Origin: Verrucomicrobiia bacterium
GTDB lineage: Bacteria > Verrucomicrobiota > Verrucomicrobiia > Limisphaerales > JAEYXS01
Direction of reading: 5' to 3'
Length of the DNA stretch: 64,000 bases
NCBI GenBank assembly: GCA_036405135.1
Contig: DASWYF010000010.1
Coordinates: forward strand, 1 to 64,000
In this document: positions 1-64,000 of the stretch, one piece after another
How positions within the stretch are numbered: the stretch's first letter is position 1
How the letters are laid out: each line of letters begins with the position of its first letter
The notes under the pieces: model-generated
What the model was told of the DNA's origin: nothing
Seen by the model: only the letters and a program-made list of their open reading frames with translations
Databases searched by the model: none
Made by a program: the position numbers and the translations under genes

Positions 1-1
1 G

Positions 2-115
2 TGCCGCTTCAAACGGCCCGGCCAGTTCTGGACGCCCAAAGGCATGCGCCATCTGGCCGCACTCTCCGAGGCACGCCATAATCACCACTGGGATCAACTC
101 TGGTTCACTACCTAA
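2..115 (+). CDS. 3' end of a transposase-like gene (cut by the window edge)
   Basis: An open frame enters from the left edge and stops at TAA 113-115. The last 37 residues contain RFKRPGQFW, then GMRHLAALSEARHNHHWDQLW. This basic, Trp-rich tail resembles the C-terminus of ISKra4-type transposases, where a 'W..GA..ML.LR....G.WD.FW' pattern is usual (recalled family pattern). Whether the gene is intact or a remnant depends on sequence left of the window. Its position just outside the tRNA-Glu duplication fits a mobile-element boundary. It could also be another transposase family. Confidence 0.4.
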   Translation, partial: CRFKRPGQFWTPKGMRHLAALSEARHNHHWDQLWFTT

Positions 116-492
116 TCGGGGGCAGTGTCAAGATGCGCCCGTTGAATCCTCAGAATGTGTTCTGTTGCTGTCTCTCCGGGTAGCTTGGCATTAGTCTGCC
201 AGCGGCAGCTTTGCCGTCGCGTTCGCCTTCCAGACCTCCACGGCCAGTCTCAAGTTTGCTTCGTTCTAACTTTTGTCGAACAGTAGATGGCACATGACGC
301 TGAATGGTGTGACTGGCAGCGTCACCATTCAGGCCTCAACGCGGCACGGCTGTGGACTGAAGTTTCAAGCGAGCAAAAGCAGCAGGTGCTTTTCTTGGAA
401 GGCGTGACATGTTCGGGTGGAGAATTTGAATCCGATGCAAGCTGTCCGCTTTTCAAACTTTCCAGAAAAGCCAGATGGCGAGAAGTCAAGAT
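116..492. other. Stretch without a convincing gene
   Basis: No frame here looks like a protein: the longest, starting near 287, runs straight through the tRNA-Glu-like sequence at 493-539 and resembles no family. The only structure I see is an imperfect inverted repeat, TGAATGGTG at 301-309 and CACCATTCA at 323-331. The stretch is best read as eroded mobile-element or intergenic DNA. Confidence 0.5.
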
Positions 493-539
493 TGGCGACC
501 CTACGGGGATTCGAACCCCGTTTCCTGTCGTGAAAGGGC
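493..539 (-). repeat. Partial copy of the tRNA-Glu 3' half (attachment-site-like)
   Basis: Read on the minus strand this matches the 3' part of the tRNA-Glu at 941-1015: the CCA end, acceptor 3' strand and whole T arm (28 bases, 493-520) are identical. The part covering the variable loop and anticodon loop (521-539) has three differences. The match stops at the anticodon stem; there is no 5' half, D arm or acceptor 5' strand, so it cannot be a functional tRNA. A 3'-end tRNA copy in the same orientation is the typical trace of tyrosine-integrase elements that use a tRNA 3' end as attachment site. Confidence 0.75.
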
Positions 540-886
540 TATTTCTGATTTATCTGCAGACAGTACTGCAGTTCGCCGCTAGGTTCCATCTTCTTGGTGA
601 TCTTCAGCCCCTGTTTTGAGAGATACGATATTGGGCCGCCGTTAATCTTTAGGTCCTTCCTTGGGGCTTTCGAGGGGACCACGGAAAGTTATTTTTTTTA
701 TCCACAACTATCTAAGCGCCTCCACTAAGACAGAAAAGGGATTTCCTCCGCATCCTAACTCGTGCAACTGATTTCGATATGGCCTCTGGGAGCCCCCACA
801 GACAGTAAAACCTTAAAAACCAATAAAAACGCGAAAAAGGCGGCACACACACAATTCAGACACTCAACTGAATCTTGGCAGACAAA
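540..886. other. Spacer between the tRNA-Glu fragment and tRNA-Glu; no gene seen
   Basis: Between the partial and the complete tRNA-Glu there are about 400 bases with no convincing coding frame and no integrase fragment. There is an A/T-rich run near 687-700. If the two tRNA-like copies are attachment sites, this is what remains of a deleted or very small insert. Confidence 0.4.
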
Positions 887-911
887 AGCCCGCGACTAAA
901 AATCGCGGGCT
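887..911 (-). terminator. Rho-independent terminator of tRNA-Glu
   Basis: A perfect 9-bp stem, AGCCCGCGA at 887-895 with TCGCGGGCT at 903-911, encloses a short A-rich loop. Read on the minus strand the hairpin is followed by TTTT. It lies 30 bases downstream of the 3' end of tRNA-Glu, the expected place for a terminator of that transcript. Confidence 0.8.
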
Positions 912-940
912 ATTCGTTTCTCTATCAACAACTTAGAGAA

Positions 941-1015
941 TGGCGACCCTACGGGGATTCGAACCCCGGTTACTGCCGTGAAAGGGCGGTGTCCTAACCG
1001 CTGGACGATAGGGTC
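941..1015 (-). tRNA. tRNA-Glu (anticodon TTC)
   Basis: Read on the minus strand the acceptor stem GACCCTA pairs with TAGGGTC, the discriminator is G, and the CCA end is encoded (941-943). The D arm, a seven-base anticodon loop CTTTCAC (anticodon TTC, glutamate) and a T arm with TTCGAAT are all clear. One oddity: the anticodon stem is CCGCC against GGCAG, giving a C-A mismatch at the second pair (28-42). The part with the altered base is the 3' half, also duplicated at 493-539. Confidence 0.95.
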
Positions 1016-1033
1016 GGCCGCAGCAGGGGCGTG

Positions 1034-1061
1034 AATATAGGGAAAGAAATTCATCTGTCAC
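1034..1061 (-). promoter_or_regulatory. Sigma-70 type promoter of tRNA-Glu
   Basis: On the minus strand GTGACA (1056-1061) and TATATT (1034-1039) are separated by 16 bases. The predicted transcription start, near 1027, lies about a dozen bases before the mature 5' end of tRNA-Glu at 1015. Confidence 0.6.
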
Positions 1062-1403
1062 GCGGAAAGTTGGTCGAAATGTGATTTTTCTTGTTTGGAA
1101 TCGCACTGGCACGACATTAATTTTTGTAAGTTAATGAATTGGAACGATTAAAGATGCTACGTGTGCGTGGATTATCCGTATTTTTGCTTAGTTCGGCATT
1201 GACTTTTTTTTGTGACATACTAAGTATCGTGAATGATTCGGGTAGCGGTACGTTTCTTCAGAGGGGTTCCCCACCCCCACCTCCTTGGCGTCTGCTGCCC
1301 GAGTCATTTTTCTTTTTCAAGCAGTTGTTAAAATACCTCTTGCACACCTGTTACCAGGTCCCTATAGTTCGCGCTCTTTTAATAGAACGAAAGTCGATTA
1401 GTT
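1062..1403. other. Intergenic region between tRNA-Glu and rpmI
   Basis: No convincing gene. It holds the divergent promoters of tRNA-Glu and rpmI. A further promoter-like pair, TTGACT at 1199-1204 and TAAGTA at 1221-1226 (16-base spacing), could start a longer leader for rpmI-rplT. No infC gene is present upstream of rpmI, unlike the common infC-rpmI-rplT order. Confidence 0.4.
1340..1368 (+). promoter_or_regulatory. Promoter of rpmI-rplT
   Basis: TTGCAC at 1340-1345 and TATAGT at 1363-1368 are exactly 17 bases apart, a good sigma-70 match. The predicted start near 1375 would give a leader of about 29 bases before the rpmI ATG at 1404. No obvious Shine-Dalgarno sequence precedes that ATG. 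Confidence 0.6.
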
Positions 1404-1613
1404 ATGCGTCGTCCGAAAGGTATCAAAACGAATAAGTCCGCGTCGAAGCGGTTCAAGATCACTGCGAGCGGCAAGGTGAAGCGCTCCCGCGCGGGCCGTC
1501 GTCACCTCTTGGCTGGCAAGAGCCCGAAGCGCCGCCGTTCCCTCGGCAAGTCTGTGGTGGTGGACCCCACGGATGAGTATCGCATCAAGGCGAGCATGCC
1601 CTTCCACCGCTAA
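1404..1613 (+). CDS. rpmI: 50S ribosomal protein L35
   Basis: Small basic protein of the large ribosomal subunit, 69 residues, the usual size for L35. The core KSASKRFKITASGKVKRSRA, followed by a basic RRHLLAGKSPKRRR segment, is the L35 signature. The N-terminus MRRPKGIKTNK is slightly different from the common MPKMKTHKG form but keeps the K-T-N/H-K spacing, which supports ATG 1404. It sits 36 bases upstream of rplT, its normal partner, and both genes are probably transcribed from the promoter at 1340-1368. Confidence 0.95.
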   Translation: MRRPKGIKTNKSASKRFKITASGKVKRSRAGRRHLLAGKSPKRRRSLGKSVVVDPTDEYRIKASMPFHR

Positions 1614-1649
1614 TCCCAAGATTTTAGACCCCTAACTGTTTACTGACCT

Positions 1650-2039
1650 ATGCGTGTTACAAACGCCCCCGCTTCCCGCAAGCGCCGTATCCGTACGCTG
1701 CAAGCCGCCAAAGGCTTCCGGATGCGCCGTTCCAAGCTCTACCGCTATGCCGCCGACGCTCTCGATCACGGCATGCAGTACTCTTTCCGCGATCGTAAGA
1801 CCAAGAAGCGCAACTACCGCGCCCTCTGGTCGAACCGTATCAATGCCGCCGCCCGCGCTGCCGGCACGACCTACAGCCGTTTCATCGAAGGTCTGAAGGC
1901 CGCCCAAGTCACGCTGGACCGCAAGGTTCTCGCTGACATTGCCGCTACGGATGAAGCTGCCTTCAACGAACTCGTCCGCGTATCCGGCGAGGCGCTGAAG
2001 ACCAAGATGGCGAATCTCGCCACTGCGGCCAAAGCCTAA
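1650..2039 (+). CDS. rplT: 50S ribosomal protein L20
   Basis: Large-subunit assembly protein binding 23S rRNA, 129 residues, close to the usual ~118. The N-terminal extension carries RKRRIRTLQAAKGFRMRRSK, followed by the conserved RDRKTKKRNYRALWSNRINAA block of L20. It follows rpmI, and a strong hairpin terminator lies 22 bases after its stop, so rpmI-rplT form a short unit separate from pheS. In several bacteria L20 represses its own operon through the leader; I do not see a recognisable L20-binding mimic here, but the leader was only read by eye. Confidence 0.95.
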   Translation: MRVTNAPASRKRRIRTLQAAKGFRMRRSKLYRYAADALDHGMQYSFRDRKTKKRNYRALWSNRINAAARAAGTTYSRFIEGLKAAQVTLDRKVLADIAATDEAAFNELVRVSGEALKTKMANLATAAKA

Positions 2040-2060
2040 GTCTTAGCTTTTTCATAAAAG

Positions 2061-2088
2061 AGGGCGGCCTAAACAGCCGCCCTTTTTT
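2061..2088 (+). terminator. Terminator after rplT
   Basis: AGGGCGGC (2061-2068) pairs with GCCGCCCT (2076-2083) around a seven-base loop and is followed by a run of T. It separates rpmI-rplT from pheS, so pheS must have its own start or depend on read-through. Confidence 0.85.
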
Positions 2089-2132
2089 GTTGGTCACATC
2101 CGTTCCATCACCTATCTTCGCCCGCACCATTT

Positions 2133-3143
2133 ATGTCTTTCGTGGCACAGATTGAACCTTTGAAGCAGTCCGCCGTGGCGGAACTCCAGGCCGCTGCCGA
2201 CCTCGCGGCCTTGGACCAGGCCCGCACTGCGTATCTCGGATCGAACGGCAAGATCACCGCGCTGATGAAACAGCTCGGCACGCTCTCCAAAGAGGAGAAG
2301 CCCGCCGCCGGTAAAGCCATCAATGATGCGAAGCAGGAACTGGAACGCATCATCGCCGATCGTCGTGGTGAATTGGAATTGAAAGCCGCGTTGCCGAAGG
2401 AAGCCACTGATTTTACCGCTCCCGGCCGCCGTCATGCATTGGGCAAACTGCACCCGCTCACGCAAGTCACTGAGGACATCGTTCGCTGCTTCCGCAAGAT
2501 CGGTTTCGTGGTCGCGGATGGACCGGAGATCGAGGACGAGTATCATTGCTTCGACGCCTTGAACACGCCTGCCGATCACCCGGCGCGTGATGCTCAAGAC
2601 ACTTTCTACGTTGGCACAGGCAATGGTCCCAAGCCGCTTCTCCGCACGCACACTTCTTCCGTGCAGATTCGCGTGATGGAAAAGCAAGCGCCGCCTATCC
2701 GTATCATTGTGCCTGGTCGTGTGTACCGCCGTGACAATGCGGACGCCACGCATAACCCCACGTTCCATCAGATCGAAGGTCTGTATGTGGACAAAGGTGT
2801 GACCGTGGGTGATCTCAAGGGCACCGTGGAATATGTCTTCAAGGAATTGCTGGGTGACGAAGTGAAATTGCGCTTCCGCCCGCATTACTTCAGCTACACA
2901 GAACCGAGCTTCGAGATCGATTTCGCCAGCTCACTGACGAAGAAGATGGGCAAGGACTGGCTGGAGATTGCCGGTTGCGGCATGGTGCATCCGAAGGTGT
3001 TTGAGACGGTGGGCTATGATCCGGAGCAATGGAGCGGCTGGGCCTTCGGCTTCGGTATCGAGCGCATTGCGATGATCCGCTACGGCATCGACGACATTCG
3101 CCTGTTCTATCAGAATGATCTGCGGTTTTTGAAGCAGTTCTGA
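2133..3143 (+). CDS. pheS: Phenylalanine-tRNA ligase alpha subunit
   Basis: Catalytic subunit of the alpha2-beta2 enzyme that charges tRNA-Phe, 336 residues, full length for the bacterial type. Residues 1-85 form the N-terminal coiled-coil tRNA-binding arm. The class II core follows: motif 2 region GRVYRRDNADATHNPTFHQ and motif 3 GFGIERIAMIRYGI near the C-terminus, with ATP- and Phe-binding residues in the usual places. ATG 2133 gives the normal N-terminus. pheT normally follows pheS directly, but here a terminator and an opposite-strand gene follow, so the beta subunit must be encoded elsewhere. Confidence 0.96.
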   Translation: MSFVAQIEPLKQSAVAELQAAADLAALDQARTAYLGSNGKITALMKQLGTLSKEEKPAAGKAINDAKQELERIIADRRGELELKAALPKEATDFTAPGRRHALGKLHPLTQVTEDIVRCFRKIGFVVADGPEIEDEYHCFDALNTPADHPARDAQDTFYVGTGNGPKPLLRTHTSSVQIRVMEKQAPPIRIIVPGRVYRRDNADATHNPTFHQIEGLYVDKGVTVGDLKGTVEYVFKELLGDEVKLRFRPHYFSYTEPSFEIDFASSLTKKMGKDWLEIAGCGMVHPKVFETVGYDPEQWSGWAFGFGIERIAMIRYGIDDIRLFYQNDLRFLKQF

Positions 3144-3168
3144 GAAACGAGATTCGTTTGAAAGTTAT

Positions 3169-3199
3169 AAGCGTTGAATCGGGATACGATTCAACGCTT
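3169..3199 (+). terminator. Terminator after pheS
   Basis: A perfect 12-bp stem, AAGCGTTGAATC at 3169-3180 with GATTCAACGCTT at 3188-3199, loop of seven bases. It lies between pheS and the convergent gene ending at 3224 and may serve both directions. Confidence 0.8.
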
Positions 3200-3223
3200 T
3201 CACGTTTTAACTATTTAACGAAA

Positions 3224-3709
3224 TCACTTTTTGTTGTCCGGTTCTTGCGCCGCTTTCTCGATTTCTCCCCGCATAAAAACGCCCAGTTCTTGCAGTTGTT
3301 TGGCGTATTGCCGGTGTTCTTTGAGTTTGGCACTGGAGGCGGGTTTCAATGAGCCATCTTTTCCGGCTTCGAGCACTTCCACCGTATTTGGATCTTCGGA
3401 GGGGCTGATGACTCTCAGTTCGAAGAAACCATCGGCATCTTGATCAATTTCTTGGATCTTTGAGCCGCCATTTACGTAAATAAAACGGGAAACTGAGGTC
3501 AGCTTGCCTTCCTTATAAAGGGAGAGTATCCGAACTACGTTGGTGCCGTTACGGGAGAACTCTTCCATTACTCCCCGTTTCAAGCCGGTAGTACGGTCGA
3601 ATGATTCCGTTCTTTTTACGGTGAGTTCTGTGGGTTCCTCAGCATGGATATCGTAGGAAAAGGCAATCAACCCGACGATAACTGTGTAGAGGGTTAGGAT
3701 TCTTTTCAT
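3224..3709 (-). CDS. Exported hypothetical protein
   Basis: 161 residues, not recognised. The N-terminus is a signal peptide: a short basic start (MKR), a hydrophobic stretch to about residue 20, and a cleavage-like HAEE at about residue 22-24. The mature part is hydrophilic, with a KEGKLTSVSRF segment and an acidic DQDADGFFELRV segment that looks like a short calcium-binding-type loop (D.DADG.. pattern, an observation only). It stands alone between pheS and the DUF4126 gene. Function unknown. Confidence 0.65.
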   Translation of the reverse strand: MKRILTLYTVIVGLIAFSYDIHAEEPTELTVKRTESFDRTTGLKRGVMEEFSRNGTNVVRILSLYKEGKLTSVSRFIYVNGGSKIQEIDQDADGFFELRVISPSEDPNTVEVLEAGKDGSLKPASSAKLKEHRQYAKQLQELGVFMRGEIEKAAQEPDNKK

Positions 3710-3762
3710 ACAGTATCACTGTTGTGCTGGCAGTTCCGTCTCCTCACCTCGGCTGCTACTTT

Positions 3763-4344
3763 TTACACTGGCATCGGCGGCGGCAACGCCTTCTCCGCCT
3801 TCCGCTTCAGCAACTTCCGCCCCACGACGATCAGCACGGTCAGGATCACCAATAGCGTGATCACAGGCACGAAGAATGCCATAAGTGCGACCACACTGGA
3901 GCCACCTAGCTCCGCTGTAGCCAGAATCGGATTCGCCAATCCACCCGTCAGTGTCGTAGATGCCGCACGGGCCAGCACAGTGGTGCCTTGCACCGTTGCC
4001 GCCACACCGCCACCGGCGATCGCCGCCAGCGTCCAGCGCATGAACGGGCTCATATCCGTCATCACGGAAGCCGTGATCACCGTGCCCGCGATGACCGCTG
4101 CCGGACTCGCGATGGAATCCAGCAAGTTATCCAGCCAAGGAATGTAGTAAGCCGCGATCTCCAAGACCGTCGCGAGACCAAACGCCATCACCGCCGCATC
4201 ACTCGCCAGCCATTCAAAGCCCTTGGCTAAAGTCAGATGCCCCGCATTCGCCGCAATGCTGACGACCAGCATGGGAATGAAAACACGGAAGCCGCACGCG
4301 GCACTCAGGCCGATGCCAAGGCAGATGCTAAGCAGAGTTTCCAT
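3763..4344 (-). CDS. DUF4126 family membrane protein
   Basis: 193 residues with about five hydrophobic helices and a basic tail (GRKLLKRKAEKALP). The beginning, LLSICLGIGLSAACGFRVFIPML, and the later DNLLDSIASPAAVIAGTV and LANPILATAELGGS segments fit DUF4126 integral membrane proteins as I recall them. The function of the family is unknown. ATG 4344 is the natural start just before the first hydrophobic helix. It stands alone; the upstream side faces a 205-bp palindromic element. Confidence 0.75.
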   Translation of the reverse strand: METLLSICLGIGLSAACGFRVFIPMLVVSIAANAGHLTLAKGFEWLASDAAVMAFGLATVLEIAAYYIPWLDNLLDSIASPAAVIAGTVITASVMTDMSPFMRWTLAAIAGGGVAATVQGTTVLARAASTTLTGGLANPILATAELGGSSVVALMAFFVPVITLLVILTVLIVVGRKLLKRKAEKALPPPMPV

Positions 4345-4460
4345 AATCTTAAGCGGTTAAAGTTGCTCTCTTTCTTTGACGGCTACCATTGTATCCAGCT
4401 TCAGGGAAAAGGGCGACTATAGAGGAGGGGGAGTTTTGTAAGAGAGGCCCTGCAATGGAC

Positions 4461-4665
4461 TGGCCTAAAGGGCCAACAGATTCCAGCCCCAGGCAGCTGG
4501 CTGCCTGGGGTATCGGAAGAATGAATGATTGCGGCCTGAAACTTGAGGTAGTAGAGACCGTTTCTGGTGCCCATACAGGGCACCTGTGCATTGCCGTAAT
4601 TTTCCTAGGGCAGCGATATTTGGATATCGCTGCCCTAGGCTAAAATCTATTGGCCCTTTGGGCCA
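4461..4665. repeat. 205-bp palindromic MITE-like element
   Basis: The ends are imperfect inverted repeats of about 37 bases (4461-4497 and 4629-4665) with about 30 matching positions; each end is itself partly palindromic. Inside are three more hairpins: 10-bp stem at 4487-4496/4501-4510 with loop CTGG; 7-bp stem GGTGCCC/GGGCACC near 4566-4584; and a perfect 16-bp stem at 4604-4619/4624-4639 with loop TTGG. No protein is encoded. The rest of the gap 4345-4755 shows nothing else. It looks like a non-autonomous mobile or REP-type element. Confidence 0.75.
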
Positions 4666-4755
4666 ACCCGTGTACCGATATTTCACGCAAAAATCTTCTT
4701 CTCCCTGTAATATTCCCGCACCGCACCGCGACTAATCTATTAAAGAACAGAACGA

Positions 4756-5283
4756 TTGAAGTCTGATCCAGCCATAGAAACCCGGTTCCTGCAGCTCGTT
4801 GAAGCGAACCGGCAGAAGATACTGCGCATCTGCCAGGTCTATGCCTGGACATCTGCTGACCGTGAAGATCTCTATCAGGAAGTTCTGTTCCAGATCTGGC
4901 GTGCGTTACCGGGATTGGAGACGCAAGCTCATGCCAACACTTGGGTTTATCGCGTGGCCTTGAACACCGTCATCAGTCACGTGCGTAAAACCACCGCGAA
5001 CAAACGCGACTCCGTGCCGATGGCTCAAGACGAGATCCGCGAAACGATCGAGAAACGCCAGTCTGCGGTGTCTGAACAAAATCTCCAGATTGAGCGACTC
5101 TATGATGCCATTGGTAAACTGGACAAAGTAGAACGCGCTTTGATCACCTTGTTCTTGGAAGACCTAAGCTATGCCGAGATAGCGGATGTGCTTGGGTTGA
5201 ACACGAGCCACGTGGGTGTGATGCTGCATCGCGCGAAGAAGAAACTTTCCCAGCTCATGCAGCAAGAGGAGGTGTCGTCATGA
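4756..5283 (+). CDS. ECF-type RNA polymerase sigma factor
   Basis: 175 residues, full length for the sigma-70 ECF group. Region 2 lies around residues 20-80 (DREDLYQEVLFQIWRALP, then NTWVYRVALNTVISHVRK), region 4 around 115-165 (LEDLSYAEIADVLGLNTSHV, then LHRAKKKL, a helix-turn-helix that reads the -35 element). The start is TTG 4756, the only sensible in-frame start before region 2. Its stop overlaps the next gene as ATGA, so it is co-translated with a membrane protein probably acting as its regulator. The exported hydrolase third in the operon may be its target. Confidence 0.9.
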   Translation: MKSDPAIETRFLQLVEANRQKILRICQVYAWTSADREDLYQEVLFQIWRALPGLETQAHANTWVYRVALNTVISHVRKTTANKRDSVPMAQDEIRETIEKRQSAVSEQNLQIERLYDAIGKLDKVERALITLFLEDLSYAEIADVLGLNTSHVGVMLHRAKKKLSQLMQQEEVSS

Positions 5284-5885
5284 ACGATCTGGAACTCAAA
5301 CAGCTCTGGCAGGGACAGGTGCTGACGCCGCCGGTGAAGGTGCCGGATGCGCAACTGATCGCCGCCATGAAACAGAAGATGCGCAAGTTCGGGCGGGATA
5401 TCTTCTGGCGGGATGTGCGTGAGGTAGCGGCCTGTCTCATCCTCATCTTCCTGTTCCTGCCGGATTTTTTCCGGTTCACAAGCTGGCTGGCAAAAGGTGG
5501 CTGCCTTGTCGTAGTAGTTAGCGCGGTATACATCGGAGCGCGTCTGTTGGCCGCTCAAAGGATCGGCGACCGGAAATCAGCAGGAGACACTTTGCGCGGT
5601 TATCTGTTGGTGGAGCGGCTTAAGATCGAGCGTCAGATTCATCTGCTGCGGACAGTGCTGTGGTGGTATATCCTGCCGCTATACATCGGTGCGGTCATGG
5701 TCGTCTTTGGCATTGGTGGTGGCATGGTGCACAAGGTGGGCTTCGCCATTTTCTACGCGCTCATTTGCGGGGGCATCTGGTGGCTGAACCAATATGCGGT
5801 GAGAAAGAATTTACTGCCGTTGAAAGCAGAATTGGATCGAACCTTGCAAGAAATCCCGGAATCTAACGAGTCATCACATGAATAA
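5280..5885 (+). CDS. Membrane protein, probable anti-sigma partner
   Basis: 201 residues. The N-terminal ~45 residues are cytoplasmic (NDLELKQLWQGQ at the start), then two hydrophobic helices (~50-90), a charged middle part (LVERLKIERQ) and two more helices (~125-168), with a charged tail. It matches no anti-sigma zinc motif: there is no HxxxCxxC. The role as a regulator of the ECF sigma factor is inferred from position and topology: it overlaps the sigma gene by four bases and itself overlaps the hydrolase gene by eight bases. Other roles are possible. Confidence 0.65.
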   Translation: MNDLELKQLWQGQVLTPPVKVPDAQLIAAMKQKMRKFGRDIFWRDVREVAACLILIFLFLPDFFRFTSWLAKGGCLVVVVSAVYIGARLLAAQRIGDRKSAGDTLRGYLLVERLKIERQIHLLRTVLWWYILPLYIGAVMVVFGIGGGMVHKVGFAIFYALICGGIWWLNQYAVRKNLLPLKAELDRTLQEIPESNESSHE

Positions 5886-7569
5886 ACCTATGCAATGGAT
5901 AGTGACCTTGCTCATCGCAGTGATTGTTATTTCGTTCGTTATGCCGCATCTCGCAGGGGCTCAGGAGCGGCCGGATGATGTGGCGTTGAAGAATATTTTG
6001 CGCGAACGCATCGATACGGCGCACGCAGGTGTGGGTATCGTCGTGGGCATCATTGATGAGAAAGGCATGCGTGTCATCAGCCACGGCACGTTCTCCCGCT
6101 CGAATAACACGCCCGTGGATGGCGAGACTATCTTCGAGATCGGTTCTATCACGAAAGCGTTTACAGGTGAACTGCTCGCGGAAATGGTCAGCCGAGGTGA
6201 GGTGAAACTGGACGATCCCGTGGCGAAGTTTTTGCCCGCGAGTGTGAAGGTGCCGGAGCGCAAAGGTCGCCAGATAACGTTGCTGGACCTGGCCACGCAG
6301 CATTCTGGTCTGCCGCGCCTGCCCGACAACATGGCGCCAGCGGATGAAAGTAACCCCTATGCGGACTACACTGTGGAGCAATTGTATGCTTTCCTTAATG
6401 GTCACACGCTCACGCGAGATATTGGCAGCAAGTATGAGTATTCGAATCTCGGCATGGGCTTGCTCGGTCATGTGCTGGCGTTGAAGGCGGGGACGAGTTA
6501 CGAGGCGTTGGTGATCGAGCGGCTGTGCAAGCCGCTGGCCATGGCCAATACATCCATCACGCTTTCCAAAGAAGCGCAGCGAAAGCTCGCAACGGGGCAT
6601 AGCAAGATGGGGGGGGCGGTATCAAATTGGGATTTGCCGACGATGGCGGGAGCGGGTGCGTTGCGCTCTTCTGTGAACGACATGCTGAAGTTTGTGAGTG
6701 CGAACATGAAGCTGGATAACGCCAGTCTCAAAGCTGCCTTCGAGATGTCGCACAAAGCACAGCGCGAGGTAGGTGGCGGAACCAAGATCGGCCTCGGCTG
6801 GCATATCTATACGCGCTATGGCGCTGAGATCACATGGCATAATGGCGGCACGGGTGGGTATCGCTCGTTCGCTGGTTTTGACAAGCAACGGCAACGGGGC
6901 GTGGTGGTGCTCTCGAACACGGAGAATGACATCGATGACATCGGCCTGCATCTGCTGGAGCCGAAGTATGCGCTGGCCAAGGTGGATGCGATCAAAGTCC
7001 GCCAAACAGTTCCTGTGAAGGCCGAAACACTGGCGAAGTATGTGGGCCGGTATCAGTTGAATCCTTCGTTCTTCTTCAACATCCGCCGTCATGCAGATCA
7101 TCTGCAAGTGCAGCTTACGGGGCAGGGATACCTAAACATTTTCCCCGAGAGCGAAACGAAGTTCTTCTGCGATGTGGTGGATGCGCAGATCTCATTCCAA
7201 ACGGATGCAGGAGGGAAAGTTACCAGCCTGACTCTGCATCAAAACGGAGCGAATCAGGTGGCAAAGAAGATTTCTGATGAAGAGCCCAAAGACAAAGCTG
7301 CAGCCAGGGTGGATGTGAAGATCTACGATGCTTACGCAGGCAAATACCAACTCAACCCAAGCATGACCTTCACAGTGCAACGGCAAGGCGACCGCCTGAT
7401 GGTGCAACTGAGCGGCCAACCATTCTTCGAGGTGTTCCCGGAATCCGAAACGAAGTTCTTTTACAAGGTGGTGGATGCACAGCTTACGTTTGTGAAGGAT
7501 GACAAGGGGGTGAAATCACTGATCTTGCATCAGAATGGGTTGAATCAGGAGGCGAAACGAGTTAGATGA
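5878..7569 (+). CDS. Exported serine hydrolase of the beta-lactamase/AmpC family with two C-terminal repeats
   Basis: 563 residues. A signal peptide (~1-28, ending AGAQ) precedes a class C beta-lactamase/DD-peptidase-like domain: S90-I-T-K93 (nucleophile and lysine), Y189-S-N191, and H322-N-G-G. Residues ~385-465 and ~485-563 are two copies of one domain: each begins Y.G.YQLNPS, carries FPESETKFF and ends LHQNG.NQ.AK. Such tails occur on many AmpC-like esterases and peptidases; substrate cannot be told. The gene overlaps the membrane protein by eight bases and is third in the sigma operon, suggesting that its product is a stress- or envelope-response output. Confidence 0.9.
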   Translation: MNKPMQWIVTLLIAVIVISFVMPHLAGAQERPDDVALKNILRERIDTAHAGVGIVVGIIDEKGMRVISHGTFSRSNNTPVDGETIFEIGSITKAFTGELLAEMVSRGEVKLDDPVAKFLPASVKVPERKGRQITLLDLATQHSGLPRLPDNMAPADESNPYADYTVEQLYAFLNGHTLTRDIGSKYEYSNLGMGLLGHVLALKAGTSYEALVIERLCKPLAMANTSITLSKEAQRKLATGHSKMGGAVSNWDLPTMAGAGALRSSVNDMLKFVSANMKLDNASLKAAFEMSHKAQREVGGGTKIGLGWHIYTRYGAEITWHNGGTGGYRSFAGFDKQRQRGVVVLSNTENDIDDIGLHLLEPKYALAKVDAIKVRQTVPVKAETLAKYVGRYQLNPSFFFNIRRHADHLQVQLTGQGYLNIFPESETKFFCDVVDAQISFQTDAGGKVTSLTLHQNGANQVAKKISDEEPKDKAAARVDVKIYDAYAGKYQLNPSMTFTVQRQGDRLMVQLSGQPFFEVFPESETKFFYKVVDAQLTFVKDDKGVKSLILHQNGLNQEAKRVR

Positions 7570-7614
7570 GAAGCGGCGAACGGCTATTTTCGTTTAACTT
7601 TCACTAAATTTGAT

Positions 7615-7965
7615 ATGTCATACTGGGGAGGTAAGCCTGCGGATAACGACTACGCTTTTGATGCTGTGGGAGTTTATGTTCTTCTGATAAAGGAAAGAAT
7701 GTTTGAAGATATGGAGAACGTTTTGCAAAAGTCTTACCCGGAACAGAGTATTATAGCGTCGCTTCGGTGTATACGATTGTTGGCGGAGGAATTCCCTAAA
7801 TGTGTTCGAGTTAGTTTCCGCAGGAAAGAACTGGAACAATGCAAAGTAGCGTTTGCCAACTGGTATGATGCGGTGAAAGGCAAACTGCCTGCGAAGTATC
7901 GGGAAGAAATACTTTTTCAGGCTAATGCGGAATTTGCCCTCTTCGAGGAACGAGTTCTTGTTTAA
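7615..7965 (+). CDS. DUF4259-like small protein
   Basis: 116 residues, cytoplasmic, no membrane segment. The start MSYWGGKPADNDYAFDAVG resembles DUF4259 proteins, which begin with a WG....NDDA.D pattern (recalled). The rest is helical and charged, with RCIRLLAEEFPKCVRVSF and an aromatic-acidic C-terminus. Function unknown; such proteins are scattered in bacterial genomes, sometimes near toxin-immunity clusters. The base composition is visibly more AT-rich than the hydrolase gene before it, a hint of separate origin. Confidence 0.6.
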   Translation: MSYWGGKPADNDYAFDAVGVYVLLIKERMFEDMENVLQKSYPEQSIIASLRCIRLLAEEFPKCVRVSFRRKELEQCKVAFANWYDAVKGKLPAKYREEILFQANAEFALFEERVLV

Positions 7966-8096
7966 ATTGAACGCTGTGGATGTTAGTGCTGCTTAGTTAC
8001 ATTGTTGCGAGTTGAGGCGATCCGCGGTCCACGGGAAACTCCGCACTGTTCATCTTTCCCTCCTTTCATTAACTTCCGGCGCGAGATTTACCTGTT

Positions 8097-8999
8097 GTGC
8101 CGAAGCCTGTTGTCATTCACGAAACTGTTCCCGCCGGTGCGGCCACTCCTTTTTCCCGCGCCATCGCTGAGGTGGCGACGGCGCTGAAGCAAGCAGGCTT
8201 CGAGAGCATTGAGATCCCTTCTTCATGGACGCGTGAATCCGATGCGGAGAAAACCTTGCGCAAGCTCGCGCATCGTCCGGTGCCGGTGACTGCAGTTCTG
8301 TGTGGTTACGTTCACACCTCAGATGATTACTCAGAACTCTACGCCGCCTTGGCCGCGAAGAATCTTATCCTCGTCAATTCGCCGATCGAGTACGTGCGCT
8401 GTCTGTCGTTTGCAGCGGCCTATCCGCATCTGCGCGGGCTTACGCCGGAATCCATCATCGTGCGGGATGTGAGTGAAGTGGCTGCTGCTGCCTGGCGATT
8501 AGGCTTTCCTTTGTTCATCAAAGGGGCAGTGCAATCCCGCAAGGACAAAGGCTGGAACGCGTGTGTGGCGAATGCGGTTCATGAGGCGCAATCGCACGTG
8601 ACTGGTTTGCTGAATGCCTACACCTATTCCGAAGGGGCTGTGATTCTTCGGAAGCTCGTGCCGTTGCGTCATGTGGCGAAACGGCAGGATGGTTTCCCCA
8701 TCGCGCGCGAGTTCCGCGTGATTCTCTATCAGGATGTCCCGTTAGGTGTCGGTCACTATTGGCCGGAAGAAGATCCATTAGCTGTATTGACTGAGGAAGA
8801 GCACGCCACCATCTGCGAACTGGCGATCAAAGCGTCTCAGCAACTCCGCGTTCCTTACCTCGCCGTAGACATCGCCCAGCAGGAAAACGGTTCTTGGACG
8901 ATCATTGAAACGGGTGATCCGCAAACGTCAGGGTTTGCGAAAATCAATGTGCCGGAATGCATTGCCAAGTTGGCGGAGAAGTTGGGAGCGATGGAGTAA
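8097..8999 (+). CDS. ATP-grasp domain protein (R2K/DUF4343-like)
   Basis: 300 residues. After an alpha/beta N-terminal part, the segment FPLFIKGAVQSRKDKGW resembles the first ATP-binding lysine region, EFRVILYQDVPLG the middle strand, and YLAVDIAQQENGSWTIIE near the end the acidic metal-binding strand of ATP-grasp enzymes. The arrangement recalls the R2K group of ATP-grasp proteins (family recollection), ligases of unknown substrate. The start is GTG 8097; no ATG fits better. It converges with the kinase gene, with a hairpin between them at 9062-9087. Confidence 0.7.
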   Translation: MPKPVVIHETVPAGAATPFSRAIAEVATALKQAGFESIEIPSSWTRESDAEKTLRKLAHRPVPVTAVLCGYVHTSDDYSELYAALAAKNLILVNSPIEYVRCLSFAAAYPHLRGLTPESIIVRDVSEVAAAAWRLGFPLFIKGAVQSRKDKGWNACVANAVHEAQSHVTGLLNAYTYSEGAVILRKLVPLRHVAKRQDGFPIAREFRVILYQDVPLGVGHYWPEEDPLAVLTEEEHATICELAIKASQQLRVPYLAVDIAQQENGSWTIIETGDPQTSGFAKINVPECIAKLAEKLGAME

Positions 9000-9061
9000 A
9001 CTGGGACGGTTCCGTGCAACCGTGATGTGCGTATTGGCAGCCGGATTTGCTTGGGGAAGTT

Positions 9062-9087
9062 GCTGCGGGTCGGAGACCCGCGCTCCG
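9062..9087 (+). repeat. Dispersed hairpin repeat, copy 1 (terminator-like)
   Basis: GCGGGTC (9065-9071) and GACCCGC (9075-9081) form a hairpin with loop GGA inside TTGCTGC...GCTCCG flanks. It lies between the convergent ATP-grasp and kinase genes. The same flanks with a different but still paired stem occur at 55118-55143, and an inverted copy at 55041-55063. Confidence 0.65.
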
Positions 9088-9094
9088 CCAAGAC

Positions 9095-9928
9095 TCAAGC
9101 CACGTAAAGCGCACCTTCCAGATCGCGCACCAGATACGTCATATCTTGGTAGCGATTGTCCGGGTCTTGCTCGAGGCACTTCAAAACGATCTTCTCCAAG
9201 TTCGCCGGCAATTCCGGGTTCACCGAACGCGGCATCAGGAAGAGGGCATCGCGATTGAGTTGGGCTTGGAGGATTTCCTTGCCGCTCTCACCGGTGAAAG
9301 GTTTGCGATCGGTGAGCAGCTCGTAAGCGGTCACGCCATACGCCCAGATATCCGCGCGGTGATCTACGGGTTTGCGCTGGAGCTGCTCTGGGGCCATGTA
9401 AGCGGGCGTGCCGGGGGTGCGGCCCATCTTCGTCGGCTTGGGCGGGCGGGGCATGGACAAATCGAAATCTACCAATCGCACGTTACCATTCCGCGAGACC
9501 ATCACGTTCTCCGGCTTGAAATCCAGATGCATGAACCCGCTGTCGTGCACGTGCTGGAGAGCGATGGCCATATCGATCAAAATATTACCGACGAACTCCG
9601 TGACGACATCATCGCCCCGGGAAAAGAGCAGCTTGAGGTTATCCCCCTCGATGTACTCCATCACACAGTAGGGCTGGCCACCAATCTTGCCGTGATCCAC
9701 ATAGGTCACCACGTATTCGTGATTATGGATTTGGCTGAGGACTTCACACCCACGGAAGAAGCGTTTCTTGGCGAAGAAGTTGAAGCGCAGGGACTTGTGC
9801 ATCAGGCGCAGGGCATAGGATTGCCCTTGGGCATCGCTGGCATGCCAAATATCCGCCATGCCGCCGCCATTGATGCGTTCGTGCAGGCGATACGACCCAA
9901 ATGTAGAATTAGTAGCGACTTCGCTCAC
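9095..9928 (-). CDS. Serine/threonine protein kinase-like protein with altered motifs
   Basis: 277 residues, a kinase domain only, with no membrane segment or sensor. The glycine loop is G21-G-G-M-A-D-I-W. Helix C Glu is probably E62. The catalytic loop is H134-L-D136-F-K138-P-E-N141, the metal motif is D154-F-D rather than DFG, and APE is at 179-181 with DIWAYGVTAYELL after it. The usual VAIK lysine appears replaced by arginine (YALR41L). The catalytic Asp, Lys and Asn are present. Many bacterial kinases of this Hanks type tolerate HLD; loss of the VAIK lysine often reduces activity. Start GTG 9928. Confidence 0.85.
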   Translation of the reverse strand: MSEVATNSTFGSYRLHERINGGGMADIWHASDAQGQSYALRLMHKSLRFNFFAKKRFFRGCEVLSQIHNHEYVVTYVDHGKIGGQPYCVMEYIEGDNLKLLFSRGDDVVTEFVGNILIDMAIALQHVHDSGFMHLDFKPENVMVSRNGNVRLVDFDLSMPRPPKPTKMGRTPGTPAYMAPEQLQRKPVDHRADIWAYGVTAYELLTDRKPFTGESGKEILQAQLNRDALFLMPRSVNPELPANLEKIVLKCLEQDPDNRYQDMTYLVRDLEGALYVA

Positions 9929-10050
9929 AAGACCAATGCAACCGCGTTACGATTGGCAATTTATAGTTAGCTAATCCCGTGCCACCCCGGCGGCAGATGG
10001 AATATCTGCTTGGCGGATGGAATGCAAGCCCGTGTAATGCAGCGCACTTG

Positions 10051-10971
10051 ATGCGACCGGCCACTGTCATAGCCAGTTACTTTGCAGCCATCTTCCTCGG
10101 AGGGGCTTTGATCGCCCCGGCGGTCTATCATTTGGTCCAGACTCTGGCAGATTCTTGGCCCGCTTTGAAGGGCCTGGCCGGTCATCCTTTCCACCGTTAT
10201 GTGGACCGGAGCTTCATGATCATCGGCATCTTGGGGCTGGTTCCGGCACTGAAGGCCTTAGGGATCAAAAGCTGGAAAGAGGCAGGATTAAGCCCATTTT
10301 CCGAGGGAAAACGCGATGCCGGTAAAGGGTTTCTCTTCGGCTTTTTCTCCCTGGCGATCGCGGTGGTAGTGGTTGTCGGGTTTGGGGGTAGAGGGTTGCG
10401 AGGTGGTCAGACCGCCGCGTCACTTGCCGGTCATCTCTTCAACGCCGCTTTTGCCGCAGTAGTGGTCGCCGCACTGGAAGAATTGTTCTTCCGCGGCGTC
10501 GTTTTCGGTGCGTTGCGGAAGCAATTTTCCTGGAAGAACGCCCTGCTGGTGAGCAGTGCGGTGTACGCAATTTTACATTTCCTCGCCCGTGTCCAAGCGC
10601 CGCCGGAAGTGCATTGGTGGAGTGGGCTTGCGTTATTGCCACACAAGTTGCGTGGATTTGGTGACGTGCAACAATTAGTTCCCGCCTTCTTCAACCTCCT
10701 GCTGGCCGGTATCATGTTAGGGCTGGCTTACCAACGGACCGGGACTTTGTGGTTTTCCTTCGGTTTACACGCTGGATGGATCTTTTGGCTAAAAACTTAT
10801 GGCTTCGCTACCGATAACGTAGCTGATTCGCAGGTGTGGATTTGGGGAAGCGGCAAGCTGATTGATGGCTGGGTCGCGGGTATCGTGTTGGCATTATTGC
10901 TCGCCTTGCTCCTGAAGATACTGCCAGAATCTCCGGCGAAGCATGAGGTTCCTCCCCCCACAACTGGCTGA
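10051..10971 (+). CDS. CPBP/CAAX family intramembrane protease
   Basis: About 306 residues from ATG 10051, with some eight hydrophobic helices. EELFFRGVVFGALR is the first CPBP motif (paired Glu and Arg), ILHFLAR supplies the second-motif His, and FSFGLHAGWIFW the third. These residues form the metalloprotease or Rce1-like active site in the membrane. An in-frame GTG at 9979 would add 24 residues without membrane character, so I prefer ATG 10051, directly before the first helix. The last 29 bases overlap comF, so the two are probably co-transcribed. A second CPBP gene is at the right edge. Confidence 0.85.
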   Translation: MRPATVIASYFAAIFLGGALIAPAVYHLVQTLADSWPALKGLAGHPFHRYVDRSFMIIGILGLVPALKALGIKSWKEAGLSPFSEGKRDAGKGFLFGFFSLAIAVVVVVGFGGRGLRGGQTAASLAGHLFNAAFAAVVVAALEELFFRGVVFGALRKQFSWKNALLVSSAVYAILHFLARVQAPPEVHWWSGLALLPHKLRGFGDVQQLVPAFFNLLLAGIMLGLAYQRTGTLWFSFGLHAGWIFWLKTYGFATDNVADSQVWIWGSGKLIDGWVAGIVLALLLALLLKILPESPAKHEVPPPTTG

Positions 10972-11704
10972 GCCTGCCGCGAAGCGGGCAGAAATGTTGC
11001 TGGGACTTTTCTATCCGAACATCTGTCAGCTTTGCGAAAAGGAACCCGCCACCAAGGCGATGGGTTACGTGGGTGAAGCCTGTCGCGCGGATGTGAAGTT
11101 CATCCAAGCTCCCATGTGCGATCGCTGCGGATTACCCTTCGAGGGAGACATCACCCAGCGTTTCGAGTGCACGAACTGCAAGGAGCTCGACCTGTCTTTC
11201 AAATGGTCCCGCGCCTCCGTCGTGTCAAAGAGCGAGGGGACCGTTCTCGAGGTGATTCATCGCTTCAAATACAACGGTGGATTATGGTTCGAACCGTTCC
11301 TTGTGGAGCTTTGGCTAGAGGGCGCAAAAGCGACGTTGGCGACCGAGAAATTTGACCTGATCGTGCCCGTCCCTTTGCATCCGCATAAGGAGCGTGAAAG
11401 GGAGTTCAATCAGGCGGAGCGACTCGTGCGCGCCATCGCCAAGCAGACGAATCTGCGGGTGGGCGATAAGCTCATCGAGCGCGTGGTGGACACCCGCACC
11501 CAGACCCGGTTGGACCGCAAAGAACGCGCGGCGAATGTCAAGGGTGCCTTCGCCATGCGTAAGGGCTTGAAGCTCAATGGTGAGCGTATCTTGGTGGTGG
11601 ATGATGTTTTGACCACGGGAGCCACCACCAGTGCCTGCGCCAAGACACTTTTGAAGGCGGGGGCAGGGGAGGTTTGTGTCTGGACAGTAGCCCGGGGATT
11701 GTAG
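10943..11704 (+). CDS. comF: ComF family phosphoribosyltransferase-like protein
   Basis: 253 residues, usual length. Three CxxC pairs, C28/C31, C59/C62 and C76/C79, form the N-terminal zinc-binding part. The central IVPVPLHPHKEREREFNQAE and the PRPP-binding loop ILVVDDVLTTGATTSA (~residues 213-228) are the ComF/GntX signature. ComF is needed for DNA uptake in competent species and probably acts in the cytoplasm on DNA import; in other bacteria its role is less clear. It overlaps the end of the CPBP gene. The gene symbol is given by family; competence is not shown here. Confidence 0.9.
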   Translation: MRFLPPQLAEPAAKRAEMLLGLFYPNICQLCEKEPATKAMGYVGEACRADVKFIQAPMCDRCGLPFEGDITQRFECTNCKELDLSFKWSRASVVSKSEGTVLEVIHRFKYNGGLWFEPFLVELWLEGAKATLATEKFDLIVPVPLHPHKEREREFNQAERLVRAIAKQTNLRVGDKLIERVVDTRTQTRLDRKERAANVKGAFAMRKGLKLNGERILVVDDVLTTGATTSACAKTLLKAGAGEVCVWTVARGL

Positions 11705-11799
11705 ATATTAAAGGTCCTATTCGATGCGCTAACGGTAAAGAATCTGGCGTCGAGTAGTTGTGTCGTGATGGCTGCTTAAAAACAGCTGGATCAGACCTT

Positions 11800-12753
11800 A
11801 TGGCAACGACGTCAATTACCAAAAAATCTATCGGTGTGGAAACTGTGGTGGAACCCGCAGTCACTCCCCCGGCCAACACTGGCGAAACCACCTTCATCAA
11901 GAAGAGCAAGATCGGCGCTACTTCCAGCAAGAAGAAGGACATTCCCGAAGGACTTTGGACCAAATGCCCCAAGTGCGCGGTGATGATCTATGACAAGGAG
12001 CTGGATGAAAACCTGAAGGTCTGCCCGAAGTGCAAACATCACTTCCCCATCGGTGCCCGTGAACGCATCCACTCGCTCGTCGAAGTCTGCTCCTTCGAGG
12101 AGATGGATGCGGATATGACGGCAGTGGATGTGCTGAAGTTCACCGGCGTGGCTTCCTACACTTCCAAGCTGGAAGCGTATAAGAAATCCACCGGCTCGAA
12201 GGATGCCGTCATCACCGGTGTCGGTAAGATCGGTGCTCAGAAGGTCGCCTTAGGCGTGATGGATTTCAGTTTCCTCGGTGGCTCTATGGGTTCGGTGGTG
12301 GGTGAGAAGCTCACGCGCCTGATCGAGACGGGCACAGACCGCGGTCTGCCCGTTGTCATCATTTCCCAAAGCGGTGGCGCTCGTATGTATGAGGGCATGT
12401 TCAGCCTCATGCAGATGGCGAAGACCTGCGGCGCTCTGGCGGTGCATGCGAAGGCCAAGTTACCTTACATCAGCGTGCTGACGCATCCGACGACGGCTGG
12501 TGTAATGGCCAGCTACGCGAGCGTGGGGGACCTCATCATCGCTGAACCGGGTGCCATGATCGGCTTCGCCGGACCGCGCGTGATCAAGGATACGACGCAG
12601 GCTGAGTTGCCTCCGGGCTTCCAGACGGCTGAGTTCCTGCTGGATCATGGCCTCATCGACGCCATCGTGCCTCGTCTCCAGATGAAGCAGCAGCTCGGCT
12701 ACTACCTTGATTTCATGATGGAAGGAAATCGCCGCGTGGCTTCGTTGGGCTAA
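11800..12753 (+). CDS. accD: Acetyl-CoA carboxylase carboxyltransferase subunit beta
   Basis: 317 residues. AccD with AccA transfers the carboxyl group from biotin to acetyl-CoA, the first step of fatty acid synthesis. The zinc ribbon C56-PKC59 ... C75-PKC78 is at the N-terminus; the crotonase-like core follows with MDFSFLGGSMGSVVGEK, SQSGGARMYEG and PTTAGVMASYAS. The start is ATG 11800; an upstream in-frame TTG would add 14 residues and is less likely. A Thr/Lys-rich extension of ~45 residues precedes the zinc ribbon. It stands alone with a strong terminator; folC, often next door, is absent. Confidence 0.96.
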   Translation: MATTSITKKSIGVETVVEPAVTPPANTGETTFIKKSKIGATSSKKKDIPEGLWTKCPKCAVMIYDKELDENLKVCPKCKHHFPIGARERIHSLVEVCSFEEMDADMTAVDVLKFTGVASYTSKLEAYKKSTGSKDAVITGVGKIGAQKVALGVMDFSFLGGSMGSVVGEKLTRLIETGTDRGLPVVIISQSGGARMYEGMFSLMQMAKTCGALAVHAKAKLPYISVLTHPTTAGVMASYASVGDLIIAEPGAMIGFAGPRVIKDTTQAELPPGFQTAEFLLDHGLIDAIVPRLQMKQQLGYYLDFMMEGNRRVASLG

Positions 12754-12781
12754 GCTGTTTCCAAATAATTTAACCGGCAAA

Positions 12782-12805
12782 GGCGCGGATCATTCCGCGC
12801 CTTTT
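12782..12805. terminator. Bidirectional terminator between accD and the HEAT gene
   Basis: GGCGCGGA (12782-12789) pairs with TCCGCGCC (12794-12801), loop TCAT, followed by TTTT on the plus strand and by A-rich/T-rich flanks on both sides. The stop codon of the opposite HEAT gene (12790-12792) lies inside the loop, so both genes end in the same hairpin. Confidence 0.85.
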
Positions 12806-14472
12806 GCTTTTGGTTCGCCGGAAATCTTGCGGATGGCTTCTTTCGCCGTTTCCTTGATCTGAGGACGCGGATGATTCAGTAACATCTCCAGGAGAGGTAA
12901 TGTCACTTTCGCCTGTGGCCCGATTTTCCCAAGTGCTTCCGCCGCCTTGCTGATGATCCGTTCGTTCTGATGTTGCAGATGTTTTTGCAAAATGGGCACG
13001 GCATTGACCGCGTCAGCTTCCAGATCGCCCAGCTTTCCGCATGCCTCCCACACGATGTCATCACGGCCATACTCCATCAGTGTGATCTGTTCGTTCACCT
13101 TGGCTTGAACATCTCTGGTGATCTGGCCGAGTGCGAACCACGCTTTCATGCGCACATTCGCTTCATAATGATTGGTGAAAGCCCGGAGCAATTCAGGTGA
13201 CACGTTGTTGCTGTTCCCGATCTCGCCGAGTAGTTGGAGGATGCTGGCTTTGTCAGTCGTCGTCGCCTGCGGCAGCAATTCCTGCAGCCCTGAAATCACT
13301 TCCGGCCGATGGTGTGAAAAGTTTTTCAGTACCGCAAAGACGGCGGGTGATTTGCGGGCCAATGATGAAGTCGGCTGGGTTATCGTCCGGTCTTTCTTCA
13401 AAAGATTCAAGGTCAACGGGACAAGGCGATCAAGGTCATTGGTGACTTCCAGAAAACTTTCGATGATTATTTCGCGCGAGAAAGGGTCGTTCAATTCCAG
13501 CCGCCGGGTGAAGAGTTCCCGGGCGGAGATGGATTCTGGCAAAGTGAGCTTTAGCAATGCGTAAGCTCTTATTTTATCAGTGCCATTCTCCGCTTCGTTC
13601 AACAGCATGGCGGCTGACATGCGGGCGGCTGTTTTCAGATTGGTGCCGAACGTAGGAAATGCCTGCTGGTTGCGATCCAATGGCCTGAGCAGGATTGGGA
13701 TCACGCGCGGATCTTCACTGCCGATATTGGTCAGGATGTTGTAGGCGGTATACGGTATGGCGTTCGAACGATAGCGCGTGGTGATGATCACATTCGTGGC
13801 CACTGTGCCAGGCACACTGACGGAGACTTGCGTCTGAAATGTCAGCACACCACCAGATGGCATCGGCAGATTGATGGCGTGGATGCCTTGAACACCTTGT
13901 GAGACGATGATGGATGTATATTGGGATCGGAACGATCGCGGTGTCCGATAGAGTTGATTGCTGACCATCGGGAATTGATTCAGAGGGATACTCGTACTGC
14001 TTATCGCCGCGCCTTCGTGCTTCTCCAACCATGTGATCAGATGAGGAATCGCTGGTGCGGCATTGGTGCCCAGACGATTGAGCAGGGCTATGATGGTGTC
14101 GCTCTTGGATTGCGGCTGCGGTTTAAGCACCAGCGTTCTGAGACGGGAAGGGATCTTTTGGTGATGCGCTATCAGCCATTCATGCGTAGCAGAAGGTTTG
14201 CGAAGCAATTCATCGCCGAGAAACTCAGCCCCTTGCTTGCCCATCGCCCGAAAGGCTTCTCCCGCTTCCGGCATCCGTTGAAAATTCGTGCTCGCGAATT
14301 CTAACCATTCACCCGCTGTCTTGTCCTGATAGAAAGGTTCCTTCTTCCGGGTGGTCATGACAGTGGCAGTCATCAAGACCACGCAGACCAGTGATAAAAA
14401 GAATAAAGCGGCCTGACGGCTTCTCAAGAAACCGGCTAATCGGGTGAACCATGAGACCAACCTTGGGGACAC
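12790..14472 (-). CDS. Membrane-anchored HEAT-repeat protein, copy 3 of a tandem
   Basis: 560 residues. A basic start (MSPRLVSWFTRLAGFLRSRQ) and one hydrophobic helix (~22-40) anchor it; the rest is outside or inside the membrane with HEAT repeats. The start of the mature part, YQDKTAGEWLEFASTNFQ, is shared with its two neighbours. Then comes AAPAIPHLITWLE, a central region ~150-260 of no clear repeat type, and C-terminal HEAT repeats (ISKAAEALGKIGPQAKVTLP, then AKEAIRKISGE). HEAT arrays bind proteins. It is the last of three paralogues in one direction, 53 bases after the previous. Function unknown. Confidence 0.8.
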   Translation of the reverse strand: MSPRLVSWFTRLAGFLRSRQAALFFLSLVCVVLMTATVMTTRKKEPFYQDKTAGEWLEFASTNFQRMPEAGEAFRAMGKQGAEFLGDELLRKPSATHEWLIAHHQKIPSRLRTLVLKPQPQSKSDTIIALLNRLGTNAAPAIPHLITWLEKHEGAAISSTSIPLNQFPMVSNQLYRTPRSFRSQYTSIIVSQGVQGIHAINLPMPSGGVLTFQTQVSVSVPGTVATNVIITTRYRSNAIPYTAYNILTNIGSEDPRVIPILLRPLDRNQQAFPTFGTNLKTAARMSAAMLLNEAENGTDKIRAYALLKLTLPESISARELFTRRLELNDPFSREIIIESFLEVTNDLDRLVPLTLNLLKKDRTITQPTSSLARKSPAVFAVLKNFSHHRPEVISGLQELLPQATTTDKASILQLLGEIGNSNNVSPELLRAFTNHYEANVRMKAWFALGQITRDVQAKVNEQITLMEYGRDDIVWEACGKLGDLEADAVNAVPILQKHLQHQNERIISKAAEALGKIGPQAKVTLPLLEMLLNHPRPQIKETAKEAIRKISGEPKAKGAE

Positions 14473-14525
14473 AAGAAATACCTCTCATGCGTGACGAGGA
14501 AGGTCAAGCCGCACGGTGACTGGAA

Positions 14526-16235
14526 TCACGGCGTATCTTTCAGTTTTGGATCGCCTGATATCTTGCGGATGGCTTCGGTGACCGCTTCACGGACTGAGAG
14601 CTGTGCGTGATCACGCAGAGCTTCCAGGTCAGGCAGTGAGTCCTTGGCCACGGGACCGATCTTGCCGAGTGTTTCAGCGGCTTTGGTGACGACCCGTTCT
14701 TCGGGGTGGTGCAGACCTTCACGAATTTTAGGGACGGCAATCCGGGCTGTGGGACCCATCGCACCGAGTCTTTCGTAGCAAGTCAACACGTTGCCGGGAT
14801 GCATGTAAGCTACCTGTGCCATGACGAAAGCATTGGTGTCACCCGTGAGCTTGCCGATGAGGTTCCAAGCACTCGAACGAGTTTCAACGGATATGCTGTT
14901 CGTGAAAGAACGGATCAAGTTGAGATCAATGTCATTCGTGCTGTCCATCTCCGCCAGGAATCGGATGATGTAGTAATCTGGTCGTGAATCACGGGTATCC
15001 CGGAGGATGTCTTGCAGGCCGGGAATGACCTTGGGGCTGTAGCGGGCGAATTCTTTCAGTGGCGTATAAGGCTCGTCCCAAAAATCTGGATAGGGTGTGC
15101 GGCTGTGCAAGATCCGGGTTGCATCGAACATCTTTGGCCGCCGCCTGATGCCATCCAGTGCGAGCGGCACGATACGGTCCACTTCATTCGTGAAGGGCGT
15201 GAGAGCGTGCAGAGCGAAATCAAAGATCGGGTAATCATCGGCGTTCAATGTTTGGATGAACACTTCTCTGGCTGCTGTGGATTCGGGCAAGGTCAGCTTA
15301 AGCAGGCCCAGTGCGATGCTTCTTTCCACGCGGTCTGGAGAGGCAGCTTTTGTGACAAGCAGGGGAATGCGCTGGCTGGCAGCAACTTTAAGATTGGTCC
15401 CATAATCATGGGGCATCCCGATCATCGCCTGTCCTAAAGCGGGCCTGAACAGCAGAGGAATGATGCGCGGATCTGTACTGCCAACTTTTCGCAAGGTGAA
15501 ATATACATCCATCGGTAGGGTGTTGGAAGCATACCTGGAAGAGAGGATCAGATTTGTGCTGACGATGCCTCGTGCAGTCGCCAGCACTTGAGTTTGCACC
15601 AGCAGGGAACCGCCGAAACCGCTGCTAACGATTTGATACTGGTTTGACGGTCCCGTGCGTTTGAACATGTAGCCCGGTAAGATCGCATTTGTGCCGATGA
15701 GCTGAATTCCTTGGACGGTTCTGTTAGTAGAGGAGAACACAGAGATGGGGACTGCTGCCTGGTGGTAGGCAACCGTGTTGTTGGTCTCCAGCCACGTAAG
15801 CAGCATGGGCATGGCCGGAGCAGCATTGGTCTCCAGCTTGAGTAAAAGCGTCTGGATGGCCTGAGTGATCAATTGCTGCCTAGGCTTGAAGAGGCTTTTT
15901 CTAAAAGGCGCCGGGATGTTCTGGTGGTGGGACAGCAGCCATTCATCCCATTTGGACGGTTGATGGATAAGTTCACGGCCCAAGTATTCTGCGCCCGCCG
16001 GTCCCATCTGGGTGAAGGCCTTGGCGACTTCGTCCATTTTACTCCAGTTAGTCGTGCACTGTGCGAGCCATTCACTGGCGGGGATGCCTTGGTAGGATGG
16101 TTCGGGCTCGCCACGGTTCAGGAGGATGGACAGGCCAGTGATGGCGCAGAGGAACAAGAGAATCAAGGTCGCACCCGTCCGGCTCCGCAGGAGAAGAGAG
16201 AAGCGTGAGAAGAATGCCGGCAACCTTTGGGACAT
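14526..16235 (-). CDS. Membrane-anchored HEAT-repeat protein, copy 2 of a tandem
   Basis: 569 residues, same plan as its neighbours: basic start MSQRLPAFFSRFSLLLRSR, one hydrophobic helix (~22-42), conserved YQGIPASEWLAQCTTN and AAPAMPMLLTWLE segments, a central part of no clear repeat type, and C-terminal HEAT repeats ending VTEAIRKISGDPKLK. The three proteins differ at many positions, so the duplications are old, yet the gaps between genes keep a common AGGTCAAGC segment (14501-14509 and 16263-16271), so the units duplicated together with intergenic DNA. Nothing indicates a catalytic role. Confidence 0.8.
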   Translation of the reverse strand: MSQRLPAFFSRFSLLLRSRTGATLILLFLCAITGLSILLNRGEPEPSYQGIPASEWLAQCTTNWSKMDEVAKAFTQMGPAGAEYLGRELIHQPSKWDEWLLSHHQNIPAPFRKSLFKPRQQLITQAIQTLLLKLETNAAPAMPMLLTWLETNNTVAYHQAAVPISVFSSTNRTVQGIQLIGTNAILPGYMFKRTGPSNQYQIVSSGFGGSLLVQTQVLATARGIVSTNLILSSRYASNTLPMDVYFTLRKVGSTDPRIIPLLFRPALGQAMIGMPHDYGTNLKVAASQRIPLLVTKAASPDRVERSIALGLLKLTLPESTAAREVFIQTLNADDYPIFDFALHALTPFTNEVDRIVPLALDGIRRRPKMFDATRILHSRTPYPDFWDEPYTPLKEFARYSPKVIPGLQDILRDTRDSRPDYYIIRFLAEMDSTNDIDLNLIRSFTNSISVETRSSAWNLIGKLTGDTNAFVMAQVAYMHPGNVLTCYERLGAMGPTARIAVPKIREGLHHPEERVVTKAAETLGKIGPVAKDSLPDLEALRDHAQLSVREAVTEAIRKISGDPKLKDTP

Positions 16236-16291
16236 CAGAGATGTGTGTCATGCAGACACAAGAAGGTCAAGCGACACGATGACTCAAATGA

Positions 16292-17965
16292 TCAGGGAGA
16301 CGCTTTGCCTTTCGATTCAGCCGAGATTTTTCGGATGGCCTCCTCGATCTGCTCACGGACCAGCAGTTGCGGGTGTGTTCGCAGGGCTTCCAGTTCTGGC
16401 AATGCATCCTTCGCTGCAGGACCTATCCTTCCAAGGGTCTCAGCGGCTTTGGCTACGATGCGCGGTTCCTTGTCCCGCAATCCTTCTCTCACCTTTGGCA
16501 CAGCCCGCCCGGCATGCTCGCCTAAAGCGCCGAGTTTGATGTAGCTCTGCCAGACTGAGCCGTTTTCCAGCCAGGCCATCTGTTCCATGACGAAGGCGTT
16601 CATGTCCCCCGTGAGATTGCCCAATGCGTTCCAAGCCCTCGCCCGCACTAGGGTTATCGTGCTGTTGGTGAAAGAGCCGATCAAAGCGAGATCAACGTTG
16701 TTCGTGTTGCCATTCTCGCCAACGAATTGGACGATTGCGACATCGGGCGGGTTGGGATTTTGCCTCAATATTTCCATGCAACCATTGATGACGCGTGGAC
16801 TGTGCGGCACGAACTCTTTCAGCGTGGCAAAGGCTTCCGTACTGCGCATGGTGCTGGATGCCATGTAGCGCGTGCGCTGCAAGCCTTCCAAGGCTGGTGG
16901 GATGATTCTCTCCAGGTCATTGGTGAATGGCCTGACAGTCACCATGGCATACTCGAACACTGTCGCATCCTTGTCTCGCAGGGCTTGGATGAAGATCTCT
17001 TTGGCGGTGGTTGATTGCGGTAGTGTCAGCTTCAGTAGGGCCATTGCGGTCAGTCTTTCGTCCACGTCCGGAGCAACCGCCTTTTGTGTCAACAGGGGCA
17101 TGGCCCGCAAAGCTGCCATGGTGAGATTGGTTCCGAACCGCGGAGCAGATGAATACCCGCTGCGGTTCGCCACAGGCCGGAGTAATTGCGTGATGATGCG
17201 CGGCTCCGCATGCTCCGCAGTCTTCAATATCTCGTGGGCCTGGTAGGGGATGGAGTTGGCCCGGTAATGCGTCGAGACGATGATGTTCGTCGTCACCACG
17301 CCGGGTGATATCACCGTCATCTGCGTCTGGATGATCAATGATCCTCCCGTCGGAATGCCTATGGACTGGAAACGGTTTGAAGCGGTTTGCACCACGAGTG
17401 CATTCGGAAGGGGGGCTTGAAACATCCCTCCTCCCAAGCCGAAAACTCTGTTGCTGTGGATGGCGAATGACGAGATCGGCACGACCAGTTGGAAGTTGAG
17501 CGCGCCTTTTTGTGCTTCCAGCCAGTCGAGGAGCATCGGTATCGCAAAAGAACTGTGATGGCGTGTACCTTGCAAGAGTCTGAGGATGACGTCTTCCTTT
17601 GCGTGTTGGTGCGGTTTGAGCAGTGTTTTCTTTAAAGAGCCAGGGATGCTGTTGTGGTGCGCGAGCATCCATTCATCCAGCTTTGTAGGTTTGCTGAGCA
17701 GTTCCTCACCGAGATAGATCGCTCCGGATGGGCCCATATCATAGAACGCTTTGGACGCGTCTGTGATCTTCTGGCTGTTGGTAGTGGCCATCTCCAGCCA
17801 TACGCTGGCGGGGATGCTTTGATAGGAAGGCTCGAATTTACGCCGACCTTTAAAGAGGAAAGCTGCGGCGGCGAAAACGAGGACGAGCAAAAGGCAGATG
17901 ACGCCTCCACGGGAGAAGCACGATTTGGCCAATCGCTTGAGCCCTGACACCAGCCTTGGAAACAT
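16292..17965 (-). CDS. Membrane-anchored HEAT-repeat protein, copy 1 of a tandem
   Basis: 557 residues from ATG 17965. I chose this start because MFPRLVSGLKRLAKSCFSR aligns with the starts of the two downstream paralogues and comes just before the hydrophobic helix; the frame is open 45 codons further but that extension would run into the rhodanese gene. Conserved segments are YQSIPASVWLEMATTN, FAIPMLLDWLE, and C-terminal HEAT repeats IVAKAAETLGRIGPAAKDAL and EQIEEAIRKISAES. It lies between the rhodanese gene and copy 2 and is probably the first gene of the three-gene transcript. Confidence 0.8.
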   Translation of the reverse strand: MFPRLVSGLKRLAKSCFSRGGVICLLLVLVFAAAAFLFKGRRKFEPSYQSIPASVWLEMATTNSQKITDASKAFYDMGPSGAIYLGEELLSKPTKLDEWMLAHHNSIPGSLKKTLLKPHQHAKEDVILRLLQGTRHHSSFAIPMLLDWLEAQKGALNFQLVVPISSFAIHSNRVFGLGGGMFQAPLPNALVVQTASNRFQSIGIPTGGSLIIQTQMTVISPGVVTTNIIVSTHYRANSIPYQAHEILKTAEHAEPRIITQLLRPVANRSGYSSAPRFGTNLTMAALRAMPLLTQKAVAPDVDERLTAMALLKLTLPQSTTAKEIFIQALRDKDATVFEYAMVTVRPFTNDLERIIPPALEGLQRTRYMASSTMRSTEAFATLKEFVPHSPRVINGCMEILRQNPNPPDVAIVQFVGENGNTNNVDLALIGSFTNSTITLVRARAWNALGNLTGDMNAFVMEQMAWLENGSVWQSYIKLGALGEHAGRAVPKVREGLRDKEPRIVAKAAETLGRIGPAAKDALPELEALRTHPQLLVREQIEEAIRKISAESKGKASP

Positions 17966-18008
17966 GAGAGAATAACTCTCACGTCTCCTGCGGAAAATCA
18001 AGAGGACA

Positions 18009-18377
18009 TCACGACTGGATCGACCATCCAGAATTGACCAGCCCTTTATAACCGCCGATGAGCGAATACACTTTGCGATAACCGATCTTCTGCGCGGCAT
18101 CTGCTGTCAGCACGGAGCGATAACCGCCACCGCAATACATGATGATCTCCGCATTCACATCCGGATAATTCTTCTCGATATCGCGCTCGAGGATGCCCTT
18201 GCCCAGATGCACCGCTTCCTGGGCGTGACCTTTTTGCCACTCGTGATCTTCGCGCACGTCCATGAGTACGGCACGCGGGTTCGCGGCGAGCATGCGCTTG
18301 GCTTCGTCTACAGTGATCTCCTGCACACGCGGTTGCGCTTCCTGCACCAGCTTCAAAAATCCAGGTGAATGATCCAT
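18009..18377 (-). CDS. Rhodanese-like domain protein
   Basis: 122 residues, a single cytoplasmic rhodanese domain. AVLMDVREDHEWQKGHAQEAVH is the first conserved block, and the active-site loop MYCGGGYRS holds the sulfur-carrying cysteine, with a six-residue loop typical of sulfurtransferases. The end, GYRKVYSLIGGYKGLVNSGW, is the usual C-terminal helix. Such proteins move sulfane sulfur in thiosulfate, molybdopterin or tRNA thiolation pathways; the pathway cannot be told here. It precedes the HEAT tandem and lies 45 bases after the thioredoxin-like gene on the same strand. Confidence 0.9.
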   Translation of the reverse strand: MDHSPGFLKLVQEAQPRVQEITVDEAKRMLAANPRAVLMDVREDHEWQKGHAQEAVHLGKGILERDIEKNYPDVNAEIIMYCGGGYRSVLTADAAQKIGYRKVYSLIGGYKGLVNSGWSIQS

Positions 18378-18422
18378 GTGTATGAGAAATGAATGACTAC
18401 GAAAAAGCCCGCTATTCGGCCG

Positions 18423-18887
18423 TCACTTTTTATTCAGAGCCTTGCTCAGTTTGGCCACGTAATCTTTCGCGGAACTGCCGTCATAACCTTCCGAGCGGAA
18501 CAGTTCTTTGCCCTCGGCATCCACCACGATGATGGTGGGATATCCATCTACCTTGAACTTCTTCTCCAGCTCACCATTGGCTTTTTTTAAAGCCTCAGAT
18601 TGCTTTTTATTTTCAGGGAAATCCACTTCCACCAGCACCAATTTTTCTGCGGCAAATTTAGTGAACTCTGCGCTGCTCAACACCGTCTTCTTCAACTGCA
18701 TGCACGGCGGGCACCAGTCGGAACCGGTGAAGTCCATGAGGATGGCCTTCTTCTGCTCTTTAGCCTGCGCTTGCGCCTTCGGATAATCCGTCAGCCAGGC
18801 TTCCTTGGCGTCCGCTGCTGTGGATGCATGATGACTCACTGCCAGCCCTACGACTGCCAGCGCCAACGCAAAAGAGAATTTCTTCAT
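18423..18887 (-). CDS. Exported thioredoxin-like protein
   Basis: 154 residues. A signal peptide (~1-24, ending ASTAAD) exports it to the periplasm. The thioredoxin fold has the active site SDWCPPCMQLKK (Cys-Pro-Pro-Cys), preceded by ILMDFTGSDW, and the cis-proline region GYPTIIVVDAEGKEL. It is of the short 'thioredoxin_7/DUF255-like' type that reduces or isomerises periplasmic disulfides; the partner is unknown. Start ATG 18887 matches the signal peptide. It is the gene upstream of the rhodanese on the same strand. Confidence 0.9.
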   Translation of the reverse strand: MKKFSFALALAVVGLAVSHHASTAADAKEAWLTDYPKAQAQAKEQKKAILMDFTGSDWCPPCMQLKKTVLSSAEFTKFAAEKLVLVEVDFPENKKQSEALKKANGELEKKFKVDGYPTIIVVDAEGKELFRSEGYDGSSAKDYVAKLSKALNKK

Positions 18888-18973
18888 AATAGCCTAGTAT
18901 GACCTATGTTCCGTGCCTTTGCGAATCCATGACCAGCAAAGGTTTCAATGCTTAGACGCCTGCCGCTGCCGTT

Positions 18974-20335
18974 TTATTCCCGCCAAACGATCTTGCCGCC
19001 CACGATCGTCATCGCCTGCTTGCCCTTCATCGCCCAGCCGTAGAACGGGTTGTTCACGGATTTGCTCTGCGTCATCTCCTTCGTGAACATCCATTCCTTG
19101 TCCAGATCGATGACTGTCACATCCGCATCCGCACCCACCGAGAGCGTGCCTTTCTTGATGCGCAACAACTTCGCCGGAGCGATCGTGTATTTCGCGATCA
19201 GATCGTTAATGGACAGCCGCTTCGCGTGATACAATTCCGTGAGGCACAGGCCCAGTTCATTCTCCAAGCCCGTGATGCCGAACGGCGCGTAATCGAACTC
19301 CGTTTCCTTCTCGTAATCCGTGTGCGGCGCGTGATCGCTGCCGAGGATCTCGATCGTTCCATCCGAGATGCCTTCGAGGATCGCTTCACGATCCTTCGCT
19401 GTGCGGAGCGGGGGATTCATCTTGAAGTGCGTGTCGTAGGCGGGCCATGACGGCATCACACCTTGCTTCGCCGTGAAGAGACTCTTGCCGTCTTCTTTCC
19501 AGAAAGCCTCGCTCCCTGCGATGGATGCATCCGTCAAAATGAAATGATGCGGGCAAGCCTCGCCGATGATCGGCACACCCCGCTTCTTCGCCTCACGGAT
19601 CAGGCGGATGCTCTCCCCTGAGCTCATGTGCTGGCAATGGATCGGCGTCCCCGTCAGTTCCGCCAGCACGATATTCCGCGCCACAATCAATTCCTCACCA
19701 GCCGCTGGCCATCCGCGCAAACCGAGAGCCGTGCTCCAGTAGCCCTCGTTCATCACGCCGTCCGTCACGATGGAGTAATCCTGGCAATGATCCAGCATGG
19801 GCAGGTCGAACATCTTGCAATACTCGAGCGCACGGCGCATCACCTCGTTGTTCTGGATGCAATGCCCGTCATCCGTGATCGCCACCACACCGGCAGCTTT
19901 CAAAGCTCCGATCGGTGCCAGCTCTTCCCCTGCGATGCCCTTCGTGATCGCACCACTTACAAAAACATTTACCAGCCCGGCCTTCTCAGCCTTATCCTGG
20001 ATGAGGGCGACAGTGCCTGCCGTATCGATGGAAGGATTCGTGTTCGGCATGCACAACACCGAAGTGAAGCCGCCGGAAGCCGCCGCCTTGGAACCCGTCT
20101 CAATCGTTTCCTTTGCTGATTGCCCTGGTTCGCGCAAATGCACATGCATGTCGATCAGTCCGGGGCAGACTACCTTGCCGGAAACGTCGATGCGCTCCAC
20201 GTTTTGAGGTGCCTTGGATGCGGCATCGCCACCTACGGCAGCCACTTTACCATCCACCAGCAACACATCAGCCGTCTGGTCAATCTTGTTGGCCGGATCG
20301 ATCACCCGGCCGCGGGTCAAAAGCAACGCGTTCAT
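18974..20335 (-). CDS. pyrC: Dihydroorotase, class I type
   Basis: 453 residues. It closes carbamoyl-aspartate to dihydroorotate in pyrimidine synthesis, in the cytoplasm. The amidohydrolase metal motif D-M-H64-V-H66-L-R-E-P-G and PGLID before it, MPNTNPSIDT, LDHCQDYSI, the H of EACPHHFILTD, and GSDHAPHTDYEKE are all in place. The start ATG 20335 gives MNALLLTRGRVIDP, the typical N-terminus; 14 upstream codons open from an alternative start are poorly supported. pyrB, often its neighbour, is not here. The gene symbol could also be pyrX/pyrC by subtype. Confidence 0.93.
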   Translation of the reverse strand: MNALLLTRGRVIDPANKIDQTADVLLVDGKVAAVGGDAASKAPQNVERIDVSGKVVCPGLIDMHVHLREPGQSAKETIETGSKAAASGGFTSVLCMPNTNPSIDTAGTVALIQDKAEKAGLVNVFVSGAITKGIAGEELAPIGALKAAGVVAITDDGHCIQNNEVMRRALEYCKMFDLPMLDHCQDYSIVTDGVMNEGYWSTALGLRGWPAAGEELIVARNIVLAELTGTPIHCQHMSSGESIRLIREAKKRGVPIIGEACPHHFILTDASIAGSEAFWKEDGKSLFTAKQGVMPSWPAYDTHFKMNPPLRTAKDREAILEGISDGTIEILGSDHAPHTDYEKETEFDYAPFGITGLENELGLCLTELYHAKRLSINDLIAKYTIAPAKLLRIKKGTLSVGADADVTVIDLDKEWMFTKEMTQSKSVNNPFYGWAMKGKQAMTIVGGKIVWRE

Positions 20336-20360
20336 CTTTTTATGTTCCCGCCAGACTACA

Positions 20361-20386
20361 CGGACGCGAATTGACAACGCAAGCGC
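20361..20386 (+). repeat. Left 26-bp direct repeat flanking the acyltransferase cassette
   Basis: Identical at 25 of 26 positions to 22835-22860; the only difference is C/T at the seventh base. It contains GAATTGACAACGC. Here it stands between pyrC and the SGNH gene with no tRNA next to it; at the right copy the TTGACA is the -35 box of tRNA-Gly. Confidence 0.8.
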
Positions 20387-20401
20387 GGTAGCGGCCGGCG
20401 T

Positions 20402-21427
20402 TTACCGTCCCCGCGCTTCATCCACTATCTTGCGGCGGAAAGAGGGCAGGGCATAAAGCTCTTCGGCGATGCGTGCCGAGAGGATCTGCGCCCCTCTTTT
20501 ATTGACATGCAAGGGATCGCTGAAGACGTCTTCATCAGGTGCTTTCAGCCATGCGGAAGCATCGATCAACGGCACGTCCAGAGCCGAAAATTCCGTCTGC
20601 ACGCGCTGATAATATGCCGTCCACTCAGGCCGTTCCATAAACCGTTCCCGCCGGATTTGAGGGGTCGGCATGAACACCACCACCAGGTCCACCCCCCTCT
20701 CCCGGCAAACTTGGACGATATCTACGATGGGCCGGATGAAACCGATCTTACCCGACGTGACCTGCCCGGTGTGATGGATAAATTCCAATTCCTTGGGGAA
20801 TCCGATCTCCGCTGCCCCAGCCAAAGGGTGCGTCGTCTTCTGCTGCGGCATTCCCATCCTGCCCAATACCCGGCGAATGCCCTCCACTGAGACCCAGTAA
20901 CTGCTGGGCTCAGTATACATCGGGAACCAGAGCAAAATCTTCCCAAGTCGGAAACCTCCTCCTTTTCTGCCCTGAACGTAATCCTGATCTTCAATGAAAT
21001 ATTCCAGATGCTCTCCGGCCGGATTGCCGAATCGCCTTCCCGCCGCAGGATCGGTAAGCCGCAATCCAAAAACGCCATACACCACGCATTTGATATTTGG
21101 ATTCACTGTCAAGGCCCTGCGTAACGTAAGACAATGTTCCAGCACCATGGAAGCAGGCACGCCCGCATTGACAAGGCTGACTGGCTGGCCGGATAGCTCT
21201 TCCCAACGGGCTTTAAAATCTGGCTGATGATAGCTGTAAAGCGTGGTCGAATCTCCCAGTAGCAGAATATCTACCGGCTGGTTTAAAGGCAGCTTGCGGG
21301 CCGAATCTTCCCATCGGTTCACGAAGTCGCGGCGATCCGTTTGAAACCAGAAATGACTGGCCACATTGAAGCATCCCAGCAAAAACAGGCAGCAAACGAC
21401 ATTTCGGATGAAAGGACTGCGGCGCAT
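20402..21427 (-). CDS. SGNH-fold hydrolase partner of an MBOAT acyltransferase
   Basis: 341 residues. One N-terminal hydrophobic helix (~7-27) anchors the protein; the rest lies outside the membrane. LLLGDS60TTLYSY is the SGNH block I with the nucleophile serine, and FSD304PLH307VN is block V with Asp and His. This pattern belongs to acyltransferase-associated SGNH proteins of the AlgJ/AlgX or DltD-like kind, which move acyl groups to polysaccharides together with MBOAT proteins. Third gene of a cassette: its ATG is three bases after the stop of the 57-residue protein at 21431-21604, on the minus strand. Substrate unknown. Confidence 0.75.
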   Translation of the reverse strand: MRRSPFIRNVVCCLFLLGCFNVASHFWFQTDRRDFVNRWEDSARKLPLNQPVDILLLGDSTTLYSYHQPDFKARWEELSGQPVSLVNAGVPASMVLEHCLTLRRALTVNPNIKCVVYGVFGLRLTDPAAGRRFGNPAGEHLEYFIEDQDYVQGRKGGGFRLGKILLWFPMYTEPSSYWVSVEGIRRVLGRMGMPQQKTTHPLAGAAEIGFPKELEFIHHTGQVTSGKIGFIRPIVDIVQVCRERGVDLVVVFMPTPQIRRERFMERPEWTAYYQRVQTEFSALDVPLIDASAWLKAPDEDVFSDPLHVNKRGAQILSARIAEELYALPSFRRKIVDEARGR

Positions 21428-21430
21428 ATC

Positions 21431-21604
21431 TCAGAAATCGATATAGATGAACTTCGATGACTGCCCGGAATAATGCAGGATCACAACAAGCATCAGGAAC
21501 CACCAAACACCCCAGAACAGTGAATCTAACGCCGGGCCTTGGCCCTCAGGCGGCAAATCTCTCGCCCCTCCCAGATACTCCAAGGCTTCTTTAATTTTTC
21601 TCAT
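21431..21604 (-). CDS. 57-residue single-helix membrane protein (DUF5989-like)
   Basis: ATG 21604 to TGA 21431, 57 residues: a charged start (MRKIKEALEYLGGARD), then one hydrophobic helix FWGVWWFLMLVVILHY, and a conserved-looking end SKFIYIDF. It begins 15 bases after the MBOAT stop and ends three bases before the SGNH start, so it is tightly packed between them. Small one-helix proteins ending in F-I-Y-x-x-F are found next to MBOAT/SGNH pairs and are known as DUF5989 (recalled, not checked). It is likely a small subunit of the O-acyltransferase complex. Confidence 0.7.
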   Translation of the reverse strand: MRKIKEALEYLGGARDLPPEGQGPALDSLFWGVWWFLMLVVILHYSGQSSKFIYIDF

Positions 21605-21619
21605 AAGTCGTTCCCTAAA

Positions 21620-22795
21620 TTATCCGATGAACAGGCGGTTCAAGAAAAACCAGGCCGTTTCCGTGTCCATGCAGAAAAAAGCCCAGCCCAAATTCACGGA
21701 ACCGAACGTCAACACCCATCCGCACGCACGGCCGAAAGCAGAGGGCTCCTTATCAGTTGGCGGTCGAAAACTCGTCCAGAAACGATGGATCGCCAGCAAG
21801 AGCCCATGCCATAAGCCCCAGATCAGAAAATTTGCCGCTGCCCCATGCCATAAGCCGCTGATCAACATCGTCAGGATCACATTCCGATAAACTGCGGGCA
21901 ATGGCACCTGTGAACCGCCCAATGGAATGAAAACATAATCCACCAGCCAGCGATAGAGAGACATGTGCCAGCTCCGCCAGAAATCTGTGATGTTCGTGCG
22001 CAGATAAGGCCAGTCAAAATTCTCCGGTATGGTGATGCCAAACAATCTTGCCGAACCGATGGCGATGTCCGAATACGCCGAAAAATCGAAATAGATTTTA
22101 AACCCAAAAGCCAGCAGCCATACCGGCAGAATCCACCTCTCCGCCAGCGCGATGTCATGGACGTTCAAATGATCCGTGAACGCCGTGAGCAGATCGGCGA
22201 TGGCAAATTTTTTGACCAACCCCGCGAGAATACGGGTGACCCCGCGATTCCAATCCAGCCCCCAATCCGTGGCCGGATTTTTCAACCCGGCTGCGAAAGA
22301 TTGATAACGCTTGATCGGCCCCGCCACCATCGTGGGGAAATAAAGGATGAAAGCCATGTAATCACGCAAACGCCCCGCCACCGCCGTGCCTCGATACCGG
22401 TCCACTGCATAATGGATGAACTCAAACGTGAAAAAAGAGATGCCCAAAGGCAGGAATGCACCTTTCCAATGAAGCGGATTGGCACCCGGGAACAGCAGAC
22501 CCGTAAAAAAATTCCAATACTTGAAGATGATCAAGATCAGGATCGCCTGGATCACCCCCACCAGACACCATTTCGAACCAGGCCGGTAAAGGCGGCTGAA
22601 GATTGCTTCCCAGAGGAATATCCCCAGACAGGCCGCTCCCGCATATCCACCTACTTCATGGATGGAATAATAGACAAAGAAAGCAGCTCCAAACCCGATG
22701 CAGACAGACGCCCGGTGTTCCTTGCCACAGTAGCGATATAAAATCGCCGCTGGAACCAGAAAACAGAAAAAGTAAGCGAATGTATTGAAGATCAT
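21620..22795 (-). CDS. MBOAT family O-acyltransferase
   Basis: 391 residues, about ten hydrophobic helices. The MBOAT core is clear: FFTFEFIHYAVDRYRG, FPTMVAGPIKRYQSF, FDFSAYSDIAIGSARLFGI, and the C-terminal SGLWHGAAANFLIWGLWHG with the invariant histidines. These enzymes carry acyl groups across the membrane for polysaccharide or alginate acetylation. The family is usually 450-500 residues, so this one is short; its start MIFNTFAYFFCF is at ATG 22795. It heads a three-gene cassette with the 57-residue protein and the SGNH hydrolase, and has near-identical direct repeats on both sides. Confidence 0.9.
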   Translation of the reverse strand: MIFNTFAYFFCFLVPAAILYRYCGKEHRASVCIGFGAAFFVYYSIHEVGGYAGAACLGIFLWEAIFSRLYRPGSKWCLVGVIQAILILIIFKYWNFFTGLLFPGANPLHWKGAFLPLGISFFTFEFIHYAVDRYRGTAVAGRLRDYMAFILYFPTMVAGPIKRYQSFAAGLKNPATDWGLDWNRGVTRILAGLVKKFAIADLLTAFTDHLNVHDIALAERWILPVWLLAFGFKIYFDFSAYSDIAIGSARLFGITIPENFDWPYLRTNITDFWRSWHMSLYRWLVDYVFIPLGGSQVPLPAVYRNVILTMLISGLWHGAAANFLIWGLWHGLLLAIHRFWTSFRPPTDKEPSAFGRACGWVLTFGSVNLGWAFFCMDTETAWFFLNRLFIG

Positions 22796-22834
22796 CGGAT
22801 TCGGCGCTTGGCGTCCACGCCCTCCAACCTATGC

Positions 22835-22860
22835 GGACGTGAATTGACAACGCAAGCGCT
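22835..22860 (+). repeat. Right 26-bp direct repeat flanking the acyltransferase cassette
   Basis: Matches 20361-20386 at 25 of 26 positions and in the same orientation. It contains the TTGACA that serves as the -35 box of the tRNA-Gly promoter, so this copy is part of a working promoter while the left copy is not followed by a tRNA. Confidence 0.8.
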
Positions 22861-22871
22861 ACGGCTAACAT
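22844..22871 (+). promoter_or_regulatory. Promoter of tRNA-Gly
   Basis: TTGACA (22844-22849) is a perfect -35 box, 16 bases before TAACAT (22866-22871). Predicted start near 22878, about 15 bases before the mature tRNA 5' end at 22893. Confidence 0.65.
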
Positions 22872-22892
22872 GCCGTTGCACTTATTTAGGCA

Positions 22893-22966
22893 GCGGGTGT
22901 AGCTCAATGGTAGAGCTCCAGTCTTCCAAACTGGCTACGAGGGTTCGATTCCCTTCACCCGCTCCA
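22893..22966 (+). tRNA. tRNA-Gly (anticodon TCC)
   Basis: Acceptor stem GCGGGTG pairs with CACCCGC, discriminator T, CCA encoded (22964-22966). The D arm is AGCTC...GAGCT, the anticodon stem CCAGT/ACTGG encloses CTTCCAA (anticodon TCC, glycine), and the T arm has TTCGATT. All stems are paired. Confidence 0.97.
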
Positions 22967-24382
22967 TTTTCCCAAACTCCGTAGCGGAACTAACCTTTCG
23001 TCGTCCTCGTTTCCAATCCGTAGCAGCCGACGTCAGGAGGCTCTAACTAATCTGGTAAGGATGAGTTCCACCTCGTCCCTAACTTCTCCTTAAAGCTTTC
23101 ACAAACCTTGAGCAGAAACATGGAAACCTAAGCGACCGTAAATCGTCCTTCGTAAATCGTAAATTAATTGTCCCCTCGAAATGACCTACTGTTTGGTTTG
23201 CTCCGCCCGGCAACCCGCTCAAGGCATCCTGTGCTACGGCACTCTAGCCTCCGGCCTCAACCTCCCAAACCCAACCCTCGCCAGCCACCCCACAAAGAAA
23301 CGCAGAACCCAAATCATTGGTAGGGCGGTGGTGCTCCGCCGCCCTGACCTTTTTCGTCAAAGTCACACGATAAGCAAGACCCGCCACCCGCCGAAGCCTA
23401 ACCGCTCTCACCGCCCTCGCCCCCCTTGGGGGGAGAGGGCAGGGGTGAGGGGGCACGCACGCCAAACGTAAACAAAACGTCCAGCCACTCTCCCTCCCAC
23501 CACCATGGGCAGCCGACCTTCGGCCTCTGCATTCCCTTTAAGGAACTATGTCAAAGAGCAATGAAACCATCCGACCCCTGCGAGCTACCGTGTTCTCCCC
23601 CTCTACGATTGAGAGTTCAAATTAAGCGTGTGTTTAGTTCCCGGCCGGTTCCGCAGTGGTTACTCTGGGATTCCCCGAACCGTCATAAAATCCTACGCCG
23701 CCCGACGTCCCTTTCCCCCTCCAGCTTACGAGCCCCAATCCACACGCCCGACACACCCACAGATCCTATTCCAAACCCGGTAGGGCGGAGCTGCCGCTCC
23801 GCCGTAACTCTTTTCGCAACTGCACCACCAAGTTTAAAACAGCAGACTCGATGCAAGAGAGCTTTTCCCCCTTCTCATCTCGTCCTTGATGTTTCCATAA
23901 GGATTGCCAAATACGATTCCATTGAATCATTCAGCGGGGATTCCGGTTCTTCCTGTCCACAATTTAAAACTTAAAACTGAGAACTTAAAATTACCTCAAA
24001 CCCGTCCTTTACCGACAACGAGTTGTCAGCAATCCCACTATCCACCTTCACAACCACTCAAACCACCGAAATCTATTATCCCACAGCGACATTTCTCCCA
24101 ACCCGTTGTGAAAGAGGAAAATCCAATCGAAGATTTTCCCTTTTTCACCCAAAATCATCTCCTCAAGCTTCCTTTAAAATTTACTAAGTTAAAAATAAAC
24201 CCTATTTATCGCATCTCTAGCCTTCTTCAAATTCGTGCTAATTAGTGAAATTCGCGTCTTCTCCCTCTCCGCGTCCTCCGTGTTCCATCTATGGCTTTAA
24301 AAGTAATCCCTTGCTATCCTGTGCCTCTTGTAAATCCTATCAAAAATTCTTCCCCTATTAATCTGACATCTGCTGCAAAGTT
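22967..24382. repeat. 1.4-kb non-coding spacer filled with dispersed repeats
   Basis: No frame here looks like a protein. Recognisable pieces: AGGGCGG/CCGCCCT hairpin at 23322-23345; GGCGGAGC/GCTCCGCC hairpin near 23784-23803; a C-rich/GGGGAGAGGGC palindromic repeat at 23414-23454 (copies at 25410-25460, 29978-30016, 56805-56846); a GCAGCCGAC...TCGGCC motif near 23510 and again at 25469-25491; AACTTAAAACTGAGAACTT near 23965; and 'phrase-like' stretches such as GCTAATTAGTGAAATTCGCG near 24236 and CTCCGCGTCCTCCGTGTTCC near 24266. Such text recurs elsewhere in the window. Confidence 0.6.
23414..23454. repeat. Palindromic dispersed repeat, copy 1
   Basis: Contains CCCTCGCCCCCCTTGGGGGG followed by AGAGGGCAGGGGTGAGGGGG: a C-rich half, a short loop, and a G-rich half. 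Three further copies in this window share GGGGAGAGGGC.GGGGTGAG or its complement. REP-like and non-coding here. Confidence 0.7.
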
Positions 24383-24805
24383 ATGAGCGATTTCAAAAAC
24401 GAGGCCGCCAGACTCGCTGCTAAAGCAGTCACCATGTTAAAGGAGCGCCCCGGCGGCCAGTTGGACTATTCCGAAGCAAGCCTTCAATCAGTTGAAGATG
24501 CACTCTCAGAATGTGCCGAATGCGACATCCCGGAGAGGATGAAAAAACAACTCGTTCAGGAATTCGGCTGCTACATCCTTGAAGTGGCACGCAAAAAATT
24601 TGGTGGCGACTATCAATGGCACGAACAGAGAGACCAGCCAGTCTTGGTAGTGGGAGAACCCGCCTGTCATATCGCGATCATGACATGGGACAAAGTGCGC
24701 AGCCGCCTGGACGGAGATGAGGCGGACAACATCCCGTTTTTCTACGCGGGTTTCTCAGAAAAAGTCCGTAACGCTGCGCCTGGCACCCGCACTCTGTATG
24801 TTTGA
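24383..24805 (+). CDS. Hypothetical cytoplasmic protein
   Basis: 140 residues, not recognised. It has no signal or membrane segment. GGQLDYSEASLQSVEDALSE is followed by LVQEFGCYILEVARKKFGGD, then a WHEQ...PVLVVGEPACHIAIMTWDKV strand-rich part, ending in FFYAGFSEKV. The order 'LDYS..SL..VE...L', 'G.Y..EV....FGG', 'P...V..R...G' recalls small DUF3806-like proteins (weak recollection). The gene begins an island of small same-strand genes after a repeat-filled gap and is followed 25 bases later by another gene, so the two are likely co-transcribed. Confidence 0.6.
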   Translation: MSDFKNEAARLAAKAVTMLKERPGGQLDYSEASLQSVEDALSECAECDIPERMKKQLVQEFGCYILEVARKKFGGDYQWHEQRDQPVLVVGEPACHIAIMTWDKVRSRLDGDEADNIPFFYAGFSEKVRNAAPGTRTLYV

Positions 24806-24830
24806 TTAGGCACTCGTCTTTTAGAAAACC

Positions 24831-25310
24831 ATGAAACTAGCAGACTTCAAGAAACAGCCACGAGGTCCATACCAGTTCGACTGGTTCCTCCATCGCGATA
24901 CCATCGACTCTCCGCTGGGCACCTTCGCGGTAGAGCTGACCGTTGCCATGGGAAAGCAGCCAGATCAGGCCATGGTCGACGCCATGGAAATATTGATCGG
25001 CAAATTCGAGAAAAACAAAAGCGCGATCGCCCAGATGGTGTTCAAGGAGTACCTCACCATCGCCAGATCTGAACCTGATTGGCTGGCAGGTTGTGAAGTG
25101 CCCCCGAATTTGCTCGTGGACGGTCTTGCCCCATATCTTGAGGCGAGGGCCCTCACGGTTTCTGATGACAGAGCACTCACGGTTTCTGATGAAGTGGATA
25201 ACGCAGACGATCGCTACCATCCCCGAGTTTACATGTCTCCATCATGGGACGAGGAACACGGGTTTTATTTAAAGTTCGACGGCGACCAGATTGAACGCGT
25301 CGATTGCTGA
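24831..25310 (+). CDS. Hypothetical cytoplasmic protein with a recent internal duplication
   Basis: 159 residues, not recognised, no signal or membrane segment; a helical middle (DAMEILIGKFEKNKSAIAQM) and an acidic C-terminal half. The DNA from 25152 carries two copies of a 17-base stretch (25152-25168 and 25176-25192) with a 24-base period, so eight residues are doubled: ALTVSDDR then ALTVSDEV. The two copies are nearly identical at DNA level, which points to a recent slip that kept the frame. It follows the previous gene by 25 bases. Function unknown. Confidence 0.6.
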   Translation: MKLADFKKQPRGPYQFDWFLHRDTIDSPLGTFAVELTVAMGKQPDQAMVDAMEILIGKFEKNKSAIAQMVFKEYLTIARSEPDWLAGCEVPPNLLVDGLAPYLEARALTVSDDRALTVSDEVDNADDRYHPRVYMSPSWDEEHGFYLKFDGDQIERVDC

Positions 25311-25739
25311 CAGAATGTGATCGAGTGAAACCAGCCGAGACATCCGCCAGGGCGTATTCTGATACTGCCCCCAAAATGGAGTTAACTTATGAAAGTAACA
25401 CAAAGCTCCATCTCCCTCTCCTCCATCGATAGATGGAGGAGAGGGCAGGGGAGAGGAGGCACTGATCGGCAGCCGACCATCGGCCCTTCGGCCTTCGCCT
25501 TACTCTCTTTTCTTCTGCTTCTTCGGACCGATGCCCTTCGCTCCCTTCGCGCCCTTCTGTTAAACCAACTCCTCTGTTCCCTCCGTTCTCTCCTGTTCAA
25601 AATCCTCTTTCGCGTAGTTCGCGTATTTAGCGGTTACCTCTTCCCCGCAAACCGCACTTGCCAAACCTTCCCGCTACCATCTTAATCAAATTCAACAAAG
25701 AGATGCCACCGTCACGCCGAATCGAGCCGCTTGGAAACT
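25311..25739. repeat. Repeat-containing spacer inside the island
   Basis: No gene seen. Positions 25410-25460 carry a palindromic CTCCATC/GATGGAG core and GAGAGGGCAGGGGAGAGG, copy 2 of the dispersed repeat; GCAGCCGACCATCGGCCCTT (25470-25489) is a second motif also near 23510; 25560-25640 holds phrase-like text (CCTCCGTTCTCTCC..., GCGTAGTTCGCGTATTTAGC). This fits the same classes of dispersed repeats as 22967-24382. Confidence 0.55.
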
Positions 25740-26270
25740 ATGAATACTATCCACATTAACTGGGATGGGCCGTTCACCTTGAAAGACGTCACATCACTAA
25801 ACAAGCCGCACGATTATGGAGTTTATCAGGTTTATGGTCCGAACCCGACGCACGGCAGAGTTGAGTTGTTATACATCGGCCTTGCACACAAAGTGACATT
25901 TTCTGTGAGAATCCCCAAGCATACTGATTGGATCAGCTACACCCGAGATTCAAGTCAGGCTTCAATCTATATTGGACGCTTATCAGGCATTGAAACTCCC
26001 GAAAACATGATATGGGAGAGACAAATTGTGTTAGCCGAACGCTTATTGATTCACGCACACTATCCAACATACAACCGTCAGAAAGATTCGGTAACCTGTG
26101 CACCAGAGTTCCCGAATCTACACATTTTCAATTGGGGAAGACATCGTGATCTTCTGCCTGAGGTATCAGGTGCACGTTTCGGTAAAATGCCCGATATTAA
26201 ATTTTACGGTAGTCATCCATCAGTTAAGGAATCAGGCCAAAACACCGTATTTTCAAATCAACCTTCTTAA
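25740..26270 (+). CDS. GIY-YIG fold protein, possible endonuclease
   Basis: 176 residues from ATG 25740. The pattern G27-V-Y29 ... L-L-Y45-I46-G47 is the GIY-YIG signature; R57 (FSVRIPKH) matches the catalytic arginine, E100 (AERLLIHAH) the metal-binding glutamate and N112 (YPTYNRQ) the usual distal Asn. Thus all key positions of the nuclease fold are visible. The C-terminal ~60 residues are not recognised. GIY-YIG domains occur in repair, homing and restriction enzymes; as a stand-alone gene in an accessory island this could be a restriction or mobile nuclease. An in-frame TTG at 25731 is an alternative start. Confidence 0.7.
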   Translation: MNTIHINWDGPFTLKDVTSLNKPHDYGVYQVYGPNPTHGRVELLYIGLAHKVTFSVRIPKHTDWISYTRDSSQASIYIGRLSGIETPENMIWERQIVLAERLLIHAHYPTYNRQKDSVTCAPEFPNLHIFNWGRHRDLLPEVSGARFGKMPDIKFYGSHPSVKESGQNTVFSNQPS

Positions 26271-26351
26271 AGGCCACCGGCTTGAGCTACGTGGAGTCCC
26301 TCCCAAGTGGGCGAAGCTCCAGATAAATTGCCCCCTCCCAAAAAAGGCAGA

Positions 26352-26933
26352 ATGGACAAAATGAGCGCAGATTATAAAACCAACATCAATTCGATCGCTG
26401 CATCAAATTTTTTAGCGCCCGAAATATCCGTCACGTATTTTTCTGTTCTCGAGTTTGTGTGCGCTGAACAATTCCGAGGTGCCTGCCATGTAACGGCCGC
26501 CTTGCTGCACGTTCTCTTGCGGGAAAAAGGCATAGAAAACACTCTGGTTTGCGGTGAATTAGGAAAAGGCGAAAATTACTTCGATCATTCATGGGTGGAA
26601 ATTGATGGGAAAATATATGATATCGCCGTAGCTCTGCCTTTAATCGAAAAATTCGATGGTCACCCAATATTTGCAAGTTGTGATATTTCCACACTTGCTC
26701 AGCCGACTTGGACTTATGGCGTTTCTTCCGGAATTGCAGATGACCCGTCAATGAGTGCGATTAAAGCATGCTCATTTGTCGAATATATGGATAACGCACC
26801 GTATCATAAACACGGGCTGTGGCATTTCGCTCAAAAGCTTGGTCGCAAATTGGGTCTCAGGCTGAACCTCAATGCGATGCGCAATAAATTTTCAGGGACC
26901 ATTTGGACCGAGAAAAAAGCGCCTAAATTTTAA
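26352..26933 (+). CDS. Transglutaminase-like cysteine protein
   Basis: 193 residues from ATG 26352. G-A-C45-H46-V-T-A-A-L-L-H-V-L-L-R has the catalytic cysteine at the start of a helix, then LVCGEL, then F-D-H79-S-W-V-E-I-D-G-K-I-Y-D90: the Cys, His, Asp order and spacing of transglutaminase-like and arylamine acetyltransferase-like folds. The C-terminal ~90 residues are not recognised. Role could be peptidase, acyltransferase or peptide-modifying; nothing decides. Base composition is visibly AT-richer than the flanking core genes. An upstream in-frame ATG at 26307 would add 15 residues. Confidence 0.65.
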   Translation: MDKMSADYKTNINSIAASNFLAPEISVTYFSVLEFVCAEQFRGACHVTAALLHVLLREKGIENTLVCGELGKGENYFDHSWVEIDGKIYDIAVALPLIEKFDGHPIFASCDISTLAQPTWTYGVSSGIADDPSMSAIKACSFVEYMDNAPYHKHGLWHFAQKLGRKLGLRLNLNAMRNKFSGTIWTEKKAPKF

Positions 26934-26959
26934 AACCACACGTGATACCTGACAGAACT

Positions 26960-27601
26960 ATGTCCCAAAAAAATTCCAGCCCATATCCGGTAACACCCAT
27001 TGCCTACTACAAGCGCTTCATCCGCAACGTTAATTTGCACAATCAAGGGCAGGACAAGAGCTACTTATTGTATGCAGCTTTGGAGTTACGTTACACAATC
27101 GAAGCCCTTCTCTTTTACTATCTTCACGCACTTAGCGAAGGTGATCTCAGCAAAAGCAAACAGAAGCTCTATCGGCCGCAGGATTTGCGGCAGGCTATTC
27201 TAGCCGCTGATCCACTATTCCTTGTCAAATTGGAATTTGCCGACATGTGCGCTTATTTCGATGACAGCATCAGTTCACAGCTTCGCCCCGACATCGCTCT
27301 CCTGACAAGCATACACGGCAGGCTTGGGGATTGGCTACACGCCGAGTATTCGCCTCTCTGTTCTCGGGTGCCCGAGGAAAAGTGGGTAGAGCTTAGTAAG
27401 CTTTTTGAGTCTTTGGGCGATCATCTTTCCGTGATTTTGTCCCATCCTCTCCTTGATGTGAATTTGACCGATAAGGGCAACCTTGTGATGCAGCAATATA
27501 TTGAAGGCACATTGACCAAAGCAGAAGTGATTGATCGTTTGAATAAAGAATGGAATCTCCTTGTTGATGGTGTAACCCAACACATCATAACGGACGAATG
27601 A
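26960..27601 (+). CDS. Hypothetical cytoplasmic helical protein
   Basis: About 213 residues from ATG 26960, not recognised. Mostly helical: YLLYAALELRYTIEALLFYY then LHALSEGDLSKSKQK, later WVELSKLFESLGDHLSV and NLVMQQYIEGTLTKAEVID. It has no signal or membrane helix. It resembles HEPN-type helical bundles only in general look; the R-x4-6-H motif of HEPN RNases is not seen, so I do not claim it. AT-rich compared with core genes. It follows the transglutaminase-like gene by 26 bases; both may share a transcript. Confidence 0.55.
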   Translation: MSQKNSSPYPVTPIAYYKRFIRNVNLHNQGQDKSYLLYAALELRYTIEALLFYYLHALSEGDLSKSKQKLYRPQDLRQAILAADPLFLVKLEFADMCAYFDDSISSQLRPDIALLTSIHGRLGDWLHAEYSPLCSRVPEEKWVELSKLFESLGDHLSVILSHPLLDVNLTDKGNLVMQQYIEGTLTKAEVIDRLNKEWNLLVDGVTQHIITDE

Positions 27602-27729
27602 AACCCGCTACCGAATTACTATTGATGACCGTTGGCTGCCACACCGTGTTGGCGCTGGCAGTCCGCCTATGCGGGCCACATCACTGGTTCTGCTTGGCTG
27701 ATCTTGGTCGTTAGCCTCCATCGCACACC

Positions 27730-28104
27730 ATGAGTGATTCCGTGCTCCATAATTTTCTGGTAGAGATGCCGGACCTGCCCGAATTCACCGGCATTCCCAC
27801 GGTTGGCGTCCATACCCGTGGGCTTTGGCAAAACACGCCGCTGCACGTTGCGGCAGTGAGGGGTGATGTTGCCGCCATTGCCGCTTTGCTTGATGCCGGA
27901 GCAGACATTCAGAGCCGGGGTGAACTTGGCAACAGTCCCTTGCATGAAGCCGTCGCACAGGGGCATCTCCCCGCGGTCAGACTTTTGTTGGAGCGCGGCG
28001 CATCACTCACCGCGACGTGTGAAGATGGTTGCACGCCGCTACGGTTAGCGCAAATTCACGAAGAGCATGAGATTGAGAGGATGTTACAGAACCACGCGGC
28101 CTAA
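27730..28104 (+). CDS. Ankyrin-repeat protein
   Basis: 124 residues. Three ankyrin repeats start at about residue 35: NTPLHVAAVRGDVAAIAALL, then GNSPLHEAVAQGHLPAVRLL, and GCTPLRLAQIHEEHEIERML. The first ~32 residues are specific to this protein (EMPDLPEFTGIPTVGVHTRG). No signal peptide. Ankyrin repeats bind proteins; bacterial short ones often act as inhibitors or immunity-like partners, but the partner is unknown. The start ATG 27730 is the first in-frame. It has its own spacer of 128 bases, so it may be transcribed separately. Confidence 0.8.
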   Translation: MSDSVLHNFLVEMPDLPEFTGIPTVGVHTRGLWQNTPLHVAAVRGDVAAIAALLDAGADIQSRGELGNSPLHEAVAQGHLPAVRLLLERGASLTATCEDGCTPLRLAQIHEEHEIERMLQNHAA

Positions 28105-28320
28105 CGTTTTGCTGCCGCAAGTCCCAGAAAGCATTTTGGGTTGCCATCATTGCGCCGTAGCGCTGAGCTTTTAAGCATTTGAACTTTACATGTATTATCT
28201 ACTGGCGTTTGTGGCTGGATTTTTTGGAGTGCTCGCACTGCATTCGTCTGAGCACGAGTCGCGGTTATCGAGAGATTGATTGCACAGCAATCAGGGATTG
28301 CTCCAATAAGGCAGCGGATC

Positions 28321-28569
28321 ATGAGTGATTACATCCTCATCCTTACGACCCTTGTTTGTAGTCTCCTGGCCTATTGGTTTTGCGGACATTGTATTGCGGT
28401 TGCACGGAACGGCGGACCGGGAGGAGATGGTTACGAGTCATACCGACGAGCTGATCATCCCCTCCGGTTTCGGATTTACGTCGTGGCTGTCGGGTTCATC
28501 GGACTTGCGTTTTCAACCTATTCAATTTTTGGGTTTATCGCAGTTTGGAAGATTATCACTGCCAGTTGA
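28321..28569 (+). CDS. Small two-helix membrane protein
   Basis: 82 residues from ATG 28321. Two hydrophobic helices (residues ~4-24 YILILTTLVCSLLAYWFCGH and ~54-75) flank a Gly-rich polar loop with an Arg/Asp-rich segment (GGPGGDGYESYRRADHP). No family recognised. It follows the ankyrin gene after 216 bases, in which I see no gene. A shorter protein is possible; an upstream in-frame ATG at 28276 would add 15 polar residues and is unlikely. Confidence 0.5.
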   Translation: MSDYILILTTLVCSLLAYWFCGHCIAVARNGGPGGDGYESYRRADHPLRFRIYVVAVGFIGLAFSTYSIFGFIAVWKIITAS

Positions 28570-28636
28570 TCCTGCGCGCCCCAAACCGCTCCGAAGACAT
28601 TACTCGAAACTCAAAACCAGAAACTCGAAACCGCAA

Positions 28637-28666
28637 TGAAAACTGAACACTGAAAACTTGAAACTC
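28637..28666 (+). repeat. 30-base phrase-like repeat, copy 1
   Basis: Identical over 30 bases to 30165-30194: alternating GAAAACT and GAACACT units ending GAAAACTTGAAACTC. The 45 bases before it hold looser units of the same kind (ACTCGAAACTCAAAACC). It lies between the small membrane protein and the SGNH esterase gene. Confidence 0.75.
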
Positions 28667-28733
28667 TTTCTTCCCTCCGTGGTTGATTCCCCTCTGAAAA
28701 CTTGGAACCTTCCTGTGTTCCCTGATCGCCGTT

Positions 28734-29927
28734 ATGAAATTCGCCCAAACTTTCTTTGCACTAATTGCGCTGGCTCTGACTCACTCGCTTTCCGCCGCCG
28801 AGCCCGTCACCATTTCCGTGCAATCCCCCGCCATGGTCTTCTCCCCCGGAAACTGGACTGGCGATACCGGACGTGGCGGTAACGTGTATCGTCAGACTTG
28901 GAATGCCGGCGCTTATTTCCGCGTGACCTGGGAAACCTCCGCAGACAAACCCACCGCCAAACTCTTGCTAGATACCTCCACGTATCCACCCAACTTCAAG
29001 CTCCCGCAGATCGCCTACAACATTGACGGTGTCTGGAAATCCAAGATCACCTGCACGAACGAAATCATGATTGAAGGCCTCACCGGCAAAGGCCGCCATG
29101 AACTCACCGTATATCTCCAGCAATCGCAACAACTGGAACGCTGGGGCAGCGAAGGCAAAAGCCCGCTCAATGTCCTGCGCGTGACCGGCCTTCAACTCGA
29201 TCCCGGGAGCAAACCCATCGCCGCGGCACCTGCCAAGAAATGGGCGTGGATCATCGGCGATAGTATCACCGAAGGCATCGGTGCCACCGAACTCTCCGTC
29301 TATTCCCATCTGCTCGGTCTCGCCTTGCAAACGCGCGACTTCGAGTATTGCGTCAGCGCCTGCGGTTGGAGCGGTTGGATCCATCGTGGCGATACACCGC
29401 CCGGCGATGTCCCCGCCTTCTACAACATCACCAATTCCGTGAACGGCACTGGCGGCGTGCACGACGATGCCTCCAGCCGCTGGAACAAGATTGATGGCAA
29501 CAATCACTCCTTGCTCGATGCGAAAGGCCGCATCAGCGGCTACGGAGAAAAGAATCAAGAACCCGCGCTCATCACCATCAATTACGGAACGAACGAAGCG
29601 ATCCACAAATCCAATCCTAGCGACACCAAAGCCAGCATGGTCCAGAGCCTCGCCGTCCTGCGTAAAAGCGCTCCCTCGGCCAAGATCGTCATCATCATCC
29701 CCTTTGGCCAATACTACGCCGCCGAACTCAAAGACGCCGTCGCCCTCCATCGCAAAAAACATCCGCGCGACAAATCCGTCTACATCATCGACCTCGGCCC
29801 CGGAGCTGCCAAAGGATTGGCGGAGAAAAACAGCGTCATGGGCGGCCTCCACCCCAACGACCGCGGCCACGCCATGTTCGCCTCCCAAATCATCCCCCGC
29901 GTCCTGGAAATCCTAGGCTCTCGCTAG
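28734..29927 (+). CDS. Exported SGNH/GDSL hydrolase (carbohydrate-esterase-like)
   Basis: 397 residues. Signal peptide ~1-21 (ending SLSAAE). Residues ~22-155 form a beta-rich N-terminal domain as in CE2-type esterases. The SGNH domain has block I IIGDS177ITEG, block III NYGTNEA, and block V G-G-L-H373-P-N-D-R-G. In most relatives the residue three before the His is Asp (DGLHPN or similar); here it is Gly, so the triad may be a dyad or use another acid. These enzymes remove acetyl or acyl groups from polysaccharides outside the cell. Function of the substrate class is inferred. Confidence 0.85.
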   Translation: MKFAQTFFALIALALTHSLSAAEPVTISVQSPAMVFSPGNWTGDTGRGGNVYRQTWNAGAYFRVTWETSADKPTAKLLLDTSTYPPNFKLPQIAYNIDGVWKSKITCTNEIMIEGLTGKGRHELTVYLQQSQQLERWGSEGKSPLNVLRVTGLQLDPGSKPIAAAPAKKWAWIIGDSITEGIGATELSVYSHLLGLALQTRDFEYCVSACGWSGWIHRGDTPPGDVPAFYNITNSVNGTGGVHDDASSRWNKIDGNNHSLLDAKGRISGYGEKNQEPALITINYGTNEAIHKSNPSDTKASMVQSLAVLRKSAPSAKIVIIIPFGQYYAAELKDAVALHRKKHPRDKSVYIIDLGPGAAKGLAEKNSVMGGLHPNDRGHAMFASQIIPRVLEILGSR

Positions 29928-29977
29928 AGCTTGTCATGAACTTTGGCACGTGAATAAGCAAGAGACGCGTTCATATG

Positions 29978-30016
29978 TTCTCCCTCGCCCCTTAACGGGG
30001 AGAGGGCTGGGGTGAG
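29978..30016. repeat. Palindromic dispersed repeat, copy 3
   Basis: CTCCCTCGCCCCTTAACGGG and AGAGGGCTGGGGTGAG: C-rich half, TTAA centre, G-rich half. It lies between the convergent SGNH esterase and histidine kinase genes, in a gap with no other feature than the repeat at 30165-30194. May also act as a terminator. Confidence 0.65.
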
Positions 30017-30164
30017 TCGTAGCATTAAGGCGTGCTATTTACTAACCGGGATGACAGCAGGAAAAAGCCCGGATTCACTTCGCAAAACCCTTCATTCGAT
30101 TGACCCCATTCGGTTGAAAATCTTTTCCTCCACACTCTCCGTGCCTTCGTGATTTATTTCCCAC

Positions 30165-30194
30165 TGAAAACTGAACACTGAAAACTTGAAACTC
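30165..30194 (+). repeat. 30-base phrase-like repeat, copy 2
   Basis: Identical to 28637-28666 in the same orientation, only 1.5 kb away, on both sides of the SGNH esterase gene. The end overlaps the stop codon of the kinase (30193-30195), which reads on the opposite strand. Confidence 0.75.
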
Positions 30195-32469
30195 AACTCA
30201 CCATTTTCGGAGCATCCAGCACTTCCCGCACTTTCCGCGTCAATTGCATCGGTGAAAACGGCTTCTCAATGAAGCTGAGCCCCTCTTCCAGCACTCCGTG
30301 ATGAGCCAGCGCATCATCCGTGTAACCGGACATGAGCAACACCTTCGTGCTCGGCATCCGCTTCTTGATCTGATCGTGCAATTGCTTGCCGCTCATCTGC
30401 GGCATGATGACGTCCGTCAGCACGAGATCGAACGGCGGACTATCGGCGATCAATTCCAACGCCGCCAATGCATTGTCTGACTCCTGAACATTGTAACCCG
30501 ACTCGCGCAAGATCAGCAGCGCCAATGTGCGCACGGATTCATCATCCTCCACCACCAAGATGGATTCCATGCCCGTCGCCATCGGTATCTGCTCGCCATT
30601 GGCTGTGGAATCCGCGACCGCATCCGTGCGCGGCAGATAGATTTTGAAGGCGGTGCCAAAGCCCGGTTCGCTATACACACGGATATCGCCACCGCTTTGA
30701 GTAACGATGCCGTAACATGTGGCCAACCCCAGACCCGTTCCCTTGCCCACGCCCTTCGTGGTGAAGAACGGCTCGAACAGATGCGCCTTCACCTCATTCG
30801 TCATGCCCATGCCGTTATCACAGACAGAGAGCATGATGTAGTGACCGGCTTCCAAGGTGCGATTGCGGGAGCTGGTCTTTTGATCCATCGTCACGTTCTC
30901 CGTACTGATGGTCAACTTGCCGCCGCGCGGCATGGCATCGCGCGCGTTCACCGCCAGATTCATGACCACCTGCTCGATCTGTCCACGATCCCCTCTCACA
31001 TTACCCAAGGAACGGTCAGAAGTGATGAAGAGGTTGATATCCTCGCCGATCAACCGCTGAAGCATCTTCTCCATGCCCACCACCACCTCATTGAGATTGA
31101 GGACACGCGGCTGCAAAACTTGTTTGCGGCTGAAGGTGAGCAGCTGATTCGTCAGCGCACCAGCGCGGTCGCACGCCTTCTGCATTTCTGAAATATTTTT
31201 TTGAAGCGGACTGCCTTCCAGCTTCGACAGAGTGAGCGCGCAATAGCCGCCCATCACCGTGAGCAGATTGTTGAAGTCATGCGCCACACCGCCTGCCAGA
31301 CGTCCGATCGCCTCCATCTTCTGCGCCTGACGCAATTGCTCCTCACTGCGTTGTAGCGCCTCGGCCGCACGCTTGGATTCTGTGATGTCCTGCACCGTGC
31401 CGAACATTTTGATCGCTTTGCCGCCCTCCATCACAGTTTGGGCGCGACCTTGGATCACCCGTTCCACACCATCCGGCAAAAGTACGCGGTGATCGCACAC
31501 AAAAGGTTTTCCCGTGCGCAACGATTCCGCCATCGTCACATTCACACGCTCAAGATCTTCCGGATGCACCCGCTCCATGCATATCTCCATGGATAGACCG
31601 GCGATTTCAGGAGCATGTCCGTAAAGACGCTTTGTCTCATCCGACATGGAGACGTGCCCTTTGGCGATGTCCCATTCCCAGCTTCCCATACGTGCGATCT
31701 GTTGTGCATTGGCCAATTGCGCCTCGCTCTTGCGTAATTGCTCTTCCGCTTGACGACGCTCCGCAATCTCACGCGTCAGATCAGCCGTACGGGTCGCGAC
31801 CGTTTGCTCGATCTCGTCCTTGGAAAATTCAATCTTGGCCTGCCGTTCAGCCACCAGTCTCATTTCCGTCAGACTTTTCTGGATGGCGATGACGAGGAAG
31901 GTCACTTCAAAGATCACCCAGCCTGCATGTTCGAGCGACCGCCAGATCGGCGCGTTCAACACACCGTAAACGGACTGCGGCCAGAAGATGCCGCGAGCGA
32001 GATGGTCCACATAGACGATCACCGTGGCTGATGCCAACACCTTCCAATCACGATAAAAAGCCAAGATAGCCAGGGAACCGAAGATGTGGAAGTGCGTCTC
32101 GATGCGTCCGCCCGTCAGATGGATCAGCAGCGCCGACATCAGCATCTGCCCCACCGCTACCACATGACGTGTCAACGGTTGTCCGGGTTGAAATTTTGCC
32201 AATGCCACCGGCAACACCGTGACGATGCCGCCCAAAATCAGTGCCGCCCATACATGAGGATGGATGCTGCTGTTTTCACCCGACCAGTTCGATGGCGATA
32301 TCCAGAACACCAGCAACAGGGCAAAGAACCATTGGCAGACCATCAGCTTGGCGAAGAGCAGATCCGTATGCTTGATGATGCTTTGTTGATGCTCGAAAAA
32401 CAGTTGTCCGGCACGTTGCGAAACGGCCTGCGCCAAGTCGTTCGTTCGAGAGGAGGTGGAGACGTTCAT
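30193..32469 (-). CDS. Hybrid sensor histidine kinase (membrane, PAS, HisKA, HATPase, REC)
   Basis: 758 residues from ATG 32469. About six hydrophobic helices (residues ~40-200, with LTGGRIETHFHIFGSLAILA), a coiled coil (~220-260), a PAS domain (~270-385, MGSWEWDIAKGHV to FGTVQDITESK), HisKA GGVAH397DFNNLL, HATPase with NLAVNARDAMPRG and GKGTGLGLATCYG, and a receiver with D686 (LVLTDVIMP) and K at IEKPF. It therefore phosphorelays within one protein. The ATG overlaps the stop of the RedB-like gene as ATGA, so the two are co-translated. Sensing may concern redox state (inference). Confidence 0.9.
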   Translation of the reverse strand: MNVSTSSRTNDLAQAVSQRAGQLFFEHQQSIIKHTDLLFAKLMVCQWFFALLLVFWISPSNWSGENSSIHPHVWAALILGGIVTVLPVALAKFQPGQPLTRHVVAVGQMLMSALLIHLTGGRIETHFHIFGSLAILAFYRDWKVLASATVIVYVDHLARGIFWPQSVYGVLNAPIWRSLEHAGWVIFEVTFLVIAIQKSLTEMRLVAERQAKIEFSKDEIEQTVATRTADLTREIAERRQAEEQLRKSEAQLANAQQIARMGSWEWDIAKGHVSMSDETKRLYGHAPEIAGLSMEICMERVHPEDLERVNVTMAESLRTGKPFVCDHRVLLPDGVERVIQGRAQTVMEGGKAIKMFGTVQDITESKRAAEALQRSEEQLRQAQKMEAIGRLAGGVAHDFNNLLTVMGGYCALTLSKLEGSPLQKNISEMQKACDRAGALTNQLLTFSRKQVLQPRVLNLNEVVVGMEKMLQRLIGEDINLFITSDRSLGNVRGDRGQIEQVVMNLAVNARDAMPRGGKLTISTENVTMDQKTSSRNRTLEAGHYIMLSVCDNGMGMTNEVKAHLFEPFFTTKGVGKGTGLGLATCYGIVTQSGGDIRVYSEPGFGTAFKIYLPRTDAVADSTANGEQIPMATGMESILVVEDDESVRTLALLILRESGYNVQESDNALAALELIADSPPFDLVLTDVIMPQMSGKQLHDQIKKRMPSTKVLLMSGYTDDALAHHGVLEEGLSFIEKPFSPMQLTRKVREVLDAPKMVS

Positions 32470-33071
32470 GGGTTCTGGCCCCTTTCGCAACTGAGCATGG
32501 AGCAGCCGTAAACCGGCGTTTCATTCAAAGCGGGTGATTTTCCGTCCAGTAACGCAGCGATACTGCTCTCCCCGGCATTGTCCCCCATATGACCGCGTCC
32601 GCTCGTGATACCCCCTTTGAAAAGCAATTGCCCCTTCGCATCGTATAACAAAACAGAACCAGATGTTTCAGCGCCGAACAGTTTGGCCTCCCGCCCGTCC
32701 ACGTCCGCCTGCACAGTCAGACCGGGAATTCTTTCTGCACTGCGCCATAGGTCCGATCGGCTCCAGCTGGCAGGAAAATTCGTCGGCTGGAAGAACCACA
32801 CTTGGGTATGAACCTTCGTCTTCGTCCGCGCCAGAAGACGATTTAATTCCTCGATCGTCGCTCGCGTGCATGGACACTGCGGATGGGCGAAAAGTATGAG
32901 GTTGGCGTGTCCGGAGTCTAATTTGAGGGCAGTCTCAGCGGGCCATCGCGAAGTAATTTCTCCCTCCCCGCCCGGCGTGTTTTCATACCTCAGAACGAGG
33001 GCAAAACCTACCCCCACCATCACCAGCCAGAGCAGGCAAATCGCGATACGAATGGTACGAAGTTTGGTCAT
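32466..33071 (-). CDS. RedB-like thioredoxin-fold protein
   Basis: 201 residues. One N-terminal hydrophobic helix (~6-26) with RYENTPG after it. The thioredoxin-like core holds FAHPQCPCTRATIEEL, a CxC motif in the active-site place. Then LWRSAERIPGLTV, LYDAKGQLLFKGGITSGRGH and a C-terminal TPVYGCSML. This arrangement matches 'RedB' proteins as I recall them from other soil bacteria; their biochemical role is not settled. It is anchored with the domain outside the membrane. Coupling through ATGA to a hybrid histidine kinase suggests that it works with the sensor. Confidence 0.75.
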   Translation of the reverse strand: MTKLRTIRIAICLLWLVMVGVGFALVLRYENTPGGEGEITSRWPAETALKLDSGHANLILFAHPQCPCTRATIEELNRLLARTKTKVHTQVWFFQPTNFPASWSRSDLWRSAERIPGLTVQADVDGREAKLFGAETSGSVLLYDAKGQLLFKGGITSGRGHMGDNAGESSIAALLDGKSPALNETPVYGCSMLSCERGQNP

Positions 33072-33349
33072 TTTTAACCGGCGAAACCCTTCTTGCTTTC
33101 CTCAAGAACAGATTTTCAAATCACTCATGGATAACTAGTTACACCGGCCCCCGCATCCCAATGGCATCCTACACGGGCGTTCATCGCCACTTCAAGCATG
33201 CAATTTCCCGCAGATATGATGCTCCCCATCATTTCGTCATCTTAGGACATGCTCAGTTATCCGTCACTCCGGGTTAACCATCATTTTGGAAGGGCATGGC
33301 CCTTTTCCTGACATGATGTATCGTGGTTAAAATTATTTGAGGAACATCT

Positions 33350-33940
33350 ATGCGCTGCATATCTGCTTTGGCTGTCTTGGCTGCGACATTTTTTGCGACT
33401 TCATCGGTTCAGGCGGCGGACCACTATAAGATTGATCCTGCCCATAGTAGCATCACTTTTAGTGTACGCCATTTGGGCCTAGCCAATGTGAAAGGCCAGT
33501 TCAAGGAATTCACCGGTACCATCACCTTGGATGGCAGCAAGATCACTGAAGCGGCCGGAACGATCCAGGTGCAAAGCATCGATACCGGCGTGAAGCAGCG
33601 TGACGACCACCTCCGCACAGCCGATTTCTTCGATGCCACCAAGCATCCCGCCATCACCTTCAAGACCAAGAAGATCGAAACAGGTAAAGACGGTGCCGCC
33701 ACCTTGATCGCAGATTTCACCATGCGCGGCGTGACGAAGGAATTGAAACTGCCCGTCAAACTTTCCGGCCCTGCCAAAGACCCTTGGGGTAAAACGCGCA
33801 TCGGTCTGGAAGCCAAGACCAAGCTCAATCGCAAAGACTACGGCATCAATTACCATCAAGCGCTGGAGTCTGGAGTGCTTGCGGTGGCGGATGAAGTGGA
33901 GTTGGAGATCAATGCCGAGGCCGTCAAGGAAACGTCCTAG
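33350..33940 (+). CDS. YceI family periplasmic protein
   Basis: 196 residues. Signal peptide ~1-23 (ending SSVQAAD); the mature part begins HYKIDPAHSSITFSVRHLGLANVKGQFKEF, the clear YceI start, and continues with DHLRTADFFDATKHPAITFK and DFTMRGVTKELKLPV. YceI proteins are lipocalin-like barrels that bind isoprenoid-type lipids. TGAGGA stands seven bases before ATG 33350 and is one of the few good Shine-Dalgarno sites in this window. The gene stands alone. Confidence 0.95.
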   Translation: MRCISALAVLAATFFATSSVQAADHYKIDPAHSSITFSVRHLGLANVKGQFKEFTGTITLDGSKITEAAGTIQVQSIDTGVKQRDDHLRTADFFDATKHPAITFKTKKIETGKDGAATLIADFTMRGVTKELKLPVKLSGPAKDPWGKTRIGLEAKTKLNRKDYGINYHQALESGVLAVADEVELEINAEAVKETS

Positions 33941-34101
33941 CAGCGGGTTATCCTCCTCCGGCAACCACCACCCTTGCCCAAGTCGGGATTTGGATGGTCG
34001 TTTTTCTTCGTATCTTACAGGGCAGGCGATTCCATATCTTTTCACCCAATTTATTCCTGACAGGACGTAACAGGCCGCGTAGCTTCTTCTGAATCTGCAC
34101 T

Positions 34102-35838
34102 ATGAAATTCACCATAGGTAAGCGCATAGCTATCGGTTATGTCCTCGCAATAGTTGCTTTGATCATCCTGGGATTCACAGTTCACCAAAGCACCCAAGAG
34201 CTGGTTCAAAGCAATGAATTCACCAAAGAGACCTATCATTTGCTGCTCGAGGCAGAAGATGTTCTGGCTGATGTCAAAGATGCAGAACTGGGTTTGCGCG
34301 GTTATGTTGTGGCCAAGAACGAGCTTTTTTTGCAGCGTTTTGAAGAAGCCACCAATGCCTATAATTTGCACATAAAACACATCAGAGATATGGCGGCCAG
34401 CCATCCTGGGCTCAAAGAAAAAGTCGAGGAACTTGACAGGCAGGTCATTGCAAAGCTCGGCAAGATGAGTGTTCTGGTCCAGACTCGCAAAGATTCGGAA
34501 ACGAATGATGTCACCACCTTTTCCACCACGATCCTGGCGAGCAAAACAGAGCTGGATGGCATAAGGAAATCCGTCAGGGACATAATGGATGAAGGAAACA
34601 GAGAACTGGATGACCGCCAGAAAAAGGCGAAAACTTCTGCTGACAACTCCGAGTTGACGATTCTTTGGGGCACGGCCATTGCCACTCTGTTGCTTGTGGT
34701 CATCGGCGTCGGGATAACTAACAGCATCTCCAGGCCGCTTGGCCAAGTCACCGCCGTGGCCAACCAGATCGCCACTGGCGACATCAGCGTCGCCATCAAC
34801 ACTACGGCACGCGAGGACGAGATCGGTGAGCTTACCAATGCCTTTGCGCGGATGTCTGTGAATCTGCGCCAAGCTGCTGAAACCACCCGCGAGATTGCCG
34901 CCGGCAACCTCACCGTGAGTGTCCGTGCCCTGTCGGAGAAGGATGTCGTCGGCAATGCCTTGGCCGATATGACTAAAAACCTCGGCGGCCTTATCGGCCA
35001 GGTTCAACGCTCTGGCATCCAGGTGAACACTTCCGTCGCCGAGATCGCTGCCACGGCCAAGCAACAACAGGCCACCGCCACCGAGATCGCCGGTACAACC
35101 GCTGAGATCGGTGCTACATCCCGCCAGATCTCCGCCACCAGCCAGGAATTGGTGAAGACGATGAACGAAGTCGCGGGTGTCGCCGTTGAGACCACTCAAC
35201 TCGCTGGTGCCGGTCGTCAGAGCCTGAACCGCATGGAAGTCACCATGGGGCAGCTCGTCGAAGCCGCTGGAACCATCAACAGCCGCCTCGCTGTGTTGAA
35301 CGAAAAAGCGGGCAACATCAATCAGGTCGTTACTACGATCAACAAGGTCGCCGATCAAACGAACCTGCTCTCTCTAAACGCTGCCATCGAAGCTGAAAAG
35401 GCTGGTGAATACGGCCGCGGCTTCGCCGTGGTCGCGACCGAGATCCGCCGTCTCGCCGATCAAACCGCCGTTGCTACCTATGACATCGAGCAGATGGTAA
35501 AGGAGATGCAGACCGCGGTGAGCGCGGGCGTGATGAGCATGGATAAATTCTCTGAGGAAGTCCGGCGTGGCGTGGATGAAGTCGGCAAGGTTGGCAAGCA
35601 ACTCGCTCAGATCATCGAGCAGGTACAGGCACTCGCGCCGCGGTTCGACTCTGTGAATGACGGCATGCAGACTCAATCCACCGGCGCACAACAGATCAGC
35701 GAAGCGCTCACGCAACTCAGCGATGCCGTGCAACAAACTGCCGAGTCCCTGCGTCAATCGAATGCCGCTATCGAACAGTTGAACGATGCCGCCTCCGGCC
35801 TGCGCACGAGCGTGACGCGGTTCAAGGTGTTAAGCTAG
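34102..35838 (+). CDS. Methyl-accepting chemotaxis protein (WspA-like)
   Basis: 578 residues. Helix 1 (~10-27), an outside CHASE3-like domain (~28-185; [15 protein letters not shown] fits), helix 2 (~192-210), HAMP (~211-265), a second HAMP-like segment, then the long coiled coil with [19 protein letters not shown]-type hairpin ([20 protein letters not shown]) and [16 protein letters not shown]. It receives a signal outside and controls the CheA of this operon. First of seven genes that overlap or abut in the order of the Wsp system of Pseudomonas, where WspA responds to surface growth. Confidence 0.93.
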
Positions 35839-35844
35839 TGAGTG

Positions 35845-36333
35845 ATGACGGCCGATCGGCCTCCCATGCTACTGCTTTGTTTTGAAGTCGAAGGTGATGC
35901 TTATGGCCTGCCTGCACGGGCCATCAAGCAAGTGCTGCCCTTGGTCCGCCTCAAGCGCCTGCCCGGCGCGCCTGCTGCAGTGGCCGGTCTGCTAAATTAT
36001 CGCACGCAAGTCATCCCGGTCCTAGATGTGCGCCAGATGCTCGCCGGTCAACCCAGCGTCTTCCGCCTCAGCACCCGCGTGCTCATCGTGGAATGTGCTG
36101 CGGCTGTCGGCAGCAATGGTTTGCTCGGCCTCATCGTTGAGCGCGCCACGCACACCTTGTCTGTAGAAGATTCCAAGTTTGATCCCGCACCCGTCCATGT
36201 GGCGGACAGTCCGTATCTCGGACCCGTCGCCCAGGTCGATGGCCGGTTGCTGCAACGCGTCGAGCCCGATGCCTTGCTCACCCCCGAGATTGTCGCCGCT
36301 TTAACGCAAGCGGCAACCGTTGAAAGCGCATGA
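35845..36333 (+). CDS. CheW-like coupling protein (WspB position)
   Basis: 162 residues from ATG 35845 (a GTG three bases earlier is equally possible). One CheW domain: LCFEVEGDAYGLPARAIKQVLPL, then VAGLLNYRTQVIPVLDVRQML and LIVEC. It links the receptor to the CheA kinase. The start is a few bases after the receptor stop, and its end overlaps the CheR gene as ATGA. The second operon CheW differs by a Cys-rich N-terminus, as WspB and WspD differ in Pseudomonas. Confidence 0.9.
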   Translation: MTADRPPMLLLCFEVEGDAYGLPARAIKQVLPLVRLKRLPGAPAAVAGLLNYRTQVIPVLDVRQMLAGQPSVFRLSTRVLIVECAAAVGSNGLLGLIVERATHTLSVEDSKFDPAPVHVADSPYLGPVAQVDGRLLQRVEPDALLTPEIVAALTQAATVESA

Positions 36334-37646
36334 ACCTCGAAGCTTTCTCCGCCATTCTCCAACGCAGCAGCGGGCTTCAGCTCGATACGGTGGGCCGCCA
36401 AGGCGTGCAGAACGCGATCGAGGAACGCTGCCGCCGTCTGGGTTTGGAGAAGCCGGAAGACTATTTGCAGATGCTGGAGCAGGATGGCGAAGAGCGCCAG
36501 CGGTTGGTGGAAGTCGCCGTCATTCCCGAGACATGGTTCTGGCGCGATCCTAAAGCCTTTGAAGCACTCTCCAAAATGGCTGTCGAACGCATTGCGCAGA
36601 AACCTAATCTGCCAGTTCGTGTGTTGAGCATCCCGTGCTCCACTGGTGAAGAGGCTTACACGATTGTCGCCGCATTGACAGAAGCGGGACTCACAGCGGA
36701 ACAGTTCGTTGTCGATGCCGTGGACATCAGCCGCAACTCGCTGCTCGCCGCGCAAGCCGCTCTCTATCGCGCCTATTCCTTCCGCAATGTGCCGGAAGTG
36801 TTTCACGAAAAATATTTCAAGCGGGAAGGGGACTGTTGGCGCCTCACCGCTGAATGGCGTCAGGCCGTGCGTTTCCGTCAGGGCAACTTGCTGACCATGG
36901 AAAATTTCATAGGCACTGCGCCCTATGATTTCATTTTCTGCCGCAATCTGTTGATCTATTTTTCGCGCGAAGATCAGGCGCGTGCCCTGAAAAACCTCAC
37001 CTCGCTGCTGCAACCGGAAGGCGTGTTCTTCGCCGGACCGGGTGAAGGCGGGGTGATGATGAGTTCCGGCTTTCATCCCTTGCGCATGTCGCATGCCTTC
37101 GCCTTCCGCCGCATGTCCGCTGCGGAAGCTCGTAATAGAGCATTAGCCGATGGCGCTCCAGTCCCTGCATCTCCCCAAAAGCCTGCTCCCTCATTGGTGA
37201 AAGCCCGCGCAGCGCAGACGACGAGATTGCGACAGGAAGTCAAAAATCCCCCAGCACGTCCGACGGCCTCTCCGCATCCGTCACCAGAGAAAGCAGCTCC
37301 CGCGACGGTCGAACCCATTTTGGAGCAAGTCCGAAAAATGGCGGATACCGGAGATGCTACGGGTGCGGAAGAAAAACTTCGCGCCATGCTCGCTGGCGGA
37401 AGCAATGACCCTGATGCGTTTTATCTGATGGGCCTGCTGCAGGATGTCCGTGGTGATGCCGTTGGTGCCATCACGAGCTATCGCAAAGTGCTCTATCTCG
37501 CGCCGGATCATCATGAGGCCATGACGCATCTTGCGCTCCTCCTCGAATCCCGGGGTGATCATGCGGAAGCTGAACGACTGCATGGTCGTGCCGCGCGTAT
37601 CCAGAAGAAAACCGGAGCCCGCTCCGCAACCAGGGTTAACGCGTGA
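36330..37646 (+). CDS. CheR methyltransferase with TPR tail (WspC-like)
   Basis: 438 residues. The CheR domain (~1-270) has IPETWFWRDPKAFEAL, RVLSIPCSTGEEAYTI (SAM-binding), VDAVDISRNSL, and FIFCRNLLIYF. A Pro/Ala-rich linker (~285-330) leads to about three TPR units (DPDAFYLMGLLQDVRGDAVG, then AITSYRKVLYLAPDHHEA). It methylates receptor glutamates for adaptation; the TPR part probably brings it to the receptor array. ATGA overlap with CheW upstream and GTGA overlap with the second CheW downstream. Confidence 0.92.
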   Translation: MNLEAFSAILQRSSGLQLDTVGRQGVQNAIEERCRRLGLEKPEDYLQMLEQDGEERQRLVEVAVIPETWFWRDPKAFEALSKMAVERIAQKPNLPVRVLSIPCSTGEEAYTIVAALTEAGLTAEQFVVDAVDISRNSLLAAQAALYRAYSFRNVPEVFHEKYFKREGDCWRLTAEWRQAVRFRQGNLLTMENFIGTAPYDFIFCRNLLIYFSREDQARALKNLTSLLQPEGVFFAGPGEGGVMMSSGFHPLRMSHAFAFRRMSAAEARNRALADGAPVPASPQKPAPSLVKARAAQTTRLRQEVKNPPARPTASPHPSPEKAAPATVEPILEQVRKMADTGDATGAEEKLRAMLAGGSNDPDAFYLMGLLQDVRGDAVGAITSYRKVLYLAPDHHEAMTHLALLLESRGDHAEAERLHGRAARIQKKTGARSATRVNA

Positions 37647-38326
37647 GCCGAAATATTTCTGACACAACACCGGTTGCCGGTGAGAAACTCAACAGTTGCT
37701 GGAAGAATATCGGCGTCTGGGGCGATCGCAGTTGCCCGGAATTGCAGAAGGTTGGTCATTGCTACAACTGCGGCGTGTTCACGCAGGCCGCCCGACAGTT
37801 GCAGGACCGTCCCGTGCCTCCGGATTATCTGGAAGAATGGACGAAGCATCTCGCCCAACCCGCCGTAGATAAAAAACAAGCCACGGTTTCATGGCTCGCC
37901 TTCCGCGTCGGTGCTGAACGATTGGCTTTACCGCTGGCTAACGTGGTCGAAGTCACGGAAGAACGCCCCATTCATCATCTGCCACATCGTCGCAATCCCG
38001 TGTTGCGCGGCCTGATCAATGTGCGCGGTGAATTGATCGTCTGTGTTTCTCTCGGTGCGTTGCTCGGTGTTGAGCCTGCGAAAGAAGAAGCCAAGTTGCG
38101 TCGTCGTGTGCTCGTGCTCCAAGGCCGTCACGGCCGCTATTGCATGGTCGCTGATGAAGTGACCGGCACGCTCGCTGTGGCCGCGAATGAATTGCAGCCT
38201 TTGCCCGCCACCTTGAGCCGTGCCCAGGCGCATCATACGGAATCCATGTTGAACCGCGATGGTGTTTGGATTGGTTGCCTGTCTGCGGGCCGTTTGTTTG
38301 CCGCTTTAGATGATGTCATCAAATAA
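37643..38326 (+). CDS. CheW-like protein with Cys-rich N-terminus (WspD-like)
   Basis: 227 residues from GTG 37643, which overlaps the CheR stop. The N-terminal 45 residues contain NSCWKNIGVWGDRSCPEL and GHCYNCGVF: four cysteines and the same NCW..IGV.GD.SCPEL..H..CxxC layout as WspD of Pseudomonas (recalled). The CheW domain follows (~80-220: WLAFRVGAERLALPLANVVE, RGLINVRGELIVCVSLGALL). The cysteines may bind a metal. Stop TAA shares a base with the CheA start. Confidence 0.9.
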   Translation: MSRNISDTTPVAGEKLNSCWKNIGVWGDRSCPELQKVGHCYNCGVFTQAARQLQDRPVPPDYLEEWTKHLAQPAVDKKQATVSWLAFRVGAERLALPLANVVEVTEERPIHHLPHRRNPVLRGLINVRGELIVCVSLGALLGVEPAKEEAKLRRRVLVLQGRHGRYCMVADEVTGTLAVAANELQPLPATLSRAQAHHTESMLNRDGVWIGCLSAGRLFAALDDVIK

Positions 38327-40650
38327 TGAGCACTGACTTCAATGACATGTCGATGTTCGACCTCTTCCGCATGGAAGCGGAGAGCCAGACATTGACGCTG
38401 ACGAACCAGTTGCTCGCGCTGGAGCAGGACGCGCGTTCGCCAGCCGCCTTGGAATCCGCCATGCGCGCCGCGCATTCTTTGAAAGGGGCAGGGCGCATCA
38501 TCGGTCTGGATGCCGTGGTCGCCGTCGCACACAACATGGAAGACTGCCTCGTCGCGGCGCAGAATGGCAAGATAGTGCTCGAACCGGCGCAGATCGATGA
38601 CTTGCTCGGCGGTGTGGATCTGCTCAACCAGATTGCCAATACGAAGGAAAGTGAGCAATCGCGATGGACGAAAGATTCTCCCGAAGTGACGACGTTCGTG
38701 GATCGCATGAGGCAGATCACGAGCGGCAAGAAAGAAACGCCCAAAGCGGAAGCTCCGATCGCAGCTCCTGTCGAGACGGTTAAGCCTGTCGCCGCTCCAG
38801 TTGCCTCTGTTCCGCCTTCTCCTGTAACGCCGACACTACAACCTGCCGCCAGTCCGGCAGTGGCGAAGACCGTTGCAGATAAAGAACCTTCTTCGCCCAG
38901 CGTGGATGCCGATCGCGCCTTGCGGGTCACGGCGGCAAACCTGAACCGCCTGCTCGGTCTCGCTGCGCAAACACGTATCGATTCCCGTCAATTACCCTCG
39001 CAGATCGAGGCCTGCCAGCGCCTGCGTCGCTCGCACGATGACATCTACCGACTGTTGGAGAACATGCGTCTGTCTTCCAGCCAGCAGATGGAGATCGATT
39101 CCTCCAATCAGCTTGGCAATGTGCTCACGCAGATCTCGCGCTATCGCGAGCAAGTCATCGAACAACTGACTGAGCTGGATGCCTTAGCACTGCGTCTGGG
39201 CAATCATGCGGAACGTCTCTATCACGAAACACTTTCCATCCGCATGCGCCCGTTTGCCGATGGCACGCAAGGCTACCCGCGTCTCGTGCGCGACATCTCG
39301 CGTCAGTTGGGCAAGGAAGTGCAGTTCGAACTGCGTGGTGGCGATACCACTGTGGATCGCGAAGTGCTGGAAAAGCTGGAAGCACCGCTCACTCAGCTTC
39401 TCCGCAACGCCCTCGATCACGGCATGGAGACACCTTCCGAACGACAATCCAATGGCAAGTCTCCATCCGGCATCATCACTCTCGAAGCCCGTCATCACGC
39501 GGGCCGCTTGGAAGTGACCGTTTCCGATGATGGTCGTGGCATCGATCACGATCGCCTGCGGGCGACCGTTGCCGCTCGCGGCCTTTCCGCTGGCGATACC
39601 GTAAAAACATTGTCCGAAGCCGAGTTGCTCGAGTTCCTTTTCCTCCCCGGCTTCTCGATGAAGGAACACGTGACGGAGATTTCCGGTCGCGGTGTCGGTT
39701 TGGACGTCGTGCGGAACACCTTGCGCGATCTGCGCGGCACCATCCGCATCGTCACCGCGCTGGGCAAGGGCACACGCTTCATCCTCACGCTACCGCTCAC
39801 ACTTTCCATTGTGCGCGTGCTGTTGGTGGAAGTGGCGGGAGAGAAATACGCCTTCCCGCTTGCGAACTTGCAGAACATCTTGCACGTCTCGGCGCAAGAC
39901 TTGCAAACGCTCGAAGGCCGCACTTGCTTCACGCTGAACGGCACACAGATCGGCCTGCTGTCCGCCCGCCAAGTGCTTGAATTAGATAACGCCGGTTGGC
40001 CGGAAACCCTTTCCGTGATCGTCATCGGTTCAGGAACGGACCGCTACGGCCTCGTGATGGACAAAGTGCTTTGCGAAACCGAACTCGTCGTGCAACCGCT
40101 TGATCCGCGCTTGGGCAAGGTGCAGGACATCGCCTCGGGCGCATTGACTGAAGAAGGTGAACCAGTGCTCATCTTCGATGTGGAAGATCTGCTCCGCACC
40201 GTAGAACGTCTCGTCGGCACCGGCAGCATCGTCGCCGCGACGAAGACGACTGCGACCGCTGCTCGCAGCACCAAGCGGCGTATCCTCGTGGTGGATGATT
40301 CTCTCACCGTGCGCGAACTCGAGCGCAAGCTCCTGCTTAGTCGAGGTTATCACGTTGAGGTGGCTGTCGATGGCATGGATGGTTGGAATGCCGTGCGCTC
40401 CGGTCATTTCGATCTCGTGCTGACGGATGTGGACATGCCGCGCATGAACGGCATCGAGCTCGTCACGCTCATCAAACGCGACAATCGCTTGCGCGATATG
40501 CCAGTGATGATCGTCTCCTATAAAGACCGCGAGGAAGACCGTCGCGCGGGCTTGGAGGCAGGCGCGGATTATTATCTGACGAAAGGCAGCTTCCACGATG
40601 ACACCTTACTGCAAGCTGTGAGCGACTTGATCGGGGAGGCGAACGCATGA
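38326..40650 (+). CDS. CheA-type kinase with receiver (WspE-like)
   Basis: 774 residues. HPt domain with H50 (MRAAH50SLKGAG), a Pro/Ala-rich linker (~130-190), dimerisation helices, HATPase (LLRNALDHGMETPSERQ, VSDDGRGIDHDRLR, FSMKEHVTEISGRGVGLDVV), a CheW-like domain (LPLTLSIVRVLLVEVAGEKY), and a C-terminal receiver with D701 (VLTDVDMP). It receives the signal from the MCP and phosphorylates the CheB and hybrid-kinase receivers. As in Pseudomonas WspE a receiver is fused. ATGA overlap with cheB. Confidence 0.95.
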   Translation: MSTDFNDMSMFDLFRMEAESQTLTLTNQLLALEQDARSPAALESAMRAAHSLKGAGRIIGLDAVVAVAHNMEDCLVAAQNGKIVLEPAQIDDLLGGVDLLNQIANTKESEQSRWTKDSPEVTTFVDRMRQITSGKKETPKAEAPIAAPVETVKPVAAPVASVPPSPVTPTLQPAASPAVAKTVADKEPSSPSVDADRALRVTAANLNRLLGLAAQTRIDSRQLPSQIEACQRLRRSHDDIYRLLENMRLSSSQQMEIDSSNQLGNVLTQISRYREQVIEQLTELDALALRLGNHAERLYHETLSIRMRPFADGTQGYPRLVRDISRQLGKEVQFELRGGDTTVDREVLEKLEAPLTQLLRNALDHGMETPSERQSNGKSPSGIITLEARHHAGRLEVTVSDDGRGIDHDRLRATVAARGLSAGDTVKTLSEAELLEFLFLPGFSMKEHVTEISGRGVGLDVVRNTLRDLRGTIRIVTALGKGTRFILTLPLTLSIVRVLLVEVAGEKYAFPLANLQNILHVSAQDLQTLEGRTCFTLNGTQIGLLSARQVLELDNAGWPETLSVIVIGSGTDRYGLVMDKVLCETELVVQPLDPRLGKVQDIASGALTEEGEPVLIFDVEDLLRTVERLVGTGSIVAATKTTATAARSTKRRILVVDDSLTVRELERKLLLSRGYHVEVAVDGMDGWNAVRSGHFDLVLTDVDMPRMNGIELVTLIKRDNRLRDMPVMIVSYKDREEDRRAGLEAGADYYLTKGSFHDDTLLQAVSDLIGEANA

Positions 40651-41684
40651 GGATCGCCATCGTCAATGACATGCTGCTGGCTGTCGAAGCGCTTCGCCGC
40701 GTATTGACCGCTTCAGGACGTCATACCGTGGCGTGGGTGGCAGTGAACGGCGCGGAAGCAGTGGAAAAGTGTCGCAATGACCGCCCCGACCTCATCCTCA
40801 TGGACCTCATGATGCCGGTGATGGGTGGTGTGGAAGCCACGCGGCTCATCATGCAGAACAGTCCCTGTGCGATTCTGCTCGTGACTGCTTCGGTAGACAG
40901 TCATGTGTCCCAAGTTTTCCAAGGTCTTGGTGTAGGAGCATTGGATGCCGTGAACACTCCTGCGTTGTTCGATGCCGGGAAGAGCATGGAGTCCCAAGCG
41001 TTGCTCTACAAAGTGGACATGCTTGCCAAGCAGTTGCTGGCGCGCGGGTATCAACCGCCGGTTTCGACACTTCCGATGGCGCCGCCAGCCCCTAAGCCTG
41101 TGGCGGGAATTGTGGTTATTGGCGCTTCCGCTGGTGGTCCTGCTGCGCTTGCCACAGTCTTAGGGCAGCTTCCGTCAGATCTGCCTGCCGGAGTCGTCAT
41201 CGTGCAACATGTGGATGAGCAATTTACGTCCAGCATGGCCAGTTGGCTTTCCACCCAGTCCCGTTTGCCGGTTCGGCTGGCGCAGGAAGGGGAAAGTCCC
41301 GTTCCGGGCGTGGCTCTTTTGGCTGGAAAGTCACAGCATCTGGTGTTTAGCTCTGGACAAAATCTGTTGTATACTGAACATCCAGCCACGGCTATTTACC
41401 GGCCTTCGATCGATGTGTTTTTCAACAGCGTCTGCGATCACTGGTCGCGCCGCGTCGTCGGAGTAGTTTTGACGGGGATGGGTAGTGATGGTGCCAAAGG
41501 GCTGAAGCGTTTGCGCGAAACCGGTGCGCATACCATCGCTCAAGATCAGGCGACTTCGGCTGTTTACGGGATGCCGAAAGCCGCTGCTGCCTTGGGTGCC
41601 GCTGTGGATATCTTGCCGTTAGATGGGATCGCACCGGCGATCGAACGGCAGGTGCGCCGGTGGGCGGCCAATCCGAATTTTTAA
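40647..41684 (+). CDS. CheB methylesterase (WspF-like)
   Basis: 345 residues. Receiver (1-~120, D53 in LILMDLMMP) followed by the methylesterase domain with S161 (GAS161AGGP), H188 (VQH188VDEQ) and D281 (GMGSD281GAKG), the full catalytic triad. Phosphorylation by the CheA activates removal of methyl groups from the MCP. ATGA overlap with cheA. Stop at 41684 is five bases before the next gene. In Pseudomonas, loss of WspF locks the pathway on; here the equivalent role would set the level of the hybrid kinase. Confidence 0.95.
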
Positions 41685-41688
41685 TGTC

Positions 41689-43719
<2,031 letters not shown>

Positions 43720-43737
43720 GATCTTTTCAGTGAGTGT

Positions 43738-44421
43738 TCAGTGGCAATGAGGGCAGCCGCCCGCCGTAAGAACGGGGCTCACATAGGGAATCCCCAGCTC
43801 CATTCCCCGCAGGATGAGCAAGACGCCGAGCACCGCAAGGCTGATAGGCACCAGCCTCTGCAGTTTGAGATTCAGCATGCCTTGCAGTTTTCGTCCCGCC
43901 AATCCCATGCCCAGCATCACCGGCAATGTTCCCAGTCCAAACAGCGCCATGGAGAGCACACCCGATTGCAGACTGCCCGTTGCCGCCGCCGCAGTGGCCG
44001 CCACGTACACCAAGCCGCACGGTAGCAGCCCGTTCAAGGAACCCAGCAGAAAGAGCGAACCAAACGTGCGCTGTTGCAACAGCCGCCCGACGCTGGACTT
44101 CAACCACACCACACTCTTCGTGATCGGCAGACCCAAGCCCACCCGCAGCGAAGCCACCAAGCCCAGCAGAATGGCCACGCCTGCCACCAGCGACACCCAT
44201 TTCTGAAAACCCGCCAAGGCAAAGCTTTGGCCCAACAGCCCAAATACCGCGCCCAGCAACGTGTAAGTCAGGATGCGCCCGAGATTATACAACAAGCGGC
44301 CCAGCACGAAATCACCCCGCGTCTTGCCCGCCACTGGCAATGCCAGCGCCAAGGGACCGCACATGCCGGCACAATGCAGGCTGCCGACGAGTCCGAGCAT
44401 GAATGCGGTCCAAAGTTCCAT
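43738..44421 (-). CDS. TauE/SafE-like membrane protein of the cco operon
   Basis: 227 residues with about six hydrophobic helices. GLVGSLHCAGMCGPLALALP at the start and LLGSLNGLLPCGLVYVA later each hold a conserved Cys/Pro pair typical of the COG2836 sulfite-exporter-like/UreH-type proteins at the end of cco gene clusters; they are thought to act in copper supply to the oxidase. The C-terminus ends GGCPHCH, possibly metal-binding. It follows fixH by 10 bases, the last gene of the minus-strand operon. Confidence 0.85.
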   Translation of the reverse strand: MELWTAFMLGLVGSLHCAGMCGPLALALPVAGKTRGDFVLGRLLYNLGRILTYTLLGAVFGLLGQSFALAGFQKWVSLVAGVAILLGLVASLRVGLGLPITKSVVWLKSSVGRLLQQRTFGSLFLLGSLNGLLPCGLVYVAATAAAATGSLQSGVLSMALFGLGTLPVMLGMGLAGRKLQGMLNLKLQRLVPISLAVLGVLLILRGMELGIPYVSPVLTAGGCPHCH

Positions 44422-44431
44422 AACGGTCCCC

Positions 44432-44902
44432 TTACAGCTTGCCGACCAGCACCACCGATTGATCGAAGTAATACTCCGCCTCGCCCAGTCTCCAGCTCAC
44501 GCGCAGCTTCCACAGCCCGCCTTTGAGTTCGGAAGCATCGATGCGTTGCAACCCGCTCTCGTTCACCGCCAGCGTCAGCTTCTTGTCTAGGCTGGCATCG
44601 GAGGGGCGATACAATTGCACCTCACCCGTCGGTTTGCCGGTCGCATGTTCCGTCGGCAGCTTGAAAGTCAGGCTCGTCGTATCGGTGGTCACCGTGATAT
44701 CCTGACGCAACTGCGCGGTGCGGTTCACGCGGTCGATCTGCTGCTGATGGCGCAGCTCTTCCTCGTAATAATCCTTCCGCACCAGGTCCATGTTGTTACG
44801 CGTGGCTACCACGGCCCAAGCTGTCATCGCTGTGATGAAGATCACGAACCATGCGATGATGGCGTAGGGCCAAGGATTGCGTTTCACATTTTCTGTTTTC
44901 AT
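44432..44902 (-). CDS. ccoH: FixH family protein (CcoH)
   Basis: 156 residues. One N-terminal hydrophobic helix (YAIIAWFVIFITAMTAWAVV) and a mostly outside beta-rich domain (LTFKLPTEHATGKPTGEVQL, GLWKLRVSWRLGEAEYYFD). FixH/CcoH is needed for stable assembly of the cbb3 oxidase. The KDYYEEELRHQQQIDR segment after the helix is typical. It follows ccoG by 15 bases in the cco operon. Confidence 0.88.
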   Translation of the reverse strand: MKTENVKRNPWPYAIIAWFVIFITAMTAWAVVATRNNMDLVRKDYYEEELRHQQQIDRVNRTAQLRQDITVTTDTTSLTFKLPTEHATGKPTGEVQLYRPSDASLDKKLTLAVNESGLQRIDASELKGGLWKLRVSWRLGEAEYYFDQSVVLVGKL

Positions 44903-44917
44903 AAAAATCCTTTCATC

Positions 44918-46372
44918 TCATTTCCTCGGCCCTACAAAAGCTGTTTTCACCGTCTCCAAAAGTTTGCCGTGCGAATACACGCCGATCTCAAGATGCGTGC
45001 TGGCTCCGTCCAGATCCTCTTCTTCCAGTTCGATCAGCACGGACGTCTGCGCGGAATTCTCCTTGGGCACGATGAATTCGCCCGCGCCCAGCACTTTCAC
45101 GGTGCCTTCACTGTTAAGCAACCGCAGCTCTACCGCGATGTCATGTCCCGTCTTGTTCACCACGCGCAGCGTGTAGATGTTGCTGATACGGCCTTCGCCC
45201 GCTTTTTGAAAGAGCGAGCCCGGTGCCCGCAGCAAGGCCGTCTCCACATCGGACCGGGTGAACACCAGCACGAGGAACAGCGTGATCAACGCCGTCAGGA
45301 TGACGGAATACAGCTTCATGCGGGCGGTGAATTTGAGCGATTCCCCTTTCTCGATGCCGTTCAACGAGGCGTAGCGGATGAGCCCGCGCGGCTGGCCCAC
45401 CTTGTCCATGACGTTGTCGCACGCATCGATGCACGCCGTGCAGTTCACACACTCCATCTGCACGCCGTTGCGGATGTCGATGCCTGTCGGACAAACTGCC
45501 ACGCATTGATGGCAGTTCACGCAATCTCCCTTGCCTCCCGCCTTGCGTTGCTCAGGCGCTTGCCCGCGCTTCAACGGTGCCCGGCCCTCACCGCGTTTGT
45601 AGTCATAGGCGACGACCATCGTGTTCTCATCCAGCAGGGCGGACTGGAACCGGCCATAAGGACAGATGAACGTGCACGCCTGCTCGCGGAACCGCGCGAA
45701 GATCGCGAAGAACAGCAGCGTGAACAGGATCATGAACGTCAGCCCCGTCACGTGGTTCCGCGGATCATCGGTGATGATCTGGAACAGCTTGTCGCTGCCC
45801 ACGATGTAGCTGAACAGCGTATTGCCCACGATGAAGGACAGGACAAAGAACACGCCATACTTGCTCACGCGCTTCCAGATCTTGTGCGGGCTCCACGGCG
45901 CGGCGGCGAGCGCCCTCTGCTCATGCGCATCGCCGTCGATCCAGTATTCGATCTTCCGGAAGACCATCTCCATCATCACCGTCTGCGGGCAGGTCCACCC
46001 GCACCACAACCGTCCAAACGCCGTGGTGAAGATCATGATGCCCACGAAGAACACCAGCATCGCCACCGCGAAGATGAATGTGTCCTGCGGCCAGAAGATC
46101 TGGCCCAGGATGGAGAACTTCCTCTCTACGATGTTGATCATCAGCAGCGGATTGCCGTTGATGCGCACGAACGGGCCGACGAACATGATCGCCAGCAGCA
46201 CCCAGCTCATCCACGTGCGCCAGCGGAACCATTTCCCATCCACCTTCTTCGCATAGATCCACTGGCGATAGCCTTTCTTGTCTGCTGTGCCGATATGGTC
46301 GCGGAAATCAGCAGGGTTGGCCTGCTGCTGAGCGCTGAGAGGATCGTAGGGTTCTTTTGAGGGAATGCTCAT
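44918..46372 (-). CDS. ccoG: Cytochrome oxidase accessory protein CcoG (FixG/RdxA)
   Basis: 484 residues. About five hydrophobic helices and two 4Fe-4S clusters: CVNCHQCVAVCPTGIDIRNG and CVNCTACIDACDNVM; additional Cys-Pro sites CGWTCPQTV and CTFICPYGRF in the membrane part. The C-terminal ~110 residues form an Ig-like domain. CcoG acts in copper reduction for the cbb3 oxidase. The start MSIPSKEPYDPLSAQQ fits. An unusual 156-base gap with repeats separates it from ccoP upstream; all other genes here are tightly spaced. Confidence 0.95.
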   Translation of the reverse strand: MSIPSKEPYDPLSAQQQANPADFRDHIGTADKKGYRQWIYAKKVDGKWFRWRTWMSWVLLAIMFVGPFVRINGNPLLMINIVERKFSILGQIFWPQDTFIFAVAMLVFFVGIMIFTTAFGRLWCGWTCPQTVMMEMVFRKIEYWIDGDAHEQRALAAAPWSPHKIWKRVSKYGVFFVLSFIVGNTLFSYIVGSDKLFQIITDDPRNHVTGLTFMILFTLLFFAIFARFREQACTFICPYGRFQSALLDENTMVVAYDYKRGEGRAPLKRGQAPEQRKAGGKGDCVNCHQCVAVCPTGIDIRNGVQMECVNCTACIDACDNVMDKVGQPRGLIRYASLNGIEKGESLKFTARMKLYSVILTALITLFLVLVFTRSDVETALLRAPGSLFQKAGEGRISNIYTLRVVNKTGHDIAVELRLLNSEGTVKVLGAGEFIVPKENSAQTSVLIELEEEDLDGASTHLEIGVYSHGKLLETVKTAFVGPRK

Positions 46373-46389
46373 ACGAATACTCCCGTTGA

Positions 46390-46526
46390 ATCAATGCCCA
46401 ATGACGAAATCCGAATGGCGAAGAAATGAACAAATGCCCAATGACCAATGCAGATACTTGCACTGAATGTTTGGTGCTTAGTCATTAGACATTCCTTCGT
46501 CATTCGTGCTTGGGCATTCGTCATTT
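46390..46526. repeat. Phrase-like inverted repeat between ccoP and ccoG
   Basis: The left half has AATGCCCAATGACGAAATCC and a second AAATGCCCAATGACCAATG; the right half has CTTCGTCATTCGTGC and TGGGCATTCGTCATTTA, the same words on the other strand. The whole spacer thus can fold as a loose hairpin. Text of this type is common in the spacers of several phyla (recollection). Confidence 0.65.
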
Positions 46527-46527
46527 A

Positions 46528-47115
46528 TCACTCGAACTCGCTCGGCTTCTCCGGGCCCTTCGGCTGATTCTCCGGCGGTTTCGGATTCGGCGGTTGCGTG
46601 CCACGCAAGGTATAGATGTAACTGGCCACGGAGGTGATCTCATCCGGTTTTAGTACGCCGCGCCAGGTCAGCATGCCCTTGTCCGGCACGCCGTTGATGA
46701 TGACTTTTACCGTGTCCACATAGTTGGAGCCATGGATCCAGAAATCATCCGTCAAGTTCGGCCCCACGATGCCGCCGCCATCGCCACGATGGCAGGGCGC
46801 GCAATAGGTGGTGTAAACCTGCGAGCCTTGGCTCATCACGGCTGGCTCTTTGGTGGGAACGAGCGATGCGATGTTAGCTTCGAACTTGGCGAGCGATGCG
46901 GTCTTGATCTCATCACCCGCCTTTTGTTCCTTCACATAAGCGGCCGCCTGCAAGTCGCCCATGTTGAACACATGATAGTAAAGCATGTAGCCGATGGAGA
47001 ACGCCACGCAGATGTAGAAGAGCCACACCCACCAGCGCGGCAGCAGGTTGTCGAGTTCTTTAATGCCATCTGCTTCGTGCTCCAGCAGGATGGGCTGTTT
47101 TGGGTCGTTACTCAT
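46528..47115 (-). CDS. ccoP: cbb3 oxidase subunit III, single-haem CcoP
   Basis: 195 residues. The N-terminus (EHEADGIKELDNLLPRWWVW) and one helix (~31-50) are the CcoP start; one haem-binding site C105-A-P-C108-H109 with a later Met (PDKGM) and WRGVLKPDEI form a cytochrome c domain. The C-terminal tail is Pro-rich. Typical CcoP has about 300 residues and two haem c groups, so here one cytochrome domain is missing. It carries electrons to CcoO/CcoN. Overlaps ccoQ by eight bases. Confidence 0.93.
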   Translation of the reverse strand: MSNDPKQPILLEHEADGIKELDNLLPRWWVWLFYICVAFSIGYMLYYHVFNMGDLQAAAYVKEQKAGDEIKTASLAKFEANIASLVPTKEPAVMSQGSQVYTTYCAPCHRGDGGGIVGPNLTDDFWIHGSNYVDTVKVIINGVPDKGMLTWRGVLKPDEITSVASYIYTLRGTQPPNPKPPENQPKGPEKPSEFE

Positions 47116-47296
47116 GGCGTGCCTCCGTGTTCTTGGTGCCGTCTTCCAGCGGAATCTGGCTCATCTGTTTCAGGAAAGGTTTCTTCAGGCACGCCGCATA
47201 GATCAGCGCACCGGCGAAGACCGCGAAGAACAGCAGAATCGAGATGATGCCGAAATTCTCGACACCACCGATATGGGTCAGAACATTCTTGATCAT
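47108..47296 (-). CDS. ccoQ: cbb3 oxidase small subunit CcoQ
   Basis: 62 residues, one hydrophobic helix (FGIISILLFFAVFAGALIYA), then a basic turn KKPFLKQM. Position between ccoNO and ccoP, size and the FxxxxxWAF-less, KKPF-type end fit CcoQ or FixQ, which stabilises the oxidase. Sequence identity with known CcoQ is low for such a short protein, so placement carries most of the weight. Overlaps ccoP by eight bases and follows ccoNO by eleven. Confidence 0.85.
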   Translation of the reverse strand: MIKNVLTHIGGVENFGIISILLFFAVFAGALIYAACLKKPFLKQMSQIPLEDGTKNTEARHE

Positions 47297-47307
47297 AGTT
47301 GGCCTTA

Positions 47308-49461
47308 TTAGTTGGAGGGGTTAGGTGCCGGAGTGGTGGCGGCTTGCACCTTGATGTCCGTGCCGAGCCGTTGCAGATACGCGATCATCGCGATGATCTC
47401 CTTGTCCGGTTGTGCCTCGACGGAACCGACCTTCAGGTTCGTCACGATGGTATCCGCCTGTTTCTCCAAGTCCTTCAAAGCCTCGCCGTTCTCATAGCCT
47501 TCCGGATACGGCACGCCCACCTTGCGCAAGGCGGCGATGCGGGCGGGCAACGCCTTCTTGTCCATCTTCTGCTCCAGCAGCCACGGATAACGCGGCATGA
47601 TGGAGCCGGGTGACGTGAGGCGCGGATCATCCATGTGATTGTAGTGCCACGCATCTGGATACTTCGCACCGACGCGATGCAGGTCCGGACCCGTACGCTT
47701 GGAGCCCCACAGGAACGGATGATCATAAACGAATTCACCTGCCTTCGAATACTCGCCGTAACGCTCCGTTTCCGAGCGGAAAGGCCGGATCATCTGTGAA
47801 TGGCAACCTACGCAACCCTCGCGGATGTAGATGTCACGCCCCAGCACTTCGAGCGGGGTGTAAGGTTTCACACTGGAGATCGTCGGCACGTTCTCCTTGA
47901 TGAGATACATCGGCACGATCTCCACCAGTCCACCGATGGCCACCGCGACGAGTGACAGCACGGTGAGTGTGATGGGTTTGGCTTCCAGCCAGCGATGCTT
48001 CCACGGATCTTGCTCCGCATGCAACTCGTGACCGGCATTGCGCGGAGCCGCTTGCGCTTCCACTTCCGGCACGAACACACCGGACTTGGCCGTCTTCCAC
48101 AGATTGTAGGCCATCAAGAAAGCGCCCAAGATGTAGAGCAGACCACCCACGGCACGCAGTACGAACATGGGGATGAGCTGGATGACCGTCTCCAGGAAGT
48201 TCGCATACTTCAGGAAGCCTTCCGGCGTGAACTGCTTCCACATCAAACCCTGTGTGATGCCGCTCCAATACATCGGGATGACGTAGAACATCATGCCCGT
48301 GAGCGAGATCCAGAAGTGCCAGTTCGCCAGCTTCTTGGACCACAGCGGCGTATTATACAGGCGCGGGAACAGCCAGTAGAGCATGGAGAACGTAAGGAAG
48401 CCGTTCCAGCCCAGCGCGCCCGTATGCACGTGCGCCACGGTCCAGTCTGTGTAATGCGAGAGGGAGTTCACGCTCTTGATGGAGAGCAGCGGGCCTTCGA
48501 GCGTGGCCATGCCGTAAGCCGTGAGCGCCACGACCATGAACTTCAACATGGGTTCCTGACGCACCTTGTCCCACGCACCGCGCAGGGTGAGCAGACCATT
48601 CAACATGCCGCCCCAGCTCGGCGCCACGAGCATCACGGAGAACACCATGCCGAGGGATTGCGCCCAGTCCGGCAACGCCGTGAACAGCAAGTGATGCGGT
48701 CCCGCCCAGATGTAGATAAAGATGAGCGCCCAGAAATGGATGATGGAGAGACGATACGAGAACACTGGGCGCTCGGCCGCCTTCGGCAGGAAGTAATACA
48801 TCAGGCCGAGGTAAGGCGTGGTGAGGAAGAACGCCACGGCGTTGTGCCCATACCACCATTGCACCAGCGCATCCTGCACACCCGCATAGATCGGATAGCT
48901 CTTGAAGGCGCTGGCAGGAACAGCCAGCGAGTTTACGATATGCAGCATCGCGACAGTCAGCGCCGTGGCGATAAAGAACCAGATGGCGACATACATGTGC
49001 TTCTCGCGCCGACGCAAGATGGTGCCCATCAAGTTCACCGTGAACACGACCCACACCAGCGCGATGGCGATGTCGATCGGCCATTCCAGCTCCGCGTATT
49101 CCTTGCTCGTGGTAAGACCAAGCGGGAGTGTGACGGCGGCGGCCACGATGATCGCGTTCCAGCCCCAGAAATTGATCCAGCTCAACGTGTCATTGAACAT
49201 GCGCGCCTTGCACAGCCGCTGGAGCGAGTAGTAGATGCCCATGAACATGCCATTGCCCACGAAGGCAAAGACCACGGCATTCGTATGCAGTGGCCGCAGG
49301 CGGCCGAAGCTCACGAACTGCAGTTGCAGGTTGGCTTCCGGCCAGAAGAGTTGCACGGCCGCCAGCAAGCCGGCGCTCATGCCCACGATGCCCCATATCA
49401 CGGTGGCGATCGCAAAGGCGCGGACGATCCGGTTATCGTATTTAAACGTTTCCAGGTTCAT
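47308..49461 (-). CDS. ccoNO: Fused cbb3 oxidase subunits I and II (CcoN-CcoO)
   Basis: 717 residues. Residues ~1-470 form CcoN: about twelve helices with His ligands of haem and CuB in GRLRPLHTNAVVFAFVGNG, WYGHNAVAFFLTTPYLGLMY, AGPHHLLFT and DWTVAHVHTGALGWN. Residues ~500-717 form CcoO with C-V-G-C-H-S (haem c, near residue 550) and an axial Met in GSIMPRYPWLL. In most Proteobacteria these are two genes; fusions occur in some other phyla such as Bacteroidota. It reduces oxygen to water with high affinity and pumps protons. Confidence 0.96.
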   Translation of the reverse strand: MNLETFKYDNRIVRAFAIATVIWGIVGMSAGLLAAVQLFWPEANLQLQFVSFGRLRPLHTNAVVFAFVGNGMFMGIYYSLQRLCKARMFNDTLSWINFWGWNAIIVAAAVTLPLGLTTSKEYAELEWPIDIAIALVWVVFTVNLMGTILRRREKHMYVAIWFFIATALTVAMLHIVNSLAVPASAFKSYPIYAGVQDALVQWWYGHNAVAFFLTTPYLGLMYYFLPKAAERPVFSYRLSIIHFWALIFIYIWAGPHHLLFTALPDWAQSLGMVFSVMLVAPSWGGMLNGLLTLRGAWDKVRQEPMLKFMVVALTAYGMATLEGPLLSIKSVNSLSHYTDWTVAHVHTGALGWNGFLTFSMLYWLFPRLYNTPLWSKKLANWHFWISLTGMMFYVIPMYWSGITQGLMWKQFTPEGFLKYANFLETVIQLIPMFVLRAVGGLLYILGAFLMAYNLWKTAKSGVFVPEVEAQAAPRNAGHELHAEQDPWKHRWLEAKPITLTVLSLVAVAIGGLVEIVPMYLIKENVPTISSVKPYTPLEVLGRDIYIREGCVGCHSQMIRPFRSETERYGEYSKAGEFVYDHPFLWGSKRTGPDLHRVGAKYPDAWHYNHMDDPRLTSPGSIMPRYPWLLEQKMDKKALPARIAALRKVGVPYPEGYENGEALKDLEKQADTIVTNLKVGSVEAQPDKEIIAMIAYLQRLGTDIKVQAATTPAPNPSN

Positions 49462-49651
49462 GTTCAGTCTTTTCAGGTTTGGTCGCTAAATCGTTTTTCT
49501 TCACCGGTTTGCCCGGCTCATCCAGCAGCACACGCATGGAAGGCGTGGCCGTATCCTCGTACTGACCGCTACGCACCGCCCACACGAAGGCGAGGAGAAA
49601 GCCGGTGGCGGCGATGATGCTCAGCGGGATCAATAGAAAGATGACGCTCAT
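49442..49651 (-). CDS. ccoS: cbb3 oxidase assembly protein CcoS
   Basis: 69 residues from ATG 49651. One hydrophobic helix at the start (MSVIFLLIPLSIIAATGFLL then AFVWAVRSGQYEDTATPSMR): the W.VRSGQYED segment is the CcoS signature. CcoS is needed to insert redox cofactors into CcoN. The ATG overlaps the ccoI stop as ATGA, and the end overlaps the start of ccoNO by 20 bases. The C-terminus is Lys/Glu-rich. Confidence 0.93.
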   Translation of the reverse strand: MSVIFLLIPLSIIAATGFLLAFVWAVRSGQYEDTATPSMRVLLDEPGKPVKKNDLATKPEKTEHEPGNV

Positions 49652-52125
49652 CGGATTTCCTCCATGGTTGCGCCGATACCTTCGCGCTTCGCCATCCAGC
49701 CGGTCATCAGGCACGCAAAGCCCACTACGGTGATAGAACTTACCGGCATCAAGATCGCGCACACGACGGGCGAGAGCAGACCTTGCACGGCCAAGGCCAG
49801 GCCGATGACGTTGTAAGCAGCAGATACGAGAAAACTGGCTTTGATGACCCGCACCGCGCTCTTCGCGAAGCGCAAGATGGCATCGATGCGTGGCACCAAT
49901 CGCGCGGAGAGAATCATGTCGCTGGCCGGTGAGAAGGCGCTCATGTCTTCCACTACCGCCACGCCCACATCGCTCTGCTTCAGTGCCCCGGCGTCATTCA
50001 ATCCATCACCCACCATCATCACCGTCTTGCCGCGCTGCTGCAGGTCACGGATGAAACCGAGCTTGTTCAACGGGCTTTGGTTGAAATGCAGATGCGCCTG
50101 CGCACCGAAGATCTCCGCGAAACGGGCCCGCTCGCGTTCATTATCACCACTGAGCAGCGCCAATTCATAATGGCTCGAGAGATTTTGGATAAGCCGGTCC
50201 GTCTCCGGGCGCAACGCGTTCTGCAACACATAGCAGCCACGATACTGGCCGTTGATGGCCACATGGATGACGCTGCCGCTTTCCGCCGCCGCACTCGCCA
50301 CCCTTAGTCCGCGTGATTGCAACCATGTGGCCGAGCCCATCCAGATCTCCTGCCGGTTGACCTGGCCTTCCATGCCGCATCCGGCTGTCTCCAAGAAGGA
50401 CCGCACGGTATCTGGGAAATGATTGCCCGCGATGGCATGCCCCAGGCGCACCGCCAACGGATGCGTGCTGTGCCGCGTCATGGAGAACAACGCCCGCTCC
50501 TCGGCTTCGCTCAAGGGAGTGCCGTGAAACTTCACCAGACCACCACCGACAGCCGTCAAAGTGCCCGTCTTGTCGAACACGATTGTGTCCACGCGAGCGA
50601 GCCGCTCGATGATGCCCGCGCTCTTCAGGAAAGCGTTCCACTTCGCCAGCCAGCGATGTGCCGTGCCAAGCGTGAACGGCGCGGCCAGCGCCAAAGCACA
50701 GGGGCAAGCGACGATAAGGACCGCTGTGAACGACTTCAAAGCGAGCGACGGATTGAAGACCGCCCAATACGCCGCCGCCCCGAGCGCAATGGCCAGCACC
50801 AGCTTCGTGAAACGCTGGCTGTATTCGTTCGTGAGATTGTCGAGGCTGTCGCGGTCTTCTTTGCGGAAGGCCTCCTGGTTCCAGAGCGAGGTCAGGTAGC
50901 TTTGCGAGACCGCTTTTACTGTCTCCACTTCGATGGCCCCGCCGATCTGGCGCCCGCCGGCGTAGATATAGTCGCCGGTCTGCTTCTCCACCGGTTCCGA
51001 TTCGCCGGTGACGAAGCTGTAATCGATCACCGCCGGTCCCGCGACCAGCCGCGCATCAGCAGGGATCAGTTCGCCATTGCGCAGGATGAGATGATCACCC
51101 GTCTGGATCTGCGAGAGCGCGATGCGTTCTTCCATCTTGCCTTTCCGCACCACTGAGAGCGGAAAGAACGACTTGTAATCCCGGTCAAACGCCAGCCGGT
51201 CATACGTCTTCTGTTGAAACACACGACCGCTCAAGAGGAAGAACAGCAGGCCCGCGAGCGAATCGAAGTAGCCTTCACCCGTCCCACTCACGACCTCATA
51301 TGTGCTCTGCAGGAAGATAGCGACGATGCCCGCCGCGATTGGCACCTCGATGGTCAGCAGCTTCTGGCGCAGGCTCACCCATGCCGCGCGCCAGTAATCT
51401 TGCGCACTGTAGATCACCACGGGCAGCGAGAGTGCCAGGCTGAACCATCCGAATATTCTGTGAAAGTAAGGTTCGCTCGCGCTGTCGAGACCGAGATAGG
51501 AGGCCAGACTGAACAGCATCGTGTTGCCGAACGCAAAACCCGCGATGCCGACTTGCAACCACAGCTTGCGGCTCACGATGCCCTTGGGCCGCGCTTCGAG
51601 GTCCGCCAGTTTCAGTTCCGGCTCATAGCCGAGTGACGCCAGCAATGTCACCACTTCGCTCAGCTTCACCTGATCCGTCGCGAACGAGAGCGCGATCTCC
51701 TTACGCGGGAAATGGACGCGCGCTTCGCCGATCTGCGGATTCAGCCGGTAAAGATTTTCCAGCAACCACACGCAGGCGATGCAATGGATGGCCGGGATGC
51801 GGAAGGTGATACGCGTGATACGTTCATTGCTGAAATCCACCAGGCGCTCGCGCACCGCCGGTTCATCCAGATACTGGTATTGCTCCACCTTGGCCGGTCC
51901 GCCGATGCGTACGCCCGCATTCTCGCTCAACTCGTAGAAGTTACCGAGACCGTTCTCGGTGAGCAGTTCGAACACCAACTGACAGCCTTGGCAGCAGAAA
52001 ACATGGTTTTCTCTTGTCAGAGGATCAGCGCCGCAAGTTGTGCCGCAGTGAGTGCATGTCGTGTCGTTCAAAAGCGTCAGTGCTGTCGCTTCTGGTGCAG
52101 TCGTCTTGGCTAAGTCGTTCGGCAT
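49648..52125 (-). CDS. ccoI: Copper-transporting P-type ATPase CcoI (FixI)
   Basis: 825 residues. N-terminal Cys-rich part (CTHCGTTCGADP, FCCQGCQLVFELL), a degenerate heavy-metal domain with CIACVWLLENL, eight helices, the metal site CPCALALAAP, the phosphorylation site DKTGTLTAVGG, and MMVGDGLNDAGALKQ. It moves copper for cbb3 oxidase assembly. The first gene of the minus-strand operon. In the 240-base upstream gap I found no convincing FNR box; oxygen control remains open. Confidence 0.95.
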   Translation of the reverse strand: MPNDLAKTTAPEATALTLLNDTTCTHCGTTCGADPLTRENHVFCCQGCQLVFELLTENGLGNFYELSENAGVRIGGPAKVEQYQYLDEPAVRERLVDFSNERITRITFRIPAIHCIACVWLLENLYRLNPQIGEARVHFPRKEIALSFATDQVKLSEVVTLLASLGYEPELKLADLEARPKGIVSRKLWLQVGIAGFAFGNTMLFSLASYLGLDSASEPYFHRIFGWFSLALSLPVVIYSAQDYWRAAWVSLRQKLLTIEVPIAAGIVAIFLQSTYEVVSGTGEGYFDSLAGLLFFLLSGRVFQQKTYDRLAFDRDYKSFFPLSVVRKGKMEERIALSQIQTGDHLILRNGELIPADARLVAGPAVIDYSFVTGESEPVEKQTGDYIYAGGRQIGGAIEVETVKAVSQSYLTSLWNQEAFRKEDRDSLDNLTNEYSQRFTKLVLAIALGAAAYWAVFNPSLALKSFTAVLIVACPCALALAAPFTLGTAHRWLAKWNAFLKSAGIIERLARVDTIVFDKTGTLTAVGGGLVKFHGTPLSEAEERALFSMTRHSTHPLAVRLGHAIAGNHFPDTVRSFLETAGCGMEGQVNRQEIWMGSATWLQSRGLRVASAAAESGSVIHVAINGQYRGCYVLQNALRPETDRLIQNLSSHYELALLSGDNERERARFAEIFGAQAHLHFNQSPLNKLGFIRDLQQRGKTVMMVGDGLNDAGALKQSDVGVAVVEDMSAFSPASDMILSARLVPRIDAILRFAKSAVRVIKASFLVSAAYNVIGLALAVQGLLSPVVCAILMPVSSITVVGFACLMTGWMAKREGIGATMEEIR

Positions 52126-52364
52126 TCTTTGGTCTTCACTGGGAAGACAAAACTAGCTATCGGACAAAATGGATTTAGGGGCTTATCTATTTTTGCTTGG
52201 CATTGTTCATTTGTGGTTAATTAGAAAAACTGATTTAAATACGGTTAATTGATGCGGACAACTACTACGGGGAGAATTCACTTTCCAATGGGCTGATAAA
52301 ACGCGCAGGTTTGTCCGCACGTGTTATGATACGTTCTGCCGACCAGGCCAATCTCCTGCCACTC

Positions 52365-53309
52365 ATGCAAACTATTGGATTACATCATCTTAAGGGGCGG
52401 TTGGCCGGGGCGGTCGCCATTCTGATTTCATTGGTTTCGTTGCCAGTGTCTGGGCAGGTAATGGCTGTTTCCAAACCCACGCGTGCAAATGTTTCTTACG
52501 GCAAGCACGCGCGTCAGGTATTGGATTTTTATCAGGCGGAGGGGAAGCAGCCGCAGCCATTGCTATTCTTCATCCATGGCGGCGGTTGGATGAACGGTGA
52601 CAAGGCGAACCCTGATTTTCTCGCGAAGTGCCTGGAGTCTGGCATCTCGGTGGTGTCGATCAACTATCGCTTCATCCCTGATGCCATCGCAGATAAGATC
52701 GATCCTCCTGTGAAGGCCTGCTTGGACGATGCCGCCCGCGCGTTGCAATTCGTCCGCAGCAAAGCGACGGAATGGAACATCGACAAAACGCGCATCGCCG
52801 GATGTGGCGGTTCCGCTGGCGGCTTTACTGCTCTGTGGCTCGCGTTTCATCCGGAGCTGGCGGATCCGAAAAGTGATGACCTGATCGCTCGCGAATCCAC
52901 ACGACTGACGTGTGTGCTGACTTTTGTGCCGCAGACATCTCTCGATCCACAACAGATGAGGGACTGGATCCCGAACAATGATTATGGGCATCATGCGTTT
53001 GCCTTGCCGAGCATGGCGGAGTTTATGAAGCAACGGGAAAAGCTGATGCCTTGGATCAAAAGGTTATCCCCTTATGAACTGGCCACGGCGGATGATCCCC
53101 CGGTCTTGCTCTTCTACGATTCAGTTCCAGCACTGGGGCAACCGCACAAAGATCCGCCTCATTCAGCAAATTTCGGCGCGGGTCTTGCAGTGAAACTCAA
53201 GCAAGTGGGGGTCAGTCACGAATTCAACTACACGGGTGCAACGGGATTGAAGTATCCCGATCTGTTCAGCTTTTTGACGGACAAGCTCAAAATTTCTCCG
53301 GCCAGATAA
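52365..53309 (+). CDS. Exported alpha/beta hydrolase (esterase/lipase)
   Basis: 314 residues from ATG 52365, which gives a signal peptide (MQTIGLHHLKGRLAGAVAIL, ending VSGQV); upstream in-frame codons to 52311 would put a long polar stretch in front. The hydrolase fold has the oxyanion HGGGW, NYRFIPDA, and nucleophile G-G-S-A-G-G in IAGCGGSAGGFTALW, as in hormone-sensitive-lipase-like and BD-FAE esterases. The final His is probably late (KYPDLFSF region lacks a clear H, so it is not located). Such proteins are frequent in polymer-degrading Verrucomicrobiota and Planctomycetota. Confidence 0.85.
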   Translation: MQTIGLHHLKGRLAGAVAILISLVSLPVSGQVMAVSKPTRANVSYGKHARQVLDFYQAEGKQPQPLLFFIHGGGWMNGDKANPDFLAKCLESGISVVSINYRFIPDAIADKIDPPVKACLDDAARALQFVRSKATEWNIDKTRIAGCGGSAGGFTALWLAFHPELADPKSDDLIARESTRLTCVLTFVPQTSLDPQQMRDWIPNNDYGHHAFALPSMAEFMKQREKLMPWIKRLSPYELATADDPPVLLFYDSVPALGQPHKDPPHSANFGAGLAVKLKQVGVSHEFNYTGATGLKYPDLFSFLTDKLKISPAR

Positions 53310-53469
53310 CGGAATACAGGGAGAAAAGTTCTCTCCGGTTTGCATTTTACGAAAATGCGTGAACCTTATGGCCGGCGTGAAATAGGCTGTGCAACAAAGA
53401 GGTTAATTCCGGCTTTTTTTGAAATTGCGGGTTGTCTGGAACAGTAATCCAGAATAAACAGGGAGCTTG

Positions 53470-53889
53470 ATGCTGGGAAAAATTCTATTGGTAGAAGACA
53501 GTGAAACTGATGCTATTCTGATAAAATCTTCCTTAAATAAGGTTTATTCGGATGTGCAACTTCATGTAGTCAGGGACGGCCAGCAGGCGATGGATTACCT
53601 GTCTGGCCTGGGTAAGTTTACGGATCGGGAAAAGTATCCTTTTCCCCAGCTTGTGTTATTGGACCTCAAGTTACCTGGTATTTCCGGGCTGGAAGTCTTG
53701 CGGTGGATACGTTCCACTCCGGCGCTTGCGGGATTGATCATCGTGGTGCTGACTTGTTCTGATTTTCCCGCAGATACGACCCAAGCGTATAATTTGGGTG
53801 CCAATTCGGTGCTGCGCAAACCCTCTTCAGGGGGGGACATGGCGGCCTTGTTGAAGTCCATCATAGATTATTGGGCGAGGAGAGAGTGA
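53470..53889 (+). CDS. Stand-alone response regulator (Rcp1 type)
   Basis: 139 residues from ATG 53470, with GGGAGC seven bases before. A single receiver: ILLVEDSETDAILIKSSL, LVLLD-LKLPGISG (phosphoacceptor Asp), T at VVLTCS, K at VLRKPSS. The insert around KFTDREKYPFPQ between the third and fourth elements is typical of the Rcp1 group that works with phytochrome-like kinases. No output domain. No kinase gene lies next to it; the kinase at 57433-59946 has its own Rcp1-type partner. Confidence 0.9.
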   Translation: MLGKILLVEDSETDAILIKSSLNKVYSDVQLHVVRDGQQAMDYLSGLGKFTDREKYPFPQLVLLDLKLPGISGLEVLRWIRSTPALAGLIIVVLTCSDFPADTTQAYNLGANSVLRKPSSGGDMAALLKSIIDYWARRE

Positions 53890-53993
53890 GGGTTGCGTCT
53901 GATTTCAGATGCTCGATTTAGGCATGGTGGATCGTTTCCTGAGAGCGTCAGCTTTACCTTGGGGCCGGGTTTTGCCATGCTGTGAACCAGCCC

Positions 53994-55028
53994 ATGAAAT
54001 CCATCGCTCTGTCCTGCACATTGCTGCTAAGTCTCAGTCTGCAATCTGTTTTCGCGGCGGATGCCAAAGGCCCCGCTGCTGCCACTCCTGCCAATACCAG
54101 CACGAATGTACCGGCATCGCCGACGCGCACGAAGGATAATGTGGAGTTCATCATCGGGCCCAATTACGCGAATGCGCCGGAGTTAACGGTGAAAGAAGGC
54201 GTGCCGAAGGGGAAGATCCATGAGTTCACGATGGATTCCACCGAGAGCAAGATCTATACGGGCATTGCGAAGAACCAGCCGCCGCCGGTCCCTTACAAAC
54301 GCAAGGTGGCGGTGTATGTGCCCGCTCAATACAAGCCGGGGACAGCCGCCCCGTTCATCGTGGCGCAGGATGGCTTGGGGTATATGAACACGTTGCCGAA
54401 GGCGTTGGATAATCTGATCCATGAAAAGCGTGTGCCGGTGATGATTGCCATTATGATCAATTCCGGCGGTGGTGATTCCAAGGGCAGCCAGCGCGGTCTG
54501 GAATACGATACGATGTCCGGCCTTTATGCTGAGTTTGTGGAGAAAGAAGTGCTGCCGCGGATCGAGAAGGATTACAATCTGAAGTTCACGAAAGACCCGG
54601 AAGGCAGGGCGACGATAGGTGGCAGCTCCGGTGGTTCAGCGGCACTCTCCATGGCATGGTATCGGCCGGATCTGTATCATCGTGTGCTGACGTACTCCGG
54701 CACGTATGTGGACCAGCAATCGCCGAAGAGTGTAGTGACACCACGCGGTGCCTGGGAGTATCACGCCACGCTTATCCCGAACAGCGAGCGCAAGCCGCTC
54801 CGCATCTGGCTGGAGATCAGTGAAAAGGATAACGGGTGGAATCGCGATGAGGCGTCCTTGCATAACTGGGTGATGGCAAACCAGCGCATGGCGGCGGTGC
54901 TGAAGGCGAAGGGGTATCAATACCGCTATGTGTTCGCGGAAGCAGCCGGCCATACGGATGGACGGGTGACGCGGCAGACGTTACCGGGGGCGCTGGAGTG
55001 GTTGTGGGAGGGGTACAAGGGGAAGTAG
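53994..55028 (+). CDS. Exported esterase of the Fes/esterase D type
   Basis: 344 residues from ATG 53994 (MKSIALSCTLLLSLSLQSVF ends a signal peptide at residue ~22; a GTG four codons earlier is possible). After a Pro/Ala-rich linker, the putative-esterase fold follows: KRKVAVYVPAQYKPG, PFIVAQDGLGYMN, VMIAIMINSGGG, and nucleophile IGGSSGGSAALSM, later WLEISEKDNGW and AEAAGHTDGRVT with the likely His. Such enzymes act on esters of sugars or siderophores; frequently found beside polysaccharide degradation. Stands alone. Confidence 0.88.
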   Translation: MKSIALSCTLLLSLSLQSVFAADAKGPAAATPANTSTNVPASPTRTKDNVEFIIGPNYANAPELTVKEGVPKGKIHEFTMDSTESKIYTGIAKNQPPPVPYKRKVAVYVPAQYKPGTAAPFIVAQDGLGYMNTLPKALDNLIHEKRVPVMIAIMINSGGGDSKGSQRGLEYDTMSGLYAEFVEKEVLPRIEKDYNLKFTKDPEGRATIGGSSGGSAALSMAWYRPDLYHRVLTYSGTYVDQQSPKSVVTPRGAWEYHATLIPNSERKPLRIWLEISEKDNGWNRDEASLHNWVMANQRMAAVLKAKGYQYRYVFAEAAGHTDGRVTRQTLPGALEWLWEGYKGK

Positions 55029-55040
55029 TCCGCTTTTAGT

Positions 55041-55063
55041 GGAGCGCGGCTCTCCGAGCCAAG
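55041..55063 (-). repeat. Dispersed hairpin repeat, copy 2 (inverted orientation)
   Basis: GGAGCGCGGCTCTCCGAGCC on the plus strand is the reverse-complement form of the repeat at 9062-9087: GGAGCGCG flank and GGCTC/GAGCC stem with loop TCC. With copy 3 it fills the gap between the convergent esterase and arsC genes. Confidence 0.6.
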
Positions 55064-55117
55064 ATACGAATTACAATTGCTGTCGTCTTTTTTAGGGACA
55101 ACTGACTATCGCGGCTT

Positions 55118-55143
55118 GCTGCGACTCAGAGAGTCGCGCTCCG
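55118..55143 (+). repeat. Dispersed hairpin repeat, copy 3
   Basis: TTGCTGCGACTC...GAGTCGCGCTCCG: stem GCGACTC (55121-55127) and GAGTCGC (55131-55137), loop AGA. Same flanks as 9062-9087 but the stem bases differ on both sides in a pairing manner (GGTC/GACC there, ACTC/GAGT here). Confidence 0.65.
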
Positions 55144-55148
55144 GGGGA

Positions 55149-55583
55149 TTACGGTTTAGAGCGTTCTTGGGCGTAGGCTTCAAACTTTGCTTTGATTTCA
55201 TCGCGGACGCGGCGGAAAACCTGCATCTGCTCTTCTTCGGTGCCGGTGGCGTGGGCAGGATCGTCGAAGGGCCAGTGGTAGCGATTCACCTGTCCGGGAT
55301 AATGCGGGCAGACTTGGTCGGCTTTGCCGCAGACGGTGATAACGGTTTCCACGGGTTGATGCAGAAACTCGTTCATGCTTTTGGAGCAGTGGTGGGAGAT
55401 GTCGATGCCGATTTCGGCGAGGGCTTTGATGGCGAGCGGGTGGACGTAGCCTGCGGGTTTGGAGCCAGCGCTTTCCACATTGAGGATATCACCGGCGACA
55501 TGGCGCAGGATGCCTTCGGCCATGTGGCTGCGGCAGGAGTTGCCGGTGCAAAGGATGAGGACGGTGGGTTTGGTAGCGGACAT
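55149..55583 (-). CDS. arsC: Arsenate reductase, thioredoxin-coupled type
   Basis: 144 residues from ATG 55583 (a TTG four codons upstream is possible). Low-molecular-weight phosphatase fold: LILC12-T-G-N-S-C-R-S phosphate loop, C85 and C92 in VITVC85GKADQVC92P, the three redox cysteines with the same seven-residue spacing between the last two as in Staphylococcus ArsC. HWPFDDPA is the Asp loop. It reduces arsenate to arsenite in the cytoplasm with thioredoxin. Last gene of the operon arsR-aquaporin-DUF6428-arsC, twelve bases after the previous stop. Confidence 0.95.
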
Positions 55584-55595
55584 AATTTTATCCAA

Positions 55596-56075
55596 TTAGC
55601 AGCATTTGGTTTTCTCCAGCTTGGGAAGCTGAGGGAGAACAAAGTTTTTCGAAGTCTTGGGAGAAGGCGTGCAGTATTCTTTGGCTAGACAATCGGTGTG
55701 GCGAATGCCCAGTTGCACCAAGAGAGCGTTTTCATCTGTAGCAATGGAAGAGATGGGGAATTGCGCGATGAAGGGGGCCTCATATTCAAAATCAACGGAC
55801 AGATCATCTGCTCCCATAACTGATGCGGCTTTATCCAAGACTTTAAGCAACGTTCCAGCGCTGATACGGTGCTCGGTGTCATCGGCGAACCAGATCTGCA
55901 TGCGGCAGGTGGATTCCTTTCGCACGGTGCCGCCGCAATCGATGAAGTGTTTGTCGATGCGAGCGACTTCCGTGATGTGCGCGTGAGGCGGAATCTTGGT
56001 GCCGGTGGGCAGGGCGAATTGGAGCGCCTTGTCCGGATGCTGGCTCAAAGTTTTTTTGAATTCTGAAAGGTGCAT
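55596..56075 (-). CDS. DUF6428 family protein of the arsenic operon
   Basis: 159 residues, no signal or membrane helix. Begins MHLSEFKKTLSQHPDKALQF, then IPPHAHITEVARIDKHFIDC and GGTVRKESTCRMQIWFADDTEHR, a pattern I recall as DUF6428, known from arsenic operons of other phyla. His, Cys and Asp residues (PHAH, CGG) may bind metal. C-terminal half ends RHTDCLAKEYC and KLEKTKC158C159 with adjacent cysteines. Between the aquaporin (6 bases) and arsC. Role unknown; the operon suggests arsenic handling. Confidence 0.8.
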   Translation of the reverse strand: MHLSEFKKTLSQHPDKALQFALPTGTKIPPHAHITEVARIDKHFIDCGGTVRKESTCRMQIWFADDTEHRISAGTLLKVLDKAASVMGADDLSVDFEYEAPFIAQFPISSIATDENALLVQLGIRHTDCLAKEYCTPSPKTSKNFVLPQLPKLEKTKCC

Positions 56076-56081
56076 AATGAT

Positions 56082-56900
56082 TCAGTTCTTAGGGAGTGTG
56101 GATGCGGGAGTCGCGCAACAACCTGCGCAGCAGCCCGGTTCGCGGATGAGGCGGCAGCTTAATATGGCCAATGCGGCTCCTAATGAGGGTGCCAAGAGGT
56201 AAACCCAGAGGTGCTGTAAATTCCCGCTGATCAATGCGGGGGCGAGAGAACGGGCTGGATTCATCGATGCGCCGGAGACGGGGCCGCCGAACATGGCTTC
56301 CAAGGCGACGACGGAGCCGATGGCGATTCCGGCGGTGACTCCTTTTTCTTTCGCGCCGGTGGAGACGCTGAGGATCACCAGCATGAGAAGCCATGTCATG
56401 ATGAATTCGAGCACGAAGGATTGGAGCGGTGAGCCGGTGGGCAAAGTGGCGCCGAGAGTCGGATGCGATGGGAAGAGGAATTTTAAAGTCAGACTCGCGA
56501 GCAAAGCGCCGGCAACTTGGGCGGTGATATAGGGCAGCACGGCGGATTTTTCGAAACGACCGGCGAGCCAGAAGTTTAGGGTGACAGCGGGATTGAGATG
56601 TGCGCCGGAGATATCGCCCAAGGTGTAGATGAGGGCAAGGACGATGAATCCGAAGGAGAGGGCGATGCCGGGGTGGGTGATGGTGCCGCCGGAAACTTGA
56701 TTGATCATGATCGCGCCGCAACCGGCGAAGACGAGGGCAAAGGTGCCCATGAGTTCGGCGAGGGCGGCCTTTGAAGACCAACACAGCCAAGCTGGAATCC
56801 GAGCACCCCTCACCCCGGCCCTCTCCCCTCCGAGGGGCGAGGGAGATGGGGCATTTTGGGCGTATTGTTCGCCTGTGGGTTGTTGGTCAGATGATTTCAT
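56082..56900 (-). CDS. Aquaporin-type channel of the arsenic operon (AqpS/GlpF-like)
   Basis: 272 residues, six helices and the two half-helices with HLNPAVTLNFW and SGASMNPARS (two NPA boxes). In other bacteria such a channel in an ars operon (AqpS of Sinorhizobium) lets arsenite leave after ArsC reduction (established). ATG 56900 lies eight bases after the arsR stop, so this start is preferred even though the first ~40 residues are not aquaporin: residues 18-35 (PSPSPLGGERAGVRG) come from a dispersed palindromic repeat at 56805-56846. C-terminus REPGC257CAGC261C has four cysteines. Confidence 0.9.
   Translation of the reverse strand: MKSSDQQPTGEQYAQNAPSPSPLGGERAGVRGARIPAWLCWSSKAALAELMGTFALVFAGCGAIMINQVSGGTITHPGIALSFGFIVLALIYTLGDISGAHLNPAVTLNFWLAGRFEKSAVLPYITAQVAGALLASLTLKFLFPSHPTLGATLPTGSPLQSFVLEFIMTWLLMLVILSVSTGAKEKGVTAGIAIGSVVALEAMFGGPVSGASMNPARSLAPALISGNLQHLWVYLLAPSLGAALAILSCRLIREPGCCAGCCATPASTLPKN
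56805..56846. repeat. Palindromic dispersed repeat, copy 4, translated inside the aquaporin gene
   Basis: CACCCCTCACCCCGGCCCTC then TCCCCTCCGAGGGGCGAGGG: reverse-complement form of the copies at 23414-23454 and 29978-30016. Unlike those it lies inside a reading frame and encodes about 14 residues of the aquaporin N-terminus on the minus strand. Confidence 0.75.
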
Positions 56901-56908
56901 GGGGCAAG

Positions 56909-57262
56909 TCAGGAGCAGCAGGCGGAGACGATCTCGTCGGCTTTGTTGCTGACTTTGTTAAGGCGCTTCAGGTCGCGTTGGAAAACGGGTTCGGATTTCG
57001 CGTTCTCGGCGAGGGCGTCTAGCTGGGAGCGGATGGTTTTACCGGGTTTTTCAACCAGTTCGTAGATGACCCAGTTTTTGTGTCGGCGGTTGGTGACGAG
57101 GCCGTTGGTGCGCAGGGCGGAGAGGTGCTTGGAGATCTTCACCTGCGGTTCGCCGAGCACATCTTGGAAATGGCAGACGCAGAGTGGACCCTGGATCAAA
57201 AGATTCAGGATGCGCAGGCGGGTTTCATCGGCCAGCAGGCCGTGGAGCTTCGCAAGCTTCAT
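56909..57262 (-). CDS. arsR: ArsR family metalloregulator
   Basis: 117 residues. Winged helix: LADETRLRILNLLI, PLC28VC30HFQDVLG (the CxC arsenite-binding motif in the alpha-3 helix), QVKISKHLSALRTNGLVTNR (recognition helix) and wing HKNWVIYELV. Further C115-C116 at the C-terminus (SACCS). It represses the operon until As(III) binds. Divergent from the sensor kinase at 57433. The ATG 57262 is so close to the -10 box that the mRNA would be almost leaderless. Confidence 0.95.
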   Translation of the reverse strand: MKLAKLHGLLADETRLRILNLLIQGPLCVCHFQDVLGEPQVKISKHLSALRTNGLVTNRRHKNWVIYELVEKPGKTIRSQLDALAENAKSEPVFQRDLKRLNKVSNKADEIVSACCS

Positions 57263-57270
57263 GCGAAAGC

Positions 57271-57299
57271 TATATGCTCTAAAAAGAATATTCTGTAAA
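57271..57299 (-). promoter_or_regulatory. Promoter and likely ArsR operator of the ars operon
   Basis: On the minus strand TTTACA (57294-57299) and CATATA (57271-57276) are exactly 17 bases apart. Between them lies the palindrome AGAATATTCT (57285-57294) and just upstream a second half-like AGAATATA (57301-57308). A repressor bound there would block the promoter. The predicted transcription start (about 57264) is only two bases from the ATG at 57262. Confidence 0.6.
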
Positions 57300-57432
57300 G
57301 AGAATATAGGTATGTTTTTTTGCAGGCCGCTTCAGGGCTGACCGGGGAGGATTGGAGGGGGTATTTGAAGTTTGTGTTTCTCCGGGGTTTTTGGTTATGG
57401 TCGCAAGGTTTTCGCAGAGAGCTCGAGATTGT

Positions 57433-59946
57433 ATGAGTGTCCAGGCGCACAACATTCCACAGGCGGATGCCGCAACCGAGGTCAAACGTTTGCAGGCGGA
57501 ATTGGCGGAGGCGAACCTGCGCTGGCAAAGGCTGGCGGCAGAGTATTCAACGAATGAAGCCCGGCAGCGCACGCTGGCGCGGTTGACGCATCAGCTTTCG
57601 GGAACGCGGGATGAGACGGAGGCAGCGCGGCTGCTGGAATGCGCCTGCCGCGACCTGTTTCATTACGATGCCTTTCTCCTGGATGCCTACGACGAGGATT
57701 GGAACGTGGTGAAGAACACGCTCTGCCTGGACACTGTCGATGGCGTCCGTCAGGAGGTTGCTCCCGCGTTCACAAACAGGGAGCCGGGGGCCTTGGCGCT
57801 GAAAGTGATCAAGGAGGGGCCGCAGTTGATCCTTCGCAAGCCGGAATCGCTGATGGATGAGGGTTTGCAACCTTTTGGTGACAAGGCGCGCCGGTCCATG
57901 TCGCTCATGTTCGCGCCGGTGCGCAATGGCGGAAAAGTGTTGGGGACGCTTACGGTGCAGAGCTACCGGTTGAACGCCTATATGCAGTCGGACCTGGATC
58001 TGTTGCAGGTGACGGCGGATCTTTGCGGAGGGGCATTCGACCGCATCCGCACGGAGATGGAGCTGCATGCGCGCGAGCAGCAGTATCACGAGATCGTGGA
58101 ATCCACACAGGAAGGTGTGTGGGTGACGGATGCCTCCGGAGTCACCACGTTCGTCAACCGCCGGATGGCGGAGATGATGGGGTATGAGGTGGAGGACATG
58201 CTGGGCAGGACGTCTTTCGATTTCATGTTTCCGGAGAACCAGCAGAGGCCGTCGAATTTGGAGGAAGAGAGGCGCAAACCGCACCGGCAACTGGATCTGC
58301 GTTTGCGCCGCAAGGACGGTGCAGAGCTGTGGGTGCTGGTGACGGCGAATCCTATGCTTGATCCGGGAGGCAAGTTCTCCGGTACGGTGGGGTTGCTGAC
58401 GGACATCACGGAGCGCAAGCGGGTGGAGGAGGAGTTGAAGGAATCAGATGCGCGATTCCACTCATTCATGGACAATCTGACGGGGTTCGCCTTTATCAAG
58501 GATCATGAGGGGCGCTATTTGTTTGTGAACAGCGAGTGGGAGCGCACTTTCGGAAGACGTCTGGCGGAGATCAAAGGGCTGTCCGATACGGACCTGTTTC
58601 CACAGGCACCGGCCGCTGTGTATCAAGGCAGCGATGTCCAGTTGCGGGCAAAAAAGCAGCCGATCCAGATGCTGGAGACCATCTATCATGGGGCGGAGCC
58701 ACGAGAATATCTGGTGAACAAGTTTCTGGTGCCGGGCGATCGGGAGGGCGAGGAATTTATCGGCGGCATCGCGGTGGATGTGACGGAGCGAATACGGATG
58801 CAGCAGCAGCTCAGGGCTGCGGAAGCGAGATCGACAGCCATCTTGAATTCGGCCCTGGATGCGGTGGTTACGATCGATGAGCAGGGCTGTGTCATCGAGT
58901 TCAATCCGGCGGCGGAAAGGATGTTCGGTTATAAGAGTGCAGATGTGATCGGACAGCGCATGGGTGATCTGATCGTGCCGGAGGAGTTGCGTGAACGACA
59001 TCAGCAGGCGCTGGAACAGTGTGCGCGTACGGGCGAGGCGAAAATTTTAGGGCGATTGATTGAGTTGCCAGCAGTGCGGGCGGACGGGACGCGATTCCCG
59101 GCGGAGCTGACGATCAACAAGGTGGAGCATGGGCCAAAACTGATGTTCACCGGGTTCATCCGTGACATCTCGGCGCGCAAGGAGGCCGAGCAGGAGATCA
59201 GGCAGTTGAATGCCACACTGGAGCGGCGGGTGGAGGAGCGGACAAAGGAATTGGAGGTCACGAACAAGGAACTGGAGTCTTTCTGCTATTCGGTCTCGCA
59301 TGACTTGAGAGCTCCTTTGCGGGCGATCGACGGGTTCAGCCAGGCTTTGGAGGAGGATTACGCAGCGATGCTCGATGCGTCGGGGAAGAATTATCTGGAC
59401 CGTGTGCGCAAGGCGACGAAGCGCATGGCGGTGCTGATCGATGACCTGCTGGAATTGTCCCGCATCACGCGGGCGGAATTGAAGATGATGGATGTGGACC
59501 TGACACAGATGGCGCGCCAGGTGAAAGAAGAGCTGGAGAACGGCCAGCCAGATCGCACGGTGGAGTGGGTGATCGCCCCGGAGATGAGGGTGTGGGGTGA
59601 TCCGAGGCTGTTGCGCGTGGCGCTGGATAATCTGCTGGGCAACGCGTGGAAGTTCACGCGTAAAAAAGAGAAGCCGCGTATCGAGTTCGGCCTCATGCAG
59701 CAGAAGGGGAGCACAGTCTACTTTGTGCAGGATAACGGGGCGGGTTTTGACATGAATTATGCGGGCAAGCTGTTCGGGGCTTTCCAGCGGCTGCATAGCG
59801 CGGAGGAGTATGAGGGCACGGGAGTTGGGCTTGCGAATGTGCAGCGAGTGATCCATCGTCATGGGGGAAACATCAGGGCGGAGGCAAGGGTCAACGAAGG
59901 GGCCTCATTTTATTTCACACTATCAGAACCGGAGAAAAGGGCATGA
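57433..59946 (+). CDS. Cytoplasmic sensor histidine kinase, GAF and three PAS domains
   Basis: 837 residues from ATG 57433 (upstream in-frame ATG 57397 also possible). Coiled coil ~15-45, GAF ~50-200 (DLFHYDAFLLDAYDEDWNVV), PAS A ~215-330 (VTFVNRRMAEMMGYEVEDML), PAS B ~345-460 (FVNSEWERTFGRRLAEIKGL), PAS C ~470-590 (VIEFNPAAERMFGYKSADV), HisKA with H623 (YSVSH623DLRAPLRAIDGF), HATPase (DNLLGNAWKFTRKKEKPRIE, EGTGVGLANVQRVI). No membrane helix. The HisKA/HATPase type is that of phytochrome-like kinases that pair with Rcp1 regulators; the next gene is one, overlapping by four bases. Confidence 0.92.
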   Translation: MSVQAHNIPQADAATEVKRLQAELAEANLRWQRLAAEYSTNEARQRTLARLTHQLSGTRDETEAARLLECACRDLFHYDAFLLDAYDEDWNVVKNTLCLDTVDGVRQEVAPAFTNREPGALALKVIKEGPQLILRKPESLMDEGLQPFGDKARRSMSLMFAPVRNGGKVLGTLTVQSYRLNAYMQSDLDLLQVTADLCGGAFDRIRTEMELHAREQQYHEIVESTQEGVWVTDASGVTTFVNRRMAEMMGYEVEDMLGRTSFDFMFPENQQRPSNLEEERRKPHRQLDLRLRRKDGAELWVLVTANPMLDPGGKFSGTVGLLTDITERKRVEEELKESDARFHSFMDNLTGFAFIKDHEGRYLFVNSEWERTFGRRLAEIKGLSDTDLFPQAPAAVYQGSDVQLRAKKQPIQMLETIYHGAEPREYLVNKFLVPGDREGEEFIGGIAVDVTERIRMQQQLRAAEARSTAILNSALDAVVTIDEQGCVIEFNPAAERMFGYKSADVIGQRMGDLIVPEELRERHQQALEQCARTGEAKILGRLIELPAVRADGTRFPAELTINKVEHGPKLMFTGFIRDISARKEAEQEIRQLNATLERRVEERTKELEVTNKELESFCYSVSHDLRAPLRAIDGFSQALEEDYAAMLDASGKNYLDRVRKATKRMAVLIDDLLELSRITRAELKMMDVDLTQMARQVKEELENGQPDRTVEWVIAPEMRVWGDPRLLRVALDNLLGNAWKFTRKKEKPRIEFGLMQQKGSTVYFVQDNGAGFDMNYAGKLFGAFQRLHSAEEYEGTGVGLANVQRVIHRHGGNIRAEARVNEGASFYFTLSEPEKRA

Positions 59947-60380
59947 ACGAAAAACAGATATTGCTGGTGGAGGACAATCCGGATGACGTGGAGCTCACGC
60001 TCAGAGCGTTCAAGAAGAACCACATCCTGAACTGCCTGCAGGTGGTGACGGATGGCGCGGAGGCGCTGGACTATCTTTTCGGCATGGGGAAGTTCGCCGG
60101 GCGGGATACGAGCTATCAACCCACAGTCATTTTGTTGGATCTGAAGCTGCCGAAAGTGGATGGCATGGAAGTGTTGAAGGCCATCCGGGGAGATGCGCGT
60201 ACCAAGCTGATACCGGTGGTCATCCTGACGTCATCCAAGGAGGAGGTGGACATCGTGAACGGTTACTCGAACGGGGCGAACAGTTATATCCGCAAGCCGG
60301 TGGAGTTCGAGAAGTTCATCGAGGCAGTGGGGCAGTTGGGGTTGTATTGGTTGCTGTTGAATGAGAAGCCGAGAGGATAA
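59943..60380 (+). CDS. Rcp1-type response regulator
   Basis: 145 residues, single receiver: ILLVEDNPDDVELTLRAFKK, ILLD-LKLPKVDG (phosphoacceptor), VILTSS, and YIRKPVEFEKF. The insert KFAGRDTSYQPTV is the Rcp1 trait. Start overlaps the kinase stop as ATGA, so the two proteins are a pair. No output domain; the downstream partner is unknown. Confidence 0.93.
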   Translation: MNEKQILLVEDNPDDVELTLRAFKKNHILNCLQVVTDGAEALDYLFGMGKFAGRDTSYQPTVILLDLKLPKVDGMEVLKAIRGDARTKLIPVVILTSSKEEVDIVNGYSNGANSYIRKPVEFEKFIEAVGQLGLYWLLLNEKPRG

Positions 60381-60454
60381 GGGCTCCACTTGGTTCTGTG
60401 CCCGAATGGCCAGGTTGAGCATGGTCGGAGCGGTGGTGTGACTCGCCAGACCAC

Positions 60455-61357
60455 ATGAAAAGGAATGAGAAAATAATCGGGTATAGCCTGGCGTTATCCG
60501 TGTTTGTTTTCTGGCTGATAGGGGCAATCGCCGAACGACATGACCCAAGGGTGGATGGTTTAGCGTTGAGCGACTGGTTGCGGCATCTGAACTATGAGGT
60601 GCTCTCGCCTGATACGCGGACGAACCGTGTGTGGGCTGCTGAGTCGGTGAGGAAGGCAGGTTCCGAGGCGGTCCCGCTGCTGCTGGAATATCTGGCGATG
60701 GATGAAAATTCCCGCAGTTATAAGATCAAGGAGAAGATCGCCAAGGTCATGCGCATCGACATCATGCATCCAATCTACCAGCGATGGGATGCGGTCACGG
60801 CTTTTAAGATATTGGGCACAAACGGTCAGGCTGCAGTGCCGCAGTTAATACTGATGCTGGAGGATACAAACCGGATGGAGTATGCGGCGATGTGTCTGGG
60901 GTGGGTGCGCGCTCCGGGAGCATTGATGATATTTACCAATCTTTTGAATGAGGCTGATGTGGAGAAACGCAAGACGGGTCTTTATGGTTTGGGTGCCTTG
61001 GGAGAGGCTGCGAGGCCGGTATCTCCACAGATCATTGCCATGGCGCAGAATGAAACGAACTATATCACCCGCATCGTCGCCATCGAGGCGCTGAGCGAAA
61101 TCGGTCCGGCTGAGCAGGTCATACCATTGCTGACGCAAATAACGAAGACGGATACAAACGGCACAGTCCGCTTGTATGCAACGAGAGTTGTGGGGAGCTT
61201 CTATCGGGAGCCGGAGAAAGCTAGAACAGCTCTTAAGGCAGCAGAGCAGGACAAGGATCAGATGGTTCGTGATGGTGCCGAAATCGGGCTAAAAGCGCTG
61301 GAGGAAGCGATAGCAACGGAGGAGTTGAGAGTGATCTGGAGAGAAAACTACCCATGA
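60455..61357 (+). CDS. HEAT-repeat protein with N-terminal membrane helix
   Basis: 300 residues. Hydrophobic helix ~8-25 (IIGYSLALSVFVFWLIGAIA), then SDWLRHLNYEVL and four to five HEAT repeats (VRKAGSEAVPLLLEYLA, LGTNGQAAVPQLILMLED, LGALGEAARPVSPQIIAMAQ, IVAIEALSEIGPAEQVIPLL). It is shorter than the three tandem paralogues at 12.8-18 kb, but the anchor, the 'S.WL' segment and the repeat style are the same, so it belongs to the same extended family. Start ATG 60455. Unknown function. Confidence 0.8.
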   Translation: MKRNEKIIGYSLALSVFVFWLIGAIAERHDPRVDGLALSDWLRHLNYEVLSPDTRTNRVWAAESVRKAGSEAVPLLLEYLAMDENSRSYKIKEKIAKVMRIDIMHPIYQRWDAVTAFKILGTNGQAAVPQLILMLEDTNRMEYAAMCLGWVRAPGALMIFTNLLNEADVEKRKTGLYGLGALGEAARPVSPQIIAMAQNETNYITRIVAIEALSEIGPAEQVIPLLTQITKTDTNGTVRLYATRVVGSFYREPEKARTALKAAEQDKDQMVRDGAEIGLKALEEAIATEELRVIWRENYP

Positions 61358-61417
61358 GTCCATCTGCATATGGTGCCAGTGCGCATGCCTGCCGCTTTAG
61401 AGCGGCTTAAAACCGCT

Positions 61418-62800
61418 CTAATCGAACATTTTGCCGGGATTCAGGGTGCCGTGGGGGTCGAGGGCTTTGCGGAGTTCGCGCATGACGCGCATCTGGGCGT
61501 CGCCGGCGAATTTGGGCAGAAAGGATTTCTTGGCCATGCCGATGCCGTGCTCGCCGGTGATGGTGCCGCCGAGGCGGATGGCTTCTTCGAAGATCTCTTT
61601 GAAGGCTTCTTCCACGCGGTGCATCTCGTCTTTGTTCCGCTCGTCCGTGAGGAAGGTGGGGTGCAGGTTGCCATCGCCCATGTGGCCGAAGGTGCCGACG
61701 CGCAGGTTGTATTTTTTGGCGATGGCTTCGACGAAACGGATCATGCGGCCGAGTTCGCTGCGCGGGACGGTGGCGTCTTCGAGGATGGTAGTAGGCGAGA
61801 CGCGGGCGAGCGCGGAGAAGGCGGAGCGACGCGCACTGGCGAGGCGGGTGGCTTCGGCATCGTCCTTCGCCACGATGACTTCCAGGCAACCGCATTCGCG
61901 GCACTTGGCTTCCATCTTCTCGGCTTCTTCGGCGACGACGGCGGGGTGACCATCCGTCTCGATGAGCAAAAGCGCTTCGCAGTTCAGCGGCAGGCCGATC
62001 TTCGCGTAATCTTCCACGCAATGGATGGTCATGCGATCAAGGAATTCGAGGGTGCAGGGAATGATCTTCGCGGCGATGATGGCGGAGACGGCTTCGGCGG
62101 CCTGGTCCATGCGCGCGAAGGTGGCGACCATCGTTTTCTTCGTCTGCGGTTTCGGGATGAGGCGCAGCAGGACTTTCGTGATGACGCCGAGCGTGCCTTC
62201 CGAGCCGATGAAGAGATCGCGCAACGAATAACCGGCGACGTCTTTCACACACTTGTTGCCGGTCCAGAGGATTTCGCCATCGGGTAAAACGACTTCGAGA
62301 CCCATGACGTAGTTGCGCGTGACGCCGTATTTCAAACCGCGCAACCCGCCGGAGTTTTCAGCAACATTGCCGCCGATGGTGGAGATGCGCATGGAGCCGG
62401 GATCGGGCGGGTAAAAGAGGCCGACCTTCTCGGCGGCTTCAGCAACCTTCACGGTGGTGATGCCGGGCTCGACGAGGATGGTGAGATTGGCTTCGTCCAC
62501 TTCGAGAATCTTATCCATGCGCACGGTACACATGACGATGCACTCGGGCGAAGGGAGGCTGCCGCCGCTGAGGCCGGTGCCGGAACCGCGGGTGACGACG
62601 GGGAGACGTTTGGTGTTCGCGTATTTCAGCAGGGCGACGATGTGGTCGGTGCTCTCCACGAAGGCGACGCAGCCGGGCATCTGAAGCATGGCGGCGGTGC
62701 CATCGAAGGCGTAAGGGATGAGGTCTTCCTTCTTGGTCAGGACGTTCTGCGGACCGACGATGGCCTGCAAGGCGTGCAGATGTTCAGCGGAGAGCGACAT
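61418..62800 (-). CDS. glcD: FAD-linked oxidase, GlcD/lactate dehydrogenase type
   Basis: 460 residues from ATG 62800. FAD-binding PCMH domain: RLPVVTRGSGTGLSGGSLP, GSMRISTIGGNVAENSGGLR, TRNYVMGLEVVLPDGEI, and C-terminal FAD-oxidase domain with the catalytic region FGHMGDGNLHPTF and GTITGEHGIGMAKK. It oxidises glycolate or D-lactate to the 2-oxo acid. glcE/glcF are not near, so it may be a D-lactate dehydrogenase type instead; the gene symbol is by similarity to GlcD only. Confidence 0.88.
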   Translation of the reverse strand: MSLSAEHLHALQAIVGPQNVLTKKEDLIPYAFDGTAAMLQMPGCVAFVESTDHIVALLKYANTKRLPVVTRGSGTGLSGGSLPSPECIVMCTVRMDKILEVDEANLTILVEPGITTVKVAEAAEKVGLFYPPDPGSMRISTIGGNVAENSGGLRGLKYGVTRNYVMGLEVVLPDGEILWTGNKCVKDVAGYSLRDLFIGSEGTLGVITKVLLRLIPKPQTKKTMVATFARMDQAAEAVSAIIAAKIIPCTLEFLDRMTIHCVEDYAKIGLPLNCEALLLIETDGHPAVVAEEAEKMEAKCRECGCLEVIVAKDDAEATRLASARRSAFSALARVSPTTILEDATVPRSELGRMIRFVEAIAKKYNLRVGTFGHMGDGNLHPTFLTDERNKDEMHRVEEAFKEIFEEAIRLGGTITGEHGIGMAKKSFLPKFAGDAQMRVMRELRKALDPHGTLNPGKMFD

Positions 62801-62830
62801 AGATTGCTGCCGCAAAGGATGAAGTATGAA

Positions 62831-63304
62831 TTATGAAGTATGAAGAGGAAATTTTAGGATATTCCCAACGTGTATTTCACCTTCCGTGAGGATCTGGGCG
62901 CGTAAGCCGCCTTTGTGGACGAGGCCGCGGAGGACTTCGGGATGCGTTTGTTTGGCGAGGTAGTTGCAGGGTTCGCAGAGGCGGAGGCCGCGCAGTTTCA
63001 CGGAGCCGACCATGAACTCTTGGCCAACGAGGGTGTTTAAATCCATGCCAGTAGTGACGAGATTGCGGCGGGCATCGCGGGAGGTGAAGGGGATGCCGGT
63101 AGTGGAGGCGAAGGCTTCGATGTGTTCCTGCTGGATGAGGGTGATCTCGAAATCAGGCTTTTGTGGATGTGGGGAGAAGGTGCCGTTGCCGACGTAATAG
63201 CGATCGCCAACCAAGCCGCGACCGGGGATGACTCGCACTGAGTCGCTCGGCGTCATGGGAGCGTCAGGTGCGGAGGCGATGAGGATTTCGACGATGTGGG
63301 GCAT
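62831..63304 (-). CDS. MOSC domain protein
   Basis: 157 residues. Start VEILIASAPDAPMTPSDSVR, VIPGRGLVGDRYYVG, then EFMVGSVKLRGLRLCEPCNY with the conserved Cys, and GLVHKGGLRAQILTEGEIHV: the MOSC C-terminal sulfurase-like domain. Such proteins are thought to carry sulfur or molybdopterin; YiiM and MARC are relatives, and the role here is unknown. ATG 63304. Confidence 0.9.
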   Translation of the reverse strand: MPHIVEILIASAPDAPMTPSDSVRVIPGRGLVGDRYYVGNGTFSPHPQKPDFEITLIQQEHIEAFASTTGIPFTSRDARRNLVTTGMDLNTLVGQEFMVGSVKLRGLRLCEPCNYLAKQTHPEVLRGLVHKGGLRAQILTEGEIHVGNILKFPLHTS

Positions 63305-63365
63305 TTGTTAGCCACAGATGAAACACAGATCACACGGATAGGGAAGGATGAAGGGGAAGCTGCTA

Positions 63366-64000
63366 TCAGGGATGGAAGGCGGGTTGGGTGAAGATGGCGC
63401 GGGGGTAGCTGATGAGGGCGAGGACGAGCAGACCAGCATGAACAGCCAGGCCGTGCAGGCCCAAGGCATCGGCGCTTTGAGTGTGGAAGAGAAACGCGGA
63501 GGCGTCGATTAAGCCGTGCAACAGGGCGAGCCAGCCGAGGCCGATGCCGCGCAGACGTAGATTGGCTAGGATGATGCCGGTGAGGAGGATCATCAGGCAG
63601 TGGGAGAAGGGCTGGGCTTGCAGGTGGAAAAGCGCGAACAGGAAACTGCTTATCAGAATGCTACCCACATAACCCAATTGCTGGTGCAGGGTGGTGAGCA
63701 AGGGGCCGCGAAAGGCGTATTCCTCAAAGAGTCCAACAATCATGCTGGTGATGAAGCCGACGGCGATCATCCAAGGGACAAAGGAGTCGCCTTTGCTGCC
63801 GCTGAAATAGAAAGTCCAGAGGGCGAGGGGAGCGATGCTCCAGAGGATGGTACGGCCCAAGCCTTTCAATGGGAAATCCATGCGGGCGACGCGCCAAGTG
63901 CGGTTCAGGTAGAGGAGTGCGACCAGAGCGAGCAGGCGAGGGATGCATACGATGGCATCACGCAAGAACCAGCTTTCCTGGGTGGTGACGGGAAAAAGTT
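63366..64000 (-). CDS. CPBP family intramembrane protease, 5' end outside the window
   Basis: At least 210 residues. The frame is open to the right edge: upstream of the first internal start (TTG 63965) it reads LFPVTTQESWFL, which continues naturally into RDAIVCIPRLLALV, so the true start is outside the window. Motifs: EEYAFRGPLLTTL (paired Glu, Arg), LFALFHLQAQP (His) and ALLHGLIDASAFL (His...Asp/Asn region), with about six helices. A second CPBP protein is encoded at 10051-10971, not closely similar. Confidence 0.85.
   Translation of the reverse strand, partial: LFPVTTQESWFLRDAIVCIPRLLALVALLYLNRTWRVARMDFPLKGLGRTILWSIAPLALWTFYFSGSKGDSFVPWMIAVGFITSMIVGLFEEYAFRGPLLTTLHQQLGYVGSILISSFLFALFHLQAQPFSHCLMILLTGIILANLRLRGIGLGWLALLHGLIDASAFLFHTQSADALGLHGLAVHAGLLVLALISYPRAIFTQPAFHP

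Follow-up and report, generated by a model that had tools for sequence, protein, structure and literature searches.

In the window studied here, the 64,000 nucleotides at the start of contig DASWYF010000010.1 of a Verrucomicrobiia bacterium, a three-gene acyltransferase cassette separates pyrC (dihydroorotase) from tRNA-Gly(TCC) and is flanked by a short direct repeat. We consider it likely that a promoter shared by pyrC and tRNA-Gly was opened by this horizontally acquired cassette, that the promoter core was duplicated, that the cassette borrowed a promoter from the duplication, and that its products act as a relay resembling DltB-DltX-DltD. The ancestor would have carried pyrC and tRNA-Gly(TCC) diverging from one region of about 65 bp with two overlapping promoters. 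Entry of the cassette into this region, in the lineage of the window, would have left it flanked on each side by some 32-40 bp of promoter-core sequence. The left copy would still drive pyrC, the tRNA −10 box having been lost there, and the right copy would still drive tRNA-Gly, with its pyrC-type half now aiming at the MBOAT gene. Each of the three units, pyrC, tRNA-Gly and the cassette, still has a predicted promoter. The locus would thus be a clean case of foreign genes entering an important overlapping two-way promoter, in which, through duplication of the core, the two resident genes stay served and the newcomer obtains a promoter. The features are listed in Table 1.

Table 1. Coordinates of the features at the pyrC to tRNA-Gly(TCC) locus, and of tRNA-Glu, within the window.
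Feature	Position	Strand	Evidence or remark
tRNA-Glu	941-1015	minus	
pyrC, dihydroorotase, 453 aa	18974..20335	-	Pfam Amidohydro_1 3.9e-31; NCBIfam TIGR00857 pyrC_multi 401 bits, over cut-off
Left promoter-core copy	20361..20392	.	26-bp repeat plus 6 bp aligned to the single site of the congener
Inserted segment	20393..22833	.	2441 bp (about 2.44 kb); absent from congener G001 (BLASTN)
SGNH-fold protein, DltD/PatB-like, 341 aa	20402..21427	-	One N-terminal hydrophobic helix; GxS, DxxH
DltX-like membrane microprotein, 57 aa	21431..21604	-	C-terminus FIYIDF, acyl-shuttle motif FxYxxF
MBOAT, DltB-like, 391 aa	21620..22795	-	Pfam MBOAT 1.8e-32
Right promoter-core copy	22834..22865	.	tRNA-Gly promoter (+) and predicted pyrC-type promoter (-) facing MBOAT
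tRNA-Gly promoter, TTGACA-16-TAACAT	22844..22871	+	Matrix score and sigma-70 scan
tRNA-Gly(TCC)	22893..22966	+	ARAGORN

The 26-bp direct repeat, CGGACG(C/T)GAATTGACAACGCAAGCGC, is present at positions 20361-20386 and 22834-22859, both copies on the plus strand and identical at 25 of 26 positions. The original prediction had given the identity, the orientation and the left copy correctly, but its right copy (22835-22860) was placed one base too high. As it had also stated, the two copies enclose exactly the three genes for MBOAT, the 57-aa protein and the SGNH protein, all on the minus strand. A looser match of 40 nt with 85% identity (20347-20386 and 22820-22859) lengthens the repeat on the pyrC side. 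A pair of equal similarity was obtained in none of 1000 Markov resamples of the region. A search of the whole genome of 5.81 Mb for the full repeat, with up to 3 mismatches allowed, gave these two copies alone, the reversed control pattern giving no match, and thus the 26-mer is not dispersed. The 16-bp core alone gave 48 genome matches at up to 3 mismatches against 16 for the reversed control, as might be expected if the two copies were not a duplicated promoter but a dispersed element or separate binding sites for a regulator. All except three of the other core matches, however, carry 3 mismatches, the full copies number two in the genome, and throughout the order the element has its fixed place in the pyrC-tRNA gap, which makes this explanation highly improbable; the reading as a dispersed repeat was rejected on the count of two.

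A pyrC - single repeat - tRNA-Gly junction was found in a congener (genome G001, contig C59), where a lone repeat copy lies upstream of pyrC (93% amino-acid identity), with tRNA-Gly(TCC) beyond it. BLASTN of this contig against the window gave two main pieces, contig positions 588-2537 aligning to 20392-18439 and positions 362-619 to 23133-22834. The two alignments, one on either side of the cassette, share 32 bp of the congener (positions 588-619), and so the insertion carries a duplication of about 32-40 bp. The window is therefore the empty site plus an insert, with 32 bp of the target present on both sides, in support of the original prediction that the cassette had been inserted next to, or brought with a duplication of, the tRNA-Gly upstream region. 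No SGNH homologue was detected in G001 or G002. The insertion date is not finely placed, since the draft assembly G001 is the single congener with an assembled locus and G002, 76% complete, is without pyrC. As a separate observation, about 1.4 kb after tRNA-Gly in the window (23000-24370) is without convincing genes; its start is partly conserved in G001, where the aligned piece, 73% identical, reaches 23133.

For a wider view of the site, the upstream regions of pyrC were read at 81 loci, representing 76 distinct relatives after removal of four duplicates and the window itself. The tRNA-Gly(TCC) gene starts within 125 bp of pyrC, in divergent orientation and typically at about 65 bp, in 48 of the 76. 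Together with the junction in the congener, this common arrangement supports pyrC and tRNA-Gly(TCC) as the two ancestral neighbours of the repeat, and the predicted ancestral order of pyrC, repeat and tRNA-Gly is borne out. Alignment of 49 pyrC-tRNA regions revealed a near-invariant core, TTGACAANGCAAG; a TA box accompanies it towards pyrC, and towards the tRNA a TA...T box follows about 16 bp downstream. Of 384 genomes in the class, 28 contain the exact pattern TTGACAANGCAAG linked to the tRNA, and all 28 belong to the order of the window. Relatives without the cassette thus exist, and in none of those surveyed was it present at the pyrC-tRNA site. If the cassette were ancestral at the site and the relatives had lost it by recombination between the repeats, deletion would likewise leave one copy; the single-copy junction, however, is shown by many families of the order and the cassette is rare in it, so that parsimony disfavours such a loss, and we regard it as extremely improbable.

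Two further arrangements were noted in this survey. Two identical tRNA-Gly promoter regions are present in genome G233 (C65:108738-108795 and C88:45160-45217), and two copies of pyrC in genome G201 (contigs C321 and C372); either contamination or duplication may lie behind them.

The conserved core would be that of a bidirectional promoter for tRNA-Gly and pyrC with abutting −35 boxes. In the alignment of 49 regions, back-to-back −35 boxes are conserved between the two genes, TTGACA in the tRNA direction and TTGCGT (the reverse strand of ACGCAA) in the pyrC direction. The right copy in the window holds the TTGACA of the tRNA-Gly promoter, as originally proposed, with TAACAT ending about 21 bp before tRNA-Gly(TCC); the left copy, as also proposed, is followed by no tRNA, and it is without a TAACAT-like −10 box. 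Position matrices of the pyrC type and the tRNA type were built without the window and G001, and were used to score 127,868 positions of the window. The left copy gave 19.6 for the pyrC type, the best of all positions, and 4.4 for the tRNA type. The right copy gave 20.8 for the tRNA type, again the best of all positions, and 16.3 for the pyrC type, the third best. The mean scores of the relatives were 15.2 (pyrC type) and 19.3 (tRNA type). In a generic sigma-70 scan the tRNA promoter was detected and the pyrC-type promoter, with its −35 box deviating from TTGACA, was missed. These scores point to a left copy in which the pyrC promoter survives but the tRNA −10 box does not, and to a right copy that keeps the tRNA-Gly promoter and probably supplies a predicted pyrC-type promoter to the cassette, the −10 box of the latter having drifted to TAGGTT from TAGTCT. 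To judge from the conserved sequence and the scores, the cassette would have borrowed a housekeeping promoter.

The relatives in which the two genes have come apart provide a second view of the two promoters. Where the tRNA is absent or has moved (L062, L063, L118, L123 and L126-L128), the pyrC side keeps GCAAG and is without TTGACA. On the tRNA sides that have become separated (L055, L083, L123, L131 and L135), the tRNA-type score is kept at 19.4-21.8 and the pyrC-type score is lost, being 6.9 or less. There are two exceptions, L107, in which the separated tRNA scores low on both promoter types, and L124, in which the tRNA lies farther from its TTGACA than the span that was scored. These losses therefore support the two-promoter reading. 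Because each promoter runs across the −35 box of the other, an insertion that keeps both requires a duplication. Unlike the separated tRNA sides of the relatives, the right copy in the window retains the leftward promoter sequence; recency of the duplication would also account for this retention. Extra DNA of 102-925 bp between pyrC and tRNA-Gly was observed at eight loci (L055, L083, L092, L107, L123, L124, L131 and L135), and the presence of the promoter halves apart, on each side, in several such lineages suggests that this promoter has been opened repeatedly. As in other overlapping divergent promoters, two −35 boxes stand back to back and would serve opposite genes; the present case differs in that the boxes lie between a pyrimidine gene and a tRNA gene, are conserved across one bacterial order and were opened by duplication.

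The cassette itself is rare and patchy. Among 320 genomes of the order, an SGNH homologue and the microprotein were found, besides the window, in six (G113, G260, G278, G281, G282 and G283), and the microprotein profile matched 6 of 384 genomes of the class, one of them weakly. Full cassettes with MBOAT proteins 59-68% identical were detected in Chthoniobacterales, Spartobacteria, Opitutaceae, Acidobacteriota and a genome labelled Deltaproteobacteria. This distribution is most simply read as horizontal spread. In the MBOAT tree, no well-supported clade contained the MBOAT of the window, and the exact donor is not placed. No relative was found in viral contigs, and the plasmid MBOATs were all below 60% identity, at about 36% for the best among the matches listed. 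In the other members of the order (loci L181-L186), neither pyrC nor a tRNA was found near the cassette. One of these loci (L186, in G113; L180:5001-6311) holds a decayed cassette, in which the microprotein (64% identical) and the SGNH gene are present and are preceded by an MBOAT reduced to a C-terminal remnant of 27 aa. In Acidobacteriaceae KBS 83, the cassette lies within an exopolysaccharide locus (Poly_export, Wzz, Wzy_C and Acyl_transf_3), hinting at the polymer on which it may act. Granulicella mallensis is a carrier of the cassette that can be cultivated.

At 13 other cassettes, no flanking repeats comparable to those of the window were detected, the best being a 16-bp match at L161, no better than the controls, and neither pyrC nor a tRNA was found beside those tested. 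The possibility that the repeat was carried by the cassette itself was rejected on this ground. The same comparison bears on the repeats as attL and attR of a site-specific element at the tRNA-Gly locus, of which the cassette would be the remainder. Direct repeats of 26-40 bp do enclose foreign DNA next to a tRNA gene, as in tRNA-associated genomic islands; the locus differs from such islands, however, in that promoter DNA, not the 3' end of a tRNA, is repeated, the insert is 2.4 kb and there is no integrase within the interval. The repeat belongs to the promoter upstream of the tRNA and is outside the tRNA gene, the other cassettes are without comparable repeats or a nearby tRNA, and conservation of the sequence as a promoter in lineages that have no insertion accounts for it fully. 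The att-site reading is thus largely refuted and very unlikely; it was rejected for the missing integrase and for the position of the repeat outside the tRNA. A transposition-like event with a long target-site duplication would explain one unit flanked by a 32-bp target duplication, but neither a transposase nor terminal inverted repeats were found around the cassette, the other cassettes are without such repeats, and 32 bp exceeds the target duplications of common insertion sequences, and so we judge such an event unlikely. As for the mechanism by which the promoter core came to be duplicated around the cassette, a circle with the cassette and a promoter copy entering via short homology, template switching and a long target duplication would all fit.

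The three genes of the cassette are tightly spaced, with 15 and 3 nt between them. Among named families and folds, the MBOAT protein comes nearest to DltB: the match to TIGR04091 DltB (5.8e-52, 177 bits) is below the cut-off of 375 bits, the nearest PDB sequence is DltB 6bug (9e-29), and the fold match to DltB is 1.2e-8. His277 and His317 are invariant. The MBOAT ends in ...FLNRLFIG without FxYxxF, the motif being on the separate open reading frame of the 57-aa protein. This microprotein has one hydrophobic stretch, and its residues 36-57 match Pfam DltX with an E-value of 0.041, below cut-off; 16 homologues show no variation at the F, Y and F of FxYxxF. The SGNH protein matches Pfam ALGX below cut-off (1.6e-4), its sequence being too divergent for a confident assignment. 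The best PDB fold for its AF2 model is DltD 6pfx (4.4e-5), and later matches include PatB 7tlv (1.2e-4), with TM-scores over the query that are low, about 0.4, and a middle part of the model of low confidence. The residues S60 (GxS), D304 and H307 (DxxH) are invariant. In the genome, 97.8% complete, no match to dltC was found, and DltA-like matches were all below cut-off. On these grounds, the cassette was not classed as a Dlt system. A second MBOAT of the same genome, on contig C13, has the fused form and ends in FIYFQF.

From these features, the most likely mode of action of the cassette is a relay similar to DltB-DltX-DltD. The MBOAT would acylate the Tyr of FIYIDF in the membrane microprotein, the microprotein would pass the acyl group on to the SGNH protein at its catalytic serine, and the SGNH protein would esterify an envelope or extracellular polysaccharide. 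Sugars of the cell surface are the probable acceptors of the acyl groups. Since no dltC was found, the acyl donor is probably acyl-CoA. In the Dlt pathway, DltB moves D-Ala from DltC to the Tyr of the DltX motif FxYxxF, and from there it passes to DltD (PMC12148441). The cassette resembles this system of Gram-positive teichoic acid D-alanylation in combining an MBOAT and an SGNH protein with a membrane microprotein that has FxYxxF at its end, and in DltB and DltD as best folds. It differs in the absence of dltC and of a DltA above cut-off, in the gene order MBOAT-microprotein-SGNH, in scores below the DltB and DltX cut-offs, and in its hosts, which are Verrucomicrobiota, Acidobacteriota and others. 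PatA uses acetyl-CoA as donor and has the shuttle motif fused to its own C-terminus (PMC12148441). The PatA-PatB and AlgI-type systems share with the cassette an MBOAT and an SGNH protein without a carrier protein, and the acyl-Tyr shuttle motif (PMC12148441), but their motif is fused to the C-terminus of the MBOAT, in contrast to the separate 57-aa protein of the cassette. The same split, an MBOAT without the motif and a separate microprotein, was found at the other cassette loci of the family.

With the motif on a separate protein and dltC absent, the cassette is, as far as its sequence tells, a carrier-less but split variant, and no description of such a variant was found in the open literature. 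According to a paper of 2025, MBOAT/SGNH pathways other than Dlt are without a DltX-like microprotein (PMC12148441); if the relay reading is true, the cassette would represent, against this statement, a split and carrier-free acyl relay in Gram-negative phyla. We lean slightly toward the broader view that it is a third MBOAT-SGNH architecture, carrier-free and with a separate DltX-like acyl-Tyr shuttle, that has spread horizontally in Verrucomicrobiota and Acidobacteriota and has gained its expression here by duplication of an overlapping tRNA/pyrC promoter.

Three other features were observed elsewhere in the window. A partial copy of 51 nt (489-539 versus 937-987, 92%) of the 3' part of tRNA-Glu lies 448 bp from the original, the kind of scar typically left by an element formerly integrated at tRNA-Glu. 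Two adjacent HEAT-repeat-like proteins on the minus strand (14526-16235 and 16292-18100), similar by eye, are apparently tandem paralogues. A near-identical 33-nt repeat (97%) with a simple motif like ACTGAAAACT is present at 28634-28666 and 30162-30194, 1.5 kb apart.

Follow-up and report, generated by a model that had tools for sequence, protein, structure and literature searches.

Two identical 30-base stretches stand on either side of an esterase gene in the analysed DNA (a window of 64,000 nucleotides from a Verrucomicrobiia bacterium), and their arrangement raises the question of whether they make this gene a mobile unit, as an initial annotation had suggested, or belong to something else. 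Direct reading of the window confirmed letter for letter that positions 28637-28666 and 30165-30194 hold the same 30 letters (TGAAAACTGAACACTGAAAACTTGAAACTC, here termed F1) in the same orientation. A search of the window for a 21-base core, allowing up to three mismatches, found two matches; 100 shuffles yielded none. The features concerned are the following.

28602..28631, plus strand: a further array of heptamers (ACTCGAAACTCAAAACCAGAAACTCGAAAC), immediately preceding copy 1
28637..28666, minus strand: F1 copy 1, AGTTTTCAG-type words, pointing outward from the start codon of the esterase at a distance of 67-68 nt
28734..29927, plus strand: SGNH/GDSL esterase gene between both copies (Pfam Lipase_GDSL_2, E 5.6e-13)
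30165..30194, minus strand: F1 copy 2, its outer end sharing 2 nt with the histidine-kinase stop codon, from which it reads away
30193..32469, minus strand: hybrid histidine kinase/response regulator gene, its stop codon abutting copy 2

The histidine-kinase stop codon is TGA, the complement of 30193-30195, and the last two bases of copy 2 lie inside it. The annotated position of the copies on both sides of the esterase gene is thus correct, but copy 2, at 30165, is to be assigned to the histidine-kinase gene, at whose stop codon it stands, and not to the esterase.

When three mismatches or fewer are allowed, the F1 30-mer matches the 5.8 Mb genome at 41 places; 15 of these copies are exact and 26 near, and 17 lie on one strand and 24 on the other. 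A 23-base core (AGTTTTCAGTGTTCAGTTTTCAG) has 46 matches with no more than one mismatch. The reversed 30-mer found no match in the whole genome; this control and the empty shuffles rule out a chance origin of the identical stretches. Read outward from the gene, F1 is AGTTTCAAGTTTTCAGTGTTCAGTTTTCAG and consists of 7-base words in which, for the most part, TCAGT is constant and the other two letters vary (TCAGTNN), its units being TCAGTGT, TCAGTTT and related words. One fixed order of four different heptamers is repeated at unrelated places, and the flanks are mostly not common to the copies. In a 464 kb sample (the window plus 400 kb from two contigs, about 83% coding), intergenic DNA holds nine arrays at lag 7 compared with 0.2 in shuffles, the other lags from 4 to 15 giving 0 to 2, and coding DNA holds one lag-7 array in 387 kb. 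Fourteen word families sought in this sample gave 35 matches, every one intergenic, with four families finding no match; the words therefore stand between genes. The letters TTTTCAGTTTTCAG were not found in the literature searched, which was one limited collection, and Rfam at gathering scores returned tRNAs only.

Two congeners carry the F1 core 0 and 1 times, compared with 46 here, at a distance of about 75-80% DNA identity and with one genome compared per species, and 7 of 57 other genomes searched hold any F1 core. These counts are most simply explained by a recent increase of the exact repeat in this lineage. They also bear on local slippage, by which tandem repeats would arise independently at each place and to which we give next to no credence. 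Pure TCAGTTT runs in other genomes do resemble slippage products; for F1 in this genome, the process is refuted by the fixed heptamer order shared by exact and near copies at unrelated places and by the near absence of the repeat from the congeners.

The placement of F1 relative to genes was determined for 30 listed loci of the 41 matches, two of which have no called gene on the 5' side; genes were called by a small model trained on the same genome, and start codons are uncertain. Among these loci, the 5' neighbour presents its stop codon to F1 in 16 of 28 cases and its start codon in 12. Where both neighbours were called, 21 of the 25 listed copies lie nearer the 5' gene and read away from it, and four lie nearer the other gene, against this outward rule. 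Contact with stop codons is close: 13 of the 16 listed stop-side copies begin between -3 and +4 nt from the stop, compared with 0 of 12 on the opposite side, which places the words at gene ends. In 8 of the 16, the stop codon straddles the junction between gene and F1 (T followed by GA, AA or AG of the word), and the first letters of the word complete TGA at four loci, TAA at two and TAG at two. Listed start-side copies stand 2 to 784 nt from the start codon with no fixed spacing. GAGTTTC is present in 11 of the 12 start-side copies, and these letters are therefore probably part of the F1 word. Four proteins ending at F1 are complete as judged by their family profiles: RecR extends to the last profile position, AroB to position 341 of 344, PhnW to 367 of 369 and a CckA-like kinase to 868 of 868. 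Truncation of genes by the word is rejected for these four proteins, whose profiles run to or near their ends; four further proteins scanned gave no full-length profile.

Against this background, we consider it highly improbable that the direct copies mobilise the flanked esterase gene by homologous recombination, as the initial annotation had proposed. The copies are identical and direct, and the esterase ortholog lies elsewhere in both congeners, as such exchange would allow; yet these orthologs stand in other surroundings with no F1 in the flanks examined, and F1 copies at most 1.6 kb apart form two pairs in the genome against 0.57 expected (P=0.11), so that close pairs are not significantly in excess and the closeness of the two copies round the esterase is compatible with chance. 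A length of 30 bp is, moreover, short for homologous exchange. Since the two copies stand at the edges of different genes, the esterase does not make up a cassette: the copies sit in two different spacers, and their flanking of one gene is incidental. Repeats that bound one gene and travel with it were not found at the esterase, and the locus warns that a repeat touching a gene end need not make that gene a mobile cassette.

The other word-like stretches noticed in the window (46390-46526, 23957-23990, 24220-24290 and 25535-25606) are real as well. The first belongs to a second large family, F2 (AATGACGAATGACNAANNCCGAATGACGAAGG), with units AATGACN, and comprises two arms.

46394..46432, plus strand: F2 arm built of AATGAC-type heptamers, pointing away from a start codon that lies 21 nt off
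46483..46524, minus strand: second arm of the F2 pair, facing the one at 46394..46432, with a stop codon 3 nt off

F2 occurs 103 times in this genome; the congeners carry 37 and 6 copies and three further relatives 2, 18 and 0, and the control found none. Its placement was analysed in a set combining the unbiased 464 kb sample with 47 further loci, 14 of which were chosen for showing pairs. Of 89 copies, 88 are intergenic; 72 of 86 obey the outward rule by lying nearer the 5' gene, and 14 lie nearer the other gene. Stop-side distances fall between -15 and +19 in 34 of 43 arms, compared with 3 of 31 on the other side, and in 14 of the 43 the stop codon of the gene lies inside or overlaps the F2 word, from which three proteins derive the C-terminus NDE and one NDK. 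TGA runs away from the gene in F2 and toward it in F1, and stop codons alone therefore cannot explain the common polarity. Two families follow one rule, reading outward from the gene and starting at its stop codon, despite differing words and stop-codon directions. Polarity is thereby separated from the stop codons in the words, which yields an exact and testable prediction for how such repeats arrive.

F2 arms no more than 300 bp apart are arranged head-on in 24 cases, back to back in none and in tandem in seven, some of the loci having been chosen for pairs; the share of paired arms is therefore inflated, whereas the pair orientation is not affected. Among the matches listed, all 19 opposite-strand F2 pairs within 300 bp are head-on, as counted by eye. 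TCAGTNN arrays behave likewise: contigs of other genomes contain 18 head-on and 3 tandem pairs, viral contigs 14 and 5, and neither set has any back to back. Seventeen F2 pairs evaluated as hairpins gave a mean z of -6.4, the pair at 46394..46432 and 46483..46524 folding with z -4.0. An inverted F1-like partner within 400 nt accompanies only 2 of 33 F1 copies. The two-armed form is thus established for F2 and for TCAGTNN arrays elsewhere, and not for F1 here. The expectation that the arms of one F2 pair match each other was tried and rejected, the opposite being seen: likeness within 18 pairs was 0.369, compared with 0.502 in shuffled pairings (P 0.0005). Perfect long palindromes are unstable, and this instability is perhaps the cause of the mismatch between arms. 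Whether an F2 arm stands on a start side or a stop side is related to its type as a trend only.

Intergenic location, inverted pairs and hairpins are also features of REPINs, and the genome holds eight Y1_Tnp matches, so we considered whether F1 and F2 are REP/REPIN-type elements moved by its Y1 transposases (RAYTs). An F2 arm does lie within about 0.2 kb of one RAYT locus among the six inspected in this genome, and across all 12 inspected RAYT loci F2 is near that one and gives a weak match at one congener locus. F1, which is not palindromic, stands at none of the 12, and the inspected transposase genes are flanked by ordinary GC-rich palindromes, which makes this origin very unlikely. At one locus (L035, G000:C20:85880-86600), two inverted copies of the palindromic family GGCGAGGCGTCAAGCCGCCTCGGGCGG enclose a Y1 transposase-like gene (86076-86360), the arrangement expected of a REP/RAYT pair.

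The stretch at 23957-23990 lies in a larger element.

23170..24150, minus strand: candidate dispersed structured RNA of about 1 kb, with conserved blocks at 23224-23292, 23540-23770 and 23890-24031
23961..23990, plus strand: heptamer array (TTAAAAC) in a variable spacer of this element

Two of the conserved blocks fold on the minus strand with RNAalifold z of -9.9 and -12.5 relative to shuffled columns. In the middle block, 13 of 52 pairs are changed on both sides in an alignment of 25 copies, taken from 40 listed coordinates some of whose remainder are duplicates. Searches with a covariance model of this block found 34 copies in the genome and, in the two congeners, 10 and 25; 22 genomes from other genera of the same order gave no match. 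Rfam holds no credible match for the element. Twelve of the 46 F1 copies stand in variable spacers of other copies of this RNA candidate and read away from a conserved block. The stretches at 24220-24290 and 25535-25606 share about 80% identity with other loci of the same genome. Further phrase families were seen at 28602-28631 (GAAACTCGAAACTCAAAACC), 24227-24290 (TTCGTGCTAATTAGTGAAATTCGCG) and 25560-25640 (CTCCGTTCTCTCCTGTTC), with units apparently of 7 and 9 bases, and phrases like these also stand beside other F1 copies of the genome. At 25399-25465 and 29966-30016 there are two families of GC-rich dispersed hairpins (CCCTCTCC with GGAGAGGG and GGGGTGAGG); both have many matches in both congeners, and the first also occurs inside copies of the RNA element.

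Beyond these species, a search for the heptamer pattern, with one position allowed to be G or T, found it in GTDB contigs of many phyla, the matches listed including Planctomycetota, Acidobacteria, Bacteroidetes, Chloroflexi, Poribacteria, Verrucomicrobia and Proteobacteria, and in 54 viral stretches. Nine genomes reached via such loci hold 2 to 144 core matches at up to one mismatch, the control giving 0 in all; part of these matches are plain TCAGTTT runs, which slippage could make. In 100 arrays from GTDB contigs, a stop ending 300 open bases falls within -4 to 5 on the outer side in 23 cases and on the inner side in six, all six being the TGA of the word itself, and an ATG falls within -5 to 15 in 22 cases, compared with four on the other side. 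In viral contigs, open frames end within -4 to 5 on the inner side more often than on the outer (28 versus 12), against our reading; 23 of these 28 inner-side stops are the word's own TGA. The viral arrays are found chiefly on the start-codon side. In viral contigs L206, L171, L214 and L193, CTGAAAACTGAAMACTGAAAACT words precede the ATG of several genes of one contig by about 5-20 nt, and it is possible that these words are leader elements.

A possible, though not probable, alternative is that the words act in regulation at the RNA level. They would bind S1-, Csp- or CsrA-like proteins, serve as unstructured leaders in place of a Shine-Dalgarno sequence, which has been proposed for TAACTGA repeats, or stabilise 3' ends behind stop codons. 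The position of CTGAAAACTGAAMACTGAAAACT arrays before ATGs in many viral contigs agrees with this, as does the one-sided distribution of viral arrays, 32 of 72 having an ATG within -5 to 15 on the expected side and none on the other, and F2 pairs form strong hairpins. The available text on TAACTGA repeats in Beggiatoaceae gives the same position (PMC4679880). In contrast, regulatory leaders sit poorly with the variable spacing of the listed start-side F1 copies, with congeners that have no or one F1, and with the dozen F1 copies found in spacers of a noncoding element.

On the basis of these results, we favour, with some reserve, the view that F1 is a small non-autonomous dispersed heptamer repeat that multiplied recently and is tolerated at gene ends. 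F1 would be one end of a small noncoding dispersed repeat of variable heptamers, whose copying would rely on trans-acting machinery or on template switching. The repeat may land anywhere and survive only where no coding sequence is broken; a site right at a gene's end would suit it best, as the junction or the word itself can supply the stop codon. F1 copies that stand alone would be forms with one arm or decayed ones. Counting against this explanation, no target duplication was seen at F1 copies, and no insertion event was caught in a comparison spanning one genome per species with congeners at about 75-80% DNA identity. The exact F2 23-mer was found in only one of 386 other genomes of a phylum sample, which also counts against this reading. 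Contact with stop codons is also more exact than mere tolerance predicts, which leaves room for targeting or a role in mRNA; this exactness hints at targeting or function.

A further reading, which we regard as doubtful, would make polar, heptamer-built, face-to-face elements one class across many bacterial lineages and viruses, standing at the exact edges of coding or structured-RNA modules and supplying stop codons, with placement targeted through an end-joining or copying process guided by gene ends and not merely tolerated. Intergenic heptamer repeats of bacteria have long been on record, though neither what they do nor how they spread is known.

Several such systems resemble F1 and F2. 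The REP/REPIN elements with RAYT transposases are described, in the available text, as small, noncoding, intergenic, dispersed and arranged in inverted pairs (PMC3116915). F1 differs from them in having no palindromic core and in its absence from the inspected RAYT genes. The small dispersed repeats (SDR) of Nostoc are very short dispersed repeats that multiplied, and F1 is likened to them, by general description only, as equally short, dispersed and multiplied. These repeats are named in the available part of PMC3116915. Closer are the short tandemly repeated repetitive (STRR) sequences of cyanobacteria, which are described as usually 7 bp, with hairpin potential and unknown function, in the accessible portion of PMC2670836. 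F1 and F2 share with STRRs the heptamer arrays, and F2 pairs share the hairpin, which F1 with its rare partners seldom could form; in contrast, the heptamers are others, and stop-codon contact is absent from the STRR description compared.

The TAACTGA repeats are intergenic direct repeats of tandem copies of one heptamer (MacGregor 2015, PMC4679880). As far as the available text describes them, most point toward start codons, and the largest group ends 1 nt upstream; they carry stops in all three frames and are patchily distributed over phyla (PMC4679880). Their reverse complement, TCAGTTA, is a TCAGTNN word like those of F1; F1 and F2 also consist of 7-nt tandem units in intergenic DNA, and the direction toward start codons, as that text gives it, matches the orientation rule found here. 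F1 and F2 differ in having units other than TAACTGA/TCAGTTA. In F1, different heptamers in one fixed order are copied together as a unit, with many copies behind stop codons, and F2 has face-to-face arms and keeps its polarity with stop codons facing the other way. The start sides obey the TAACTGA orientation rule, yet more than half of the listed F1 copies (16/28) are on stop sides and the start distances vary. With the same style and other words, F1 and F2 are a variant rather than a member of the TAACTGA repeats. Because heptamer identity, RAYT association and cassette structure were tested and each proved lacking, F1 and F2 are a new form within the known heptamer class, whose closest described representatives are the TAACTGA heptamer repeats and the cyanobacterial STRRs.
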